This document shows positions 1-64,000 of a DNA stretch of 64,000 nt, one piece after another. Below the pieces are notes generated by a model that was not told the origin of the DNA, ran no database searches, and saw only the letters and a list, made by a program, of their open reading frames with translations. The position numbers were made by a program, and so were the translations under genes. The DNA comes from an uncultured Polaribacter sp. GTDB taxonomy: Bacteria > Bacteroidota > Bacteroidia > Flavobacteriales > Flavobacteriaceae. Position 1 is the stretch's first letter; each line of letters starts with the position of its first letter. The stretch covers positions 1 through 64,000 of the forward strand of contig CALSRX010000002.1 in the NCBI GenBank assembly GCA_943788865.1, written 5' to 3'.

Positions 1-699
1 ACAAAAATTCAGTAGAAGCAAAAATTGACCTTCTAAATTATAGTTTTTTACTAAAAAACACATCTACACAGTTAGAAATTTCTTAAAACACAGACCAGTA
101 TCTTATCAAATTTTTCTCTTGCTTTTAGCGGTCAGTTGGTGGTTCTCCTAATCTATCATAGCCGTATTTGCTAGTTTTATCGTTGTATTTTAGAAGCAAC
201 AGAAATAATGAAGAGCAAACTTTCAAGAAGCATTATTCAAAAATTAAACACTGCCTGCTTTAGAAAATGAAAAACAAATGGTTTCATTATTCTACATCAA
301 CTTACTGTATCATTACAACAGCATTACCTAAAAGAGAGTAAGAGCTGATCTTAAATGTTATTAAATTCTGGCAAGACAATAGGCACTTCAACAACACCAT
401 CAAACAAATCGATTTCATCATCGAACAATAATGACGAATGGGAGCAATGAATATTACACTTCGATGCCGTATTTACGATGGGTTTTACGACATTCTTACT
501 TAGCAAGTATCCTACAGCTCTCACAGAAACAGAATTAAGACATTGCATGTTTTATTAAATTGCACATGCAAACCAAAGAAATAGCTAGAATTTTAAATGT
601 AGATCCAAGATCTGTTCAAACCGCTAGATATCAGTATTAAGAATAAACTAGACTTATCTGAGGAGCAAGATTTAAGAAGTTTTTTTAATTACGCTTTAA
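1..699 (+). pseudogene. Broken TPR/LuxR-type HTH regulator, C-terminal part
   Basis: Pieces of one protein can be read in alternating frames. The clearest are a stretch ending SKYPTALTETELRHCMF (about 490-550), then an HTH reading MQTKEIARILNVDPRSVQTA (567-626), then a tail KNKLDLSEEQDLRSF. This is the usual C-terminus of Bacteroidota tetratricopeptide regulators with a LuxR-like helix-turn-helix, which sit behind a membrane helix and bind DNA. Several single-base indels break it, including an extra T in the T run just before the LITL stop that I place at 697-699. The N-terminal repeats lie outside the window. The density of indels matches the neighbouring menE and CPBP genes, so poor sequence is as likely as true decay. 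Confidence 0.6.
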
Positions 700-1783
700 A
701 AAGTGAATCCAGCGTTTTTTTTTCGTTGGATTTTTTTTGATGGTAGTTTCTACAAATGCATTCTACAAAATAAATTGCTGTTTGGCGTTTCGTACCGTGT
801 AAGGCTTTTTGCTTTACTTAAAATGATGGTTGCTTGTTTTACCCTTCTACAACTAAAATCAGTTTTTCTCCCAAGATTTGCATCTGGAACTCCAGCAACA
901 AAAAAACGTTGTCTGAATAATTTTTGCCAATTTCTTCTCTATTTCTTCTGGATGTAATTTAATTCCGCCTGAGTTTATCACGTGATCAACTCTACCCAAG
1001 CCATTTAAATTTATTCTTAGAGATAATCTTTACAACATCGTTGGTAACAATTTGTACTTATCCGAAACTTTTGGCGCATTAATTACCAAACAATTTCTAG
1101 CATCTTTTGAGATTGAAACATTCGGCAATGTGCTGTATACTGCGATTTTTCTACCTCACTAGATGTTGCGATTTTTAAAACCATTTAATTGTTTTACTGC
1201 AATATGTGTAGACGGTTTCTGTCATGCCGAAAGGTCGCAAATACTTTGGTTGGTACATCTTGAATTTCAGATAACTCAACTCTTCAGAGACGATTCCGCC
1301 ACCAACAATTAATTTTTCGAACCCTATCGATTTGAGAGAAGCGAATTTTGTAGTTGCATGGGCACCATTGCAGAAAAATCATATCTTCTTATCTTCTGTT
1401 TTCTAACGGATTAGAAACAGGTTCAATCACATCTATATTCCAACCCAAAACAAGCGCTCTAACCAACATCATTTTACCAGCAATAAAATCGGTTGACATG
1501 CACATCAATAGCTGCGGTTGTATCTTCGTGTAAATCAAAAAAAGCTCCAGTGGCCAAAGCCGAATTCACCATAAATTCTTTTTTGAGCTCTATGGTTTTT
1601 GGTTTCCCTGTAGAGCCAGAAGTTTGCACTTCTATACGAAATCTGTCTTAGCAAACCAATCCATGCAAAAAAATCGTTGTGTAGTCGCTGAGATTTACCT
1701 TCGGAAAAAGCAATCAATTCTTCCGAAGTGGAAAAAGAATTTCCGTTGAGTTTAAAATCACTATGTAACTGATTATTCTTCAT
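689..1783 (-). pseudogene. menE: o-Succinylbenzoate-CoA ligase, multiply frameshifted
   Basis: MenE is an AMP-forming acyl-CoA ligase that activates o-succinylbenzoate in menaquinone synthesis. The start reads MKNNQLHSDFKLNGNSF. In another frame the AMP-binding loop TSGSTGKPK follows at about 1597-1623, then ADFIAGKMMLVRALVLGW, and near the C-terminus GRVDHVINSGGIKLHPEEIE. The last residues TLDSLFKA end at the stop I place at 689-691. Length fits the family (about 360 residues), but at least five indels or stops interrupt it. MenC and MenA nearby are intact, and flavobacteria normally rely on menaquinone, so a dead menE is hard to accept. I infer low-quality sequence near a contig end. Its start overlaps the end of the upstream CPBP gene, as expected in an operon. 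Confidence 0.75.
706..738. terminator. Bidirectional terminator between the HTH gene and menE
   Basis: AATCCAGCG and CGTTGGATT pair with one G-T wobble around a T-rich loop, and a T run follows. It lies between two converging genes and could serve both. Confidence 0.5.
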
Positions 1784-2739
1784 CAATTACAGGAATTTCA
1801 ACTTTTCCAAATAGTTTACTCTTCCAATTTGTCCATCCATATTTTTTAGAAAAAACAAGCTAACAATACTGGATACAATACAAAAACACCAATAAACATT
1901 TCTGACCCTACTGCATGGCTCGGAGGTGTCAATATACAACGCATCAGTCCTAAAAACCATCCAATCTGTGGTTACCAGAAAAGCCGCCACAATATTATTA
2001 GAAGCGTGCAGTCCTAATGCTAGTTCAGTGCCTTCATCCATCAACGTTGTAATTCCGTACAACAAGCCTGTTCCTATATAAAAATCCATTAGCACGTATA
2101 GAACCCAAACGTTCTACTTCTGGGTTCATTCCATGTAGCAATAAACCAAAAATTGCTGATGTTACTAGCAACGGGAACCATCTGTTTTTTGCTCAATGTT
2201 CCAAATCCCTGCATTAAATACCCTCTAAATAATTAATTCCTCTGCACTGGTTTGAAAAGGCAAAAACACAAATGAAACAAATAGTAATGTGAAAAACGGT
2301 ACTGGTTTAAAGTTCCATGCATAATCTCTCTGGAGACAAATACATTCCATACAAAACATTGCCACTACAGAAATACTGCCCCACAAAGCAAATGCATAAA
2401 GAACACGGTTCCAATCTATTTTTGCTCTTGAGGTTATCAATCGCAACTAAACTTCTTTTTATGCATATATTTTACACATAAAAACAAGCGTTAAGAGGCC
2501 AATCATAAAAGTAAAAATCATTAAGAAACAAGAACAAACTTGAGTTCATTCCTATATCCATAAAACTAGACTCTGCTCCTTTTTGAAACTTCTCTAAATC
2601 TCCATCTACCTGTATATAAGCAGCTATAATTAACGGAATACTTGCAATCTGAATTCCAATAAACACCAAAACCACCGTCAAGTAGATATCGCCAAGAATC
2701 ATTCGTTTTCCCTGTAAACCCTTTTTGTATAAAATCCAT
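1773..2739 (-). pseudogene. CPBP family intramembrane metalloprotease, frameshifted
   Basis: Starting at MDFIQKGFTGK (2739), fragments in three frames together give a CPBP (Abi/CAAX-like) membrane protease. These include a helix VFIGIQIASIPLIIAAYIQV, a later part with SAEELII followed after one extra T by RGYLMQGF (the EExxxR metal-site motif), and TTLMDEGTELALGLHASNNIVAAFLV, which holds the later conserved His. The C-terminus reads GKVEIPVIDEE and overlaps the menE start. Four or more indels break it. The gene lies between menC and menE in one direction and was probably cotranscribed. Whether it is truly dead is doubtful, for the reasons given for menE. Confidence 0.7.
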
Positions 2740-2751
2740 TTTTAACTTAAA

Positions 2752-3783
2752 TTAAAATTCCACTTTTTTAGAATTGTTGTATTGCAAATTCCCTTTTTCT
2801 ATTTCTAAAGGAGCTTCAAAATTATTTGTATACAAACCGCCAGTCCCTAGACCTTGCGGCATCTTGTTTTGCAATGTGTATGTGAATTGCGCTATGGCGT
2901 TCAACCCAACATTACTTTCTAAAGCCGATGTAATCCACCATGAAACGTTGTACTTTGTTAGCTTCTTTCTATCCACTCGGTCACTTCCTTGAAATCCGCC
3001 AATTAAACTTGGTTTTAAAATTATGAATTGCGGTTGAATTATTTGTAGTATTTCTTCTTTTTTTGTTTCAGAAAAAACACCTATTAATTCTTCATCTAGC
3101 GCAATTGGCAAGGGAGTTTGTTCGCATAGTAAAGCCATCTCTTCGAACTGACCCTGTTTTATAGGTTGCTCTATAGAATGAATTTCTAAAGCTGACAAAC
3201 GTTTTAATTTTTCTAATGCTTCTTTGGGTGTAAATGCTCCGTTAGCATCAACTCGCAACTCAATATCTTTGGAAGAAAATTCCTTTCGGATTGATGTCAA
3301 TAACTCTAATTCTGTATCAAAATCTATGGCTCCAATTTTCATTTTAATACATGAAAAACCAGAGGAAATTTTTTCTTTGATTTGAATTTTCATAAACTCT
3401 TTTGTCCCCATCCAAACCAACCCATTTATCGGAATTGATTTTTCTCCTTTTGTGAATTCTGAAGGGAATAATTCAAATGGTGATGTGCTTTCCAAAGATA
3501 AAAATGCTTGTTCCAATCCAAACTGAATACTTGGAAAGTTGTAAACTTCATTTAATAATTTTTCTAATCCTAGGTTGATATTATTACAAACCCATTTTAG
3601 CTTTTCTTCATAATCGGGCCTGTCATCAATACTCAATGTTCTTAGAATTCCACATTCACCAACTCCATGTTTATCATTTTTTGTGATTATGATAAACCAA
3701 GTTTCTTTGGTTTTTAAAACTCCACGTGAGGTACCGCTAGGTCTTTTAAAATTGAGAATATATTTATGATAAGTAGCTCGCAA
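2752..3783 (-). CDS. menC: o-Succinylbenzoate synthase (enolase superfamily)
   Basis: This enzyme dehydrates SHCHC to o-succinylbenzoate in menaquinone synthesis. At 343 residues it has the normal length. It shows the enolase-superfamily catalytic set: the KMK motif (147-149), metal ligands in RVDANG (Asp179), EQP (Glu205) and DEE (Asp230/Glu231), and a later Lys in LKPSLIGG (257). The N-terminal capping domain carries GVGECG. It sits upstream of the CPBP gene and menE on the same strand, and menA lies about 2.4 kb further upstream, so the context supports menaquinone rather than a racemase or muconate enzyme of the same fold. Confidence 0.9.
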   Translation of the reverse strand: MRATYHKYILNFKRPSGTSRGVLKTKETWFIIITKNDKHGVGECGILRTLSIDDRPDYEEKLKWVCNNINLGLEKLLNEVYNFPSIQFGLEQAFLSLESTSPFELFPSEFTKGEKSIPINGLVWMGTKEFMKIQIKEKISSGFSCIKMKIGAIDFDTELELLTSIRKEFSSKDIELRVDANGAFTPKEALEKLKRLSALEIHSIEQPIKQGQFEEMALLCEQTPLPIALDEELIGVFSETKKEEILQIIQPQFIILKPSLIGGFQGSDRVDRKKLTKYNVSWWITSALESNVGLNAIAQFTYTLQNKMPQGLGTGGLYTNNFEAPLEIEKGNLQYNNSKKVEF

Positions 3784-3786
3784 GGT

Positions 3787-4176
3787 TTACTTGTTGTATA
3801 GTGCAATTCTATTTCCTTCAGAATCTAACACCAATGCCATATATCCAATTTCATTAGAAATTAACGTTTTTGTTTGTAGTATATTACCTCCTGCCACTTC
3901 TACTCTAGCCAATTCATCTGAAACATCTCCAGATTGTGAATTAAAATATACCACAGCACCATGAGTTGAAGAGGGAATGTAATTTCCTTCACTTTTTACT
4001 AAAGTACCACTAATTCCAGGTGCAGTAATATCTTCGGCTGGGGGAAACCAACCCATTAAAACTCCTCCAAAATCTTGAATTGAAATTTCTACATTAAAAA
4101 CTGTTTCGTAAAATTTCTTAGCCCTGTCCATATCTAAAACAGGGATTTCAAACCAACTGATCATATTTACTTCCAT
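3787..4176 (-). CDS. VOC family (glyoxalase-like) protein
   Basis: A 129-residue single-domain protein starting MEVNMISWFEIPVLDMDRAKKFYETVF, the typical first beta-alpha unit of the vicinal oxygen chelate fold. The end reads GYMALVLDSEGNRIALYNK, where the second metal-site Glu often lies. It belongs to the uncharacterised soluble VOC proteins common in Bacteroidota, and no substrate can be assigned. It ends 3 bases before menC and starts 2 bases after the SRPBCC gene, so the three are probably cotranscribed. An internal Met (MISWFEIP) is the likely alternative start. Confidence 0.8.
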   Translation of the reverse strand: MEVNMISWFEIPVLDMDRAKKFYETVFNVEISIQDFGGVLMGWFPPAEDITAPGISGTLVKSEGNYIPSSTHGAVVYFNSQSGDVSDELARVEVAGGNILQTKTLISNEIGYMALVLDSEGNRIALYNK

Positions 4177-4178
4177 AC

Positions 4179-4706
4179 TTATTGTTTTTCTATATACGAT
4201 TTAAAATCATCTAAATATTTTTGATCTATCTCTGTAAACATTCCTTTAAAATAGGGAAAAACACAGCTCATTAGATAAGAATCACTTTTACAAATTACCT
4301 CTTTTATAATTGTTGTTTTCCCATTAGAAAAGCTAAAATTATAATCATCTGTTTTTAACATGTCATTAGCTTCCAAAAATAAAGTTACCTTTTTATTTGG
4401 AATGAAAGCCAATACCTTTTCATTCATCTCCATTTCTTTTCCTTCATTTTCTATAATCATTTTGTATTCACTACCAACGATACCCGGTTTAACATTAATT
4501 GGCTCAACAGATTTTACATCTGTTAACCATTCTTTCATCAATTCTTGATTATTGAATACTGAAAAAACCGTGTCAATTGGCTTTTCAATTTCTATTTTTA
4601 CTTGATAAGTTGTTTGTTTAACAATCAATCCTGTTGAAAAAAACACAATTACCAAAACAGTAACAATTCCTAAAATAATTTTTATTCCTTTCATTTTATA
4701 ATTCAA
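4179..4706 (-). CDS. SRPBCC family protein with N-terminal membrane anchor
   Basis: 175 residues. An N-terminal hydrophobic helix (about residues 8-28, IIILGIVTVLVIVFFSTGLI-like) is followed by a START/Bet v1-like domain with the common opening KIEIEKPIDTVFSVFNNQELMKEWL. Such domains bind hydrophobic ligands. The anchor suggests the domain sits on the far side of the inner membrane. Its start overlaps the end of the upstream hydrolase gene by 11 bases, indicating translational coupling. The specific function is unknown. Confidence 0.8.
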   Translation of the reverse strand: MNYKMKGIKIILGIVTVLVIVFFSTGLIVKQTTYQVKIEIEKPIDTVFSVFNNQELMKEWLTDVKSVEPINVKPGIVGSEYKMIIENEGKEMEMNEKVLAFIPNKKVTLFLEANDMLKTDDYNFSFSNGKTTIIKEVICKSDSYLMSCVFPYFKGMFTEIDQKYLDDFKSYIEKQ

Positions 4707-5373
4707 TTGAGCTTCCTATTTCTAATAAAATTAGCTCTTTAGATTTTAATTTAAACTGCTGTTTTGCTTTATCAATATTAATTTCTATTGGAGGAAATGT
4801 ATTAAAATGACAGCCAATAATTTTGTTGCATTCTATAAAATCACTTGCAATAATTGCTTCTTCAACCCCCATTGTAAACGTATCTCCAATGGGTAAAATT
4901 GCGGCTGTTAATGTTGTAAACATCGGTATTAGCTTCATATCAAAACTAACGGCAGTATCTCCTGCAATATAAATTGAATTGTTGTTTGCTGTAAGTACAA
5001 ATCCACCAGGTTGACCACCATAAGACCCGTCTGCAAAAGATGAAGTATGAATTGCATTTACATATTTGGCAGAAAAATCTTTACAAGAAAAAGTTCCTCC
5101 ATGATTTAGATGATGTCCCTTTAAATCTTTATCAAAAAATTGATTTACAATTTCGTAATTAGAAATAATTATTGCACCTGTTCTTTTTGCAATTTCTTCA
5201 ACATCTAACACATGGTCTTGATGTGCGTGAGTTACTAAAATATAGTCTGCTTTTAAAGAAGCAATATCAATATGAGAGGCTTTTGGGTTACCAGTTATAA
5301 ATGGATCTACAATAATGTGAATTCCGTTTACTTCAATTCCAAAACAAGCGTGTCCGTAAAAAGTAATGTTCAT
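4696..5373 (-). CDS. UPF0173-type metal-dependent hydrolase
   Basis: 225 residues of the metallo-beta-lactamase fold. It starts MNITFYGHACFGIEV, continues with VDPFITGNP, and carries the zinc motif THAHQDHVLD, a later SIYIAGDTAVS (Asp ligand) and GCHFNTFPPI (His ligand). This is the pattern of the UPF0173/YtkL/UlaG-like hydrolases, whose physiological substrate is generally unknown. Length is normal and all metal ligands appear present. It is cotranscribed with the SRPBCC gene by overlap. Confidence 0.85.
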   Translation of the reverse strand: MNITFYGHACFGIEVNGIHIIVDPFITGNPKASHIDIASLKADYILVTHAHQDHVLDVEEIAKRTGAIIISNYEIVNQFFDKDLKGHHLNHGGTFSCKDFSAKYVNAIHTSSFADGSYGGQPGGFVLTANNNSIYIAGDTAVSFDMKLIPMFTTLTAAILPIGDTFTMGVEEAIIASDFIECNKIIGCHFNTFPPIEINIDKAKQQFKLKSKELILLEIGSSIEL

Positions 5374-5378
5374 TTTTT

Positions 5379-6194
5379 TTATTTTGTTCTCAATCTTCTT
5401 TTTCTAACATAGAAAAATAGAATGAACAAAATAATAATAAATGGCCATATATTAATCAAATACAAGAAAAAATCCTTTACATTTTCAAATCCTTTTTTAA
5501 ATGCTTTAGAAATTTTACCTATAAAACTAGTTTCGCTTGCTACAATTTGTTTGAAAAAAGTAATGTTTAATGTTGAAAAAGAAACTTGATTTTGTAAATA
5601 TTTCAATCTACCTTCTGTAGATTCTATATCTGATCTTAAGTTTCCTAATTCTTTTTCTACATCTAAAATTTCCCTAACAGTTTTCGCTTTCTTTAGGATT
5701 TCTAAATACTTTGCCTCTAGGGCTTTTTTTGTTTTTAATCGAGCCTCAACATCTAAAAATTGCTCTGTAACATCAGAAATTCTAATATTCTTAGAGTCAA
5801 ATTTTTCAACTCCTTTTGCAATTTCACTTAAGATTGTATCAAATTTTTCTGCTGGAACTCTTAGCGAAATAGTACTGCTAATTCTATCACTAGATTTGTA
5901 TTCATTATCACTAGCTATATAGCCATTGTTCTGATTTACCAAATTAACAATACTAGTTCTAGTTTTTTCTAAATCTTTCGTTTCAAAAGAAATAGTACCG
6001 GTTTTGATTAATTTTCTTTGAATAGTTGTTTCATTATTTCTTGACGGAGGCTGTTCTAGTTTTTGAGCTGCTATTGATTTTCTTGAACTTTTTGCATCAA
6101 ACTGTATTGTTTCAAGTTCAGCTGCTCTATCTTGATTTGTATCACAAGAAACTGCCAACAGTAAAACGCTTATAAATAAAAATACTTTTCTCAT
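5379..6194 (-). CDS. DUF4349 domain lipoprotein
   Basis: 271 residues. The N-terminus MRKVFLFISVLLLAVSCDTNQ is a lipoprotein signal with Cys17 as the lipidated residue. The DUF4349 core begins near IKTGTISFETKDLEKT and contains a coiled stretch (about residues 145-200, EARLKTKKALEAKY through ESTEGRLKYLQNQV). A C-terminal membrane helix (about 240-262) is followed by the basic tail RKRRLRTK. The family is widespread in bacterial envelopes, without an agreed function. It lies 5 bases upstream of the hydrolase gene in the same operon. Confidence 0.85.
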   Translation of the reverse strand: MRKVFLFISVLLLAVSCDTNQDRAAELETIQFDAKSSRKSIAAQKLEQPPSRNNETTIQRKLIKTGTISFETKDLEKTRTSIVNLVNQNNGYIASDNEYKSSDRISSTISLRVPAEKFDTILSEIAKGVEKFDSKNIRISDVTEQFLDVEARLKTKKALEAKYLEILKKAKTVREILDVEKELGNLRSDIESTEGRLKYLQNQVSFSTLNITFFKQIVASETSFIGKISKAFKKGFENVKDFFLYLINIWPFIIILFILFFYVRKRRLRTK

Positions 6195-6211
6195 ATTAAT
6201 TTTGATTTAAG

Positions 6212-7162
6212 TTATAAAACTTGACCTAATCCAAAAAGAATGCCAAAAAGGAAAGTGCTTAAAGCTACTTTTTTTAATTCGCCATCTAAATTGGCTTCAT
6301 GGGTGTTTTTAACCACAAAAAGAAGGTGTTTTGCTAACGGGATATAGGCTATCAAAAACAAAAATTGTATTGGATTTTTATATTGAATAACAACATATAG
6401 AAATGCAAATAAGAAAGATGCAATTATTAAATAGTAATGATAATATTTTGCAAAATCGGCTCCAATTTTTACAACCAACGTGTTTTTACCTACTTTTTTA
6501 TCATTTTCTCGATCGCGCATATTGTTTAGATTCAACACTGCTGTGCTTAACAATCCGATTGAAAATGCTGGTAGGAAAATGGTGAAATTAATTTCTTTTG
6601 TAAACAAAAAATACGAACCAACTACACTTAATAACCCGAAGAACAGAAAAACAAAAACATCTCCAAAACCACTATAACCATAAGCAGATTTACCAACAGT
6701 ATATTTTATAGCTGCTGCAATAGATGCTATTCCTAAGAAAAAAAACAATATAGAATACCCAAAATTATTTTTTCCAAATGCAACAAAAATTAAAGTTAAC
6801 GCAACAATTAATGTGCTAATTATGGTAATTAGCATTGCTAATTTCATTTGCTTTGGAGAGATCACTCCTGAAGCAACCAATCTTTTTTCTCCAGTTCTAT
6901 TGTTGTCTGTTCCTTTTATTCCGTCCCCATAATCATTTGCAAAGTTTGACAAAACTTGAAATCCGATAGTGGTTAAAATAGCTAACCAGAAAATGGGTGA
7001 TTTATAAATTGGGCTTGTACCAACTGAAACAGTTGTATTGAAAAAACTTTCTGAAAATTTAAAGGAACTATCATTATTTCCTAAAAAACTTCCAACGATA
7101 ATTCCAGAAACTGATAACGGTAAGGTTCTTAATCTGGCTGCTTGTAAAAAATTTTTAATCAA
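6212..7162 (-). CDS. menA: 1,4-Dihydroxy-2-naphthoate polyprenyltransferase
   Basis: An integral membrane UbiA-family prenyltransferase that attaches the isoprenoid tail to DHNA to make demethylmenaquinone. 316 residues with about eight hydrophobic helices. The first Asp-rich motif is NDYGDGIKGTDNNRTG (about 76-91), binding Mg-diphosphate. The second is NNMRDRENDKKVGKNTL in the region 213-229. It opens with the MenA-typical ARLRTLPLSVSGIIVG. The upstream SPOR gene ends 6 bases before it, and DUF4349 follows by 17 bases. menC and menE further along the same strand strengthen the assignment. Confidence 0.92.
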   Translation of the reverse strand: MIKNFLQAARLRTLPLSVSGIIVGSFLGNNDSSFKFSESFFNTTVSVGTSPIYKSPIFWLAILTTIGFQVLSNFANDYGDGIKGTDNNRTGEKRLVASGVISPKQMKLAMLITIISTLIVALTLIFVAFGKNNFGYSILFFFLGIASIAAAIKYTVGKSAYGYSGFGDVFVFLFFGLLSVVGSYFLFTKEINFTIFLPAFSIGLLSTAVLNLNNMRDRENDKKVGKNTLVVKIGADFAKYYHYYLIIASFLFAFLYVVIQYKNPIQFLFLIAYIPLAKHLLFVVKNTHEANLDGELKKVALSTFLFGILFGLGQVL

Positions 7163-7168
7163 AAGGAA

Positions 7169-7553
7169 TTATTTAGATTTTAGTGCTTTATCAATGGCCA
7201 ATCTTTTACCATCTTTAACAGCTTGCACAAAAGCATCAGGATATGTATTCAATAAATTTCTTCTTACTTTTCTAGCCTCTGAATACGAAGAAAAAAGATC
7301 CAAATCTATAAACAAACAGGTTGTTTTCTTTATACGTTACAACATCTTTAGCCGCTGCTATTTTATTATTTCCATATTCAAAAGCTCCGATTTGTACAGT
7401 AAAAATTAAGGGTTGTTCAATAATTTCTTCTTTTACAACTTCGACAGGTTTTTCTACTTTTTTTACAGGAATTTCTACTTTTTCTTCTTGTTTTTTACCA
7501 CAAGAAATAAACACTAAAAAAATACCCATCAAAAATATTTGTGCTGTTTTCAT
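7169..7553 (-). CDS. SPOR-like lipoprotein, one frameshift
   Basis: It begins MKTAQIFLMGIFLVFISCGKK, a lipoprotein signal with Cys18, followed by a Glu/Lys/Val-rich linker and FTVQIGAFEYGNNK, the opening of a SPOR (peptidoglycan-binding) domain. The frame as written stops at the tag of residue 94, but removing one base from an A6 run at 7291-7296 restores SYSEARKVRRNLLNTYPDAF and a tail ending DKALKSK at 7169. The restored tail is the normal end of these domains and resembles the end of the amidase at 10916. I read this as a one-base sequencing error. It lies between the HdrB-like gene and menA. Confidence 0.75.
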
Positions 7554-7564
7554 AACTACTAAAT

Positions 7565-8344
7565 TTATAATTCGTTTGCTTGTGCAATTAACTCTGCTAT
7601 ATCTAAAACTAAAACATCAGCTTCTTTTTCTTTAAATTTAACCCCATCAGTCATCATCGTATTACAATACGGACAACCAGTAGCAATAATTTCTGGGTTC
7701 GTTTCTAAAGCATCTTCTGTACGCAACACATTAATATCTTTATCTCCTTTTTCTGGTTCTTTAAACATTTGTGCTCCTCCAGCTCCACAACATAATGCTG
7801 TAGATTTACTACGTTTCATTTCGGTTAAACGAACTCCTAAGCGCTTAATTAAATCTCTAGGAGATTCATATTCATCATTTGCTCTCCCTAAATAACATGG
7901 ATCATGATAAGTTAGTCTTTTATTTTTTAAAATTGAGTCATTTACAGAAAGTCTTCCGTCAGCTATTAATTTTTTAATGTATTGTGTATGGTGAAAAACA
8001 GTGTACTTTCCGCCTAAACTTGGATACTCATTTTTTAGTGTATTAAATGAATGTGGATCACAAGTTACTATTGTTTTCACTTCATATGCATTTAAAACCT
8101 CAATATTTGTAACAGCTTGCATTTGAAATAAAAATTCATTTCCAGCCCTTTTTGCTGCATCACCAGTAGAACTTTCTTCTGTTCCTAAAACAGCAAAATC
8201 TACATTTGCTTGGTGTAATATTTTCACAAAAGCTCTTGTTATTTTTTTCGCTCTATCATCAAAACTTCCAGCTGCCCCAACCCAAAACAACACTTCTGGT
8301 TGTTTTCCTTGAGCCATCATTTCTGCCATTGTAGGTACTATCAT
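7565..8344 (-). CDS. HdrB/GlpC-like (CCG-domain) Fe-S oxidoreductase subunit
   Basis: 259 residues with two CCG (cysteine-rich) domains. The first has CDPHSF (Cys95) and HDPCYLGR (Cys150). The second has ALCCGAGG (Cys185-186) and GCPYCNTM (Cys224, Cys227). In heterodisulfide reductase HdrB, GlpC and LutA this domain binds a non-cubane or ordinary Fe-S cluster. The membrane HdrC-like gene is directly upstream (81 bases), so the two probably form one electron-transfer complex, perhaps linked to the quinone pool. The electron donor is unknown. Confidence 0.85.
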   Translation of the reverse strand: MIVPTMAEMMAQGKQPEVLFWVGAAGSFDDRAKKITRAFVKILHQANVDFAVLGTEESSTGDAAKRAGNEFLFQMQAVTNIEVLNAYEVKTIVTCDPHSFNTLKNEYPSLGGKYTVFHHTQYIKKLIADGRLSVNDSILKNKRLTYHDPCYLGRANDEYESPRDLIKRLGVRLTEMKRSKSTALCCGAGGAQMFKEPEKGDKDINVLRTEDALETNPEIIATGCPYCNTMMTDGVKFKEKEADVLVLDIAELIAQANEL

Positions 8345-8425
8345 ATTTCGTGGTTTTTAGTTGCTAGTCTTTAGTTTTGAGTAATTACACTAAAAGTTAA
8401 AAACTGAACATTCAAAAGTTATTTT

Positions 8426-9742
8426 TTATTCTTCGTCTTTCCAGTTCAAGCGATCCATTTGGTTGTATTGCCAAGGTGCTCCATTGTTTTCGATGTTGGT
8501 CATCATCATATTTAATTCTTGCGGAGCAGCACTCTCTTCCATTACTAAATATCTTCTCATATCCATAATAATAGATAGCGGATCAATATTTATAGGGCAT
8601 TCTTGCACACAAGCATTACAACTTGTACACGCCCATAATTCTTCTGGTATTATATAATCATTTAGAAGTTGTTTGCCATCGTCTTTAAAAGTTCCTCCAT
8701 TTGCATCGATATTTGCCCCAACTTCTTCCATTCTATCCCGAGTTTTCATCATAATTGCTCTAGGTGATAACTCTTTTCCGGTAAGACTTGCCGGACAAGA
8801 AGATGTACATCGTCCACATTCAGTACAGGTATACGCATTCATTAATTGAACCCAATTTAAATCTGTCACATCTGAAGCTCCAAATTTTTCAGGAACTTCA
8901 TCTTCTACTCCTTCTGCTGGGGCAGCATAAGGATCTACACTTGGATCCATCATTAATTGAACTTCTTTTGTTACCGCCTCTAAATTATCTAATTGCCCTT
9001 TTGGCTGCAATTTGGCATAGAATGTATTCGGAAAAGCTAATAAAATGTGTAAATGCTTTGAATAGTATAAATAATTTAAGAAAATTAAAATTCCAACAAT
9101 ATGAATCCACCAAGCAGATTGCTCTATAATGTGTAACATTTCTGGGGTAAACCCTTTCAACATTGGATATACAAATTGACTTATTGGGTTCCCAATTCCT
9201 GCTTCTTGAAAAGCAATATCTGAAGCATTCATTACAATAAATAAAGACATTAAAACCATTTCGAAATAGAGAATAATATTCCCATCATTCTTTGGCCACC
9301 CTTTCATTTCTTTATTCCAAAAACGCTTCAATTTAATTACGTTTCTTCGAATCCAAAAAACAATAACAGAAACAAAAACCAACGCTGCTAATATTTCAAA
9401 AGTTCCTATTAAAAAACCATAAAAAGTAGCCCCCAAAAGAGGTTGAAAAACACGATGTGTTCCTAACAATCCATCAATAATAATTTCTAAAACTTCTATG
9501 TTTATAATAATAAATCCTAGATAAACAGCTACATGTAATATTCCAGAAACAGGCCTTCTAACCATTTTATATTGCCCCAATGCAATTTTAGCCATGTTTT
9601 TCCATCTCGCAGCTTTATTGTCTGATCTATCTACCTCTTTTCCTAATTTAATATTTCTAATTAGTTTGCGAATATTCTTTACAAAAAAACCGATTCCGGC
9701 TATGAGTATAAGTGCAAAAATGATGTTTGGTATGTATTGCAT
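8426..9742 (-). CDS. Membrane Fe-S (4Fe-4S ferredoxin) oxidoreductase, HdrC/DsrM-like
   Basis: 438 residues. The N-terminal half holds about five membrane helices (around 5-22, 65-90, 105-130, 158-178, 208-228) with His residues that could hold heme. The cytoplasmic half has two complete 4Fe-4S motifs: Cys306, 309, 312, 316 (CTECGRCTSSCP) and Cys372, 375, 378, 382 (CTSCNACVQECP). With the downstream CCG-domain protein it resembles the HdrDE/DsrMK arrangement that moves electrons between quinones and soluble partners. It starts directly at MQYIPNIIFALIL. Confidence 0.85.
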   Translation of the reverse strand: MQYIPNIIFALILIAGIGFFVKNIRKLIRNIKLGKEVDRSDNKAARWKNMAKIALGQYKMVRRPVSGILHVAVYLGFIIINIEVLEIIIDGLLGTHRVFQPLLGATFYGFLIGTFEILAALVFVSVIVFWIRRNVIKLKRFWNKEMKGWPKNDGNIILYFEMVLMSLFIVMNASDIAFQEAGIGNPISQFVYPMLKGFTPEMLHIIEQSAWWIHIVGILIFLNYLYYSKHLHILLAFPNTFYAKLQPKGQLDNLEAVTKEVQLMMDPSVDPYAAPAEGVEDEVPEKFGASDVTDLNWVQLMNAYTCTECGRCTSSCPASLTGKELSPRAIMMKTRDRMEEVGANIDANGGTFKDDGKQLLNDYIIPEELWACTSCNACVQECPINIDPLSIIMDMRRYLVMEESAAPQELNMMMTNIENNGAPWQYNQMDRLNWKDEE

Positions 9743-9895
9743 ATCTATTTTTTTGTACGTTTATTTTTATTGATACCTTCAATGAAACTCATCAACAGAA
9801 TTAGTTGGAGATAAGCCCATAATATCGAATACAGCTAAAATTATTTATCCTCGAGTAGATTTGTTAATACTTAGAATAACTATTATCCTACTCCT
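9743..9895. other. Short gap with no intact gene
   Basis: AT-rich spacer between the MCE gene and the Fe-S oxidoreductase. On the minus strand a short open patch reads FDIMGLSPTNSVDEFH before a stop. It has no plausible start and I cannot assign it. Confidence 0.4.
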
Positions 9896-10861
9896 TTAAT
9901 TTTTAATTTCAGCTTCTTTATTTTTATCAGGATTGTATGGTTCTGCTTTTTTTCCGAAAAGAGAGAAATGTACAAATCGTTTTGGATTTAACTTCATTTC
10001 TATAATCAACTCTTCTAACTCTTTAGACATGTTTGTTAAATTAGTATACATCGCATCATCTTTTACCAATTTACCTAAAGTACCCTCTCCTTTTTGGACT
10101 CCTAACATTAATTGATTGATGTAATCTAAAGATTCTTGTGCTTTTGTAATAGTCAAGCCAATGTTTGCATTTACCAAAGTATCTGATAACTTCATTAAGT
10201 TTTCTGTTATAACTCTAGTATTATCAAACGTATTTTTGATTCCAACTTTACTAGAATCTAACAATTGATTTACAGAACCTAATGTTTTTCTAAAATCATT
10301 AATGGTATACTCTATCCCTTTAATACTTCTATTTAAACTTTTTCTAGATTCAATAGTAAGTGTTTGATTTAACCCTACTAGTAAAGAATCTGCACTAACA
10401 ATCACATTTTCTAGCTTAGCCTGTAATGGATTCAGTTTTTCACCTACTGATGAAAAAATATCTGATTCTACTTCTCCTTTTAAAGAATCTCCATCAACAG
10501 CCATTTCTCCTTCATAAGAAGGAATAATTGCTAAAGATTGCCCTCCCATTAAACTTGCACTATAAATTTTTGCAATACTACTTTTTGAAAATTGAAAATC
10601 ATTTTCAATTAATAACTCTACAATTAATTTTCCTCTTTTTTCTGGGTTTGTATTGAATTTTATATCGACAACACTACCAACCTGTAAACCGTTTATCGTA
10701 ACACTACTAGATTTTTTTAACCCTTGTATATTATTATACTCAACAAAAAAATGACGTTGACTATTAGCAAATATATTTTCTCCTTTTAAGAAATTAAATC
10801 CCCAAATAAAAAGAGCAATAACAACAACTGCAACAAATCCCGTTTTTAATTCTCTAGACAT
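9896..10861 (-). CDS. MlaD/MCE-domain lipid-transport protein
   Basis: An inner-membrane-anchored MCE protein of the Mla type, which carries phospholipid across the periplasm with a permease and ATPase encoded elsewhere. I chose the start MSRELKTGFVAVVVIALFIWGF over a Met seven codons upstream, because homologs begin right before a RELKTG helix. The membrane helix covers about residues 9-27. The MCE domain follows (YNNIQGLKKSSSVTINGLQVGSV, about 42-64). A long helical region contains LVGLNQTLTIESRK and a QKGEGTLGKLVKDDAMYTNL motif typical of Bacteroidota MlaD. It is 55 bases downstream of the amidase gene. Confidence 0.85.
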   Translation of the reverse strand: MSRELKTGFVAVVVIALFIWGFNFLKGENIFANSQRHFFVEYNNIQGLKKSSSVTINGLQVGSVVDIKFNTNPEKRGKLIVELLIENDFQFSKSSIAKIYSASLMGGQSLAIIPSYEGEMAVDGDSLKGEVESDIFSSVGEKLNPLQAKLENVIVSADSLLVGLNQTLTIESRKSLNRSIKGIEYTINDFRKTLGSVNQLLDSSKVGIKNTFDNTRVITENLMKLSDTLVNANIGLTITKAQESLDYINQLMLGVQKGEGTLGKLVKDDAMYTNLTNMSKELEELIIEMKLNPKRFVHFSLFGKKAEPYNPDKNKEAEIKN

Positions 10862-10915
10862 ACATTCTTTTTTAAATAACAATATTACTAATAATTTTTT
10901 GGAGATTATCAGTAA

Positions 10916-12049
10916 TTACTTTGTTTTTAGTGCTTGTTTTACTGAAATTTTTTCTCCATTCTTAAAAGCAGCTATAAAGGCCGATCTATATCCTTTCTTT
11001 TTCACTCTTTTAAGCAATGATTGTATATTATTATAATCGGCTGTTTTTCCATAATAATACTTATAAAAACTACCAACTTTTATACTTTCTACGTTTTTTA
11101 AACCTTTAAAGTTATATGATTTTGTAGCTATTTTTTTTCGACTTGAAGCAATTTGAATTTTAAACTCAACAACATCTTTATCTATAATTTGTTCTACTTC
11201 ATTTTTTTGAACGATAATTGGTTTTTTTTCAATCGAAACAACTTCTACAGTATTAATTTTTAATTGATTTACAAAAGAGATAATTGAATTCGCAATGTTT
11301 TTTGCCATTGCTAATTGCCCTGTTTTAGAATTCAAAAAACGTCCTTCTTTCTTATTCGTTAAAAAACCTAGTTCTATTAAAACACTTGGCATAATGGTCT
11401 CTCTTAGCACTTGAAAGTTATCCATTTTCACATGTCTATTGTGTCTGTTTAATTTATTTACAAGGTTGTTCTGAATAAGACTAGCCAACTGTAAACTTTG
11501 ATCTAAGTTTTCTTCTTGTAATAAAGATAAACCGATTACAGATTCTGGAGAGTTTGGATCGTAATTATAATTCTGTTTATAATCTTTTTCTAACAAAATC
11601 ACACTGTTTTCTCTCTTTGCAATTTCTAAATTTTGCCTATTTCCTCTTGCCCCTAAAACAAAAGTTCCTGTGCCAAAAGCATTTGAAGTATGAGAATCGC
11701 AATGAATCGAGACAAACAAATCTGCTTTTATATCATTAGCGATATCTCCTCGTTTCCACAATTCAACAAAAACATCTTTTTTTCGAGTAAAAACTACTTT
11801 AATATCCTTTTGTTTCCCAACAATTCTTCCAATCTCTAAGGCTACTTTTAATGCAATATTTTTTTCTCGATATCCGTTACCAATGTTCCCTGGATCATGT
11901 CCTCCATGCCCAGCATCAATAACAATTGTATATGTTCTCTTTTGAGCAAAACTAAATTGTGTTGCAGATAAAAAAAATAAGCTACATACTATTAGAGTAA
12001 AAAGTTTTGTTTTATGATTATATTTAGAGTGTTCTACTATTGGCATCAA
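10916..12049 (-). CDS. N-acetylmuramoyl-L-alanine amidase (AmiC-like) with C-terminal SPOR-like domain
   Basis: A secreted zinc amidase that cuts peptide stems from peptidoglycan. 377 residues. A signal peptide ends about FSFAQ (residue 36). The Amidase_3 domain starts VIDAGHGGHDPG (zinc His), with Glu in YREKNIALK, SIHCDSHT (second His) and VLIELGFLTNKKEG near its end (catalytic Glu). After a linker, the last 80 residues (KIQIASSRKKIATKSYNFKGL onward) look like a SPOR domain and would direct it to the septum. The likely promoter is on the minus strand at 12119-12149. Confidence 0.9.
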   Translation of the reverse strand: MMPIVEHSKYNHKTKLFTLIVCSLFFLSATQFSFAQKRTYTIVIDAGHGGHDPGNIGNGYREKNIALKVALEIGRIVGKQKDIKVVFTRKKDVFVELWKRGDIANDIKADLFVSIHCDSHTSNAFGTGTFVLGARGNRQNLEIAKRENSVILLEKDYKQNYNYDPNSPESVIGLSLLQEENLDQSLQLASLIQNNLVNKLNRHNRHVKMDNFQVLRETIMPSVLIELGFLTNKKEGRFLNSKTGQLAMAKNIANSIISFVNQLKINTVEVVSIEKKPIIVQKNEVEQIIDKDVVEFKIQIASSRKKIATKSYNFKGLKNVESIKVGSFYKYYYGKTADYNNIQSLLKRVKKKGYRSAFIAAFKNGEKISVKQALKTK

Positions 12050-12118
12050 TATTTTTACTTAATTTTGGCTTTTCAGATTTGGCACTTCAATTTTTGAAGT
12101 ATATTTTTACATTGATCA

Positions 12119-12149
12119 CAAAAATAGCATTAAAAGCATTGCAATCAAA
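12119..12149 (-). promoter_or_regulatory. Promoter for the amidase gene
   Basis: On the minus strand TTTG (plus 12146-12149) is separated by 19 bases from TATTTTTG (plus 12119-12126). This matches the Bacteroidota consensus TTTG-N19-TAnnTTTG. Transcription would begin about 60 bases before the amidase ATG. Confidence 0.55.
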
Positions 12150-14751
12150 CATACAACACATACTTTTATTTAGCTTCCTTAGCCTTTTTTGCTTACAAAT
12201 TGGTTTTGCTCAAGAAATTAAAACAAAAACCAATCCAGTTACACTTCTTAAAGATAAAAAAACTTCCTTAAAAAAGGACAGTCTTTTGCTAAAGAAAAAA
12301 TTAGACACCATTAAAATTGATACTATAGTAAAAGCCAAAAGCTCAATTGAATCTAAAATAACACATAATGCGGTAGATTACATTTTGCAAAATGCTAAAA
12401 CCAAACAAATAGAATTATACAACCAGGCTCATGTTACCTATGAAGACATTGATTTAAAAGCGGGGTATATTTTAATTGACAACAAAAAAAACACCTTATT
12501 TGCTAAAGGAATAAAAGACAGCTTAGGCTATGTACAGAGGCCTGTTTTTAAACAGGGGTCTCAAGAATCTGAACAAGATTCTATTTTGTATAATTTTAAA
12601 ACAAAAAAAACCATCATATACAATATCAAAACCAATCAATCTGGAATGATTACTTATGGTGAAAAAATGAAGAAAGTAAATGATTCAACCATTTTCATTA
12701 GAGATATAAAGTTTACTACTTCAGATAAAGTAAATCCAGATTACTACATCAAAACTAGAAAAGCGAAATTAGTTCCCGGTAAAAAAATCATTGTTGGATT
12801 GAGTAACTTAGTCATTGCCGATGTGCCAACACCAGTTGCAATTCCGTTTGCCTATTTTCCAATGACAGACAAAAGAGCTTCTGGCTTTATCATTCCCACT
12901 TGGGGAGAAGCAAGTAACCAAGGTTATTTTTTACAAAATGGAGGTTATTATTTAGCTTTTAATGATTATCTAGACATTTCTTTAATGGGTGATGTCTATA
13001 CTAATGGAAGTTGGGGTTTACGAACAGAATCTAACTATGTAGTTCGTTATAAATACAATGGTAATTTTAGCTTGCGATATGAAAACCTAATTAGAAGTTT
13101 AAAAGGATTTGATGATTATAGCAAATCATCTAATTTTAATATTCAATGGTCTCATAGCCAAGATTCAAAATCAAATCCGAATGCTCGTTTTTCTGCTTCT
13201 GTAAATTTAGGTAGCAGTAAATATTTTAGAGAATCTTTAAACGAGGTAAATAGTTCTGATTTCTTAACAAACACCTTAAGTTCTTCAATATCCTATTACA
13301 AGAAGTTTGTTGGCACTCCATTTAATTTAAACGCTACTGCAAGCCACACACAGAACACAAATACTCAAGCAATTTCAATGACCTTGCCTTCATTACAGGT
13401 AAATATGGATAGAATTTACCCCTTTGCTGGTAAAGGGGGAGTCAAAAAAAATGCCTTGCAAAAAATCGGATTGAATTATAGTATGAAAGGAGATTACAGG
13501 ATCAATACAGTAGATTCTTTATTCTTTAAACCCGAAATGTTTGAAACTGCAAAAGCAGGTATGCAACATACTGCTTCTGCAAACACAAACATGAAAGTAC
13601 TGAAATACTTCACCTTATCTCCAAGCGCTAATTTTAAAGAAGTATGGAACTGGGATTACATCAACAGATATTACGATGCAACTACCGGAACTGCAATAAA
13701 AGATACCGTTAGAGGCTTTAAAAGTTTTAGAGAATATAGTGCTGGACTTTCTTTAGGTACTACTTTATATGGTGATTTTTCTTTAAAAAACGGAAAAATA
13801 AAATTACGCCACACCATTAGACCTTCAATCACTTATGGATACAGACCTGATTTTGCTGATAAATACAATCAACAAGTACAACAAAGTATAGATCCTAATG
13901 ACATTCTAACCTATTCGCCTTTTGAAAATGGTATTTACGGAAGACCAGGAACTGGTTTATCAAACTCAATCGGAATTAACATTAGTAACGTATTAGAAGC
14001 TAAAGTTGCTTCTAAAGATTCGTTAAATGTAGAAGACAAAAAAATAACCCTTTTAAACAATTTAAATTTTAGCACAAATTACAATATTGCTGCTGATAGT
14101 TTAAAATGGAGCCCAGTGAATGTAAACGCAGGTACTCGTTTTTTTAAAGATAAATTATCCATCAATTTTGGCGCTACTTTAGATCCTTATCAAGTTGATG
14201 GAAATGGGAGTAGAATTAATAAAATCAACAGCAGTGTTTTTAGATTGACAAGTGCAAATATTACAGCCAATGTTTCACTTTCGAGCAGAGATTTTGAAAA
14301 AAAGGAAAAAAACACAACATCAAGCACAAATCAAAATCAGTTTGGAGAAACCTCCAGCAACACACCCAACAAGAATGATAAGGATGTCAAAGAAACCAAA
14401 TTATACAGAGCTACAATTCCATGGAATATTAACATTGCCTATGCAATAAACTATACTGATTACGGAATTGGAAATAGCGGAATAGGCTCTAATTCTTTGA
14501 TGTTTAACGGAGATTTAGAATTATCTCCTAAATGGAAAGTGCGGTATAGTTCTGGGTATGATTTTAAAAACAAAGGTTTTACGTATACTCGTCTAGGTTT
14601 TACAAGAGATTTAGATAGTTGGAGTTTTAATTTTGACTGGTCTCCTTTCGGCAACAACAAATCGTATTATTTTAGAATTGGTGTCAACTCAAGTATGCTG
14701 AGTGATTTAAAATGGGATAAACGTAGTTTACCAGATAGATTATTGTTTTAG
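12139..14751 (+). CDS. lptD: LPS-assembly outer-membrane protein LptD-like
   Basis: A large outer-membrane beta-barrel that inserts lipopolysaccharide into the outer leaflet. The open frame begins at 12040, overlapping the amidase start. I prefer a TTG at 12139, because it gives a clean signal peptide (SNIQHILLFSFLSLFCLQIGFAQ) and because both divergent promoters appear to lie within 12080-12150. The N-terminal jellyroll part has LYNQAHVTYEDIDLKAGYILID, as in OstA domains. The middle contains PVAIPFAYFPMTDKRASGFIIPTWGE, typical of LptD. About 650 residues of alternating barrel strands follow, ending in SDLKWDKRSLPDRLLF with a terminal Phe. It is about 870 residues, normal for Bacteroidota. 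Confidence 0.88.
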   Translation: MQSNIQHILLFSFLSLFCLQIGFAQEIKTKTNPVTLLKDKKTSLKKDSLLLKKKLDTIKIDTIVKAKSSIESKITHNAVDYILQNAKTKQIELYNQAHVTYEDIDLKAGYILIDNKKNTLFAKGIKDSLGYVQRPVFKQGSQESEQDSILYNFKTKKTIIYNIKTNQSGMITYGEKMKKVNDSTIFIRDIKFTTSDKVNPDYYIKTRKAKLVPGKKIIVGLSNLVIADVPTPVAIPFAYFPMTDKRASGFIIPTWGEASNQGYFLQNGGYYLAFNDYLDISLMGDVYTNGSWGLRTESNYVVRYKYNGNFSLRYENLIRSLKGFDDYSKSSNFNIQWSHSQDSKSNPNARFSASVNLGSSKYFRESLNEVNSSDFLTNTLSSSISYYKKFVGTPFNLNATASHTQNTNTQAISMTLPSLQVNMDRIYPFAGKGGVKKNALQKIGLNYSMKGDYRINTVDSLFFKPEMFETAKAGMQHTASANTNMKVLKYFTLSPSANFKEVWNWDYINRYYDATTGTAIKDTVRGFKSFREYSAGLSLGTTLYGDFSLKNGKIKLRHTIRPSITYGYRPDFADKYNQQVQQSIDPNDILTYSPFENGIYGRPGTGLSNSIGINISNVLEAKVASKDSLNVEDKKITLLNNLNFSTNYNIAADSLKWSPVNVNAGTRFFKDKLSINFGATLDPYQVDGNGSRINKINSSVFRLTSANITANVSLSSRDFEKKEKNTTSSTNQNQFGETSSNTPNKNDKDVKETKLYRATIPWNINIAYAINYTDYGIGNSGIGSNSLMFNGDLELSPKWKVRYSSGYDFKNKGFTYTRLGFTRDLDSWSFNFDWSPFGNNKSYYFRIGVNSSMLSDLKWDKRSLPDRLLF

Positions 14752-14785
14752 GAATTAGGAATTAGGAATTAGGAATTAGGAATTA
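14751..14785 (+). repeat. Five tandem copies of GGAATTA
   Basis: The 7-base unit GGAATTA repeats five times exactly, beginning on the last base of the lptD stop codon. Such arrays expand and contract by slippage. No gene depends on the length. Confidence 0.9.
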
Positions 14786-14882
14786 GGAAAAATTAAAATT
14801 TTAAATCAAATTACTAAAATAAAATTAAACTTTGTTTCTTGAAAAACTTGAAGCTCTGAGCCTATGATACTTCACTACTCTG

Positions 14883-14890
14883 TAACTTTG
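14883..14890 (+). promoter_or_regulatory. Probable -7 box for ridA
   Basis: TAACTTTG matches TAnnTTTG 30 bases before the ridA ATG. No TTG is found at the proper upstream distance, so this is tentative. Confidence 0.35.
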
Positions 14891-14919
14891 CAACTTTAAA
14901 CCTTATAAAAAATAAAAAC

Positions 14920-15300
14920 ATGAAAACAATTATTACAACCTCAAAAGCACCAGCGCCAATCGGACCATATAACCAAGCCACATTAGTTGGAAACACCTTG
15001 TATACGTCTGGTCAAATTGCCATAAACCCAGTAAATGGAGAGTTGGTTTTAGACGATATTACAACTGAAACTAAACAAGTAATGGAAAATGTAAAAGCGG
15101 TTTTAGAAGCTGCTGAAATGACGTTTGAAAATATTGTAAAAACTTCTATTTTTATTTCTGATATGGAAAATTTTGGAGCTATCAATGCAGTGTATGCAAC
15201 CTATTTTAATGAAGCAACAGCACCGGCAAGAGAAACAGTTGAAGTTGCCAATTTACCTAAATATGTAAATGTAGAAATTAGTGTGATTGCTGTTAAATAA
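14920..15300 (+). CDS. ridA: RidA family enamine/imine deaminase
   Basis: 126 residues, full length for RidA. It hydrolyses reactive enamine and imine intermediates released by PLP enzymes, protecting other PLP enzymes. It shows the family signature at the start (KAPAPIGPYNQAT), GQIAINP, the middle VLEAAEMTFENIVKTSIFI, and the C-terminal APARETVEVANLPK with the Arg that binds the carboxylate. It is a single gene ended by a strong palindromic terminator shared with gap. Confidence 0.92.
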   Translation: MKTIITTSKAPAPIGPYNQATLVGNTLYTSGQIAINPVNGELVLDDITTETKQVMENVKAVLEAAEMTFENIVKTSIFISDMENFGAINAVYATYFNEATAPARETVEVANLPKYVNVEISVIAVK

Positions 15301-15308
15301 TTTATTTT

Positions 15309-15360
15309 ATCATAACAAAAAAGCCGTTTTAAAATTTTAAAACGGCTTTTTTGTTATGAT
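15309..15360. terminator. Perfect 52-bp palindrome, bidirectional terminator
   Basis: Two 26-base arms are exact reverse complements without spacer. The core AAAAAAGCCGTTTTAAAA is followed by its complement and a T run in either direction. It lies between ridA and gap, which converge here, so it ends both transcripts. Confidence 0.85.
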
Positions 15361-15371
15361 GTAGAAACTTC

Positions 15372-16376
<1,005 letters not shown>

Positions 16377-16389
16377 TTATTTTTATTTT

Positions 16390-17373
16390 TTAAATCGACA
16401 TTATATCTGACACTCTTAATAATTCTTTATCAATTGCATGTCCACCTTTTATGGCTTCTTTAATACCAGTAGTAATTACCTCATTGTTTTTTAAACCAAC
16501 CATTAAATTCGTTTTGTTTTCTAGAAGCAATTCTACTGCCTTTACGCCTAGTCTACTAGCCAAAACTCGGTCGAAACAACTAGGTGTACCACCTCTTTGC
16601 ATATGACCTAAAACTGAAACTCTAGCTTCGTAATCTGGCAAATTCTTTTCTACATAATCAGCCAACTCAAAAACATTTTTTCCGTTTTTATCTCCTTCTG
16701 CTACCACAACTATGCTAGAAGATTTTCCAGATTTCCTGCTTTTCGTTAGAGATTCTAACATTCTTTCCAACCCTAAATCTTCTTCCGGAATTAAAATTTC
16801 TTCGGCTCCTGCTCCAACTCCTGCATTTAAAGCGATAAAACCAGCATCTCTACCCATCACTTCAACAAAAAACAACCTGTTGTGTGAAGAAGCAGTATCT
16901 CTAATTTTATCAATAGCTTCAACAGCTGTGTTTAAAGCGGTATCAAACCCTATGGTATGAGAAGTTCCAAAAATATCATTATCTATGGTTCCTGGAATTC
17001 CTATTATTGGAAAATTAAACTCAGTATTAAAAACTAGTGCTCCTGTAAAAGAACCATCTCCACCAATCACAACCAAGGCGTCAATTTCATGTTTCTTTAA
17101 ATTTAAAAACGCTTTTTCACGACCTTCTTTAGTTCTAAACTCTTTAGATCTTGCGGTTTTAAGAATGGTACCACCTTTGTTGATGATGTTGTTTACACTT
17201 CTGGCTTTTAACTCCACGAAATCACCTTCAATCATTCCTTGATAACCTCTGTAAATACCTATACAGTCTTTTTGATAATAAGCACAAGTTCTTACAACTG
17301 ACCTTATCGCTGCATTCATTCCTGGTGAATCGCCACCAGAAGTCATAACCGCTATTTTATTAATTTTTTTCAT
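16390..17373 (-). CDS. pfkA: ATP-dependent 6-phosphofructokinase
   Basis: 327 residues, the normal bacterial PfkA length. It phosphorylates fructose-6-phosphate to the 1,6-bisphosphate. Visible motifs are MTSGGDSPGMNAAIRSVVR at the start, VVIGGDGSFTGA (the Gly after GGDG fits ATP rather than pyrophosphate use), GIPGTIDNDIFGT with the catalytic Asp, EVMGRDAGFIAL, and VLGHMQRGGTPSCFDR near the C-terminus. It is the first gene of the pfkA-gap pair. Confidence 0.95.
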   Translation of the reverse strand: MKKINKIAVMTSGGDSPGMNAAIRSVVRTCAYYQKDCIGIYRGYQGMIEGDFVELKARSVNNIINKGGTILKTARSKEFRTKEGREKAFLNLKKHEIDALVVIGGDGSFTGALVFNTEFNFPIIGIPGTIDNDIFGTSHTIGFDTALNTAVEAIDKIRDTASSHNRLFFVEVMGRDAGFIALNAGVGAGAEEILIPEEDLGLERMLESLTKSRKSGKSSSIVVVAEGDKNGKNVFELADYVEKNLPDYEARVSVLGHMQRGGTPSCFDRVLASRLGVKAVELLLENKTNLMVGLKNNEVITTGIKEAIKGGHAIDKELLRVSDIMSI

Positions 17374-17442
17374 AATTAACTGACGAAGATATAAAATAAT
17401 AATTAAACTTTAGTATTTATTTTTAAAACCATACAATTAGAT

Positions 17443-18528
17443 TTATGTAGCTATACATTTTACTATTTCTTGATATTTATTTTCAATGTGGTTTATCAAT
17501 GCAAATTGATTGATTGCTCTGTCTAAATTATGGGTTTCATACACTGTTTTAAAGTACACATTGTTATTTAAAAAATCAGTAAAAAAACGCAACCCCATAA
17601 TAAAAGGCAATATTTTAATACTAACAGGTAATAAATTAATTTCTTGCTGTGTTGCACTTTTAAATTCTTGAAAAAAGCCTTGTGTATAGCTTTTAAAAAA
17701 CTCAAAATTAAATGCAATTTTATTGATATCTCTTTCATCTTCATCGGCTGTATTGCAAATCGTTCTTATAGCATCTCCATAATCAAAATGCAAAACCCCT
17801 TTCATAACAGTATCCGTATCAATTAAACACAAAGCTTTGTTTTCTTTTGAAAATAAAATATTTGAAATTTTAGTATCGTTATGTGTCAATCTTAAGGGCA
17901 ACAACTTTTGCTCAATAGCAGTATCAAGTTGCTGCATTTCCTTGATATGCGATTCTATAAAACAAATCTGCTCTTTAGAGCGCTTTATTGTCTCTTCAGA
18001 AGCATTTTGTAGTGCTGTTTTAAATTGATGATACCTAACACTTACAGAGTGAAAATCTTCTAAAATAGTATGGATATTAGCAACATCAATATCTTTTGTC
18101 AATTCTAAGAACTCCCCTGTTTTTTTTCCTGCCTCAAAGGCAATTTGAGTGTTTTCTGCTTTTAAATAAGTTATAGAGTCTTCAATAAAAATTGAGGCAT
18201 TCCAAAAATAACCGTCATTGTCTTCATAAAAAAAAGTATTGTCCTTTGCTTTCGCAAAACACAATACTTTTTGTTGAATTTCTTCTTGAGCTAAATGCTT
18301 TAACTTATGTTGTAAATGCTTACTTACATAAATTTTGTTCTCTATCAATTCTTTTGATCTCGGGAAAACATTTTTGTTAATTCTCTGTAAAACATAATAA
18401 GGCTTCTGTGTTGTTTTTATTAAAAAAGTATCATTTATATGTCCTGAATTTAATTCTTCAAAAGATTCAAATTCTGATGGTATTTGAAATTTATCAATGA
18501 CTTTTTTTAACACATCCTTCATTCCCAA
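17443..18528 (-). CDS. Sugar (probably hexosamine) kinase, aminoglycoside-phosphotransferase fold
   Basis: 361 residues of the APH/choline-kinase-like fold. It shows LNSGHINDTFLIKT at the N-terminus (nucleotide loop), LRLTHNDTKISNILF (catalytic loop HNDTKxxN) and LCLIDTDTVMKGVLHFDYGD (metal Asp). Its start overlaps the end of the nucleotidyltransferase gene by 10 bases. Proteins of this type paired with a sugar nucleotidyltransferase resemble the N-acetylhexosamine-1-kinase route, where the kinase makes the sugar-1-phosphate and the partner activates it. The exact sugar is inferred, not shown. Confidence 0.75.
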   Translation of the reverse strand: MGMKDVLKKVIDKFQIPSEFESFEELNSGHINDTFLIKTTQKPYYVLQRINKNVFPRSKELIENKIYVSKHLQHKLKHLAQEEIQQKVLCFAKAKDNTFFYEDNDGYFWNASIFIEDSITYLKAENTQIAFEAGKKTGEFLELTKDIDVANIHTILEDFHSVSVRYHQFKTALQNASEETIKRSKEQICFIESHIKEMQQLDTAIEQKLLPLRLTHNDTKISNILFSKENKALCLIDTDTVMKGVLHFDYGDAIRTICNTADEDERDINKIAFNFEFFKSYTQGFFQEFKSATQQEINLLPVSIKILPFIMGLRFFTDFLNNNVYFKTVYETHNLDRAINQFALINHIENKYQEIVKCIAT

Positions 18529-19424
18529 AGTTTTGGTGGATAAACGGCCTGCTGCATTAACGTTTTTACTTTATTTACAACAACTTCTTTATCCTCTTTA
18601 TATGTTACACCTATCCATTTTGCATCCGTGCTTAATACTTTCATTTTAGCTTCGTTAGCTTTTATTAAATTATCTACTACCAACGGCAAGAAGAATTCTG
18701 CTTTTAATTCTTGATAATTTTCTTCTAAAAAAGCTTCAAATTCGCTGTCTAAATAATTTAAAAAAGCAGGTGTAAAGCCAAAGAAATTCATTGACACAAT
18801 GGTGTCTTTAGACATTATTTCTTCCTTACCGTCTTCGTTTTCAAAAACAATATCATTTCCTCTTTTTGTAATTGCAGTTCGCTCTTTTATTTGCTGTAAA
18901 TTATTGTCTTCATCTGCAAATGTCTCTCCTCTAGAAACGCTACCATTTTCTGATAATGTATTGTAAATTGGATATCCAACCATGGTATAATTTGTTGAAG
19001 ACGGATCTGCATTTTTCAAGAAAGAAATGATTTTTTTATAGGCATCATATCCGTAAAAATCATCTGCATTGATAACACAAAAATTATCTTTTATTAAATC
19101 TTTTGCAACCAATAGCGCGTGTGCTGTTCCCCAAGGTTTAAGACGTTGATTGTTACTATATTTTTCAGGAACTTTTGTAGTTTCTTGTATTGCATATTCT
19201 ACCTCTACTTTACCTTTTAATTTAGCGCCAAAATCTGTTTTTACTTCTTCTAAAATATCTTTTCGCACAATAAACACAATTTTTGTAAATCCTGCTTTTA
19301 TTGCATCATACAAAGAAAAGTCCATAATAGTTTCTCCATTCTCTGTTATGGCGTCAAGTTGTTTTGTTCCACCATATCTACTGCCCATTCCTGCTGCTAA
19401 AATTACCAATGTAAAATCTTTCAT
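18519..19424 (-). CDS. Sugar-1-phosphate nucleotidyltransferase
   Basis: 301 residues. The N-terminus reads TLVILAAGMGSRYGGTKQLDAIT, the nucleotide-binding signature of sugar nucleotidyltransferases (residues 6-28). It continues with KPWGTAHALLVAKD and VINADDFYGYDA (metal Asp). It resembles NTP-transferase proteins found next to APH-fold kinases in Bacteroidota, and the overlap with the kinase gene argues for one pathway making an NDP-sugar, perhaps in salvage of aminosugars. It lies 2 bases downstream of tamB. Confidence 0.8.
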   Translation of the reverse strand: MKDFTLVILAAGMGSRYGGTKQLDAITENGETIMDFSLYDAIKAGFTKIVFIVRKDILEEVKTDFGAKLKGKVEVEYAIQETTKVPEKYSNNQRLKPWGTAHALLVAKDLIKDNFCVINADDFYGYDAYKKIISFLKNADPSSTNYTMVGYPIYNTLSENGSVSRGETFADEDNNLQQIKERTAITKRGNDIVFENEDGKEEIMSKDTIVSMNFFGFTPAFLNYLDSEFEAFLEENYQELKAEFFLPLVVDNLIKANEAKMKVLSTDAKWIGVTYKEDKEVVVNKVKTLMQQAVYPPKLWE

Positions 19425-19426
19425 AT

Positions 19427-22400
19427 TTAATTTTTAATTTTTGTTGATTTAAACTTCGTAAAACTATTTGTTTTTGCTGTTTTAACGGAGTCTTTTTTTA
19501 TTGTGATTTCGTTCTTCTTCTTAAGTCCTATTTTTTTTAGTAAATCGGCTAAATTATTAAAATCTACTTGATATGATAAACCAATTCCTTGTGTATAACC
19601 TTCTTCTTCTGTAGAGTATTGAATTTCGTTTTGACGGTTAAAAATTACAGCTCTAAAATTCCCTTTTTCATTTAACAGAATTTCTACTTTTACTTCTCCA
19701 ACAACACTTGATTGTGTCTTTGAACCCACCGGTACCCCAACTTTTCCATTCACTACAACTCTGTCAGAAATTTGCGTACCGACTGAAACATTTACCAAAT
19801 CATCATTTATAATATTGTTTACATCGGTTTTGTCTGTAATTTCATAATCTACATCAAATTGCACTCTACCATCGTTACTACTAATTAGATCGGATAAAAC
19901 ACTTGTAATAGCACTTGAGGTTGTTCCTAAAATTGCATTTGAACTATTGAAATTAGATTTACCTGGATTGTAAAAAGTATTTAACGCTAGCAAAGATAAA
20001 AATTGTTTTGTTTTTTCATCTTCGTTGTTGTCGTTTAATTTAAATTCCAACTCAGAAGAAATTGTGTTATTTACATTGGGTATTTCAATATCAAAATCTT
20101 GCTTAGAAGTAAATAAACCTCCACTTATTCTGGTTATTAAATTTACAGGTATTTTTCTACTTGAGTTAAAATTTTCTAATAGTAATGACGGATTTGCATT
20201 TGTGGTATAAACTGCTGTAATGTTTAAATCTGCATCAGACGGACTTCCATCCCAAGTAATTCTTCCTCCTTTTACAACATTAAAAGTTTTATTTACCAAG
20301 CCTCCATATTTAAATTCATACTTACCTTCATCAACAATAAAATTCCCGTCCATATTAAATTTTCCTCTCGTATCAATTTCAATTTTTAGATTTCCATTTC
20401 CTCTACCATTTAACAAACTACCATTCGATTTATCTATCACTATTTCTGCCAATGCATCTTTCGTTACTTCTAGATTGATGTCTAATTTCAACCCTTTTAA
20501 TGCATTCAATTGAAAATCTTCAATCTCTTTTTCTGTTGTGACTATTTTATTGCTTTTAAATTGAATCAACTTGTAATTATCAATCGTTTTAATATCATTT
20601 AACGGAATCACAAATTTTGTATTTGGATTTGTAGTTGCATTTACATCAACAAACAGATTGTCTGTCATTCCATAAATTTTTGCATTTCCTTTGATAAAAG
20701 CAGTTCCGAAATACAAAGATTCTTCTGTTTCTTTTGTATCTAACACAACTAAATTGTTTGTTAGAATATTTAAATTCATATACCAAGATTTAAAATCTTG
20801 ATGGGTTATACTCCCACTGAAATCTCCCGTAGTTTTATATTTGGTGTCTAATAAATTTAGTTTTTCGAAAATAAAAGATTGATCTAGTAATTTAATTTTT
20901 GTAATCCCTTCAAAATCATAGTCAACATTTAAATATGGAAATAATAAACCTGCCCCTTTTAAATCAATTTCTCCTTTCATTTCTGGATTTCTTAAAAACC
21001 CAGTAACATTAAAACTACCGGAAGCCTCTCCTCTTAATTTAGACAACACATCTTGCCCTAAAGGACTGAATGCATTTAATTGAAATTTATCTAGATTTAC
21101 CTTTAAATCAATAACGGGTCTTTCATTTGTAAAATCTACAGATCCATTAGCAAAAATGCTTTTTCGATTTGCGTTTTCTAATGTTAAGTCAACGGCATAT
21201 TTCTCGTAAGAATTATCTCCAACAATATTTAAATCTAAATTTCCTTGCTCAAAAGAATTGATTTTAAAATCAGATACCGATAAATTTCCTTTTGGACTAT
21301 ATTGACCATCTTTTTGCAGAAAATCTAAGCGACCATTTAAAATACCATTTAAAGACAAACTATCTATTTCTGGCAACAAACTAGATAGTTTTACCTTTTT
21401 GAAATTTATTTTTAAGTCTTTCTGAGTAGAATCTTTTACAACTCCTTGAAACGTTATTTCTTGTTCTTTTGATCTTAAATAAAAAGGACTAAAATTAAAT
21501 TCGTTTTTCTTTAAATCGAAAACGACTTTGTTGTCTTTATTGTTTTGTGGATTGATTTTCCAGATATTATTTTCAAAATCGAAACTAGATTTTTGGATAC
21601 CCAACACTGCTTTTTTATCCTTATTAAATGTATAATAAAAATCCATGTTAAAGGTTTCATTTATGGCGGTTGCGCCTCTAAATTCTGATTTAAAAAATAA
21701 GGTGTCTTTTTTTGTAATATTTAATAAGTTAAAATCTGACGCGTTAAAATAATCTGTTTTTACATTAGTAGCTGTTATGTGTGTATTATACAACTTACTT
21801 TTAGTATCCATTCTTACATAAACAGAATCTATTTCGCCACCATAAGCTAAAATCTTAGGCGAATTGAATACGAGTTTTAATGCATTTGTATTGGCATTTA
21901 TTCGTCCTCGTAAAGTTGTATTCTTATCAATAAATATTTTTGGAAAAAACACATCAACAATTTGATTGTAAATATTAAAGTCAAATTCTAAAAACTGATC
22001 TGGCTCTACTTTATAAGGATTGTAATTCGCATAAATACTACCTAAAGCATTTTGTGTAATTGGAAGCAACTCGCTAAACCTAAAATTTCCTTTTAACCAA
22101 CCTTGAGCAATATCATTTGCATCAGTATTTTTATTAAAGTCTATGGTTTTTGACATTGTCTTTTACAGTAGATGTAACTACAAATTTTTTAAAATTATAG
22201 GTCTGTTTTTGATTTGTGTACTCTACGTTATTAAACGTTGTAATTCCAACTATATCATCAAACGTATTTCCAATAATATCAAATTCTAATTCTCCTTTTA
22301 CTTTAGAAATGCTATCTCTTGTAAACAAGTTGGTTTTTACCAAATCGGCTTCTTCAATTGTCGCAGTAAAATCGAACTTATTAATTTTCGATGAAAAATC

Positions 22401-23907
22401 GGCTAAGCCATTAAATCGCATTTTTAGAAACGCATCATTTACATTTAAGTTACCATTAAAAAGTTTATTTTGAAACAATCCGTTTACATTTAGATCTTGA
22501 TAGGTATACTCATTAAAATCTAGTTTTTTTTACAATTCCAATGATTCCTGTATTTACGTTATCAATCCTAAATCCTGTACCGTTTACATCGCCATTTAAG
22601 GTAATTTTTCCAAACAATGGTTCGTTAAAAAATTTACCCATATTAAAATCTAACAACTCTACATTTCCTTTATAGTTGGCTTCATCTATATTGGCAATGT
22701 TTGTAAGTTTTAAATTTGCTTTTGTAGTTCCTATTTCAGAAAAAACTACAATGTCTAAATCTAATTTATCTTCGTTAATAAAAGTCTTCCCTTTTAATGT
22801 AAATACCCCTAATCTTTTAAACTCTGTGGGTAATGTTTTACCTATTAGGTTTGGAAGCACACTTTTTAATTCTTGATAATTTGCAGTAACATTTTTTAAA
22901 TCTCCTTCAAATGAAAATCCATTATTAGTGTCAATAGCATTTATAAACTTTAAATTCCCATCAATAATAATTCCATCATCAGAATTAACATTTAATTGAT
23001 TTACCGTAAAATTATTTAATGTCCCTACTAGGTTTCCATCTATATTTAAAACATCTTCTATACCAAACTCACCATAAAATCTACTTAAATCTTTTAATGA
23101 AATTCTACTGTTAGAAAAATTTGCTTTGATATTAACTTTATCTGAAAAGAATTGCAAATCTTTTCGATCATAATTAAAAGAAATATCTGCATTAATTTTG
23201 GAGGTTTGTGTTTGCAATGTTGTCTTTTTAAACAACATGTTGGTTTTTGTGTAGGTAAAATCTGTAGTTAGATTGGTAATTTCCAATCCGTTTTTTTCAA
23301 CAAAATACAATCCTCTAATTTTAGCTGTAACATCTGGGCCAAGAATTTTAAAATCACTTAAACTACCTCCTGCATTCGTTACAAAAAAAGGCAAACTATC
23401 TTTTTTGTTTTCGTCTATCAACTTAAAATTTAAGTTACTAAGATACATGCTAGAACTATTTAACAAAAAAGGATCAGCTAAAGAGTCTCTAGGAGTATCA
23501 TCTTCAAAACTTTCTACAAAAATAGATATGTTGTCATTGGTTTCCCCTTTATAGGTTTTTAAATGAAAATCTACACCTTCTAGAGAAACACTCCCTAGAT
23601 TTACTTTATTATCGATAACTTTTTTAGCATTCAACAACGAAGTTCTTAAGTTTTTTACAAAAATTAAGGTATCATTATGATGATCTCTAATCTCAACTCC
23701 TTTTAATTGAACGGAACCTAAAAAAGATAAATCCACTCTTTTTACAACAATATTTGTATTGAAAGATTTTTTTAAACTTTTCGTTAAAGATCTAGCCAAT
23801 CTGGTTTGAACTCCTGGAATTGATAAGATAATACTAATCAAAAACAAGAATAGCATTACATAGGCTAAAAATCTTGCGAATATTTTAATCTTGTTTTTAA
23901 TAATCAA
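19427..23907 (-). CDS. tamB: TamB-like translocation and assembly protein, two frameshifts
   Basis: A very large envelope protein of the DUF490/TamB family that bridges the inner and outer membranes and is linked to outer-membrane protein or lipid transport. The N-terminal helix (IFARFLAYVMLFLFLISIILS) is an inner-membrane anchor. The body is repeated beta-structure, and the C-terminal TamB domain begins near GNLKIEIDTRGKFNMDG. It appears as three frames: about 464 residues to 22513, a middle part to about 22140, and 909 residues to 19427. One extra base in a T8 run at 22524-22531 and one in a T5 run at 22147-22151 explain both breaks. Corrected, it is about 1490 residues, the usual size. It diverges from tsaD. 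Confidence 0.85.
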
Positions 23908-23945
23908 TTTTTTATCTAAAAGTGGAATAATCAGTGAATTCTAAT

Positions 23946-23953
23946 CAAAAATA
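23946..23953 (-). promoter_or_regulatory. Probable -7 box for tamB
   Basis: TATTTTTG on the minus strand, about 39 bases before the tamB start. The nearest TTG is only 13 bases upstream, so the -33 element is uncertain. Confidence 0.4.
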
Positions 23954-23983
23954 TTGCCATTAATTGCAAAGAAAGTTGAAATT

Positions 23984-24016
23984 TTGATAACTATTGAATT
24001 TGAATCAATATTTTTG
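23984..24016 (+). promoter_or_regulatory. Promoter for tsaD
   Basis: TTG at 23984-23986, a 22-base spacer, and TATTTTTG at 24009-24016 fit the Bacteroidota consensus. A transcript starting near 24023 excludes the ATG at 23954 as the tsaD start. Confidence 0.6.
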
Positions 24017-24043
24017 CAACACAATTTAAACCTTTTTAATCTT

Positions 24044-25073
24044 TTGAGCCAAAAATCAATTTATATTTTAGGAATAGAATCTTCTTGTGATGACACGAGT
24101 GCATCTGTAATTTATAACGGAAAAGTATTGAGTAATGTTGTGGCAAATCAAGAAATACATGCCAAATATGGTGGTGTTGTTCCAGAGCTTGCTTCTAGGG
24201 CACATCAACAAAATATAGTTCCTGTTGTACAACAAGCTTTAGAACAAGCAAACATAGATAAATCTCAATTAAGCGCCATTACATTTACGCGTGGCCCAGG
24301 ACTAATGGGCTCTTTATTAGTTGGAACTTCTTTTGCAAAATCATTGGCGTTGGGTTTACAAATCCCTTTGATTGATGTTAACCACATGCAAGCACATATT
24401 TTGGCTCATTTTATTGATGAAGAAAATGCGAAGATTCCTCCTTTTCCTTTTGTTTGTTTAACGATAAGTGGTGGGCATACACAAATTGTTAAAATCACCA
24501 ATCATTTTGAAATGGAAATTTTAGGCGAAACCATTGATGATGCAGTAGGTGAAGCATTTGATAAGTCTGCAAAAATTTTAGGATTGCCTTATCCTGGCGG
24601 ACCATTAATTGATAAATATGCACAACAAGGAAGCCCGAAAGCATTTCAATTTACAAAACCAAAAGTGGGCGATTTAGATTTTAGCTTTAGCGGATTAAAA
24701 AACAGCCATTTTGTATTTCATTCAGAAAAAGGTAAAAGAAAATCCAAGTTTTATTGAAGAAAACTTAGTAGATATTTGTGCATCCATTCAGCATACAATC
24801 ATAGAAATATTAATGGAGAAACTAAAAAATGTTGTAAAGCAAACCGGCATTAAGCACATCGCTATTGCAGGTGGAGTTTCGGCTAATTCAGAAATTAGAA
24901 AGCGTTTAGAGTTAGCTGAAAAACATTTTGGTTGGACAACTTATATTCCAAAATTTGAATACACAACTGACAATGCAGCAATGATTGCGATTACAGGGTA
25001 TTTAAAATTCTTAAACAATAACTATTCAGATATTGCCATAACTGCACAAGCAAGATTAAAAGTTACAGAATAA
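24044..25073 (+). CDS. tsaD: tRNA N6-threonylcarbamoyladenosine transferase, one frameshift
   Basis: TsaD transfers the threonylcarbamoyl group to A37 of ANN-decoding tRNAs and is essential in most bacteria. I chose a TTG start at 24044 (LSQKSIYILGIESSCDDTSASV), because homologs begin there and the promoter lies just upstream. Motifs include GIESSCDDTSA, HQQNIVPVV, NHMQAHILAHF (metal His pair), SGGHTQIV and GGVSANSEIRKRL. The frame breaks at an A6 run (24697-24702). With five A it reads GLKTAILYFIQKKVKENPSFIEE and joins the second part exactly. An essential gene with a one-base homopolymer insertion points to sequencing error. Confidence 0.9.
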
Positions 25074-25107
25074 AATAGCTATCTTTAAGGTAAATAAAAC
25101 TTAAATC

Positions 25108-25324
25108 ATGAAAGCTAAAACTATCATTTCTCTTGTTTTTGTATTGATAATTGTTGTTTTTTTCATTGCAAAATTCAGAAATTACGGATGTAAATTTTCT
25201 TTTTTGGAAAATTTCTGTTTCACGTATTTTAATCATTTTAGGAAGCTTTTCGTTTGGGGTTTTGGTTGGTCTATTAGTATCAATAAAAAGAAAAACTACA
25301 ACTACAAAAGAAACAACCGAATAG
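25108..25324 (+). CDS. LapA-domain small membrane protein, one frameshift
   Basis: As written the frame runs into nonsense after residue 18. Removing one T from the T7 run at 25157-25163 gives a two-helix protein: MKAKTIISLVFVLIIVVFSL, then QNSEITDVNFLFWKISVSR, a second helix ILIILGSFSFGVLVGLLVSI and a basic tail KRKTTTTKETTE. This is the LapA (DUF1049) pattern, including the typical QN(S/T)..V...F.FW motif. About 71 residues. It is followed at once by a terminator. Confidence 0.75.
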
Positions 25325-25332
25325 TCATAAAA

Positions 25333-25357
25333 AAAGCGAGCAAAATGCTCGCTTTCT
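25333..25357. terminator. Terminator between the LapA-like gene and S1/P1 nuclease
   Basis: AAAGCGAGCA and TGCTCGCTTT form a perfect 10-bp stem with an AAA loop. The flanks are A-rich and T-rich, so it may act in both directions for the converging genes. Confidence 0.8.
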
Positions 25358-25374
25358 GTTTTGTAGTCTTCTTT

Positions 25375-26170
25375 TTACCCTAAAATATCCGTCAATACTT
25401 TAGCCAATCTAATTCCCGCCTTTTTGCAATTGATCTCTTACCGTTTGAAAATGATCATACATATATCGGTAGCTTAATTTTTCTCCTGTTTCAGCAGAAT
25501 TATATACCATTTGTGCCAAGCCTTTTGTTTCATTTACCCAATCTACTACGGTGCCTTTTTGGAGTTCTTTAATCTGAGCTTTACTTAACATATCTGTATT
25601 TGAAGCCAATTCAGAATATGTCATGTTAAAACTATCAATCATTTGACTATCCCATACTCTATGCATGTTTGTTCCTCTATTAAACCAATTTACTTGAAAG
25701 TCATTTCCTCCCTTATCACTAACCCTTCCTACATGTAACGGCTGATGCAAATCACCAATAAAATGCACTAACATTTTTAAGTAAAAAGCTTTATCTGCTT
25801 TTGAAGCATTCTCGTCTAATAATACTTGTTTGCATTTTTCTATTCCAGTTACCAAATCTCCTTTTGGATTTTTCTTTGAAGCTTGATAGGTTTCATCATC
25901 ATTTAAATTTACATAATGCCAGGTATAAAAATCGTTGTACTTTTTATCTGACTTGATATCATCTGCAAAAGTAGAAACCATCGCTAAACTTTGTCCGTTT
26001 AACAATTCTTTAATTTTACGTTGCACTTTTTTAGATAGATGTTTGGTTGCAATTTCTCCAACAGCTCTATGCCCAGTATTACCCCAAACTATTTCTGCCT
26101 CAGAATTTATACCTGTTGAAAAATTACCGATAAACACAAATGTGAGTATATATAAGATGTTTGTTTTCAT
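25375..26170 (-). CDS. S1/P1-type zinc nuclease, secreted, frameshift near the end
   Basis: A secreted nuclease of the S1/P1 phospholipase-C-like fold that cuts single-stranded nucleic acids. A signal peptide (about 1-24) precedes VWGNTGHRAVGEIA, where the Trp and His are zinc ligands near the mature N-terminus. Other ligand motifs are FADDIKSD, WHYVN, HFIGDLHQPLHVG, GGNDFQVNW and NMHRVWDSQMI. The frame as written stops after LQKGGN. Removing one base from a three-base C run (25415-25417) extends it by IRLAKVLTDILG to 25375, a typical ending for the family. Confidence 0.85.
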
Positions 26171-26226
26171 TTTTGTTTTTTATGAAATTAAGTTTGGCTA
26201 ATTTATAAAAATAATAGTTTAAAAAT

Positions 26227-26258
26227 TTGCTAAAGTCAAAAAAAAACATATATCTTTG
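26227..26258 (+). promoter_or_regulatory. Promoter for the SPFH cluster
   Basis: TTG at 26227-26229, a 21-base spacer and TATCTTTG at 26251-26258, about 38 bases before the ATG at 26296. This is one of the best matches to the flavobacterial consensus in the window. Confidence 0.65.
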
Positions 26259-26295
26259 TGATATCATTTTAATATCAAATCAAAATACACATATC

Positions 26296-27155
26296 ATGAG
26301 TAACGAAAAGAGTATAAAACCCGCAAACGGATATCTAATGTTCGTTTTAGTATTAGTGCTGTTTATTGGAGGAATTGTAACGACAGTAAAATATGAAAAT
26401 CCTGCTTGGCTTATAGCTACAGCTGTTGCTTTCATTTCTATTTTTGGATTTATTTAGTCAATCCAAATTCATCAAAAGTAATATTGCTTTTTGGAAAATA
26501 TATTGGAACTATAAAAACGAATGGCTTGTATTGGGCAAATCCATTATACAAGAAAAGAACCATTTCTTTAAGAGCAAGCAACTTTGACAGTGAGCGTTTA
26601 AAAGTAAACGACAAGCTAGGAAACCCAATAATGATTAGTACCATCTTAGTTTGGAGAGTAACAGATACTCATAAAGCGGCATTTGATGTAGATAATTACG
26701 AAAATTTTGTAAGAGTACAAACAGATGCTGCGGTTAGAAAATTAGCAAGCATGTACCCGTATGATAATTTTGCAGATGAAGGAACCGAAGAAGATATTAC
26801 TTTACGTTCTAGTGTAAACGAAGTAAGTGAAGCATTAGAAAAAGAAGTTGAAGAGCGTTTGTCTATTGCTGGTATTGAAGTCTTAGAAGCTAGAATTGGT
26901 TATTTAGCCTATGCGCAAGAAATAGCAAATGCCATGTTAAAAAGACAACAAGCTACCGCAATTGTTGCAGCTCGACATAAAATTGTTGAGGGAGCGGTTA
27001 GCATGGTCGAAATGGCTTTAGAAGAACTTGGGAAAAAGAATATTGTTGATTTAGACGATGAACGTAAAGCAGCAATGGTAAGTAACTTAATGGTTATTTT
27101 ATGTGGAGACAAAGATGCTTCTCCAGTATTAAATACAGGAACGTTAAGTCATTAA
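26296..27155 (+). CDS. SPFH/Band-7 domain membrane protein, one frameshift
   Basis: Two N-terminal membrane helices (GYLMFVLVLVLFIGGIVT and AWLIATAVAFISIFGFI) are followed by VNPNSSKVILLFGKYIGT and a Band-7 domain. The latter has the usual NPIMISTILVWRVTDTHKAAFDVDNYENFVRVQTDAAVRKLA core and a helical EALEKEVEERLSIAGIEVLEARI part. The frame breaks after GFI; one missing T in the TTT run at 26453-26455 restores ILVNPN. About 286 residues. SPFH proteins form oligomeric scaffolds in membrane microdomains. Several tiny genes and a hydrolase follow closely. Confidence 0.85.
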
Positions 27156-27156
27156 A

Positions 27157-27234
27157 ATGATAACAGTCGTTTTAAAATTAATTGTATTCTTCATAAGCAT
27201 TATCTTAATACCACTAATTTGTATATTCAATTAA
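27157..27234 (+). CDS. Very small putative membrane peptide
   Basis: A 25-codon frame starting 2 bases after the SPFH gene encodes one hydrophobic helix (MITVVLKLIVFFISIILIPLI). It fits the spacing of the cluster, but there is no independent proof of translation. Confidence 0.35.
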   Translation: MITVVLKLIVFFISIILIPLICIFN

Positions 27235-27244
27235 AAGTAAGCCT

Positions 27245-27346
27245 ATGTTAGGATTTCAAATCAAAAATAAAAAAGTACTTTTTATACTGTTTGCTATATT
27301 TATAGTACTAATTAGTATTGGAGTTTTAATATTATCAAATAATTAA
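27245..27346 (+). CDS. Small single-helix membrane protein
   Basis: 33 residues with a basic N-terminus (MLGFQIKNKKV) and one hydrophobic helix (LFILFAIFIVLISIGVLILS). It lies in a tight run between the SPFH gene and the DUF4177 gene, which favours a real product. No function is known. Confidence 0.4.
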   Translation: MLGFQIKNKKVLFILFAIFIVLISIGVLILSNN

Positions 27347-27348
27347 AA

Positions 27349-27507
27349 ATGAAAGAATATAAAGTAATTAACTGGAAAATGGGACTTTCTAAAAACAATG
27401 AGCGTTTAGAAGATACTCTAAACGAACATGCTAGAAGTGGCTGGAAAGTAATTCATATTGGAGAGCAAAACACACGCATTGTTTTAGAAAGAGATAAAAA
27501 CAGATAA
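27349..27507 (+). CDS. DUF4177-like small protein
   Basis: 52 residues: a beta strand MKEYKVINWKMG, a helix NNERLEDTLNEHARSGW, and a strand pair KVIHIGEQNTRIVLERDK. This matches the compact DUF4177 fold (strand, LE..LN..a..GW motif, strand), a family of unknown function. Starts 2 bases after the preceding small gene. Confidence 0.65.
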   Translation: MKEYKVINWKMGLSKNNERLEDTLNEHARSGWKVIHIGEQNTRIVLERDKNR

Positions 27508-27530
27508 AATGAAAAACAACATCAATCTTA

Positions 27531-28043
27531 ATGAGAGTTTTTAAAGAAGAACAACGTTTTACACAAAGTTGGTTGATTGTTTTAATAATTATCAGCATGT
27601 TGGTGCCTATTGCCATAATCATTAAAGAGTTTTCTAAAGAAAACAGCACCATGAGTATGAACGAATTTGTTTTTACTTTGGTGTTAATACCTTTATGTGT
27701 GCTCCCAATTTTCTTCTTTAAATTATCAACAAGAATTGACGAAAAAGGAATTCAATTTCAATTTTTTCCGTTTCATTTTTCTCCAAGATTAATAACTTGG
27801 GTAGAATTAAAAACTGCCAATACTAGAACTTATCACGCGATGACAGAATATGGTGGCTGGGGATTAAAAACCAGTTTTCTTTCGAGAAAAAAGAAAGGGA
27901 TTTCTTATACTGTTTCTGGAGATGTAGGAATACAAATAGAATGTAGAAATGGCAAAAAAATACTCATTGGTACAAAATTACTGAATGAAGCCAATGCTAT
28001 TTTAAAAACATACGAACATAAAATAACAACTAATGAAAATTAA
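27531..28043 (+). CDS. Two-helix membrane protein of unknown function (DUF6141-like)
   Basis: 170 residues. Two membrane helices (about 14-33 and 46-66) are followed by a soluble PH-like beta domain with TRIDEKGIQFQFFPFHFSPRLITWVELKTANTRTY and VGIQIECRNGKKILIGT. This resembles the small bacterial PH-like membrane proteins that follow SPFH genes in Bacteroidota. No catalytic residues are evident. It overlaps the start of the downstream hydrolase by 11 bases. Confidence 0.6.
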   Translation: MRVFKEEQRFTQSWLIVLIIISMLVPIAIIIKEFSKENSTMSMNEFVFTLVLIPLCVLPIFFFKLSTRIDEKGIQFQFFPFHFSPRLITWVELKTANTRTYHAMTEYGGWGLKTSFLSRKKKGISYTVSGDVGIQIECRNGKKILIGTKLLNEANAILKTYEHKITTNEN

Positions 28044-28950
28044 GTTTCTATATATATTTTTATCAATCTGTTCAATTGCTTACGGACAAACAATAAAATC
28101 AGAAGAGATTCTAATTAAAAATGATTCTATTGAATTACCTGGGACCCTTTCGTTTACAAAAACAAAAGTGTCTTTAGTAATCTGGGTTCATGGATCTGGA
28201 AATGTAGACAGAAATGGAAATCAAGGCACTGTTGTAAAAGCAAATTATATCAAACAATTTAGAGATGCAATCAATAAAGAAAATATTGCCTTTTTTAGTT
28301 TTGATAAAAGAACTTCGAATCCTAAAAATTTTAAATTTTTAAAAGGAATTATATTTACAGATTTGGTAAGTGATGTAGAAAAAGTTATCGCTCATTTTAA
28401 AAACGACCATCGTTTTTCAGAAATAATATTGGTAGGCCATAGTCAAGGCTCTTTAATAGCCATGTTGGCATCAAAAGGAACAAGCAAATACATTTCTCTT
28501 TCAGGCCCTGCTGTTAGCATAGACAAAACCATCATTGAGCAAATTACAGCTCAAAGTCCAGAATTCGGAAAAGTTGCAGAAGCACATTTTAAAGAATTAT
28601 TTGAAACCGGAGATATCAAACAAGTAAATCCTTTATTGGCTTCTGTATTTGCAAAACAAAATTTGCCCTTTATTAAAAATTGGGCGACTTACAATCCTTC
28701 AGAAGAAATAAAAAAACTAACCATTCCTGTTTTAATTATCAACGGAGATAAAGATTTACAAGTAAAAGTTTCAGATGCAGAAGCTTTACATAAAGCAAAA
28801 CCATCCTCTAAATTAGTGTTGATAGAAAACATGAATCATGTATTGAAACATATTGAAAAAGATGCCGATAATATGAACTCTTATTACTCAGCAGATTTTT
28901 CTTTATCAGAAAAATTAATTACAACAGTCGTTGCATTTATAAAAAAGTAA
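28033..28950 (+). CDS. Secreted alpha/beta hydrolase
   Basis: 305 residues with a signal peptide (about 1-19, ending SIAYGQ). The hydrolase fold shows VIWVHGSGNVDRNGN (oxyanion region), the nucleophile elbow VGHSQGS, the acid in LIINGDKDLQVK, and a final His in NMNHVLKHI. The substrate is unknown; the family includes acyl esterases and peptidases. It is the sixth gene of the SPFH cluster and overlaps the preceding gene, so it is probably cotranscribed. Confidence 0.8.
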   Translation: MKIKFLYIFLSICSIAYGQTIKSEEILIKNDSIELPGTLSFTKTKVSLVIWVHGSGNVDRNGNQGTVVKANYIKQFRDAINKENIAFFSFDKRTSNPKNFKFLKGIIFTDLVSDVEKVIAHFKNDHRFSEIILVGHSQGSLIAMLASKGTSKYISLSGPAVSIDKTIIEQITAQSPEFGKVAEAHFKELFETGDIKQVNPLLASVFAKQNLPFIKNWATYNPSEEIKKLTIPVLIINGDKDLQVKVSDAEALHKAKPSSKLVLIENMNHVLKHIEKDADNMNSYYSADFSLSEKLITTVVAFIKK

Positions 28951-28952
28951 CC

Positions 28953-29120
28953 ATGGCAAAAAAGAAAGCATTCGCGCTGCGAATAAATGAAGATATGATG
29001 AAAGCTATTGAAAAATGGGCTTCGGACGAATTTCGATCTACCAATGGACAGATTGAATGGATGCTCATGCAAAGTTTAAAAGAAGCCAAAAGAGAACCAA
29101 AAAAGAAAAGCGAGGAATAA
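28953..29120 (+). CDS. Small Arc/MetJ-type ribbon-helix-helix protein
   Basis: 55 residues: MAKKKAFALRINEDMMKAIEKWASDEFRSTNGQIEWMLMQSL plus a basic tail. The strand FALRI followed by two helices with the Asn-Gly-Gln-Ile turn is the Arc-like RHH fold. Such proteins bind DNA as dimers. It begins 2 bases after the hydrolase stop and ends the cluster. No toxin partner is adjacent, so a regulator is more likely than an antitoxin. Confidence 0.7.
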   Translation: MAKKKAFALRINEDMMKAIEKWASDEFRSTNGQIEWMLMQSLKEAKREPKKKSEE

Positions 29121-29137
29121 AATTCTTCGCTTTTTTG
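29106..29137 (+). terminator. Terminator of the SPFH cluster
   Basis: AAGCGAGGAA and TTCTTCGCTT pair with one G-T wobble around TAAAA, followed by a T run. It overlaps the end of the RHH gene. Confidence 0.7.
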
Positions 29138-29214
29138 ATGTTAACATATATTTAAGACTTTTGTTTTTTATAGATTTTGTAACTTCATGCGCTCAATTAA
29201 TGAACTAACTTATC

Positions 29215-32200
29215 ATGAAAAAATTATTATCACTACTTTTTATATTGGCTACTACCCTAGCCTTTTCTCAAGAATTCTCTATGGATTTGGTAAAAAACAT
29301 GAAACCAAGAAATATTGGTCCTGGTGGAATGAGTGGACGTGTAACAACTATTGATGTTGTACAATCTGACACAAACATTATGTATGCCGGAACTGCTTCT
29401 GGAGGTTTATGGAAATCTACTTCAGCCGGAATTAAATGGGAACCCATTTTTGATAATGAATTAACTGCTTCTATTGGTGCAGTTGCCATTCAACAATCAA
29501 ATCCAAGCGTAGTTTGGGTTGGAACCGGAGAAGGAAATCCTCGTAACAGTTTAAATGGTGGCTTCGGAATCTACAAATCTCTAGATGCTGGAAAGACTTG
29601 GAAAGCAATGGGATTAGAAAAAACACGCCATATTCATCGTGTGGTTATCGACCCTACAAATCCGAATATTGTGTATGCTGCTGCCATTGGTTCTCCTTGG
29701 GGAGAACATCCAGAACGTGGTGTATACAAAACGATAGATGGTGGAAAAACTTGGAAACAAATATTATTCAACAACAATAAAACTGGAGCCGCAGACTTGG
29801 TAATGGATCCATCAAATCCAAATAAATTAATTGCTGCTATGTGGGAACACAAACGCGACCCTTGGTTTTTTAATTCTGGAGGAGAAGGAAGCGGTATGTA
29901 TATTACACATGACGGTGGAGATACTTGGAAGAAAGTTACCGAAAAAGAAGGTTTTCCTAAAGGAAATTTAGGAAGAATTGGTGTTGCTATTTCTAGAAGC
30001 AATCCAAACACCATTTATGCATTGGTAGAAGCTAAGAAGAATGCGCTGTACAAAAGTTTAGATGGCGGATTTAAATGGTCTAAAATAAATGACAAACCAG
30101 AAATTGGAACACGTCCGTTTTATTATTCAGAAATTTATGTTGACCCACAAAACGAAAACAGATTGTATTCTATATTTACCTACGTAAATGTTTCTGATGA
30201 TGGTGGTAAAAGCTTCCGACAGTTAATGCCTGCTTATGGAGTTGACAATGGTGTGCATCCAGACCATCATGCATGGTGGATTCATCCAAAAAACGGAAAC
30301 TTTATGATTGATGGAAATGATGGAGGATTAAACATTACAAAAGACAAAGGAAAATCGTGGCGTTTTATAGGAAACCTTCCTGTAGCACAATTTTACCACA
30401 TCAATGTAGACAACGATTTTCCGTATAATGTATATGGAGGAATGCAAGATAACGGTTCTTGGGGCGGACCAGCTTATGTATGGAAAGCACAAGGAATTAG
30501 AAACTCGTATTGGCAAGAATTGGCCTTTGGTGATGGATTTGATGTAGTGCCAGACAAAGAAGATTCTCGTTACGGATATGCCATGAGTCAACAAGGCTCA
30601 GTGGTTCGATACGATCAAAAAACAGGTTATAGCTATTCTATAAAACCAACACATCCAGATCCAAATGTAAAATTGCGTTTCAATTGGAATAGTGCCATTG
30701 GGCAAGATCCTTTTGATAACTCAACCATTTATTTTGGAAGTCAGTTTGTACACAAAAGCACCAATAAAGGAACTACTTGGAATGTTATTTCTCCAGATTT
30801 AACAACCAACGACCCGAACAAACAAAAACAAGCCGAAAGTGGTGGTTTAAGTATGGATGCTACTGGAGCAGAAAATCATACAACAATACTAGTTATAGAA
30901 CCATCTCCTTTAGAAAAAGACATGCTTTGGGTTGGTACCGATGACGGAAACGTACAGGTAACAAGAAATGGCGGTGCCACTTGGACCAATGTTTCTAAAA
31001 ACTTAAAAGGATTGCCTGAAGGAAGTTGGATTGCTCAAATAAAAGCCTCTAACAAAAATAAAGGTGAGGCCTTGTTAATTGCAAACGATTATCGTCGTTT
31101 TAATTATACCCCTTATGCGTATAAAACGAAAAACTACGGAAGAACTTGGACTCGTATTGTAGATGAAAAAGACGTTCAGAGTTATACATTAAGTATTCTT
31201 GAAGATCTTGAAAATCCGAATTTACTATTTTTAGGAACTGATGACGGATTGTATATTTCTTTAAATGCAGGAGATAAATGGACCAAATGGACCAACGGTT
31301 TCCCTACGGTTCCTGTTAAGGATTTAGTAATTCAGCCAAGAGAACACGATTTAGTTATCGGAACTTTTGGTAGAGCTGCTTGGGTGTTAGATGATATCAG
31401 ACCTTTAAGAGCATTGGCAGGGAACAACAAGAGTTTTGCAACAAGTTTACAATTGTTTGAACCTCCTATTGCTTACCAAGCAAGTTTCATACAACCAACC
31501 GGAAGTAGATTTGGAGCAGATGCCTTGTACCAAGGAGAAAACAGAAGACGGGGTGCACCAATTTCGTTTTACATCAATAAACCTGAGAAAGCTAAAAGTG
31601 AAAAAAAAGACGCCGTTAAATGGGACGAAATTAAGTTAGAGATTTTTGACGGAACACGTTTGATTAGAACCTTAAAACAAAAAACTCCAAAAGAAAACGG
31701 AGTGCATAAAATGTATTGGTTTTTAGATGAAAAAGGTGTTGCAAGAGCCTCTAGATCTTTAAGAGAATCAACTAGAGAGCCGGGCGGAATTAGAGTAAAA
31801 CCTGGAACATATAAACTAAAAATGAGTTTTGGAAATCTTGTCTCTGAACAAACTATTAAAGTTGAGTTTGATCCAAGATTGACTTACTCTAAAACAGAAC
31901 TTTCTACACGTTACGAAATCAGTAAACAACTAGAAGCAAATGGCAAAACAATTGCTGAAGTTGTAAAACAGTTGGTAGAAAGCAAAAATACTGTCAAAGA
32001 AATTTCAACTAATTTATCTAAAGCCGATAAGAAAAAATATGCTTCTCAGATAAAATCATCTAAAGAAATTACTGAAAAAATTGACAAACTAATCAGCTTA
32101 TATCTTGGAACTATTGACAAGAGACAAGGTATTACTAGAAATCCAGAAGTTACTGTAACTCAAAGGTACGGTGCTGCTAGAAGTTATCTAGGCGCTCGTT

Positions 32201-32376
32201 TTGGTAAAATTACCAAGACAGAAACCGAACTGATTAACAATTTTAAAGATGCACTAAAAGATGCATTGGATAAAACCAACACTTTCTTTAGTTCAGATTG
32301 GGTTACTTATAAAAACGAAGTAGAACCTATTCAGATTTCACCTTTTAAAAACACTAAAAAATTTAGCGAAAATTAA
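29215..32376 (+). CDS. Secreted Asp-box (BNR/sortilin-like) beta-propeller protein
   Basis: 1053 residues with a signal peptide (1-18, TTLAFSQ). It is usually annotated as a glycosyl hydrolase or sortilin-like exo-protein. At least nine Asp-box turns of the type SxDxGxTW are visible (SLDAGKTW, TIDGGKTW, THDGGDTW, SLDGGFKW, TKDKGKSW, STNKGTTW, TRNGGATW, TKNYGRTW, SLNAGDKW), forming two propellers over roughly residues 25-720. After about 760, a beta domain (YKLKMSFGNLVSEQTIKVEFDPR) and a helical, Lys-rich tail follow. No catalytic residues can be fixed, so the hydrolase label is not proven. Confidence 0.8.
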   Translation: MKKLLSLLFILATTLAFSQEFSMDLVKNMKPRNIGPGGMSGRVTTIDVVQSDTNIMYAGTASGGLWKSTSAGIKWEPIFDNELTASIGAVAIQQSNPSVVWVGTGEGNPRNSLNGGFGIYKSLDAGKTWKAMGLEKTRHIHRVVIDPTNPNIVYAAAIGSPWGEHPERGVYKTIDGGKTWKQILFNNNKTGAADLVMDPSNPNKLIAAMWEHKRDPWFFNSGGEGSGMYITHDGGDTWKKVTEKEGFPKGNLGRIGVAISRSNPNTIYALVEAKKNALYKSLDGGFKWSKINDKPEIGTRPFYYSEIYVDPQNENRLYSIFTYVNVSDDGGKSFRQLMPAYGVDNGVHPDHHAWWIHPKNGNFMIDGNDGGLNITKDKGKSWRFIGNLPVAQFYHINVDNDFPYNVYGGMQDNGSWGGPAYVWKAQGIRNSYWQELAFGDGFDVVPDKEDSRYGYAMSQQGSVVRYDQKTGYSYSIKPTHPDPNVKLRFNWNSAIGQDPFDNSTIYFGSQFVHKSTNKGTTWNVISPDLTTNDPNKQKQAESGGLSMDATGAENHTTILVIEPSPLEKDMLWVGTDDGNVQVTRNGGATWTNVSKNLKGLPEGSWIAQIKASNKNKGEALLIANDYRRFNYTPYAYKTKNYGRTWTRIVDEKDVQSYTLSILEDLENPNLLFLGTDDGLYISLNAGDKWTKWTNGFPTVPVKDLVIQPREHDLVIGTFGRAAWVLDDIRPLRALAGNNKSFATSLQLFEPPIAYQASFIQPTGSRFGADALYQGENRRRGAPISFYINKPEKAKSEKKDAVKWDEIKLEIFDGTRLIRTLKQKTPKENGVHKMYWFLDEKGVARASRSLRESTREPGGIRVKPGTYKLKMSFGNLVSEQTIKVEFDPRLTYSKTELSTRYEISKQLEANGKTIAEVVKQLVESKNTVKEISTNLSKADKKKYASQIKSSKEITEKIDKLISLYLGTIDKRQGITRNPEVTVTQRYGAARSYLGARFGKITKTETELINNFKDALKDALDKTNTFFSSDWVTYKNEVEPIQISPFKNTKKFSEN

Positions 32377-32400
32377 TATTTTAACAATTTATTTTTTATA

Positions 32401-32430
32401 AATCTCCTACGAAAGTGGGAGATTTTAATT
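32401..32430 (+). terminator. Terminator after the Asp-box gene
   Basis: AATCTCC and GGAGATT form a stem, extended by imperfect pairs, with a short T-rich tail. It is weaker than the others in the window. Confidence 0.5.
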
Positions 32431-32446
32431 TGTAAACACTTACCAC

Positions 32447-33106
32447 ATGAAGAAAATTACATTAATTATTTTATTATTTATTTCATTTCACACTATTGCA
32501 CAAACTAACCCAGAAAATAAACTTGGAGTTTGGTATGCCTTCGGCGGATCACATAAAGTTTCTGAAAGAATCAGTCTTAAAACACAGGCGCAATTTAGAT
32601 TTTTTGATATCGCAAACGATCTGCAGCAACTCATGTTACGAGCGGGTGCTAACTATAAAATAAACAATACATTTAGTGCTTATGTAGGATACGCTTTTTT
32701 TAATACGGATGCTACTTTTGATGTAGATGGTGGTGGTGTAAATGAACACAGAATTGTAGAAGATTTAAACATTAACTATTCACATTCAAAATTTGGTATT
32801 GCACACAGATTTAGGTTCGAACAACGTTTGTTTGAAACAGACACAAAACATTGGTTTCGATACCAACTAGGAATAAATCATCCTATTTCTGATACATTTT
32901 CTGCCTATGTGTATGATGAAGTTTTTTTAAATTTCGATGGAGAAACGTATTCTCAGAATTGGTTTGGAATTGGTATAAAACACAAGTTTTCCAATACAAT
33001 TAACTTACAATTAGGCTATCATAATATTTCTTTAAATGGTGGTGCCAACTTTAATAGAATTGTTGCAGGCATAGCTATTTCTACAAATCACACTAAAAAG
33101 AAATAA
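32447..33106 (+). CDS. DUF2490 outer-membrane beta-barrel protein
   Basis: 219 residues with a signal peptide (1-18, FHTIAQ). It shows the DUF2490 pattern: WYAFGGSHKVSERISLKTQAQFRFFD, then LMLRAGANYKINNTFSAYVGYAFF, RFRFEQRLFE and WFRYQLGINHPI. Alternating strands suggest a 10-12-stranded outer-membrane barrel. Its transported or bound compound is unknown. It stands between the Asp-box protein and a DUF819 membrane protein, all in one direction. Confidence 0.8.
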   Translation: MKKITLIILLFISFHTIAQTNPENKLGVWYAFGGSHKVSERISLKTQAQFRFFDIANDLQQLMLRAGANYKINNTFSAYVGYAFFNTDATFDVDGGGVNEHRIVEDLNINYSHSKFGIAHRFRFEQRLFETDTKHWFRYQLGINHPISDTFSAYVYDEVFLNFDGETYSQNWFGIGIKHKFSNTINLQLGYHNISLNGGANFNRIVAGIAISTNHTKKK

Positions 33107-33136
33107 TTTTAATACTTTAGCCAAAAATAATACACA

Positions 33137-34444
33137 ATGACAGCACCAATCTTTACAAATGACGCAATTGTTTTCGGGCTATTAATGATTTCACTAGGAT
33201 TTGTATTTTATACAGAATCTATAACCTCTGGCTTTTGGGCTAAATTTTACAAAATAGTTCCAGGTTTATTTATGGCCTATTTTGTACCAGCCATATTTAC
33301 AACTTTTGGCGTTATTTCACCAGAATGGGTAACCACAAATAATGTTGGAGAAACTGTAAAACACAGTTCTAGTCTCTACTATGTGTCCAGTAGATTTTTA
33401 CTACCTGCTGCATTGGTGTTAATGACGTTGAGCATCGATTTAAAAGCCATTTTTAATTTAGGTTCTAAAGCATTGATTATGTTTTTTACAGGAACCCTTG
33501 GTATTATTATTGGTGGTCCCATTGCTATTTTATTGATATCTATTTTCTCGCCAGAAACTGTTGGGGGAGCGGATTTTGATGCGGTTTGGAGAGGCCTATC
33601 TACTTTAGCAGGAAGCTGGATTGGTGGTGGAGCCAATCAAACGGCAATGCTAGAAATCTACAAATACAACCCTGCAAAGTATGGCGGAATGGTAATTGTT
33701 GATATTGTTGTTGCCAACATTTGGATGGCAGTATTATTAATTGGAATTGGCAAAAAAGACAAAATAGATAAATGGCTAAAAGCAGACAACTCTGCTATTG
33801 AAGAATTAAAAGAAAAGGTAATAAACTTCACAAAAAAAGTAAAAAGAAATCCTTCTTTAACAGACTTGATGATTATGCTGGGAATTGCTTTCGGAACCGT
33901 TGGTTTTGGGCATTTTTCTTCTAAATATTTAAGTCAGTTTTTTGGAAATTTGGTTGGCTCAATAGAATCTCAAACCATTAAGAACATGTTTACCTTTTTA
34001 GATTCTCAATTCTTTTGGTTGATTAGTGTTTCTACCATTGTTGCAATTGCTTTGTCTTATACAAAAGCAAAAAATTATGAAGGTGCAGGTGCCAGTAAAT
34101 TGGGAAGTGTTTTTATTTATATTTTGGTTGCAACCATTGGAATGAAAATGGATTTAAACCAAGCCTTAGACAATCCTGGATTGTTAGTGATTGGTTTGGT
34201 GTGGATGTCAATTCATGCTGGATTGTTGATTTTGGTTGCAAAACTAATCAAAGCTCCATATTTCTTTTTGGCTGTTGGAAGTCAAGCTAATGTTGGTGGT
34301 GCTGCCTCTGCTCCTATTGTTGCACAAGCATTTCATCCCTCGTTAGCAACTGTGGGTGTTTTATTAGCCGTATTTGGATATGCAATTGGAACTGTTGGAG
34401 CAATTGTTTCTACAATTTTACTGGAATTAGCTTCTAAAGTTTAA
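33137..34444 (+). CDS. DUF819 family integral membrane protein
   Basis: 435 residues and about eleven membrane helices. It opens FTNDAIVFGLLMISLGFVFYTES and carries Gly-rich segments typical of the family: GSWIGGGANQTAMLEIY, and near the end GSQANVGGAASAPIVAQAFHPSLATVGVLLAVFGYAIGTVGA. The twofold repeated GG(A)N and GGAASAP motifs suggest a transporter related to the CPA/bile-acid sodium symporter folds, but the substrate is unknown. Length is normal. Confidence 0.85.
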   Translation: MTAPIFTNDAIVFGLLMISLGFVFYTESITSGFWAKFYKIVPGLFMAYFVPAIFTTFGVISPEWVTTNNVGETVKHSSSLYYVSSRFLLPAALVLMTLSIDLKAIFNLGSKALIMFFTGTLGIIIGGPIAILLISIFSPETVGGADFDAVWRGLSTLAGSWIGGGANQTAMLEIYKYNPAKYGGMVIVDIVVANIWMAVLLIGIGKKDKIDKWLKADNSAIEELKEKVINFTKKVKRNPSLTDLMIMLGIAFGTVGFGHFSSKYLSQFFGNLVGSIESQTIKNMFTFLDSQFFWLISVSTIVAIALSYTKAKNYEGAGASKLGSVFIYILVATIGMKMDLNQALDNPGLLVIGLVWMSIHAGLLILVAKLIKAPYFFLAVGSQANVGGAASAPIVAQAFHPSLATVGVLLAVFGYAIGTVGAIVSTILLELASKV

Positions 34445-34487
34445 TAGAAATACGCATATTTGCAAACGCAAAAATTACACTTTACAA

Positions 34488-35195
34488 ATGAAAAAATTAC
34501 TTGTTTTAGGTTTCGCTATACTCATTGCCTCATGTTCTTCTAAAAAAGAAGGGAATATGATTGTAAATGGTCAGATAAGAGGATTGAAAAAAGGAACCAT
34601 GTATTTACAAAAAATAGAAAAAGATACTATTTTAAAAACCATCGATTCTGTTGCTGTTTTAGGAAGTGATCAATTTACACTTACTGCAAATGTAGACGAG
34701 CCAGAAATGTACTATCTTACTTTTGATGGCAATACCACCAACAAATACATTACTTTTTTTGCTGACAAAGGAATCATTAACATTACCGATGATGTTGCTA
34801 AGTTTGGTTTAAATCCGACGATTACAGGATCTAAAAATCAAGATATCTTAAACAATTACACAAAAATATCTAGACGCTTTAACGATCAGAATTTAGATTT
34901 AATTCAACGTAAATTTTACGCACAAAAATCAAACAATAAAGATTCTGTAGACATCATTACCAAAGAATATGAAAGCTTATTAAGAAGACGTTATATGGTA
35001 ACGGTAAACTTTGCGCTGAACAACAAGGACAACCATGTTGCCCCTTATATTGCGTTGACAGAATTGGTAAACGCTAATGTAAAATGGCTAGATACCATTA
35101 ACAAATCGTTATCACAAGAAGTTAAGAAGTCGTTGTATGGTAAAAAATTAGAAAAATTTATTGCCGATATTAAGAAGTCTGAAACTAAAAAATAG
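34488..35195 (+). CDS. DUF4369 domain lipoprotein
   Basis: 235 residues starting MKKLLVLGFAILIASCSSKKEG, a lipoprotein signal with Cys16. The DUF4369 domain covers about residues 23-120 (NGQIRGLKKGTMYLQKIEKDTILKTIDSV). It often precedes a thioredoxin domain in Bacteroidota, but here no CxxC follows. The remainder is helical and Lys-rich. It ends at an ordinary stop with a terminator just behind. Confidence 0.8.
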   Translation: MKKLLVLGFAILIASCSSKKEGNMIVNGQIRGLKKGTMYLQKIEKDTILKTIDSVAVLGSDQFTLTANVDEPEMYYLTFDGNTTNKYITFFADKGIINITDDVAKFGLNPTITGSKNQDILNNYTKISRRFNDQNLDLIQRKFYAQKSNNKDSVDIITKEYESLLRRRYMVTVNFALNNKDNHVAPYIALTELVNANVKWLDTINKSLSQEVKKSLYGKKLEKFIADIKKSETKK

Positions 35196-35218
35196 TTGCT
35201 CTTTTTATAAAATATTCG

Positions 35219-35246
35219 AAGCCGTTAAATTGTAGCGGCTTTTTTA
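35219..35246 (+). terminator. Terminator after the DUF4369 gene
   Basis: AAGCCG and CGGCTT form the core of a stem around TTAAATTGTAG, followed by six T. Confidence 0.7.
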
Positions 35247-35292
35247 GTGTTTTTATTTGTTTAGAAATTTAGTTTTAAAACATCTAGATACA

Positions 35293-35380
35293 ATTCTGTT
35301 TGCACAGAATCACTTGATGTGACATACGTACCTGTCAGTTCGAGTGATTTTCGACCAAAGGAGAAAATAGTATCGAGAAC
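35293..35380 (+). repeat. REP-like palindromic element, copy 1
   Basis: A small hairpin (ATTCTGT / ACAGAAT, 35293-35310) is followed by GTCAGTTCGAGTG (35334-35346), an inner stem ATTTTC...GAAAAT, and GTATCGAGAAC (35370-35380). The same two outer boxes occur inverted at 45367-45409 with a different inner stem. They look like a family of short dispersed noncoding repeats. Confidence 0.65.
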
Positions 35381-35453
35381 ACATAAACAATACAAGCAAA
35401 TGGCTCATAAACAAAAAGTGTTGTAACAGCTGTTAAAAAATCAAATCAAGAGA

Positions 35454-35480
35454 GTCGTTGAAAATTCAACGGCTTTTTTT
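35454..35480 (+). terminator. Second terminator in the gap, without a gene before it
   Basis: GTCGTTGAA and TTCAACGGC pair (one G-T wobble) and a T8 run follows. It stands 34 bases upstream of the next start. The 318-base gap thus holds two terminators and a REP-like element and no gene. Confidence 0.6.
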
Positions 35481-35514
35481 TGTATTTTTAATCAAATTTA
35501 TAATCACAAAAGGC

Positions 35515-36249
35515 ATGAAATTCAAAACTTTAGCATTCTTATTATTAATAACGCATCTAAGTCTATATTCCCAAGTAAGACAAAACGGATTGATCATTCC
35601 AAAAGATTTTAATACCGAATTTTCATGTTGTGTGTATGCTCCAAAAAACGGATTTTCAGTCTATAACAAGCCAAACTGAAACCGTATTGGTACCCTTTCA
35701 ACAAAGACAAAGTACAAAACCAAAAGTGAATTTGATGAAAATCTATTTTTTATTGATGACCAGATTAAAAAAGACCTTGTGATTGATTTAAAAAATTTAG
35801 TAGAAGTTGGATACGAAATGTTAAGCCTTACTTTCTTTGAAAGGAAAAATGGTTTTGTTAGAATTGTAGACAAATCTGTAGAATATTGGTTAAAAGAAGA
35901 AGAAATTACAGATACTCATTTTAAAGTTTTAGATTGGCAGCAATTCTACTTTGACATGAAACATCAATTATTAGGATTTTATGCAAATGAAAAAGGACTT
36001 GATTTAAAAACAGCACCCTCGCTAAATTCTAAAACTATAAAAACCCTTTCAGGAGATTTATTTGAGATCACACCAACCGATAAAACCAAAGGAAATTGGA
36101 CAAAAGTAAAAGTAAAAAAATACAAAAAACATCCTTGTGTTGCTGATTTTGAAGAAAAAGAAAATATTGAATATGAAATTGAAGGATGGATTGAAGTAAT
36201 AGATACCAAAGGAAAGCCAACTTTATGGTTTTATTCTAGGGGATGCTAA
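35515..36249 (+). CDS. Secreted hypothetical protein with one in-frame stop
   Basis: The start MKFKTLAFLLLITHLSLYSQ gives a clean signal peptide and is preferred over an upstream Met that lies inside a terminator. After NGFSVYNKPN a TGA stop (35677-35679) appears. Reading through in the same frame gives NRIGTLSTKTKYKTKSEFDENLF and about 190 more residues to 36249, with a later AXGLDLKTAPSLNSKTI-like segment resembling an SH3-type repeat. A single G to T change from GGA would explain the stop. About 244 residues if read through. Function unknown. Confidence 0.65.
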
Positions 36250-36325
36250 AGAACAACATAGAAAGTTTTTATATCGACTAGAAATTTTAAATAAAAACGA
36301 TTAACTTGCTCAAAAAGTAATCTTT

Positions 36326-37624
36326 ATGTCAAAAGCAACCAGACGTAACTTTCTTCAAAAAAGCATTTTAGGAGGTGTTTTTTACACCTTCGGAATACCA
36401 TTTATAAGAGCAAACAACAGCTTTGAATCTCTAAACTCAGATTCAGGTTTTCAATTAGAAAACACCCATTACAATGAGATAGATTGGACAAAAATCAGAG
36501 CACAATTTTTATTTCCAGATAGCAGACAGTATTTAAATACGGCTAGTTTAGGTCCGTCGCCAAGAACGGTGGTCAGTACGGTTTGTAAAACCATCGAACA
36601 ATTGGAAACTTCGTGTAGTCATGGACATCATTTAACCAAAAAAACACATACACAAATAGCCAAATTTTTAAACACCTCTGAAGATGAAATTGCGGTGATT
36701 AGAAACGCCACAGAAGGCATGAATATCATTGCTAGAACCTTGCGTTTAAAAGCCGGTGATGAAGTAATTATTAGCACGCACGAACATGTTGGTGGAGCTG
36801 CACCATGGATGGCATTGCAAAAAGATTTGGGTGTTATTGTAAAATTAATCGACTTAGATGTAGATGGTGAAAAAAATCTACAAATCATCAAAAATGCAGT
36901 AACTTCAAAAACAAAAGCAATTGCGTTTTCTCACATTACCTGTACAAACGGAATGAAATTACCTGTAAAAGAAATTGCTGCTTTTTGCAGTAGCAAAAAC
37001 ATCTTTTCTTGTGTAGATGGTGCACAAGCCTTAGGAATGTTTCCGATTGATTTAACTGACATGAATGTAGATTTTTATACCAGTAGCGGACATAAATGGT
37101 TGTTTGGACCTAAAGGAACAGGTGTGTTTTACATGAATAAAAAATGGATTAAAAAACTAAATCCGGTTTTTGCTGGCGCCTATTCAGATAGTAAATTTAA
37201 TTTGAACAACCTCACCATGGAATACAGAGATTCTGTACAAAGGGAAGAATACGGAACTAGAAATACGGCTATTTCCTTAGGTTTAGGAAGTGCCATAGAA
37301 TTTATAAATACCATCGGAATAGAAAACGTTGCAAAACGTGGACGAGAACTTTCCGATTACTTTAGAAAAGGACTTTCTGAAATGCCCGAAATAGAAATTC
37401 TAACTCCAAAAAGTGAAGAATTTTCTGCTTCAATGATCACCTTTAGAATTAAAGGCAAAGACAATTTGAAGCTCAACCAGCAAATAAATAGCGAGTACAA
37501 AATACGTTTACGAGGCATCTATGAAAATAATTTAAACAGCATTCGTGTTTCTTTTGCCGTATTTAATAACTTTACAGAAATAGATAACTTATTAATTGCA
37601 TTAAATAGTTTAACAACCAAATAA
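36326..37624 (+). CDS. Class V aminotransferase-fold PLP enzyme with Tat signal
   Basis: 432 residues. The N-terminus (residues 1-30, ATRRNFLQKSILGGVFYTFG) is a twin-arginine signal, so the folded enzyme is probably exported to the periplasm. The PLP domain has EIAVIRNATEGMNIIARTL, STHEHVGGAAPWMAL, SHITCTNGMKLPVKEI, VDGAQALGMFPIDL (Asp that holds the pyridine) and SSGHKWLFGPKGTGVFY with the PLP-binding Lys. It is closest to isopenicillin-N epimerase/cysteine desulfurase-like proteins. The substrate is unknown. It is 34 bases upstream of the M28 peptidase. Confidence 0.85.
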   Translation: MSKATRRNFLQKSILGGVFYTFGIPFIRANNSFESLNSDSGFQLENTHYNEIDWTKIRAQFLFPDSRQYLNTASLGPSPRTVVSTVCKTIEQLETSCSHGHHLTKKTHTQIAKFLNTSEDEIAVIRNATEGMNIIARTLRLKAGDEVIISTHEHVGGAAPWMALQKDLGVIVKLIDLDVDGEKNLQIIKNAVTSKTKAIAFSHITCTNGMKLPVKEIAAFCSSKNIFSCVDGAQALGMFPIDLTDMNVDFYTSSGHKWLFGPKGTGVFYMNKKWIKKLNPVFAGAYSDSKFNLNNLTMEYRDSVQREEYGTRNTAISLGLGSAIEFINTIGIENVAKRGRELSDYFRKGLSEMPEIEILTPKSEEFSASMITFRIKGKDNLKLNQQINSEYKIRLRGIYENNLNSIRVSFAVFNNFTEIDNLLIALNSLTTK

Positions 37625-37658
37625 AAAAAAGTCAACCTTAACCTTTAAAATTTCATTC

Positions 37659-39284
37659 ATGAAAAAATATTTAAAAATTTTAGCAGTCGCTGGAGTGGTC
37701 TTATTTACAAGTTGTGACAACAACAAAGACATTTCTGAAACAATTGAAGTCAACCAAACAACCCTTGCAAAACACATAGAACGTTTGGCTTCTGATGATT
37801 TTCTAGGAAGAAAACCCTTTACAGAAGGCGAAGTAAAGACTGTAAATTATTTAAAAGACGAATTTGAAAAACTAGGACTTGTGCCTGGAAATGGAACTAG
37901 TTTTTATCAAGATGTACCGATGGTAGAAATTACTGGAACACCTTCTGAAAATATGACGATTTCTGGCAAAAATGGAAGTTTTAAATTAAACGTCTTAAAA
38001 GATTTTGTAGCAACCACCAATAAAGTTGAAACAGAAGTAGATCTTAAAAACTCTGAATTGGTGTTTGCAGGATACGGAATTGTAGCTCCGGAATATGGAT
38101 GGAACGATTATGAAGGTATTGATTGGAAAGGAAAAACTGCAGTCGTTTTAATTAACGATCCAGGGTTTAAATCTGGAGACTCTACCTTGTTTAAAGGAAA
38201 TGAAATGACCTACTATGGGCGTTGGACCTACAAATACGAAGAAGCGGCAAGACAAGGCGCAGCGGGCTTAATTATTATTCATGATACAGAGCCAGCTTCT
38301 TATGGTTGGAATGTTGTAGAATCTGGTTGGAGCGGTGCTCGATTGATTGTAGAAAGTGATGCTCCACAATTGAATGTAGAATCTTGGATGAGTGGAGAAA
38401 GTGCTGAAAAACTATTTACCATCTCTACATTGAAAGGAAAAGAATATAAATCGCTTTCAAGAAATAAAGATTTTAAACCTGTTCCGTTAGGACTAAACGT
38501 GTCGGTAGCTATTAAAAACACCCTCAAAAAAGACGTGTCTAAGAATGTGGTTGCCATGATACCTGGAACCGACAGAAAAGACGAATATATTATCTATTCT
38601 GCACATTGGGATCATTTTGGCGTTGGAAAAGCCATTGATGGAGATTCTATATACAATGGCGCAGTTGACAATGCCTCTGGAACTGCTGGTTTATTAGCAA
38701 TTGCAGAAGCCTTTAAAAAAGGAAAAGCACCAAAGCGCTCTATTGTATTTATGGCAGTTACAGGAGAAGAACAAGGCTTGCTAGGTTCTGCATATTACGC
38801 AGCCTACCCTATTTTTAATCCTAAAAAAACAGTAGCAAACATCAATATTGATGCACTCGACAGCCCAGGAATGATGAAAGATTTGACGATTACAGGGTTC
38901 GGACAATCTGAAATGGATGAGTATGCTGAAGAAGCTGCTTTAAAACAGAACAGATACATCATACCAGACCCAGAAGCAGAAAAAGGCTATTTCTTTAGAT
39001 CAGATCATTTTAATTTTGCTAAAATCGGAATTCCTGCGTTATACGCAAGCGGTTCTTATGAAGGATTTGATAAAAGTATTGAAGAAATAAAAGCTTATAA
39101 TGATTATTATAGAATCAATAAATATCATCAACCTTCTGATGCATACAATGCAGCAACCACAGAATTAAGCGGTGTACAATTAGATTTACAATTGTTTTAT
39201 AATGTAGGTTTTAAAATAGCGAACGAAGATTATTTCCCGAAATGGTATGAGGGTAGTGAATTTAAAGCTACTAGAGACAAATAA
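37659..39284 (+). CDS. M28 family metallopeptidase with PA domain, lipoprotein
   Basis: 541 residues. A lipoprotein signal has Cys19 (LFTSCDNN). The protein then contains a protease-associated domain (about 125-270, GYGIVAPEYGWNDYEGIDWKGKTAVVLIND) and the M28 aminopeptidase domain. Zinc motifs are SAHWDHFGVG, GAVDNASGTAGLLAIAEAF, VTGEEQGLLGS (catalytic Glu pair), NIDALDSPG and RSDHFNFAKIGIPALY. All five expected ligands appear present. It likely degrades extracellular peptides at the outer membrane or in the periplasm. Confidence 0.9.
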   Translation: MKKYLKILAVAGVVLFTSCDNNKDISETIEVNQTTLAKHIERLASDDFLGRKPFTEGEVKTVNYLKDEFEKLGLVPGNGTSFYQDVPMVEITGTPSENMTISGKNGSFKLNVLKDFVATTNKVETEVDLKNSELVFAGYGIVAPEYGWNDYEGIDWKGKTAVVLINDPGFKSGDSTLFKGNEMTYYGRWTYKYEEAARQGAAGLIIIHDTEPASYGWNVVESGWSGARLIVESDAPQLNVESWMSGESAEKLFTISTLKGKEYKSLSRNKDFKPVPLGLNVSVAIKNTLKKDVSKNVVAMIPGTDRKDEYIIYSAHWDHFGVGKAIDGDSIYNGAVDNASGTAGLLAIAEAFKKGKAPKRSIVFMAVTGEEQGLLGSAYYAAYPIFNPKKTVANINIDALDSPGMMKDLTITGFGQSEMDEYAEEAALKQNRYIIPDPEAEKGYFFRSDHFNFAKIGIPALYASGSYEGFDKSIEEIKAYNDYYRINKYHQPSDAYNAATTELSGVQLDLQLFYNVGFKIANEDYFPKWYEGSEFKATRDK

Positions 39285-39348
39285 GAAAAGTAGGTATTTT
39301 TTAATTTTTAGTATCTTTAACATCAACTTGATAAGATTCACAAAAAGG

Positions 39349-39381
39349 AACGTTATCCGGAAAACAAGACGGGATAACGTT
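39349..39381 (+). repeat. Hairpin upstream of a small accessory gene
   Basis: AACGTTATCC and GGATAACGTT form a perfect 10-bp stem with a 13-base loop. The right arm contains AACGTTA, the same boundary motif seen at the right ends of the stem-loops at 39857 and 40871. Confidence 0.55.
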
Positions 39382-39422
39382 ATAAAATATAACTATATAA
39401 CCAGTTGTGTGTAATTTGCCAA

Positions 39423-39845
39423 ATGACAGATAAAAAACATAAAATAGAAATTGAATTTTTAGACCACGTAGCAATTCGAGTTGTTGATATGGAAGCCTCT
39501 GCAATTTGTTACGAAAAAGTATTGGGACTAAAACGTTATCAATTACCTGAATGGGGAGACTTTCCAATCTTTTTACTTTCTGGAAAATCTGGAATTGCAT
39601 TGTTTCCTGCGAATACAACGGATACTAAACTTGAACCAACTTCAAAAAATGTAAAAATTGACCATTTTGCATTTAATGTGACAAGTGAAAATTTTGAAAA
39701 AGCTAAAAAAAGATATACCGAATTGAATTTGGAATTTCACATCCAAGACCATCATTACTTTGATTCGATATACACAAAAGACCTTGATGGACATACTGTT
39801 GAATTAACGACTATTAAAGTGAATGAACGAGAATTTTATAAATAA
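39423..39845 (+). CDS. VOC family protein in an accessory cassette
   Basis: Start at MTDKKHKIEIEFLDHVAIRVVDMEASAICYEKVLG, typical of the VOC fold. The first metal His lies in LDHVAI, a second in KIDHFAFNV, and the Glu in DLDGHTVELTTI. About 140 residues. It resembles glyoxalase or fosfomycin-resistance-like proteins, but the substrate is unknown. It is bounded on both sides by hairpin elements and has no operon partner, unlike most genes in the window. Confidence 0.75.
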   Translation: MTDKKHKIEIEFLDHVAIRVVDMEASAICYEKVLGLKRYQLPEWGDFPIFLLSGKSGIALFPANTTDTKLEPTSKNVKIDHFAFNVTSENFEKAKKRYTELNLEFHIQDHHYFDSIYTKDLDGHTVELTTIKVNEREFYK

Positions 39846-39856
39846 AAAACTACACA

Positions 39857-39985
39857 CAACAAAGCATAAAATTAATGGCTAGTTCTAGCTTACTTGAAAA
39901 ATTCCTGCGGAATTTTCCGCTGGTAAGTTTCTATTTACTAAATTAGTGCTTAAACGCGCCACTAATATTATACGTAACCGTTAGC
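39857..39985 (+). repeat. Long imperfect stem-loop, attC-like element 1
   Basis: The arms AAGCATAAAATTAATGGC (39862-39879) and GCCACTAATATTATACGT (39958-39975) pair at 14 of 18 positions. The left edge has CAAC (39857) and the right edge GTTAGC (39980-39985). Inside, AAAATTCC and GGAATTTT form a perfect hairpin, nested in CTTAC...GTAAG. The layout AAC - folded stem - GTT is that of integron attC sites, though the box sequences are not textbook. Confidence 0.55.
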
Positions 39986-40027
39986 AAACATTAAATAACA
40001 CCGTTCAAAAAAAACAAACACTTAATT

Positions 40028-40786
40028 ATGAATCATTTAGTTTCTAAGCTTATTTTTCAACCAAGTTTTTGGATTCTTTTTATTTGTTTGAACTTGAATT
40101 TATCTACAAATGCTCAGACTTTCATTAATATCGAATCAGGAGTATTATTTACGGGCTCTAATAATATTCGTAATGGCAATAATGGAACGCTATTTTCTCT
40201 GAAAAATGATTTTTCGACTCCAGCAACTCCATTTTTCAGACTTCGTGGTGGGTTTTTATTAAATGATAAACACCACTTTTCAATTCTTTATGCACCTTTA
40301 AAAATTGTAGTAAATGGCACAATAGATAGGGATATCCTTTTTGATGGAAAAAATTTTATAGCTAACTTGCCATTAGAAGCTGTTTATAAGTTTAACTCTT
40401 ATCGCCTTACCTATAATCGAAGAATCATAAGTAATAACAAATTTAAATTTGGTCTTGGCCTTTCTGCAAAAATTAGAGACGCAGGAACCTCTTTGAAGAA
40501 TAAAGAACTGATAAGCGAAAATTTTAGTATTGGTTTCGTGCCTTTAATAAACGTTTTAGCGAATTGGGATATTTCTCAAAAAGTGGGTGTTGAGTTTTTT
40601 GGAGAAGGTATAATTGCAAGTAAAGGTAGAGCAATTGACCTTTGCTTATCTGGAAAATATAATTTTACTAAAAATCTGCAAGGAAACATTGGTTATAGGC
40701 TACTTGAAGGTGGAGCAGACGGAACTAATCGGTATAATTTTATTCAACTCCATTTTGCCTTTGCTAGTTTAAACTTTTCATTTTAA
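40028..40786 (+). CDS. Putative outer-membrane beta-barrel protein
   Basis: 252 residues with a signal peptide ending near STNAQT (about residue 30). Alternating hydrophobic strands (FFRLRGGFLLNDKHHFSILYAPL, YRLTYNRRIISNNKFKFGLGLSAKI) and a C-terminal aromatic residue (LNFSF) suggest an outer-membrane barrel of 8-10 strands. I do not recognise a family. It lies between two attC-like stem-loops, with no co-directional partner close by. Confidence 0.6.
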   Translation: MNHLVSKLIFQPSFWILFICLNLNLSTNAQTFINIESGVLFTGSNNIRNGNNGTLFSLKNDFSTPATPFFRLRGGFLLNDKHHFSILYAPLKIVVNGTIDRDILFDGKNFIANLPLEAVYKFNSYRLTYNRRIISNNKFKFGLGLSAKIRDAGTSLKNKELISENFSIGFVPLINVLANWDISQKVGVEFFGEGIIASKGRAIDLCLSGKYNFTKNLQGNIGYRLLEGGADGTNRYNFIQLHFAFASLNFSF

Positions 40787-40870
40787 AAAAATAGTTAAGA
40801 GATCCAACGCTATAAATGTTTAGCTTAATATTAAATTTTTTATGAGTAATCATTGTTTATGAACGTTTTA

Positions 40871-41060
40871 CAACAATGTATAAAAAACATAGGGCATTCA
40901 TATTAAACCAAAAGGTCTGTGCATGTTTTTGAAGTCCGCTAAAAATAAAATTTGGCGTTTACAGAAGAAAAAATAAAAGCAAAATATTTATATTTAGCTA
41001 AGTAATAAACCGAAACGAAGTGCTTTTTAACTGCCCTACGTTTCTTATACTGAACGTTAC
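40871..41060 (+). repeat. Long imperfect stem-loop, attC-like element 2
   Basis: GTATAAAAAACATAGGGCA (40878-40896) and TGCCCTACGTTTCTTATAC (41032-41050) pair at 17 of 19 positions around a 135-base centre. The left edge has CAAC (40871) and the right edge AACGTTAC (41053-41060). It fills the 285-base gap between the barrel gene and the GNAT gene. The rest of the gap shows nothing coding. Confidence 0.6.
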
Positions 41061-41075
41061 AGGGCATTTAAAGAA

Positions 41076-41582
41076 ATGATGATTAAGATTAAAAAAGCCG
41101 TGAATAAAACTGAATTTAAAATTATCGAAAAATTGGCAATTGAAATTTTGCACGAAGTTTATGACCAAATTATTCCTGCCAAACATACCGATTATTTTTT
41201 AACTGAATTTCAATCGGTAAATGCAATTGGAAGACAAATTAAAAATGAGAATTTCAGTTATTTTCTCTTAAATTTTGAGAATAAAAATGTTGGATATTTA
41301 GGAATTCAAAAACTGAATAAAAAACTGATTTTGAGCAAACTTTACATTTTAGAATCGTTTCGTGGTCTAAAAATCGGAAAAACAGCGTTGGAATATGTTA
41401 ACGTATTTGCTGCGAATAACAGAATTGAAAAAATTGAGCTTATTGTTAACCAACAAAATCAGAATACGATTGACATTTATCTGAAAAAAGGATTTAAAAT
41501 TGTAGAATCGATTGTAAACTCCTTTCCAAGTGGATATTTTGTTGAGGATTATAAAATGGAAAAGATATTAATTGAGGAATAA
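41076..41582 (+). CDS. GNAT family N-acetyltransferase
   Basis: 168 residues. The acetyl-CoA loop is ESFRGLKIGKTALEYV (motif A, R/Q-x-x-G-x-G/A type, about 104-119), preceded by strand LILSKLYIL and followed by IEKIELIVNQQNQNTIDIYLKKGFKIV (motif B, where GF is typical). The acceptor substrate is unknown. It is flanked by attC-like elements 2 and 3, and genes of this kind are common integron cargo. Confidence 0.8.
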   Translation: MMIKIKKAVNKTEFKIIEKLAIEILHEVYDQIIPAKHTDYFLTEFQSVNAIGRQIKNENFSYFLLNFENKNVGYLGIQKLNKKLILSKLYILESFRGLKIGKTALEYVNVFAANNRIEKIELIVNQQNQNTIDIYLKKGFKIVESIVNSFPSGYFVEDYKMEKILIEE

Positions 41583-41593
41583 AAACAATTTGT

Positions 41594-41634
41594 CAACACC
41601 GTGTAAAATTAATTGCTAGTTTAAGTCAACTTAC
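41594..41634 (+). repeat. Left end of an attC-like element (truncated copy 3)
   Basis: CAACACCGTGTAAAATTAAT and the following TGCTAGTTTAAG match the left arm of element 1 (CAACAAAGCATAAAATTAAT...GGCTAGTT). No matching right arm appears before the next gene, so the copy looks truncated. Confidence 0.5.
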
Positions 41635-41650
41635 AAAATCAATAAAAAAC

Positions 41651-42006
41651 ATGTTAACAGACATCATTCCAAAATTACCGATGCGTAACAAAAAAGTTAC
41701 CAGAGATTTTATATACAACAGTTAGGTTTTAAAGAATTTGGAACTACAGCCTACGCGTATTATTTAATGTTAGAAAAAGATCAAATTCAATTGCATTTTT
41801 TTGAGTTTAAAGAATTAAATCCTAAAGAAAATTATGGTCAGGTGTATATTAGAACTGACAATATTGAGCGTTTTTATCAAACATTGTTAGACAATAAAAC
41901 CAGGATTCACCCAAATGGTTTGCTAGAAACAAAACCTTGGGGACAAAAAGAATTTTCACTACTCGACCCAGATAGCAATCTGTTAACTTTTGGAGAATCC
42001 ATTTAG
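41651..42006 (+). CDS. VOC (bleomycin-resistance-like) protein, one frameshift
   Basis: The start MLTDIIPKLPMRNKKVTRDF is followed by a break. One missing T in the T4 run at 41707-41710 restores DFYIQQLGFKEFGTTAYAYYLMLEKDQIQLHFFEF and then YIRTDNIERFYQTLL and WGQKEFSLLDPDSNLLTFGESI. This is the pattern of the bleomycin-binding-protein-like VOC family, about 118 residues. Such proteins bind and sequester drugs without catalysis. Whether this one confers resistance is unknown. Confidence 0.7.
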
Positions 42007-42092
42007 AAATAAAAATCCAATAGAAAACATCTTACAACACTTTTAAAGCAATAAGATTTAACGTAAATTGCCCTCCAAAATAAGACAGTAGT

Positions 42093-43937
42093 ATGGAAGA
42101 CAATAAAAGGGTAGTGTATATAAAAAGTGTTTTAGAAAACATGCCATCAAATTGGCTAAATCTAACAACGCATCAACTAGATATATATAATGAAAAATTG
42201 GCAAAAACACAGTTTTTAGATCAGTTTGAAACCTTGTTTCAAAACAATAATGCTACGCCTACTGCATTGAGCAAATTACCAACTGCGTATGATTATATTC
42301 GATTAGGCCATCCATTATCTTGTGTGTTAGAATGGACCATTGCCAGTTTGCATCAGTTAACACCTCAATCTGTGATTAGTTTTTCTTCACAAACGGTTCC
42401 TATTTTGGCCATTCTAAGAAAAAACCTGTTGGAAAATAAAAATACGCAGATTGTTTATACAGGCAAACTACCCACAACTTTTGATGCAGAGATCATAAAA
42501 AGTGTGTACGGCTATCAATTTGATTTGAAGAAGGTTGAAAATGAATCTGACATTGCTGCCTTTAACGGAAGTACCATTTTCATTTCTGAACAACATCAAA
42601 TTTTAAAAACAACACTTTCTAAACACAGCGATTTTTACATTCATTTATACAACGGATTAGGAAGTATTGTATTGGTAAATGGCAAAGAAAATGAACAATA
42701 TATTTCAGAAATACAACATGTAAGAAGAAGAGAAACTATTGCCATGACACCAGCAAATTCTCTAATCGCCTTAAAATCATTAACAGAAAACACAGCAATT
42801 GCTATTCAAAATAGCGATGTTGCCACAAACAAAAAACGTGTTACAGATGCTATAAAAACCATTACAGGTTCTAATACAAAAGCCTTGGTGGGCTCAAGCG
42901 GATTGTCTGTTCAGTATGCAATTATGATGGGTTTAATTGATGATGCCTTAGCAAATCACAAAGGAAAAGCAATTAAATTTATTGTTCCGCCAAATTGTTA
43001 TGGTGGCACAAACGATCAAGCAAGACGTGTTGCTGCTTGTTTAGAAAATGTAGAAGTGGTGGATTTACCAGTTGATGGCGATAACGATATGGTACAAAGT
43101 ATTGATATGGTTTTAACTAACATTGCCAATGAAGATGCGGTTCCTTATATTATAGCAGAAATTCCGACTAACCCAAGAGTAGAAGTTCCAGATTTGGTTC
43201 AATTAAAAAATGTGTTAAGCCAAGAACGTAAAACAGCAAATGGCAAGATAGCTGTAGATCCGGTGTTTATTTTAGACCAAACATTTTGTCCGAATGTACA
43301 TTTTTTAGGTGAAGGAGAAATCTTATCAACAGTGAGAACCATTTCGTATGCGAGTGGATCTAAATTTCCGAGTGGTGGAAAATGTACTGCTGGTTATGTA
43401 ATTGGAAATACAAAAACCACTGCGTTACTAGATAAAATTGAAGTCCATTTAACAATATGCGACAACGAAGCTACCAATCTTCAATATGAAATTTTAGCAA
43501 CACAAATGCCATCAATGAAACAACGCATTAGCGATGCGTATAAAAATACACGAGAATTTGTAAACTTCATCCACAAAACCTTACCAGAAGCGAAAATCAA
43601 TTTTGTGTCAGAAAGTTTGGCTGCACAAGGCTTCACACCCTCGGTTTTTTCATTAGACCTCCCTACAAAAGGAACTACTGCTGAAGAAAAGGAAGCCTAT
43701 AAACGTGTATTGAATCTTCAATTAATCAATTTAATGATTGCTGAAATTCCTAACGAAAGCAAGTATTGTGTAAGTTACGGTCAGTTAAAAGGATGTTATT
43801 GGACAATTCCTGCAACCTCAACGCAAGGAACAACTAAAGAAGGTGATAAAGATTATATCATTCGTACAGCCCTTTCACCTGATATCGATTTAGAATTGCA
43901 TAAAAAAGTCTTTTTAGATTTTGTAAAAACTATTTAA
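42093..43937 (+). CDS. Large Cys/Met-metabolism PLP-dependent enzyme
   Basis: 614 residues, longer than ordinary cystathionine gamma-synthases (about 380-400) because of an N-terminal extension of roughly 200 residues. The PLP region has PPNCYGGTNDQARRVAACLENVEVVDLP, AEIPTNPRVEVPDL, VDPVFILDQTF (Asp for the pyridine) and YASGSKFPSGGKCTAGYVIGN with the PLP Lys. Related proteins act on cystathionine-type substrates, but this long form is common in Bacteroidota and its reaction is not settled. The next gene is 7 bases downstream. Confidence 0.75.
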   Translation: MEDNKRVVYIKSVLENMPSNWLNLTTHQLDIYNEKLAKTQFLDQFETLFQNNNATPTALSKLPTAYDYIRLGHPLSCVLEWTIASLHQLTPQSVISFSSQTVPILAILRKNLLENKNTQIVYTGKLPTTFDAEIIKSVYGYQFDLKKVENESDIAAFNGSTIFISEQHQILKTTLSKHSDFYIHLYNGLGSIVLVNGKENEQYISEIQHVRRRETIAMTPANSLIALKSLTENTAIAIQNSDVATNKKRVTDAIKTITGSNTKALVGSSGLSVQYAIMMGLIDDALANHKGKAIKFIVPPNCYGGTNDQARRVAACLENVEVVDLPVDGDNDMVQSIDMVLTNIANEDAVPYIIAEIPTNPRVEVPDLVQLKNVLSQERKTANGKIAVDPVFILDQTFCPNVHFLGEGEILSTVRTISYASGSKFPSGGKCTAGYVIGNTKTTALLDKIEVHLTICDNEATNLQYEILATQMPSMKQRISDAYKNTREFVNFIHKTLPEAKINFVSESLAAQGFTPSVFSLDLPTKGTTAEEKEAYKRVLNLQLINLMIAEIPNESKYCVSYGQLKGCYWTIPATSTQGTTKEGDKDYIIRTALSPDIDLELHKKVFLDFVKTI

Positions 43938-43944
43938 AAGGAAC

Positions 43945-44421
43945 ATGAAACCTAGCATAGAACAATTGTCCGAAAAAAAATTGATTGGTTTGTATGTTAC
44001 AATGTCTTTAGCAAAGAATAAAACAGGTGACCTTTGGAAAAACTTTATGCAACGGCGTAAAGAAATCACCAATAATTTATCTAATGATCTAATTAGTTTG
44101 CAAGTATACAACTCAATCTATTTTCAAGATTTTAAGCCAACTACAACATTTGAAAAATGGGCAACCACAGAAGTATCTGACTTTAATGCTGTACCAAAAG
44201 GCATGGATGCTTTTGTTTTAGAAAGTGGACTTTATGCTGTTTTTAACTACAAAGGTTCTAGTACTAACACAGATATTTACCAATATATTTTTGGAGTTTG
44301 GCTCAAAAATTCTGAGTATCTATTAGATGACAGACCCCATTTTGAAGTGTTGGGAAAAAACTACAAAAATGCAGATCCAAGCTCAGAAGAAGAAATTTGG
44401 ATTCCCATAAAGAAGAAATAA
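43945..44421 (+). CDS. GyrI-like (AraC effector-binding fold) protein
   Basis: 158 residues. The pattern KLIGLYVTMSLAKNKTGDLWKNFMQRRKEI, SIYFQDFKPTTTFEKWATTEV, VPKGMDAFVLESGLYAVFNYKG and IWIPIK matches the stand-alone GyrI-like/BmrR ligand-binding domain, which binds small amphipathic compounds. No DNA-binding part is attached. It is probably cotranscribed with the PLP enzyme and ends at a strong terminator. Confidence 0.75.
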   Translation: MKPSIEQLSEKKLIGLYVTMSLAKNKTGDLWKNFMQRRKEITNNLSNDLISLQVYNSIYFQDFKPTTTFEKWATTEVSDFNAVPKGMDAFVLESGLYAVFNYKGSSTNTDIYQYIFGVWLKNSEYLLDDRPHFEVLGKNYKNADPSSEEEIWIPIKKK

Positions 44422-44455
44422 AAAAAGCGAAACTAGATTAGTTTCGCTTTTTTTA
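44421..44455. terminator. Bidirectional terminator between GyrI-like and AIM24 genes
   Basis: AAAAAAGCGAAACTA and TAGTTTCGCTTTTTT form a 15-bp perfect stem with loop GAT, flanked by A and T runs. It serves both converging genes. Confidence 0.85.
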
Positions 44456-44457
44456 AT

Positions 44458-45258
44458 TTAAAAACGATTGTCACCGTCTAATAAATTACCGATTCCGCCT
44501 AAAATACTACCTTCTCCTCTATCCCCTTTTTCGGTTTGAGGCGCCATGGCTAAAACTCTCCCTGCCAATCTGCTAAAAGGCAATGATTGTATATACACCG
44601 TTCCAGGACCTTTTAAACTAGCAAAGAACAACCCTTCTCCACCAAAAATGGTATTTTTAATTCCCCCTACAAATTCAATATCGTACTCTATTGTTTGGGT
44701 AAAACCAACAATACAACCCGTGTCTACACGTAAAATTTCTCCAGGCTGTAATACTTTTTTAGCCATGGTTCCACCTGCATGTACAAAGCCCATTCCGTCT
44801 CCTTCCATTTTTTGCATGATAAAACCTTCTCCTCCAAACAAACCTCTACCTAATTTTTTAGAAAATTCAATTCCTATTGTAACCCCCTTTGCAGCACATA
44901 AAAAGGCATCTTTCTGACAAACAAATTTTCCGCCAAACTCAGTTAAATCAATTGGAATTATTTTTCCAGGATACGGAGAAGCAAAAGAAACATTCTTTTT
45001 TCCATAGCCCGAATTTGTAAAAACGGTCATAAACAAGCTCTCCCCTGTTAACAATCGTTTCCCTGCAGAAAACAGTTTTCCTAAAATTCCTTTGTCTTGA
45101 TTGGTTCCGTCTCCAAAAATAGTGGTCATGGTTACTCCATCATTCATCATCATAAAACTACCCGCTTCTGCGACGACACTTTCTTGAGGATCTAATTCTA
45201 TTTCTACATATTGCATCTCTTCTCCAAAGATGTTGTAATCTATTTCGTGTGCATTCAT
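44458..45258 (-). CDS. TIGR00266/AIM24 family protein
   Basis: 266 residues. The AIM24 beta fold is recognisable by MQYVEIELDPQESVVAEAGSFMMMNDGV, GGEGFIMQKMEGDGMGFVHAGG, LRVDTGCIVGFTQTIEYDIEFVGGIKNTIFGGEGLFFASLKGPGTVYIQSLPFSRLAGRV. The family is widespread and its function remains unclear, although some members affect membrane properties or tellurite resistance. The long Gly-rich motifs are all intact. Confidence 0.85.
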   Translation of the reverse strand: MNAHEIDYNIFGEEMQYVEIELDPQESVVAEAGSFMMMNDGVTMTTIFGDGTNQDKGILGKLFSAGKRLLTGESLFMTVFTNSGYGKKNVSFASPYPGKIIPIDLTEFGGKFVCQKDAFLCAAKGVTIGIEFSKKLGRGLFGGEGFIMQKMEGDGMGFVHAGGTMAKKVLQPGEILRVDTGCIVGFTQTIEYDIEFVGGIKNTIFGGEGLFFASLKGPGTVYIQSLPFSRLAGRVLAMAPQTEKGDRGEGSILGGIGNLLDGDNRF

Positions 45259-45366
45259 ATTTTTAAATTTTAATAGTTAGAAGCTTAACATTTAGTTTTG
45301 TTACAGTATCTGTTGTTATTTAAAAAACATTTTTATGAATTAATAGATTAATAGCCACAACCAAAT

Positions 45367-45409
45367 GTTCTCGATACATCACGCCCAAAAGCGTGACACT
45401 CGAACTGAC
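45367..45409 (-). repeat. REP-like palindromic element, copy 2
   Basis: On the minus strand it reads GTCAGTTCGAGTG, then the hairpin TCACGC...GCGTGA, then GTATCGAGAAC. The outer boxes match copy 1 (35334-35380) while the inner stem differs. It stands in the 190-base gap between the AIM24 and DUF4442 genes. Confidence 0.65.
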
Positions 45410-45450
45410 AACTATTCATTGGTTATTGATTACTGATAATTGATTACTGA

Positions 45451-45906
45451 CTACTGCTTAACTTTAATACTCCATTCATACACGAACTGAGAAACCAAAT
45501 CTCCAGACGCATCAAAACCATCAGCTTTTAAATGAATTATTTGTCCTTCACCAGTTTCAATTGCTTTTTGAATGGTTTGCCTCACCAAAGCACCCTCTTC
45601 ACAAGTAAAAGTGATTTTTCCGGTTGCTTTTTTTGTAAAACGTCCTTCTTGATGCGTTACCAACATCGATATCTTTTTATTGACTTTTTTTATTTCTTGG
45701 ATGACTAAAATTCCGCTTGCAAATTCTGAAGCCATTCCTTGAACAGCCCAATACAAAGATTTAAAGGGGTTTTGATTGATCCATCGATGTTTCACTTTTA
45801 CAACAGCTTCTGTATCAGAAATAGACACAACTCTAACACCGCAAAAAAATGCAGATGGTAATTTAAACAGCATATAAAGATTGATTTTTCGGGGTGTAAT
45901 TTTCAT
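45451..45906 (-). CDS. DUF4442 (hot-dog fold) protein
   Basis: 151 residues. It begins MKITPRKINLYMLFKLPSAFFCGVRVVSISDTEAVVKVKHRWINQNPFKSLYWAVQGMASEFASGILV, the DUF4442 pattern related to thioesterases of the hot-dog fold. The WINQNPFKS...A motif marks the likely active-site region. It probably hydrolyses an acyl-CoA, but the substrate is not known. It is transcribed away from the DUF4870-PadR operon. Confidence 0.7.
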   Translation of the reverse strand: MKITPRKINLYMLFKLPSAFFCGVRVVSISDTEAVVKVKHRWINQNPFKSLYWAVQGMASEFASGILVIQEIKKVNKKISMLVTHQEGRFTKKATGKITFTCEEGALVRQTIQKAIETGEGQIIHLKADGFDASGDLVSQFVYEWSIKVKQ

Positions 45907-46063
45907 GTTATGAACATTTTTAAGAAATATATTTAAAAAAAGTAAAAAATAATTTGCTTTTTTTTGAAGGATTTAAAAACTAAAAAAATCCTTTATTAAC
46001 GGGCAATGTAAGGATTATTTTTCAATAAATAAAACAAGGATAAATGTTAAATTTTTAAAAATA

Positions 46064-46107
46064 TAGTACTTTGTTTTGCATAGTACCATTTTTTATACAT
46101 ATATTTG
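46064..46107 (+). promoter_or_regulatory. Promoter with repeated TAGTAC boxes upstream of the PadR operon
   Basis: TTG at 46076-46078, a 21-base spacer and TATATTTG at 46100-46107 fit the flavobacterial promoter consensus. TAGTAC occurs at 46064-46069 and 46081-46086, either side of the -33 box. The PadR protein encoded here may bind them and repress its own operon. The operator role is inferred. Confidence 0.5.
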
Positions 46108-46137
46108 CATAGTCAAGTAGTATATAAAAATTTTAAC

Positions 46138-46560
46138 ATGAACAAAAATAACGAAAACACAAACGCATTCTTAATCCATATTTCGGCATTTGGAGGGTTT
46201 ATAATTCCTTTTGGAAGTATTATCGTTCCATTAGTATTGTGGCAAACATTGAAAGATAGAAGCAGGTTTTTAGATGAACAAGGTAAAGAAGCTGTAAACT
46301 TTAACATTAGTTACGCATTGTACATTTTTGTTTTAGGGCTTTCAATTGTTCCATTTGCACTCGGATCATTTATTAGACACATGAACGACTATAATAATTT
46401 TCATTGGGATTTTGGAAATGGAGGATTGTTTGGAATATTTGGGATGGCATCCATCATTACATTAATTGGATTTATAAAAATTGCATTGATCATTATTGCA
46501 GCTTTAAAATCTAAAGAAGGAGAAAATTACAAGTATCCTTTTACCATAAAATTTTATTAA
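46138..46560 (+). CDS. DUF4870 family membrane protein
   Basis: Start at MNKNNENTNAFLIHISAFGGFIIPFG. It has three to four helices, with IVPLVLWQTLKDRSRFLDEQGKEAVNFNISYALY, the DUF4870 signature (HLS/AGFI.P.G.I.PL..W...K....VD.QGKEA.NFQ). 140 residues. The function is unknown. It is the first gene of the operon with PadR and PspC genes, 23 bases before padR, and may help maintain the membrane or act as a sensor. Confidence 0.8.
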   Translation: MNKNNENTNAFLIHISAFGGFIIPFGSIIVPLVLWQTLKDRSRFLDEQGKEAVNFNISYALYIFVLGLSIVPFALGSFIRHMNDYNNFHWDFGNGGLFGIFGMASIITLIGFIKIALIIIAALKSKEGENYKYPFTIKFY

Positions 46561-46583
46561 ATAACACGTATAAAACTCTTTAT

Positions 46584-46919
46584 ATGAAGATAGAAAACAC
46601 AAAAGCACAAATGCGAAAAGGAGTTTTAGAATTCTGTATCTTATCTATATTAAAACATGGTGATGCATATACTTCTGAAATCTTAGAAACATTAAAAAGT
46701 GCAGAAATGATTGTAGTAGAAGGAACTATTTATCCGCTACTTACAAGATTAAAAAACGCAGGACTATTAACCTATCGCTGGGAAGAATCTACTTCTGGAC
46801 CACCGAGAAAGTATTATGTATTAACAGAAAACGGAGTGATGTTTTCTAAAGAATTAGACAAAACCTGGGGAAACCTAGTTACAGCAGTAAACCAAATAAC
46901 AAGTAAAAAAACAAAGTAA
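46584..46919 (+). CDS. PadR family transcriptional regulator
   Basis: 111 residues of the small PadR subfamily: MRKGVLEFCILSILKHGDAYTSEILETLKSAEMIVVEGTIYPLLTRLKNAGLLTYRWEESTSGPPRKYYVLTENG is a textbook winged helix (recognition helix TIYPLLTRLKNAGL). It probably represses this operon and responds to membrane stress. Its stop codon overlaps the next ATG by one base (TAATG), showing tight coupling to the PspC gene. Confidence 0.9.
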   Translation: MKIENTKAQMRKGVLEFCILSILKHGDAYTSEILETLKSAEMIVVEGTIYPLLTRLKNAGLLTYRWEESTSGPPRKYYVLTENGVMFSKELDKTWGNLVTAVNQITSKKTK

Positions 46920-48568
46920 TGAATAAGACAATAAACATAAATTTAGGAGGATTCTTTTTCCATATAGATGAAATTGCTTTTCAAAAATTAAAAAGGTATT
47001 TAGATTCTATCTCAAGATCTTTAAGCGATGATCCTCAAGGAAAAAATGAAATTATTTCAGATATCGAAGCTCGTATAAGCGAGTTGCTATCAGAAAAAAT
47101 AACAGATGCTCGTCAGGTTGTTAACGAAGGTGATATTGATGAAGTAATCAAAATCATGGGTCAACCAGAAGATTATGCTGATGCTGAAGAAGGCTATGCA
47201 AACGAAAACTATAGCTACCAAAGAAGAACAAATTCGTCAAGTAAAAAATTATTTAGAGACGGAGATGACAAGTTTTTAGGTGGTGTGGCTTCTGGTATTG
47301 CGCATTATTTTAATGTGGATACTGTATGGATTCGTTTGGCTTTTATCTTATTAGCTTTTAGTGGATTTAGTATTGTTACCTACATCATTCTTTGGATTGT
47401 AATTCCTGAAGCAGCAACCACTGCAGAGAAATTACAAATGGAAGGAGAACCCGTAAATATTGACAACATCGAAAAAAAAATTCGTGAAGAATTTAGCAAT
47501 GTTTCAGAAACCATAAAAAACACAGCAAACGATGTTACTGGAAAAATTAAAGATGGTGCATCAAAAGTGAACGACGGTATTAAAAAAGGGAGTAAAAAAG
47601 CAAATTCTGGTTTGCAAGATTTTTTAGACACTTTAGGCACAATAATTCTTACCATATTTAAAATTATTGGGAAGTTTATTGGAGTGATTCTAATGTTTGT
47701 TGCCGCAATAACGTTAATTACTTTAATTATTGGAGCATTTTCTATTGGAAGTTTAGAAATAATTGGATTTGATAATGATTTTATTATGTATCCACCATTT
47801 TTCTATGACTCTATGATGCCTCATTGGTTATTAACCGTTTGTACATTCTTAGTCATCGGAATCCCTTTCTTAATTTTATTTGTATTAGGATTACGAATCT
47901 TATCGAGTAATGTAAAGCAATTTAGCAAAGCAACATCGTTAACATTATTTGGTATTTGGTTAGCAGCAGTGTTGGCATTAGTTTTTACCGGAATTGAATT
48001 TAGCACTACAAAAGCTTCTGGAGGAAATAACATTGAAAATGTAGACTTAAACACCATGGCAAACGATACCATTACCTTAAAAATGTTAAAGAATGAAGAG
48101 CTATTGTACAATAGAAATAGTTTTAGAAGGAATATAGATGTTGTATATCAAAATGATGTAAAAAAACTGTCATCTACAGATGTATATATAGATGTAGAAA
48201 AAAGTGACTCTGACAAAGCTTATTTACAAATCAGAAAATATTCTGAAGGTAGAAACAAATTAAAGGCGTCTAAAAATGCAGAAAATATTTCGTACAACTA
48301 TACAATAAATGGAAATGAAATCTTATTAGACAACTATTTTATTAGTGAGTACAAAAATACCTTTAAAGATGAAGATGTATACATAAAGCTATTCATTCCT
48401 AATAATGTGACTGTTTATTTTGACAATACAACAAAAAGGTATTTGCGTAATATAGAGAACACTACGAATACCTATGATAGAGAAATGGCAAAACATTATT
48501 TTGTAATGACTGATGAAGGATTGCATAGCAAAGAACTAAAAGCGTTAAAAGAAGTCGAAGAAGAATAA
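46919..48568 (+). CDS. PspC domain membrane protein with DUF-type extension
   Basis: 549 residues. The N-terminal region (about 1-90) has ISDIEARISELLSEKITDARQVVNEGDIDEVIKIMGQPEDYA, a HAAS-like domain. The PspC domain is at about 110-165 (KLFRDGDDKFLGGVASGIAHYFNVDTVWIRLAFILLAF). A helical linker and three to four further membrane helices (about 240-360) follow, and the C-terminus is a soluble periplasmic-type domain. PspC proteins sense envelope stress. Coupling with PadR and DUF2807 is a known arrangement in Bacteroidota. Confidence 0.88.
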   Translation: MNKTININLGGFFFHIDEIAFQKLKRYLDSISRSLSDDPQGKNEIISDIEARISELLSEKITDARQVVNEGDIDEVIKIMGQPEDYADAEEGYANENYSYQRRTNSSSKKLFRDGDDKFLGGVASGIAHYFNVDTVWIRLAFILLAFSGFSIVTYIILWIVIPEAATTAEKLQMEGEPVNIDNIEKKIREEFSNVSETIKNTANDVTGKIKDGASKVNDGIKKGSKKANSGLQDFLDTLGTIILTIFKIIGKFIGVILMFVAAITLITLIIGAFSIGSLEIIGFDNDFIMYPPFFYDSMMPHWLLTVCTFLVIGIPFLILFVLGLRILSSNVKQFSKATSLTLFGIWLAAVLALVFTGIEFSTTKASGGNNIENVDLNTMANDTITLKMLKNEELLYNRNSFRRNIDVVYQNDVKKLSSTDVYIDVEKSDSDKAYLQIRKYSEGRNKLKASKNAENISYNYTINGNEILLDNYFISEYKNTFKDEDVYIKLFIPNNVTVYFDNTTKRYLRNIENTTNTYDREMAKHYFVMTDEGLHSKELKALKEVEEE

Positions 48569-48658
48569 CAATTCATCAATAAAAATCAACAATTGAGTAA
48601 CCAAAAATCGTTTCAATGCGTCTATTATAAGACATTTGAACTTTAAAAATAAAAAATC

Positions 48659-49384
48659 ATGAAATCATTAATCACAAAAACATTCGCATTACTATTTATT
48701 GCAACCGTAAGCACATCTTGTATGATCGATGGAATCACCTCTGTCTCAGGAAACAGAAATGTAATTACAGAAACACGTAAAATAAATGACGACTTTACAA
48801 AAGTAGAAGTAGGTCAAGGAATCCAATTATACATCACACAAGATGATAATTTATCTTTAGTGGTAAAGGCCGATGAAAACCTACAAGATTTAATCGAAAC
48901 AGAAGTTAGAAATGGGGTTTTAAAAATTACATCAAGAAGAAATATTAGAAGAGCAAAATCTAAAAAAATATATCTTTCTGCGCCAAGAATTGATGCTATA
49001 AAAGCAACAAGCGGTAGTGATGTTGTTACAGAAAACACTCTTAAATCAGACATTTTTGACGTACATGTTAGCAGTGGAGCTGATGCAAGAATTGATGTAA
49101 ATGCAGACACCGTTAATTCAAGTTCTTCTAGCGGAGCAGATTTAAGAATTAAAGGAACAGCTAATTATTTTACGGCAAAAGCAACAAGTGGAAGCTCTAT
49201 TAGAGCTTATAGTTTAGAGAGTAAAAACGCTACCTTAAAAGTAAATAGTGGCGCCGATATAGATGTATATGCAACAGAATCTATAAATGCAAGAGCAAGT
49301 AGTGGCGGAGATATAGATTATAAAGGAAACCCTAAAAAAGTAGATAAAAGTAAATCTTCTGGCGGAAGTATTTCTTCTAACTAA
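48659..49384 (+). CDS. DUF2807 (head GIN) lipoprotein
   Basis: 241 residues with a lipoprotein signal (LLFIATVSTSCMIDG, Cys21). The DUF2807 beta-helix shows many SSGAD/SGSD turns: ATSGSDVVTEN, SSGADARIDV, SSSSGADLRIKG, ATSGSSIRA, NSGADIDVYA, RASSGGDIDYKG. These are typical of the 'head GIN' family of adhesive or scaffolding proteins. It is 90 bases downstream of the PspC gene and belongs to its envelope-stress operon. Confidence 0.88.
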   Translation: MKSLITKTFALLFIATVSTSCMIDGITSVSGNRNVITETRKINDDFTKVEVGQGIQLYITQDDNLSLVVKADENLQDLIETEVRNGVLKITSRRNIRRAKSKKIYLSAPRIDAIKATSGSDVVTENTLKSDIFDVHVSSGADARIDVNADTVNSSSSSGADLRIKGTANYFTAKATSGSSIRAYSLESKNATLKVNSGADIDVYATESINARASSGGDIDYKGNPKKVDKSKSSGGSISSN

Positions 49385-49405
49385 AAAACAATAAAAATTG
49401 CAATC

Positions 49406-49873
49406 ATGATTAAGTTTTTCCTTTTTATTATCGCACTATTAATGTCTTTTTTTAGCAGTGCTCAAGTAAATGAAATTCCAAAGTACAAACCATCTGACAT
49501 CAAATTACACAACGAAATTGTAAAAATGGATGCTAAATATTTCACTGCTTATAATACGTGTGATATGGAAACACAAGCAGATTTATATGATGAAAATATT
49601 GAATTTTTTCATGACAAAGGAGGTCTTGCTACAGATAAAAAAGAGCTTTTAAAAGCACTAAAAGAAAATATATGCAATAAAGTTACAAGAACTTTAATCA
49701 AAGGAAGCATAGAAGTATACCCAATCAAAGATTATGGCGCTATTCAAATAGGCTATCATAAGTTTTTTAATAAAGAGGAACCTAACGCCAAATATGTTCC
49801 TAGTAAATTTATTATGGTTTGGAAAAAAGAAGATAATAATTGGAAAATCACAAAAGTGATTAGCCTACATTAA
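49406..49873 (+). CDS. NTF2-like (SnoaL/DUF4440) secreted protein
   Basis: 155 residues with a signal peptide (1-19, SFFSSAQ). The rest, KMDAKYFTAYNTCDMETQADLYDENIEFFHDKGGLATDKKELLKALKENIC through FIMVWKKEDNNWKITKVISLH, fits the NTF2-like fold, often annotated nuclear transport factor 2 family. The cone-shaped pocket can bind or isomerise small molecules; the substrate is unknown. Starts 22 bases after the DUF2807 gene. Confidence 0.75.
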   Translation: MIKFFLFIIALLMSFFSSAQVNEIPKYKPSDIKLHNEIVKMDAKYFTAYNTCDMETQADLYDENIEFFHDKGGLATDKKELLKALKENICNKVTRTLIKGSIEVYPIKDYGAIQIGYHKFFNKEEPNAKYVPSKFIMVWKKEDNNWKITKVISLH

Positions 49874-49949
49874 TATATTTAACATCTATAGTAAGGCTTC
49901 TTCAACCTTGCTAATAGTACTAATACTTGGTTTTATTAGTTTACTTTGT

Positions 49950-49992
49950 AAAAGTCATATTGTTTTAATAATATGGCTTTTACTTTTTTTTG
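49950..49992 (+). terminator. Terminator before the dipeptidase gene
   Basis: AAAAGTCATATT pairs with AATATGGCTTTT (one G-T wobble), followed by a T-rich tail. It overlaps the first codons of an upstream alternative start (49973) of the dipeptidase, which argues for the start at 50006. Confidence 0.6.
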
Positions 49993-50005
49993 TACATTTA
50001 TAGCT

Positions 50006-50674
50006 ATGAAAAAAGCAACCCTACTTCTACTCCTTTGTATTTCGTTTACTTCTTGCGGTCAAAATTTACCAAAAGACTTTGTGTATTTATCTAATATAGA
50101 TGAAAGCATTCAAACAGAAATGAGATATATTTCTTATAATAATTTTATAGGAAAACCTATTGATGGCTATAAAAAAGCAGTAATAATTGTTACCGAACCT
50201 GCCGCAATAGCTTTAAAAAACGTACAAAAACAATTGTTAGAATTTAATTTAAGCCTCAAAATTTTTGATGCATACAGGCCTCAACAAGCAGTAGATCATT
50301 TTGTGGTTTGGGCAAAGGCATTAAACGACACTTTAATGAAAAGACTATATTATCCAGATGTACCTAAAACAGAATTGTTTAAACGAGGATATATTTCAGC
50401 AAAGTCTGGCCATACAAGAGGCAGCACATTAGATTTAACAATTATTGATCTCACTACAAATACAGAATTAGACATGGGAAGTCCGTATGATTTTTTCGGC
50501 GAACAATCTCATGCATTAAATGATAAACTGTCAAAAAAACAACGTGCAAACAGATTGCTGTTAAGAAATCTAATGGTTACAAACGGTTTTAAACCAATAA
50601 AAAGTGAATGGTGGCATTTTACTTTAAAAGACGAACCTTTTCCAGATACGTATTTCGACTTTCCTATTAAATAA
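50006..50674 (+). CDS. ddpX: D-alanyl-D-alanine dipeptidase, VanX/DdpX family
   Basis: The zinc enzyme splits D-Ala-D-Ala. I chose MKKATLLLLLCISFTSCG (lipoprotein signal, Cys16) over an in-frame Met 11 codons upstream. About 222 residues. It has EMRYISYNNFIGKPIDGY, FDAYRPQQAVDHF, the zinc motif SGHTRGSTLDLTIID (His and Asp), MGSPYDFFGEQSH, and EWWHFTL with the catalytic Glu and third zinc His. In bacteria without vancomycin resistance it is thought to recycle D-Ala from peptidoglycan. Confidence 0.85.
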   Translation: MKKATLLLLLCISFTSCGQNLPKDFVYLSNIDESIQTEMRYISYNNFIGKPIDGYKKAVIIVTEPAAIALKNVQKQLLEFNLSLKIFDAYRPQQAVDHFVVWAKALNDTLMKRLYYPDVPKTELFKRGYISAKSGHTRGSTLDLTIIDLTTNTELDMGSPYDFFGEQSHALNDKLSKKQRANRLLLRNLMVTNGFKPIKSEWWHFTLKDEPFPDTYFDFPIK

Positions 50675-50717
50675 ATAATTTTAACAGAACTAAAACACAA
50701 CTTAAATTTTACGGTAT

Positions 50718-50725
50718 TATATTTG
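50718..50725 (+). promoter_or_regulatory. Probable -7 box for the secreted protein gene
   Basis: TATATTTG matches TAnnTTTG, 22 bases before the ATG at 50748. No clear -33 TTG precedes it. Confidence 0.4.
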
Positions 50726-50747
50726 CAGTATAAAAGTTGTATTTTAC

Positions 50748-51416
50748 ATGAAATTTATGAATTTTAATAATAAACTTTTTTTTGTTTTAAGCATTTTACT
50801 AATAGCTGTTCAATCAATGCATTCTCAAGAGGATAAGATTGGTAAGAAAAAAGTGATTACTATAAAAGCAAAAACTACGCCTGTTAAAAAACTTGGCGAT
50901 TTAAATTTTGATACTACAAAAGGGTTTAAAAATGCGTATGCGAATTCTCAAAAAACTAAAACCCAGGAACAAAAAGAAGCTGACTTAAGAAATAAAGGGA
51001 TTATCAACCAAGCGAAAATTAATGAGGAGCAAGTTTTAAAAGCTTACAAAAAAATAAATGGGAGATATCAATATCCAAAAATAGATCAAGACTTAGGGAG
51101 TTTTAGAACAGATTCTGATAACATCACAATTATCTGTAGAGATTTTCAATATCCAGATGGAGATATGGTTACCATTCTTGTAAACAACATACCCGTAATT
51201 ACAAACATTACTTTAAGACAAAACTATCAGAAGTTTACCATTCCTGTTGGTGTTGGCATCAATAGAATTGCTTTTAAAGCATTAAACCAAGGTTCTTCTG
51301 GACCAAACACTGCTGCATTTAAAGTTTATGATGATTCGAACAACTTAATTTCATCAAACGAATGGAACCTTGCTACAGGTGCTGTTGCTACAATTTTAAT
51401 AGCAAAAGACAAATAA
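50748..51416 (+). CDS. Secreted hypothetical protein
   Basis: 222 residues with a signal peptide (about 1-26, VLSILLIAVQSMHSQ); an internal start at the second Met (MNFNNKL) is equally possible. It has a charged, Lys-rich segment (about 30-95), then a beta-rich C-terminal domain with TIICRDFQYPDGDMVTILVNNIPVITNITLRQNYQKFTIPVGVGINRIAFKALNQGSSGPNTAAFKVYD. The last part looks Ig-like. I do not recognise the family. It is a single gene with its own likely promoter. Confidence 0.6.
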   Translation: MKFMNFNNKLFFVLSILLIAVQSMHSQEDKIGKKKVITIKAKTTPVKKLGDLNFDTTKGFKNAYANSQKTKTQEQKEADLRNKGIINQAKINEEQVLKAYKKINGRYQYPKIDQDLGSFRTDSDNITIICRDFQYPDGDMVTILVNNIPVITNITLRQNYQKFTIPVGVGINRIAFKALNQGSSGPNTAAFKVYDDSNNLISSNEWNLATGAVATILIAKDK

Positions 51417-51494
51417 TATTCCTATAATCAAAGCACGTTTTTTAAGCATTTTACTTTTTATCAAAAACATTTTTTTTAAAAACTAAAAAACCCC

Positions 51495-51502
51495 TATTTT
51501 TG
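51495..51502 (+). promoter_or_regulatory. Probable -7 box for pdhA
   Basis: TATTTTTG matches TAnnTTTG, 57 bases before pdhA. No TTG is found at the right distance upstream, so the -33 element is weak. Confidence 0.45.
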
Positions 51503-51558
51503 CAGTTAGCACTCGTTTTTTATGCTATTAAAAATAGACTTTTTAACAACAACTAATA

Positions 51559-52548
51559 ATGAAGAAAATCACCAAAGAAACTTACATCAATTGGTATAGA
51601 GATATGCTGTTTTGGAGAAAATTTGAAGATAAACTTGCTGCAGTTTATATCCAACAAAAAGTAAGAGGTTTTTTACACTTATACAATGGTCAAGAAGCTG
51701 TTTTAGCAGGTTCTTTACACGCTATGGAATTGGGTAAAGACAAAATGATTACTGCGTATCGTAATCATGTGCAACCTATCGGAATGGGGGTTGATCCTAA
51801 AGCGGTGATGGCAGAATTGTACGGAAAAGTAACAGGTACTTCTAAGGGAATGGGAGGTTCTATGCACATCTTTTCTAAAGAAAAAGGGTTTTATGGTGGT
51901 CACGGAATTGTTGGAGGACAAATACCTTTAGGTGCAGGAATTGCATTTGGAGATAAATATGCTGGAAACGATGGTGTAACCTTAACTTATTTTGGTGATG
52001 GTGCAGCTAGACAAGGTTCTTTGCACGAAACTTTTAACATGGCCATGAACTGGAAACTACCAGTGGTTTTTATTGTTGAAAATAATGGATATGCAATGGG
52101 AACTTCAGTAGAAAGAACTGCAAATCATACAGATATTTGGAAATTAGGTTTAGGATATGAAATGCCTTGTGGGCCTGTAGACGGAATGAACCCTGTTAAA
52201 GTTGCAGAAGCTGTTGATGAAGCAATTGAAAGAGCTCGAAGAGGAGATGGACCAACATTTTTAGAAATGAAAACCTATCGATATAGAGGACACTCTATGT
52301 CTGATGCACAACATTATAGAACCAAAGACGAAGTAGAAGAGTACAAAAAAATTGACCCTATAACTCAAGTATTAGATGTCATCAAGGAAAATAACTACGC
52401 TACAGAAGAAGAAATTGAAACTATCAATCAAGAAGTAAAAGATTTAGTAAAAGAATGTGAAGAATTTGCAGACAACTCTCCATACCCAGAACTAAATCAA
52501 CTATACGATGTTGTATACGAACAAGAAGATTATCCTTTTATAAAATAG
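51559..52548 (+). CDS. pdhA: Pyruvate dehydrogenase E1 component, alpha subunit
   Basis: 329 residues. It decarboxylates pyruvate with thiamine diphosphate and hands the acetyl group to E2. It opens with TYINWYRDMLFWRKFEDKLAAVYIQQKVRGFLHLYNGQEAV, has the TPP motif (GDGAARQGSLHETFNMAMNWKLPVVFIVENNGYAMG) and the phosphorylation-loop-like RYRGHSMSDAQHYRTKDEVEEY. The beta subunit gene is not adjacent, which is normal for Flavobacteriaceae. pdhC follows after 3 bases. Confidence 0.94.
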   Translation: MKKITKETYINWYRDMLFWRKFEDKLAAVYIQQKVRGFLHLYNGQEAVLAGSLHAMELGKDKMITAYRNHVQPIGMGVDPKAVMAELYGKVTGTSKGMGGSMHIFSKEKGFYGGHGIVGGQIPLGAGIAFGDKYAGNDGVTLTYFGDGAARQGSLHETFNMAMNWKLPVVFIVENNGYAMGTSVERTANHTDIWKLGLGYEMPCGPVDGMNPVKVAEAVDEAIERARRGDGPTFLEMKTYRYRGHSMSDAQHYRTKDEVEEYKKIDPITQVLDVIKENNYATEEEIETINQEVKDLVKECEEFADNSPYPELNQLYDVVYEQEDYPFIK

Positions 52549-52551
52549 ATT

Positions 52552-53820
52552 ATGGCAATAGTAGTAAACATGCCGCGTTTAAGTGACACCATGGAAGAAG
52601 GTGTTGTGGCACAATGGTTAAAAAATGTTGGAGATTCTATTGAAGAAGGCGATATTTTAGCTGAAATAGAAACTGATAAAGCAACAATGGAGTTCGAATC
52701 TTTTAATGAAGGAACTTTATTGCATATTGGAGTTCAAGAAGGAGAAAGTGCTCCTGTTGATACCTTATTAGCTATTATTGGTGAAAAAGGAGAAGACATC
52801 TCTAGTTTATTAGATGGAAGTGCTGCTGCGGTAGAAACAAAGAAAGAAGAAAAGAAAACGGAAGAAGCAGAAGCTCCAAAAGAAGCTGAAGTTGCTCTAC
52901 CTGTTGCAGAAGCTACCGAAACTAAAACAACTACTTCTAACGGAAGGATATTTGCATCGCCTTTAGCAAAGAAAATTGCGAGCGACAAAGGCATCAATTT
53001 AGCCGAGTTAAATGGTTCTGGAGACAATGGAAGAATTACTAAAAAAGATGTAGAAAACTATACTCCGTCTACTGCTTCAAATGAAACTGTAGCATCTAGC
53101 CCTTCTACTCCAGTGGCAAAATTTGTACCTGCAGGAGAAGAACATACAGAAGAAGTTAAAAACTCGCAAATGCGTAAAGCAATTGCAAAAGCATTAGGAA
53201 ATTCTAAATTTACTGCCCCTCACTTCTATTTAACAATTGAAGTTGACATGGACAATGCAATGGATTCTCGTAAAACGATCAATGCAATTCCAGATACCAA
53301 AGTATCATTTAATGATATGGTTGTAAAAGCGTGTGCAATGGCGTTAAAAAAGCATCCACAAGTAAATACAAGTTGGACAGATAATGCAACTGTTTTTAAA
53401 AGTCATATACATGTTGGAGTTGCTGTTGCTGTAGATGATGGATTGGTTGTCCCTGTTTTAAAATTTACAGACCAAATGAGTTTAACTCAAATTGGTGAAA
53501 AGGTAAGAGAATTGGCAGGCAAAGCAAGAAATAAAAAAATTGCTCCTAACGAAATGGAAGGAAGCACCTTTACTATTTCTAATTTAGGAATGTTCGGAAT
53601 TCAAGAATTTACCTCTATCATTAATCAACCTAATTCAGCAATTTTATCTGTTGGAGCAATTTTACAAAAACCAGTTGTTAAAGAAGGACAAATTGTGGTA
53701 GGGAACACTATGAAAGTAACATTAGCTTGTGATCACAGAACGGTTGATGGTGCTGTTGGTGCTCAATTTTTACAAACATTAAGAACTTATTTAGAAAATC
53801 CGGTTACCATGTTGGCCTAA
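52552..53820 (+). CDS. pdhC: Pyruvate dehydrogenase E2, dihydrolipoyl acetyltransferase
   Basis: 422 residues. It has one lipoyl domain with the lipoyl Lys in IETDKATMEF (residues about 39-48), an Ala/Glu/Thr-rich linker, a peripheral-subunit-binding domain (RIFASPLAKKIASDKGINLAELNGSGDNGRITKKDV, about 124-160), and the acetyltransferase core ending in LACDHRTVDGAVGAQFLQTLRTYL with the catalytic His and Asp. A strong terminator follows, closing the pdhA-pdhC operon. Confidence 0.94.
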   Translation: MAIVVNMPRLSDTMEEGVVAQWLKNVGDSIEEGDILAEIETDKATMEFESFNEGTLLHIGVQEGESAPVDTLLAIIGEKGEDISSLLDGSAAAVETKKEEKKTEEAEAPKEAEVALPVAEATETKTTTSNGRIFASPLAKKIASDKGINLAELNGSGDNGRITKKDVENYTPSTASNETVASSPSTPVAKFVPAGEEHTEEVKNSQMRKAIAKALGNSKFTAPHFYLTIEVDMDNAMDSRKTINAIPDTKVSFNDMVVKACAMALKKHPQVNTSWTDNATVFKSHIHVGVAVAVDDGLVVPVLKFTDQMSLTQIGEKVRELAGKARNKKIAPNEMEGSTFTISNLGMFGIQEFTSIINQPNSAILSVGAILQKPVVKEGQIVVGNTMKVTLACDHRTVDGAVGAQFLQTLRTYLENPVTMLA

Positions 53821-53840
53821 CGGATTTATATATTTTTACA

Positions 53841-53874
53841 AAAAAAGCTCGAAAATATTTTCGAGCTTTTTTTT
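53841..53874 (+). terminator. Terminator of the pdhA-pdhC operon
   Basis: AAAAAAGCTCGAAAA and TTTTCGAGCTTTTTT form a near-perfect stem around TA, then more T. Confidence 0.85.
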
Positions 53875-53932
53875 GGAAACAACTATTGTTATACATTAGC
53901 ATACTATTTATACATAATTTATTTTTTAGAGT

Positions 53933-54364
53933 ATGACTAAAAAAACTATTGGGAGAATTGAAAAGATTGATTTTCCAGAATTTGAGCTTTTAGATATAGA
54001 ATCGAAAGTAGATACTGGAGCCTATACTTCTGCTATTCACACACATAAAATAGAGGAAACAACAATTAATGGAGAAAAATTTATTAATTTCACACTTTTA
54101 GATCCAGAACACATTCAGTATAATGAAAAAGAGTTCAGCACTAAAAATTATCATAAAAGAATAATTAAAAGTTCCAATGGAACATCCGAAGAAAGATTCG
54201 CAATTCAAACAACTGTTACTCTTTTTAACGAAACTCACAATATCGAATTAACCTTAAGTGAAAGAAGCGACATGAAATATCCAATTTTATTGGGTAGAAA
54301 ATTTCTGACAAAGAAGTTTATAGTAGACACATCACAAAAGAATAATTCATTCAAATCAAAATAA
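53933..54364 (+). CDS. RimB-like (retropepsin-type) protease homolog
   Basis: 143 residues of the family once called ATP-dependent zinc protease (PF05618). The motif SKVDTGAYTSAIHT (Asp27-Thr28-Gly29) is the Asp-Thr-Gly of retropepsins, and DMKYPILLGRKFLTKKFIVDTS near the end fits the conserved C-terminal region with ILGR. It sits directly before rimK, as in many genomes where the trio is conserved. It may trim the glutamate chains that RimK attaches; this is inference from context and family work. Confidence 0.8.
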   Translation: MTKKTIGRIEKIDFPEFELLDIESKVDTGAYTSAIHTHKIEETTINGEKFINFTLLDPEHIQYNEKEFSTKNYHKRIIKSSNGTSEERFAIQTTVTLFNETHNIELTLSERSDMKYPILLGRKFLTKKFIVDTSQKNNSFKSK

Positions 54365-54375
54365 AGATTTAAATT

Positions 54376-55251
54376 ATGAAGATTGCCGTTTTATCAAGAA
54401 ATTCAAAATTATATTCAACAAGGAGACTTGTAGAAGCTGCAGAAAAAAGAGGTCATGAAGTGATTGTTGTTGATCATTTAAAATGCAATATAGAAATTGA
54501 AAGAAGAGCTCCTAAGATTTTTTATAAAGGTGAATATTTAACAGATATTGATGCGATAATCCCTAGAATTGGTGCCTCGGTAACATTTTACGGTACAGCG
54601 GTAATTCGTCAATTTGAAATGATGAAAGTTTTTACGGCAGTTTCTTCAATGGCATTGGTTAGATCTAGAGACAAATTAAGTAGTTTACAAATATTAGCAA
54701 GAGCTGGTGTGGGTTTACCAAAAACTGTTTTTACAAATTATACTAAAGATGTTGAGCATGTTGTTGAGTCTGTTGGAGGGCCGCCTTTAGTTTTAAAACT
54801 GTTAGAAGGAACTCAAGGATTAGGAGTTGTATTGGCAGAAACTCAAAATGCAGCTACCTCTGTATTAGAAGCTTTTAACGGACTAGGAGCAAGAGTAATA
54901 GCACAAGAATTTATCAAAGAAGCTGGAGGAGCAGACATAAGAGCTTTTGTTGTGGATGGTAAAGTTATTGGAGCAATGAAAAGACAAGGTAAAGAAGGTG
55001 AATTCCGATCGAACTTACACAGGGGAGGAAATGCCAATATTATTGAGCTAACTGATGAAGAAGAAAAAACTGCCTTGAAAGCAACCAAAGCAATGGGACT
55101 AGGGGTTGCTGGAGTTGATATGCTACAATCTTCTAAAGGACCATTGGTTTTAGAAGTAAATTCATCACCAGGATTAGAAGGTATAGAAGTTGCTACAAAG
55201 AAAAATATTGCCAAAGAAATCATTCGTTATTTAGAATTAAATGTTGAATAA
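54376..55251 (+). CDS. rimK: RimK, ATP-grasp L-glutamate ligase
   Basis: 291 residues. RimK adds glutamates to the C-terminus of ribosomal protein S6 or makes poly-glutamate. ATP-grasp motifs are [18 protein letters not shown] (ATP-binding Lys), [45 protein letters not shown] and [26 protein letters not shown] (metal Glu/Asn). All are intact and the length is normal. It overlaps the downstream AstE-like gene by 11 bases. Confidence 0.9.
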
Positions 55252-56191
55252 ACCTTTTACCATTTTAGGAAAACAAATTCCTGAAGGTAAACGCACCGTC
55301 ATCGATTTAGAAGTTGCTAAGTTACACACAAGAACTACGTTAAAAGTTCCAGTAATTATTGAGCGCTCTTTAAACCCTGGCCCTGTAGTTTTATTATTAG
55401 CAGGCGTTCATGGTGATGAAACAAACGGTGTAGGAATTTTAAGAGAAATTATTGGTCAAAAAATTAACAAACCAATAAACGGAACCATCATATGTATTCC
55501 TGTTTTTAATATTTTTGGATACCTAATTCAAACACGAGAATTTCCAGATGGCAGAGATCTTAACAGAATGTTTCCTGGTTCTTTAAATGGCTCATTAGCC
55601 AGTCAGTTTGCTTATCAATTTACCAAAGAAATTGCTCCGCATGTAGATTATGTGATTGATTTTCATACAGGGGGTGGAGATCGAGAAAATATTGCTCAAA
55701 TACGATGTAATAGTGCCGATGAAAAGAGCATAGAATTAGCAAAGATTTTTAATCCACCTATCATCTTAATCTCAAATAATATTGCAAAATCTTTAAGAGA
55801 CACCTTGTCTAAAATGGGAAAAACTGTTTTATTATTTGAAGGTGGGAAATCTAAAGAATTAAATCCGACGATTATTAATGAAGGAGTTAATGGCACTAAA
55901 AACGTATTGATTTATTTAGGATTAATAAATGGTGAAATTACCGTGAAAGGACCTTCTGTTTTTATTCAAAAAGCAAAATGGCTGCGAGCTTCACATTCTG
56001 GTATGTTTAAAATTTTAGTTAAAAACGGGTCAAAAATAAAAAAGAAAGAAGTACTAGGTGTTATTGAAGATCCTTTCGGAGAATTTAAAAAAAAAATTTA
56101 TGCCCCTTTTGATTGTCATATTTTTTGTATCAACAAAACACCAATTGTAAATAAAGGTGCCGCACTTTTTCATGTAAGTGTTGAAGAATAA
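55241..56191 (+). CDS. AstE/aspartoacylase-like zinc carboxypeptidase-fold hydrolase
   Basis: 316 residues. Zinc motif [13 protein letters not shown] (His and Glu, about 57-66), later [11 protein letters not shown] and [14 protein letters not shown] (third zinc His), matching succinylglutamate desuccinylase/aspartoacylase. A C-terminal beta domain ([26 protein letters not shown]) resembles a biotin/lipoyl-like fold. Overlap with rimK implies a shared pathway, possibly removal or recycling of glutamate from the RimK product. A strong terminator follows. Confidence 0.85.
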
Positions 56192-56224
56192 AAAAAGCCT
56201 CAAGAATTTCTTGAGGCTTTTTTA
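56189..56224. terminator. Bidirectional terminator after the RimK trio
   Basis: AAAAAAAGCCTCAAGAA and TTCTTGAGGCTTTTTTT form a near-perfect stem around T. It also faces the minus-strand gene at 56243. Confidence 0.85.
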
Positions 56225-56242
56225 TTTTACTTTTTTTAGTAA

Positions 56243-56977
56243 TTATTGCTTTGAAGTTGTAGCAACCATTTTGGTTGTTAAAACTTGACCTTGAGTTGTT
56301 AAATCCATATCTATTTTAGCAGTTAATGGCACACCAGAATTTTTATCAATATCCATAGTTCCTTTAACTGTTCCAGTTGCATTTCCTGATACCTTACCCG
56401 CAACATCTAACAACACATTGGTTCTGGTAATCGATGTTACTTTGTAAGTAAAATCAATACTCATTCCTTTGTCTTTTTTATTCATGGTCCAAGTATCTCC
56501 AACTCTAAGGGCTTTTTTAGGATACACAACATTATTTGATTGGTTCGCTAAATCACTAGTCCCAGGAATGTTTGGCTCTACAGAAGTTTCTGTAATTTCT
56601 CCAAGGCTGTTCCCTTTTAAGGTGATTACAGCTTTTAACATTGGCTCCATTTGAGCTTTCATCATTTTACCCGAAGCATCTAAATCTTCATCACTTTTTG
56701 AAGAATCATAATTAATGGTCATTCCTGCCTGACTCATATCCATTGTAACTCCTGATATTTTCATAACACTTAAATAAGTATCAGCGGTAGATGCTGTAAT
56801 ATTTGCAGTCATTTTGATTGACATATCCATAGAAATCATATCTCCAATTTCTTGAGACATACTCATGGTAGTCACATAAACATCACCTTTTTTATAATTC
56901 AATCTTAATAAAGTTGATTCTTGTGCATTTGTATTAATTGTAAATGCAATTACAATTAGAATAAGTAGTTTTTTCAT
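56243..56977 (-). CDS. Secreted DUF6263-like hypothetical protein
   Basis: 244 residues with a signal peptide (about 1-18, IAFTINTNAQ). The rest is beta-rich: LLRLNYKKGDVYVTTMSMSQEIGDMISMDMSIKMTANITAST, VKGNSLGEI, and a late VLRVGDTWTMN...KGMSIDFTYKVTSI. This resembles DUF6263 proteins of Bacteroidota, which have no assigned function. Its expression is independent, and the nearest minus-strand gene upstream ends at 57103. Confidence 0.65.
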   Translation of the reverse strand: MKKLLILIVIAFTINTNAQESTLLRLNYKKGDVYVTTMSMSQEIGDMISMDMSIKMTANITASTADTYLSVMKISGVTMDMSQAGMTINYDSSKSDEDLDASGKMMKAQMEPMLKAVITLKGNSLGEITETSVEPNIPGTSDLANQSNNVVYPKKALRVGDTWTMNKKDKGMSIDFTYKVTSITRTNVLLDVAGKVSGNATGTVKGTMDIDKNSGVPLTAKIDMDLTTQGQVLTTKMVATTSKQ

Positions 56978-57051
56978 TTGTTTTCCTCTTAAATTTTTAA
57001 GTGATAAATATACTAATCAATTATTGATTATTTTATAATTACTCCAAAATA

Positions 57052-57077
57052 AAAACGCTCGGAAATTCCAAGCGTTT
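57052..57077 (-). terminator. Terminator of the E2 gene at 57103
   Basis: AAAACGCT and AGCGTTTT form the stem, extended by GGAA and TTCC. On the minus strand a T-rich tract follows. Confidence 0.65.
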
Positions 57078-57102
57078 TGTTCGTATTTTTATAACTATAT
57101 TT

Positions 57103-58416
57103 TTAGAAATCTTGATTCAAATCCCAAGCTTCTAACGTTTCTTTTAAGCTCTTAATAAACATTCCGCCCAAAGCACCATTTACCACTCTGTGATCATAAG
57201 AATGAGAAACAAACATCTTCTGTCTAATTCCGATAAAATCTCCTTCTGGTGTTTCTATGACAGCTGGCACTTTACGGATAGCTCCTAGGGCTAAAATTGC
57301 CACTTGTGGTTGATTGATAATTGGTGTACCCATTACAGAACCAAAGCTTCCAACATTCGTTACAGTATAGGTTCCACCTTGAATATCGTCTGGTTTCAAT
57401 TGATTTCCTCTTGCTCTTCCAGCTAAATCGTTTACTGCTTTTGTCATGCCCACTAAGTTTAATTGATCAGCGTTTTTAATTACTGGTACAATTAAATTTC
57501 CATCTGCTAAGGCAGCAGCCATTCCTAAATTAATATTCTTTCTTTTAATAATGTTATCACCATCAACAGCAATATTAATTAACGGGAATTTTTTTATTGT
57601 TGAAGCTACAGCTTGCATTAAAATAGGTGTAAAAGTTAATTTTTCTCCTTCTCTTTTTAAGAAAGCGTCTTTTACTTTATTTCTCCATTTTACAATGTTT
57701 GTAACATCAATTTCTATAAATGATTGAACATGTGCAGATGTTTGCGCAGAATCTACCATATGTTTGGCAATCAATTTACCCATTCTACTCATTTCAATTA
57801 CCTCATCTTCTCCATTTACAGAAACTGGAGTTGCTTTAGATACTTCTTTTGTTGTTTGAGTTTTAACAGGTGTTGAGGCAGGTTGTTCAACTTTCTTTTG
57901 AGGTGCAGAACTTCTATTTTCTATATATGATAAAATATCATCTTTAGTTACCCTTCCGTCTTTACCATTACCAGAAATAGATTCTAGCTCTTCCATTGAA
58001 ATCCCTTCGGTTTGAGCAATGTTTCTTACTAAAGGTGAATAAAATTTACCGCTTTCAGAAGTTTTAGTGATTGGAGTTGAAATAGATTCAACCGCTTTTT
58101 CTATCGTTTTTTCTACTTCAACAACTTCTTTTGGTACATCAATTTTAGTTTCAGAACTCGCAACAGCATCTCCTCCTTCAGTTTCTATAACAGCAATTGT
58201 AGCTCCAACTTCAACAACATCATTTTTATGAAATAAAATCTCAACTAAAGTCCCTTCAACTTCGCTTGGTACTTCAGAATCTACTTTATCAGTAGCAATT
58301 TCTACAATTGCCTCATCTAATTCTATAGTATCTCCAACTTCTTTCAACCAAGATGTAATCGTTGCTTCGGCAACACTTTCGCCCATTTTAGGCAATTTAA
58401 GTTCGAATCTAGCCAT
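57103..58416 (-). CDS. 2-oxo acid dehydrogenase E2 (OdhB/BCKDH E2-like)
   Basis: 437 residues from MARFELKLPKMGESVAEATITSWLKEVGDTI, preferred over a Met 11 codons upstream because homologs begin there. The lipoyl domain has IVEIATDKVDSEVPS with its Lys, followed by a peripheral-subunit-binding domain (KFYSPLVRNIAQTEGISMEELESISGNGKDGRVTKDDI) and the acyltransferase core. The final motif is SYDHRVVNGALGG, with Asn where HxxxDG enzymes have Asp. It could belong to 2-oxoglutarate or branched-chain dehydrogenase; the E1 partner is not in the window. Confidence 0.85.
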   Translation of the reverse strand: MARFELKLPKMGESVAEATITSWLKEVGDTIELDEAIVEIATDKVDSEVPSEVEGTLVEILFHKNDVVEVGATIAVIETEGGDAVASSETKIDVPKEVVEVEKTIEKAVESISTPITKTSESGKFYSPLVRNIAQTEGISMEELESISGNGKDGRVTKDDILSYIENRSSAPQKKVEQPASTPVKTQTTKEVSKATPVSVNGEDEVIEMSRMGKLIAKHMVDSAQTSAHVQSFIEIDVTNIVKWRNKVKDAFLKREGEKLTFTPILMQAVASTIKKFPLINIAVDGDNIIKRKNINLGMAAALADGNLIVPVIKNADQLNLVGMTKAVNDLAGRARGNQLKPDDIQGGTYTVTNVGSFGSVMGTPIINQPQVAILALGAIRKVPAVIETPEGDFIGIRQKMFVSHSYDHRVVNGALGGMFIKSLKETLEAWDLNQDF

Positions 58417-58740
58417 TATTTCATTGTTATATTGTTTGCGAAAGTACAAAAAAAGTATGTTTATTCATCAATTTTTTTTAAAAAACAGAATTCAAAATAT
58501 TATGTTTTTTTACACATTTATTAACAAAAACAGGTGGATTAGGTAAATAAATACATTATATGTTTTTTAATAATAATATTACTATGAATTTCGTAATTAC
58601 ATAGTAAAACTCGCCTTTTATTTAAAAAACATCAACTCGTTCATTTGATTTTTTATTTAAATAAACTTTCTGTTATATGATTAAAGTCATCTTTTGAGGT
58701 CAAAAGATATTATATTTTTGTTGTGTAAAATAAATAGATC
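58417..58740. promoter_or_regulatory. Long intergenic gap with the yceI promoter
   Basis: The 324-base gap between the E2 gene and yceI is very AT-rich and has no gene. Near the right end TTG (58694-58696) and TATTTTTG (58713-58720, spacer 16, a little short) form the likely yceI promoter, 21 bases before the ATG. On the minus strand a TACTTTCG-like box (plus 58440-58447) may drive the E2 gene. Confidence 0.5.
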
Positions 58741-59311
58741 ATGAAAAACATATACAATTTTATTATCCTCTTACTAACAGTAAGCACAATACAAAGTCAA
58801 GAAGTAACAGACTCAAACCCTCTTTACATTAAGCTATCTAGCAGTGTTTCCGTAAAAGGAACTTCTACTTTACATGATTGGGAAAGTATAGTTGAGCGGA
58901 CAAATGCAAAAATGACTTTAAATAGTTTAGATGAAACATCTATCGAAACTTTAGAGGTTAAAATTAAGACAACAAGCTTAAAAAGTGGCAAAAAAAACAA
59001 TGGACAGGCTTACTTATAAAGCACTAAAAGCAACAGAGCATCCCTTAATTACATTTATTTTTAAAAAAGGTGAAATTGTTTCAGATACAACAAAAGTTTT
59101 AACTCTTAAGCTACAAGGTGACTTAACAATAGCTGGTGTTACAAAAAATGTAGCTGTGCTAACCACAATAAACAAGTTAGAAAATCAAATTACACTAAAC
59201 GGAATATATAAATTAAAAATGACTGACTATGGAATAGAACCACCACGAGCATTACTAGGAACTATAAAAACTGGTGATGAAATTACAATTGAATTCAACT
59301 TAAACTTTTAA
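58741..59311 (+). CDS. yceI: YceI family protein, one frameshift
   Basis: A secreted lipocalin-like protein that binds polyisoprenoids. A signal peptide (1-19, VSTIQSQ) is followed by SVSVKGTSTLHDWESIVERTNAKM, the YceI opening with its conserved GTSxLHDW. The frame breaks in an A8 run (58990-58997). With seven A it reads SLKSGKKTMDRLTYKALKATEHPLITF, and continues with LTIAGVTKNVAVLTTI to IEFNLNF. Corrected length about 189 residues, normal. The porin gene follows in the same direction after 22 bases, suggesting an operon. Confidence 0.8.
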
Positions 59312-59333
59312 TATAAACAAAAAAACAAAAAAA

Positions 59334-60590
59334 ATGAAAAACAAAATTTTATCAACATTATTCTTATTCACTATTGCTATTGGTTTTCAAAACCTTAATG
59401 CACAAGAATTACAGAATTTTTACGCAAAAAACAAAGAAGGAATTAACATATTTGATGTCGTTAAAACCGATGTGCCATTTAACGGATTACAATTACGAAT
59501 TGGAGGAGCTTTTGCTTTACAATGGCAAGCTATTAATCACTCTAACAATTTAAATAACTTAATTAATCTTGGTAACGATTACAATTTACCAACAGCAAAT
59601 ATGACTATAGATGCTCAACTTGCAGATGGATTGAGAGTTAAATTAGATTTATACTTAGCTTCTAATCACCACCACGAAACTTGGGTAAAAGGAGGTTATT
59701 TACAAATGGATAAATTAGATTTCATTTCTCCTGGATTTTTAGAAAACTTCATGAAGTATGCTACTATCAAAATTGGACAAATGGAAAACAACTATGGTGA
59801 TGCTCACTTTAGAAGAAGTGATAACGCTAGTGCTTTTTTAAATCCTTTTGTAGGAAACTACTTACTAGATGGTTTTGGAACAGAAATAGGGGCTGAAGTT
59901 TACTACAAAAGAAATAACCTAATCTTTATGGGAGGTTTTTCAAACGGTAAATTAAACCAAAGTGTTATCGATGCTGAAGCTACTAGTTCTGCTATAATTG
60001 GTAAATTTGGTTATGATAAACAAGTAAACGACGATACTCGAATTAGATTAACAGGTTCTGTGTACCACTCTTCTAAGCTTAAAAGTGTGTATTTATAAAC
60101 TGGAGACAGAACAGGGTCTAGATTTTACAATGTAATTCAAGCTGTTGGAGATGGCGCAGACTTTAGAGCAGGTCGTGTAAATCCAGGATTTAAAAACAAA
60201 CTTACATCATTTATGTTCAATAGTTTTATCAAATATAAAAATTTAGAATTCTTCGGAACTTATGAAAATGCTAGTGGTGGAGACAAAACTGGTAGCACAG
60301 AAACAAGAACTTGGAATCAAATTGCAGCAGATGTTGTCTATAGATTTGGAAATACAGATAATTTCTATTTAGGTTTTAAATATAATTCAGCTAGTGGTAA
60401 ATTAAGCAATGCTGATGCTAATAAAGTTAAAGTAAATAGAATAGAAACTGGTTTAGGTTGGTTTATGACTAAAAATGTAATGAGTAAATTAATATATGTA
60501 AACCAAGATTATAAAGATTACCCTTCTGCTAGTAATTTTGCTGGCGCAAACTTTAAAGGGATTGCTTTTGAAGCAGTAATTTCTTTTTAA
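59334..60590 (+). CDS. Porin (outer-membrane barrel), one in-frame stop
   Basis: A signal peptide ends near NLNAQE (residue 25). Then GINIFDVVKTDVPFNGLQLRIGGAFALQWQAINH and repeated amphipathic strands, such as LRVKLDLYLASNHHHETWVKGGYLQMDKLDF and IKIGQMENNYGDAHFRRSD, point to a porin of the phosphate-selective O/P-like group. A TAA at 60096-60098 interrupts VYL-TGDRTGSRF in frame, probably TAC (Tyr) changed to TAA. The reading frame continues unbroken to AVISF at 60590, for 418 residues in all. It is next to yceI and may import isoprenoid-related or other compounds; substrate unknown. Confidence 0.75.
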
Positions 60591-60610
60591 CAATTATTAA
60601 TCAATTTTGT

Positions 60611-60643
60611 AAAAAAGCGAAAGTTAATACTTTCGCTTTTTTT
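60611..60643. terminator. Terminator after the porin gene
   Basis: AAAAAAGCGAAAGT and ACTTTCGCTTTTTT form a 14-bp perfect stem with loop TAAT. It also faces the minus-strand gene at 60729. Confidence 0.85.
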
Positions 60644-60728
60644 ATTCTATAACATCTACAAAATCTATTCTTTCTGATTTTCCAACACTTCTAGTTATTG
60701 TTTTATACTTTTAAAAAGTGCTAAAATT

Positions 60729-60905
60729 TTAAAAAGGTTTTGATTTTTCGCTTTCAATTTGTTTCATTATTTCCTCTGCCTCTACTATTTTTTGATCTGC
60801 TGCAGATCTGTTTGATTTTGAAAGGATAAATGATTCTTTCATCAAGTTTTCGTATTTCACTTGAAGCAACTGTAATTGAGATTTCTTTTTAAACAATCCA
60901 AACAT
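60729..60905 (-). CDS. Lacal_2735-like small protein
   Basis: 58 residues: MFGLFKKKSQLQLLQVKYEN, then LMKESFILSKSNRSAADQKIVEAEEIMKQIESEKSKPF. A short helical protein with the pattern FGLFKKK...LQ.KY..L.KE...LS..NR..AD.K..EAEEIMKQIE found in Flavobacteriaceae as the Lacal_2735 family. Function unknown. It begins 4 bases after the SDR stop, so it is probably cotranscribed with the SDR. I recognise the family from memory of its sequence pattern. Confidence 0.7.
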   Translation of the reverse strand: MFGLFKKKSQLQLLQVKYENLMKESFILSKSNRSAADQKIVEAEEIMKQIESEKSKPF

Positions 60906-60909
60906 AATT

Positions 60910-61593
60910 TTATACTTTTAAGTTAACAATTCCACAATCCATTTCAACAATCTGTCCAGACATCGCTGATGCATTTTCAGAAATGAGAAATTTTGCTAGT
61001 TCAGCAACCTCTTCTGGTTGTAAATATTTTTTTAACGGATGTCTTTCTGCACTCATTTCTTTTAACCGATCATTTCGCAATAATTTTGAAGCCAAATTTG
61101 TATTTGTTAATGTTGGAGCTATTGCATTAACTCTAATCAACGGAGCAAATTCTGCAGCTAATGATTTTACCAGTCCTTCTACAGCGCCTTTAGATGCCGC
61201 TACACTAGCATGAAAAGGCATTCCCATTTTTACCGCCACAGAACTAAACATTAAAATTGCCGGAGTTTTTGATTGTTTTAAAACTGGCAAGTATTCTTGA
61301 ACTACCTTGACAGCTCCTAAGACATTAATTGAAAAGTCATTAGAAAAATCTTGTTGATTCAATCTAGATATGGGTTTTAAATTAATGCTTCCAGGACAAT
61401 AGACCAATGCATCTATAGCATCAATACTAGGCAATTCATCAGTTAAGACATCACAAGCAAACTCTTTAAAATTTGGATGCTCTATTCCTGAAGAGGAACG
61501 ACTAATTGAAAAAACCTTTGTAGTTTCTAATAAAATCTTTACCAGAGACTTCCCTATTCCATTACTACCACCAACTATTAATACTGATTTCAT
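60910..61593 (-). CDS. SDR family protein lacking the catalytic Tyr
   Basis: 227 residues from MKSVLIVGGSNGIGKSL. I prefer this start because an ATG at 61620 would lie on the promoter -7 box. It has the NAD(P) loop GGSNGIGK (8-15), NVLGAVK with Asn90, and SSVAV (Ser117/118). Where short-chain dehydrogenases have Tyr in YxxxK, it reads HASVAASKGA with Val131 and Lys135. The enzyme may therefore be inactive or use another residue. It is transcribed divergently from the TetR-ABC1 pair. Confidence 0.8.
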   Translation of the reverse strand: MKSVLIVGGSNGIGKSLVKILLETTKVFSISRSSSGIEHPNFKEFACDVLTDELPSIDAIDALVYCPGSINLKPISRLNQQDFSNDFSINVLGAVKVVQEYLPVLKQSKTPAILMFSSVAVKMGMPFHASVAASKGAVEGLVKSLAAEFAPLIRVNAIAPTLTNTNLASKLLRNDRLKEMSAERHPLKKYLQPEEVAELAKFLISENASAMSGQIVEMDCGIVNLKV

Positions 61594-61617
61594 TTTTCTA
61601 TATGTTAAATTAAATGC

Positions 61618-61676
61618 CAAATTTACATATTTTTGTTTAACTTTTTTATAAATAAGTTAAACATTTTGTATCTTTG
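61618..61676. promoter_or_regulatory. Divergent promoters with a palindromic (TetR) operator
   Basis: TGTTTAACTT (61634-61643) and AAGTTAAACA (61654-61663) form a perfect 10-bp inverted repeat with a 10-base spacer. On the minus strand TAAATTTG (plus 61618-61625) is the -7 box for the SDR gene. On the plus strand TATCTTTG (61669-61676) is the -7 box for the TetR gene. The repeat sits between the two boxes and would block both promoters when bound, most simply by the TetR protein encoded alongside. Confidence 0.7.
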
Positions 61677-61692
61677 AGGCAAATTAGAAATT

Positions 61693-62353
61693 ATGGAAGC
61701 TCAAAAAGAGATCAGCGAAAATCAATTAGTATCAAAATACATTGATATCCTTTTAGAAACAGGCAAACAACCAGCATCAATCTATGCTTTTAGTAAAGAA
61801 TTAAATATTGATGAGCGTATATTTTACAAGCATTTTAGCTCTTTTGAACATTTAGAGAAAAAAGTTTTTACATTGTTTTTTGACAACGCAACATCTTTAT
61901 TGGAAAACAATGAAGATTTTAAAAGATTATGATGCTAAAAATAAACTATTAAGTCTATACTTTACATATGTAGAAATTTTGACAGAAAACAGATCGTATG
62001 TATTACTTGCCTTAAATGACAATAAAAACTCTTTAAAAAACTTAAAAAAACTTGAAGGGCTTAAAAAGTCATTTGGCCATTTTATCAATAAACTTCAGAT
62101 AGAAAAAATAGATTTCAAACAAGAGAGAATAGAAAAAATTAAAGACCGTGGAATACAAGAAGGTTTTTGGATTCAATTTTTAATGATTCTAAAATTTTGG
62201 ATGGAGGATTCGTCTTCATCATTTGAAAAAACAGATGTTTTTATAGAAAAAAGTGTTCATGCTAGTTTTGACATCATCAACACAAAACCAGCTAAGAGCT
62301 TTTTAGATTTAGGAAAATTCTTACTGAAAGAAAAAATGGATTTCAAATTCTAA
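61693..62353 (+). CDS. TetR family transcriptional regulator, one frameshift
   Basis: The N-terminal HTH reads VSKYIDILLETGKQPASIYAFSKELNIDERIFYKHFSSFEHLEKKVFTLFF (about residues 13-63), a TetR type of helix-turn-helix. The frame breaks in an A4 run at 61921-61924. With three A, EDFKDYDAKNKLLSLYFTYVEILTENRSYVLLAL follows and continues to LKEKMDFKF. The corrected length is about 219 residues, normal for TetR. It lies beside the palindromic operator and probably represses itself, the ABC1 kinase gene and the SDR gene. Confidence 0.85.
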
Positions 62354-62361
62354 ACACCTCT

Positions 62362-63675
62362 ATGAAAACAATAGATCGTATTCCGACATCAAAAATTCAA
62401 AGAGCAACAAAACTCATTCAAACGGGTGCTAAAGTTGGCGTGAATTATGTAAAATATTACGGAGAAAAGCTTATCAGTACAGAAGAAAAAGCAAAGGAAA
62501 ACTTAAACGAATCGAATGCTGAAGACATTTATAATGGCTTAAAAACGATGAAAGGAAGCGCATTAAAGGTAGCGCAAATGCTAAGTATGGAAAAAAGTAT
62601 TTTACCAAGAGCCTATGTAGAAAAATTTTCTTTGGCACAATTCTCTGTTCCTCCTTTATCTCCTCCTTTGGTAATAAAATCTTTTAAAAATTACTTTGGA
62701 AAACATCCTTCAGAAATTTTTGACAGCTTTAATCTAACCTCTATCAATGCGGCTAGTATTGGACAAGTTCATCAAGCTGAAAAAAAGGGTCAGAAGCTCG
62801 CTGTAAAAATTCAATATCCTGGTATTGCAGAAAGTATTTCATCAGATTTGGCGATGGTAAAACCAATTGCTATGAAGATGTTTAACATCAAAGGAGCAAA
62901 CTCTGAACGTTATTTTAAAGAAGTAGAAGACAAACTTACAGAAGAAACAAACTACATACTAGAATTTGATCAAAGCATAGAAATTGCCAATGCTTGCGAA
63001 CAAATTCCGAATTTAAAGTTTCCGAAATACTATAAAGAATTGTCTTCAGAAAGAATTTTAACCATGAGTTGGATGGAAGGCATACATCTTTCAGAGTTTA
63101 CTAGCAAACCCTTAAATCAAGAGGTTTCTAACAAACTCGGACAAGCGTTGTGGGATTTTTACATGTTTCAAATTCATCATTTAAAGAAAGTACACGCAGA
63201 CCCTCATCCTGGCAATTTCTTAGTGAATAATGAAGGAGAGCTGATTGTGATTGATTTTGGATGTATGAAATCGATTCCTGATGAATTTTACATTCCGTAT
63301 TTTGAATTGGCAAAAAAGGAAAATATAAATAATCCAACTTATTTTGAGGAGAAACTATATGAATTAGAAATTTTAAGAGAAGATGATTCTGAAGAAGAAA
63401 TTGTTTTCTTTAAAAAACTATTTCAAGAAATGTTAAGCTTATTTACCCAACCTTTCCATCAAGATGAATTTGATTTTTCAGACCCAGAATTTTTTGAGAA
63501 AATTGCTGAATTAGGTTCTAAATATGCAAAAAGTTCAGAATTAAAAGAGATGAACGGAAACAGAGGTTCTAAACACTTTATTTACATCAACAGAACCTTC
63601 TTTGGTTTGTATAATTTAATGTTTGATTTAAAAGCAACCAATGTGAAAATCAATAGGTATAGTCCTAAATTGTAG
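62362..63675 (+). CDS. AarF/ABC1/UbiB family atypical kinase
   Basis: 437 residues. The ABC1 motif MKGSALKVAQMLSMEK (KxGQ-like) is at about 67-82. The Ala-rich loop is AASIGQVHQAE, with Lys in AVKIQYPG. EETNYILEFDQ follows, then the catalytic HADPHPGNFLV and metal IVIDFGCMKSIP. Such proteins use ATP and help quinone or other isoprenoid lipid synthesis. It starts 8 bases after the TetR gene, so TetR probably controls it. The substrate is unknown. Confidence 0.88.
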   Translation: MKTIDRIPTSKIQRATKLIQTGAKVGVNYVKYYGEKLISTEEKAKENLNESNAEDIYNGLKTMKGSALKVAQMLSMEKSILPRAYVEKFSLAQFSVPPLSPPLVIKSFKNYFGKHPSEIFDSFNLTSINAASIGQVHQAEKKGQKLAVKIQYPGIAESISSDLAMVKPIAMKMFNIKGANSERYFKEVEDKLTEETNYILEFDQSIEIANACEQIPNLKFPKYYKELSSERILTMSWMEGIHLSEFTSKPLNQEVSNKLGQALWDFYMFQIHHLKKVHADPHPGNFLVNNEGELIVIDFGCMKSIPDEFYIPYFELAKKENINNPTYFEEKLYELEILREDDSEEEIVFFKKLFQEMLSLFTQPFHQDEFDFSDPEFFEKIAELGSKYAKSSELKEMNGNRGSKHFIYINRTFFGLYNLMFDLKATNVKINRYSPKL

Positions 63676-63733
63676 ATTCATTAATCAATAATTCATAATT
63701 TAGGGAAGTAATGAACTTAAAAACTACTGGTTG

Positions 63734-64000
63734 TTAAATCCAATTTTTAGGCTTTTTCAAAACGTCTAATAATTTAGCTTCTTCTGAGTTTTCTTCTGGT
63801 TGATGATTGTATTTCCACTGCACAATTGGGGGCAAACTCATTAAAATACTTTCTATACGTCCGTTTGTTTTTAAGCCAAACAACGTTCCTCTATCGTGCA
63901 CCAAATTAAATTCTACATAACGACCTCTTCTTACTTCTTGCCAATCTTTATGTTTTTTTGAATACTCAATATTTTTTCTTTTTTCAACAATGGGTAAATA
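63734..64000 (-). CDS. hemF: Coproporphyrinogen III oxidase (aerobic), C-terminal part
   Basis: The minus strand from the window edge to the stop at 63734 reads [69 protein letters not shown] and ends [28 protein letters not shown] is the HemF signature. It oxidatively decarboxylates coproporphyrinogen III in heme synthesis. The N-terminal two-thirds lie beyond position 64000. Confidence 0.9.

Follow-up and report, generated by a model that had tools for sequence, protein, structure and literature searches.

What kind of array lies at positions 39349–41634 of the window, by which we mean the whole 64,000-nt stretch of DNA from an uncultured Polaribacter sp. that was analyzed, and to which recombinase, if any, does it belong? 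Small genes alternate there with attC-like stem-loops, with no recombinase gene beside them. The array is very probably a remnant, without its recombinase, of a system indigenous to Bacteroidota that captures genes in the manner of an integron, the device by which other bacteria accumulate resistance genes. Its parts are as follows.

39349–39383, + strand: inverted repeat GTTATCC..GGATAAC, adjoining the attI-like site; DNA fold −8.8 kcal/mol, z −4.37.
39395–39406, + strand: attI-like core ATATAACCA/GTT, the left end of the array, without an adjacent recombinase.
39405–39980, + strand: cassette 1, from the TT of its head to the G of element 1; head GTTGTGTGTA and tail TACACACAAC are reverse complements.
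39423–39845, + strand: VOC-family gene, cargo of cassette 1 (PF00903, 2.1e-11).
39849–39990, + strand: element 1, an attC-like site; 128.7 bits with the covariance model R1, to whose five-sequence training set it belongs.
40028–40786, + strand: barrel-like ORF, cargo of a cassette whose ends do not match; nothing found in Pfam or NCBIfam.
40866–41063, + strand: element 2, a long attC-like site of ~198 nt (CAACA-AT-GTATAA at one end, TTATAC-TGA-ACGTTA at the other); R1 18.8 bits.
41076–41582, + strand: GNAT-family gene, cargo (PF00583, 9e-11).
41590–41661, + strand: element 3, a truncated attC-like site whose right half is lost; starts CAACA-CC-G; R1 18.7 bits.
41767–42006, + strand: VOC-like ORF 3′ of the truncated element; PF12681 28.1 bits, under the 30.1-bit cut-off; its frame is apparently broken upstream.

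The hairpin, the gene order, the three elements and their motifs, as listed in the preliminary description, are all present in the sequence. The hairpin before the first gene adjoins the attI-like site and is not another attC. Similar inverted repeats occur in the same genome (C5:365292 and C1:180358), and at another locus, L122, a comparable one lies alongside an attI that adjoins a recombinase. Element 1 carries CAACA-AA-G on the left and TTATAC-GTA-ACCGTTA on the right, and element 3, said to begin like it, is 74% identical to it over 46 nt. The ends of cassette 1 are complementary at 13 of 14 positions (GTTGTGTGTAATTT against the expected GTTGTGTGTAGTTT), the sole 13/14 pair among the 35,356 GTT..AAC pairs 200–1500 nt apart in the window; a run of at least 10 was observed in eight further pairs. 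For neither element 2 nor element 3 could a matching cassette head be located, and the head expected for element 2, GTTGTAAAACGTTC, is absent from the 3 kb upstream. The folding of the element 1 stretch alone is mildly unusual (z −1.78), and two pieces of element 2 gave z values of 0.24 and −2.31. The array is an attI-like site followed by a small, decayed row of cassettes, of which only cassette 1 is intact in the sense of having matching ends.

The element is not confined to this locus. R1 was built on five elements of this genome, among which covariation is slight: two-sided changes occur in 6 of 25 pairs, and the covariation term is −0.4. At E ≤ 3e-4 the model matched 12 distinct sites across the genome, with 150 of 1235 candidates scored, and elements are carried by 33 of 35 same-genus genomes. 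Elements 2 and 3 are weak matches (E 0.081 and 0.086 in a 108-kb search); in the whole-genome search, with the same 150 of 1235 candidates scored, element 3 had an E value of 1.9 and element 2 was not among the matches listed. Weak R1 matches at window positions 4520 and 60496 were inspected and judged not to be elements. The cassette interpretation was to fail if the element occurred once per genome, at a conserved place with identical neighbors; on the contrary, there are many sites, and near-identical cassettes have mostly different neighbors.

The recombinase, expected in the preliminary description to lie elsewhere if it existed, was found on contig C3 (17512–18675). At 14 recombinase loci, selected after the first element and recombinase survey results had been seen, all 132 R1 elements are situated downstream (3′) of one tyrosine recombinase and share its strand; the ~43 kb examined 5′ of the recombinases contain none, the remainder of the stretches being ~220 kb 3′. 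In these arrays the first bases of a cassette, GTTnnnnnnn, are the reverse complement of its last bases. The head-tail run averages 9.17 over 208 cassettes, compared to 4.70 in 1000 within-locus shuffles (sd 0.15, maximum 5.20), and the match extends over the full first 10 bases in 146 of the 208. The cassette and attC-like plan first proposed holds up. The distance from AAC to GTT is mostly ~120 or 185 nt, and ~56 nt in Rufibacter. Near-identical whole cassettes, among 206, form clusters of 18, 12, 8, 5, 3, 2, 2 and 2; in the six clusters listed, all from one genome (G013), neighbors mostly differ and identity begins at the CGTT core.

The solitary copies in the source genome could suggest that the element alone is mobile, as a MITE-like or IS200-like repeat landing after genes. 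A cassette head with a run of at least 9 was found at only 4 of the 12 elements (the window, L320, L322 and L326) and not within 4.5 kb of the other eight; seven of the 12 are followed by a near-constant 3′ sequence, TTAGCGAAAC in five and a near variant in two. Array copies, however, share identity that begins at the CGTT core of the preceding element and runs through the entire cassette, and the two ends of a cassette pair with one another, which makes a lone mobile element extremely unlikely. TTAGCGAAAC is the head of none of the 208 array cassettes, and the cassette model that we propose leaves its recurrence unexplained.

The predicted folds point to a preferred strand. The bottom strand is the more stable by predicted energy in 229 of 238 elements, compared to 74 of 236 control stretches. 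Mismatches of the inner arms (232 of the 238 elements) comprise 512 A.C, 7 G.T and 159 others, and the A.C mismatches of the top strand are T.G wobbles on the bottom strand. Among 186 cassettes picked for eight paired bases, outer position 11 is A-C in 170. The wobble and folding counts are not independent, because the elements are related by descent and were retrieved with R1. These counts bear on whether the elements are merely terminators or other RNA structures after genes, as their hairpins and their position might indicate: same-strand ORFs end a median of 16 nt upstream of roughly the element's AAC. The stems, however, avoid G.T and favor A.C on the transcribed strand, the opposite of what an RNA stem would show; the complementarity of head and tail reaches across the entire gene, and units of gene plus element recur in new places. 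A search of Rfam gave no relevant match, and none reached the gathering score in 81 kb of arrays. On the A.C bias and the Rfam negatives the RNA reading was rejected, and we regard it as barely credible.

Whether the recombinase is simply a divergent integron integrase, and the array an ordinary IntI-type integron or CALIN, is a further question. The protein matches PF00589 at 3e-37, and its catalytic residues R223, K248, H312, R315, H338 and Y347 are invariant in 24 of 24 recombinases. Its best family matches are NF040815 (201.3 bits, cut-off 220) and TIGR02249 (201.4 bits, cut-off 265); the latter lends some support to an IntI assignment but falls under the cut-off, and no protein of the genome exceeds it. 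The new recombinases have a spacing of 58–63 residues between the KGxKxR and HxxRH motifs, four Xer rows have 66 and 16 insert-bearing IntI rows have 100–101; XerA-like rows from other phyla have 58–59. The regular expression used failed or misread on L125, L136, L138 and L157. In the tree, from which 9 rows (fragments or odd spacing) and 11 with internal stops in translation were omitted, the 16 insert-bearing IntI rows form their own clade (100/99), apart from the 48-row clade that holds the new Bacteroidota recombinases (100/98). Judged by its sequence, the recombinase is without the IntI-specific insert and outside the IntI clade. For L121, a 54% identical relative, the full-length structure search covered only the core, and the modeled core is about equally similar to IntI4 (2a3v, Z 20.6) and to XerA (5hxy, Z 21.2). 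Head-tail complementarity is also present beside the insert-bearing IntI genes L171, L177 and L181, which belong to a chosen set, as an IntI reading would have it; yet position 11, A.C in the new sites, is paired at L177 and L181, where seven cassettes were read, and unpaired at L171, though with no fixed A.C. On the TIGR02249 cut-off, the spacing and the tree, the ordinary IntI reading was rejected as very improbable. Of the two kinds of enzyme that the preliminary description proposed to look for, an IntI-like and another tyrosine recombinase, it was the second that was found.

The recombinase also has an extra N-terminal domain, whose kinship is unsure. It matched HARP (PF07443) in 3 of 16 members, with a best E value of 0.0017, and DUF5710 likewise in 3 of 16. 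Compared to PDB chains, 4o66 gave an E value of 0.027, behind a designed protein at 0.017, and in Foldseek the same chain ranked 22 (E 0.94). By fold, XPB (Z 6.9) is tied with aIF1/eIF1 (Z 6.2).

A search independent of the element model was used to follow the arrays through Bacteroidota. In its first trial, shuffling the array stretches still produced as many as 4 raw links, and no link was obtained from a class 1 integron (L120). Of 82 loci, 9 had chains 3′ of the recombinase, two of them resting on one link; of 13 further full-length recombinases, 10 had chains (again two on one link) and three had none, the control for this second set giving 1 link in 138 kb. By the scan criteria, none was found at 18 mostly IntI loci. 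A permissive head-tail scan was dropped as too noisy; four loci were then hand-read from its candidates, as a chosen set, and L199, whose recombinase could not be classed, was left out. A further 80 relatives, from viral contigs, were likewise left aside. Six Bacteroidota families have chained arrays, and a seventh offers a single weak case. No description of the system was found in the literature searched.

The cassettes may be real and yet be moved by another enzyme, such as the host XerC/XerD, the adjacent recombinase being incidental. Indeed, three genomes of the same genus (G006, G015 and G022) contain elements without a close recombinase. Against this, a recombinase heads the array in 14 of the 14 chosen loci and does so in other families as well, the attI motif directly adjoins it, and core-only recombinases lack chains (0 of 5). 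We therefore consider another enzyme very improbable, and prefer the adjacent recombinase, whose action on these sites rests on adjacency.

At 20 of 27 loci the attI motif (ATATAACnA/GTT) follows the stop codon of the recombinase gene by no more than 200 nt, and in 13 of these 20 the best head-tail run of the first cassette is at least 10. At the platform of the source genome the first cassette fails to match (run 5). The window contains a single + strand match, the other being on the − strand at 46574; the whole genome contains 7 matches, compared to 5 for a control pattern, so the motif alone is weak evidence. The putative attI site is analogous in where it lies, not in its sequence. TAnnTTTG, a promoter consensus, stands 13–14 nt upstream of attI in 6 of the 16 loci that have the first motif pattern, and may mark a cassette promoter there.

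The order of a platform, as the sequences show it, is a tyrosine recombinase gene, an attI-like site and then cassettes, all on the same strand, each cassette typically comprising a gene, or no recognizable gene, and a palindromic element. Since cassette ends are reverse complements, a circularized cassette would rebuild a complete hairpin site. We infer that the substrate of the recombinase is single-stranded DNA, the folded bottom strand of the element, which the enzyme captures and cuts inside the CGTT core, by analogy with integrons at G/TT, and that it moves cassettes between elements and attI. The strand may be chosen through T.G wobbles at fixed stem positions without an IntI insert, and the N-terminal domain may help to read the folded site. 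The platform lies on contig C3, and the window array is a separate copy, which could be mobile only if the C3 enzyme or another recombinase acts on it.

Analogous to sedentary chromosomal integrons with IntI, the system has a recombinase gene, an attI-like site, long one-direction arrays of mostly single-gene cassettes, and AAC..GTT sites with complementary head and tail whose bottom strand is the better predicted folder. In contrast, its recombinase is followed on the 3′ side by an array in the same orientation, its sites have a long outer arm of 10 bp followed by A.C at position 11 and further A.C (bottom T.G) positions in the stem, and AAC and GTT are mostly ~120 or 185 nt apart. Because the recombinase is without the insert, outside the IntI clade and has an extra N-terminal domain, the system is, as far as sequence can tell, one that works like an integron and is not a member of the IntI family; no recombination has been shown. 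Similar to a CALIN, a group of attC sites with no integrase, the window array has sites and cassettes without an adjacent recombinase, but it retains an attI-like left end, and its sites are unlike those of IntI integrons. In integration of CTXphi by XerCD, an insert-less tyrosine recombinase also acts on folded single-stranded DNA (PMC4792948), although there are no cassettes or array, the phage stem has no extrahelical bases and the enzyme is the host's. The product name of NF040815/TIGR02249, 'site-specific tyrosine recombinase/integron integrase', is silent on arrays and is also borne by a 40% identical relative on a Chryseobacterium plasmid.

In the literature consulted, integrons are described as rare in Bacteroidetes, with In0 elements and then one complete integron in Salinibacter (PMC9024848), and the IntI-specific domain as an adaptation for folded single-stranded sites (PMC9668308, PMC4792948); the definition of the insert, near patch III, is likewise from PMC9668308. 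It is possible, though we would lean against it at present, that integrons evolved at least twice, and that Bacteroidota have a parallel system in which an insert-less recombinase recombines folded single-stranded cassettes and picks the strand by T.G wobbles at fixed positions in the stem; an extra N-terminal domain sensitive to mismatches or structure would recognize these wobbles. The odds of this reading are lowered by the tie between the fold match of the domain and translation-factor folds. A widespread system without the IntI-specific domain, in arrays of dozens of cassettes, would amount to a large reservoir of mobile genes that has gone unnoticed, and would allow a direct test of whether the insert is required for cassette recombination or whether such recombination has more than one origin. 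A survey for which the IntI-specific domain is a requirement would probably miss the system, an inference made without an IntegronFinder run.

The cargo and flanks of the window array were compared in other genomes, one per species. Its VOC and GNAT genes were found in none of 21 same-genus genomes searched at E 1e-10, a result that also runs counter to a conserved place with identical neighbors. The VOC gene has a 64% relative in one genome from another family (G038), with no R1 element in its locus, and none was found in viral contigs or plasmids. No clean empty site was found, the neighbors of the locus differing between genomes; C4:566564 does not qualify, as the closest relative (G020) has other genes in the gap. 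The gene on the right flank (42093–43937) is present in 30 of 35 same-genus genomes (missing in G006, G011, G015, G025 and G034) and also in two from other families, but a search of 1.5-kb flanks at the 29 loci examined in relatives did not find the left neighbor of the window array. Among 211 array cassettes, considering the longest ORF alone, 139 have it on the strand of the element and 6 on the opposite strand, and 66 have no ORF of 60 codons. Some cassette genes resemble phage-defence genes.

Direct reading of the window at 39349-41634 agreed with the preliminary description of an array of small genes separated by stem-loops: a hairpin, elements 1 and 2, a truncated element 3 and four genes are all present as described. 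The left end of the array is an attI-like site. Cassette 1, which carries a VOC gene, is intact, the ends of the barrel-gene and GNAT cassettes no longer match, and the last site is truncated. The VOC and GNAT genes went undetected in 21/21 same-genus genomes examined. The protein encoded at window 43945-44421 is GyrI-like and has, in addition, a Pfam match to Cass2 (2.9e-20), a family named "integron-associated effector binding protein"; no element was seen adjoining its gene.

A covariance-model search of the genome and its relatives had been proposed. Extra copies of the element in the own genome (GCA_943788865.1) were already visible by DNA similarity, and a model built from five of its elements (R1; slight covariation on its own, 6/25 pairs) returned 12 distinct sites in 2.37 Mb at E ≤ 3e-4. 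At E ≤ 0.01, matches were found in 39/59 genomes: the own genome, 33/35 of the same genus and 5/23 from other families of the order. Five genomes hold at least 51 to 57 matches each, lower bounds set by the candidates scored (57).

The absence of an integrase beside the window array, and the expectation that any recombinase lay elsewhere, were upheld. A search for IntI-like or other tyrosine recombinases located one of 387 aa at C3:17512-18675, so that the own genome's platform (recombinase gene, attI-like site and cassettes) is at another place. This protein matches the integron-integrase model better than the genome's other recombinases, yet remains below the cut-off; an element is found 3′ of its gene, one gene away. 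Twenty stretches were then taken from relatives, picked after the R1 survey and with the location of recombinases known. In the 14 that hold a recombinase (13 of the 20 plus the own locus), 132/132 R1 elements lie 3′ of the gene on the same strand, although sampling leans 3′ (∼43 kb 5′ of the gene with 0 elements versus ∼220 kb 3′ with 132). In one later stretch (L343, G008:C13) the element strand changes near 8.4-8.6 kb, with two arms directed away from each other. Numerous tyrosine recombinase genes are spaced regularly, ∼7 to 9 kb apart, in G013:C1:2093135-2284987, and at L023:10753-11801 (-) the genes directly upstream of the recombinase encode mobile mystery proteins A and B (HTH, Fic; TIGR02612, TIGR02613).

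Between consecutive elements, the cassette head GTTnnnnnnn is the reverse complement of the cassette's own tail, nnnnnnnAAC. The run of consecutive complementary bases averaged 9.17 over 208 cassettes, compared with 4.70 in 1000 within-locus shuffles (sd 0.15, maximum 5.20), and all first 10 bases were complementary in 146/208. Pairing by position was read in 186 of the 208, selected for eight paired bases: positions 9 and 10 paired in 180 and 150, position 11 in only 1 (A opposite C in 170), and positions 12 and 13 in 173 and 180. Head-tail complementarity was likewise seen in chosen insert-bearing IntI loci, where position 11 pairs in seven cassettes of L177 and L181 and is unpaired in three of L171. 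Near-identical whole cassettes formed groups of 18, 12, 8, 5, 3, 2, 2 and 2 (n = 206). In the six groups inspected, all from genome G013, neighbors were mostly unlike and identity starts at the CGTT core, a pattern suggesting that cassettes move as units. The exact cut within CGTT cannot be read, because this core is nearly constant at all sites. When bodies were compared without the site, 61/206 fell into clusters, two of which are common to more than one genome at 93-94% identity. The cargo is diverse: Pfam assigned 65 families, each in at most 3 members, in 97 ORFs of the 121 extracted outside G013. The PADLOC families (25 listed of 93, one ORF each) cover, among others, DRT reverse transcriptases and restriction enzymes.

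An attI-like motif, ATATAACnAGTT or ATATAAAC-type variants, follows the recombinase stop in 20/27 loci, mostly once per locus (16/27 with a narrower pattern). The best first-cassette run reaches ≥10 in 13 of these 20. The own platform has the motif, with an unmatched first cassette (run 5). Matches in the window are:

39395, + strand: attI-like match, the sole one on this strand, exactly at the start of cassette 1
46574, - strand: second match to the motif

Since the own genome holds 7 matches against 5 for a reversed control pattern, the argument rests on position and head-tail match, not on the motif alone.

The own-genome arrays are worn, as only 4/12 elements keep a head with a run ≥9. On their 3′ side, 7 of the 12 carry TTAGCGAAAC or a close variant of it, in these fetched loci:

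L322, L323, L324, L326, L328: TTAGCGAAAC 3′ of the element
L325, L327: near variants 3′ of the element

Neither form is the head of any of the 208 array cassettes, and the 3′ sequence has no explanation. In L325, synteny with genome G020 ends just before the variant.

The strands of the element are not equivalent. For 238 elements (the 14 stretches, seven continuation stretches and the window), predicted DNA folding favors the bottom strand in 229 (mean -17.9 versus -14.7 kcal/mol for the top), compared with 74/236 control stretches within cassettes. When the alignment demanded four paired bases at the start (232 elements), top-strand mismatches of the inner arm were A.C in 512 cases, G.T in 7 and other in 159. 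A top-strand A.C is a T.G wobble on the bottom strand; these are commonest at arm positions 7 and 12. Elements share descent, and neither set of counts is independent. In known integrons, too, the bottom strand serves as the substrate, and the enzyme is guided by extrahelical bases, of which the second lies close to the I2 helix (PMC3053210).

All 24 recombinase rows compared have identical catalytic residues. From KGxKxR to HxxRH the new recombinases have 58-63 residues, whereas four Xer rows have 66 and the 16 IntI rows have 100-101; XerA-like rows of other phyla, at 58-59, share the short distance. A regular expression for this distance missed or misread four new rows. In an 87-row tree, insert-bearing IntI form one clade (support 100/99). 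The new recombinases make up a clade of 48 rows (100/98), which includes one row beforehand labeled "other"; L140, L141 and L148, "new" by length, fall outside it.

The N-terminal domain comprises ∼90 residues. PF07443 HARP matched 3/16 members (best E 0.0017), DUF5710 likewise 3/16, and the SMARCAL1 HARP chain 4o66 (E 0.027) ranked after a designed protein (0.017); all are weak. The domain was modeled (pLDDT 84.4) from L121, a relative that shares 54% identity with the own recombinase. Foldseek ranked YciH highest (E 0.013), followed by XPB (E 0.08); 4o66 came at rank 22 (E 0.94). In VIA-align, XPB (Z 6.9, rmsd 2.0 over 56 residues) and aIF1/eIF1 (Z 6.2) were tied. HARP and XPB domains recognize DNA structure, and these leads on kinship are weak.

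Among the open-access papers listed (judged by title and abstract start; subscription papers and bioRxiv excluded), none described an integron system native to Flavobacteriaceae or this recombinase class. IntegronFinder 2.0 reports one complete integron in Bacteroidetes, in Salinibacter (PMC9024848), and Bacteroidetes/Chlorobi or Bacteroidota are named among integron-bearing groups (PMC2426708; PMC8618304). A search that did not use R1, and looked instead for hairpins linked into chains by cassette ends that match, detected chains 3′ of the recombinase in 9/82 loci, many of the others being IntI, Xer or short contigs. The nine are from Algibacter, Flavobacterium, Winogradskyella, Rufibacter, Seonamhaeicola, Zunongwangia and Algoriphagus (one link each in the last two) and two records without a genus name. 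Beyond these, L142 has one link and L149 one odd link, taken as chance. The Rufibacter array (L146) is similar except for its sites of ∼56 nt.

The recombinase alignment matched 133/392 phylum genomes at E ≤ 1e-60; among the matches listed, at least 67 begin by profile position 32 and therefore cover the N-terminal domain. Twenty further stretches were picked for family diversity (two too short), and 13 had a full-length recombinase and at least 6 kb of 3′ sequence. Chains were present in 10 of the 13, with at least two links in families f1, f18, f22, f27, f39 and f67 and one in f32. None was seen 5′ of the recombinase in those stretches, which include little 5′ sequence, and core-only recombinases had chains in 0/5. 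Control loci (29; 138 kb) yielded 1 link. A Chryseobacterium sp. SNU WT5 plasmid, not outstanding in the chain search, carries a 40% identical recombinase and the attI motif.

A proteobacterial recombinase clade (L175, L180, L184, L186, L187, L188) groups with the new recombinases and not with IntI (98/92). The insert-bearing IntI of a Treponema MAG (L166, 409 aa) may, judged from its sequence, also have an N-terminal extension, because its alignment to the query begins only at residue 25.
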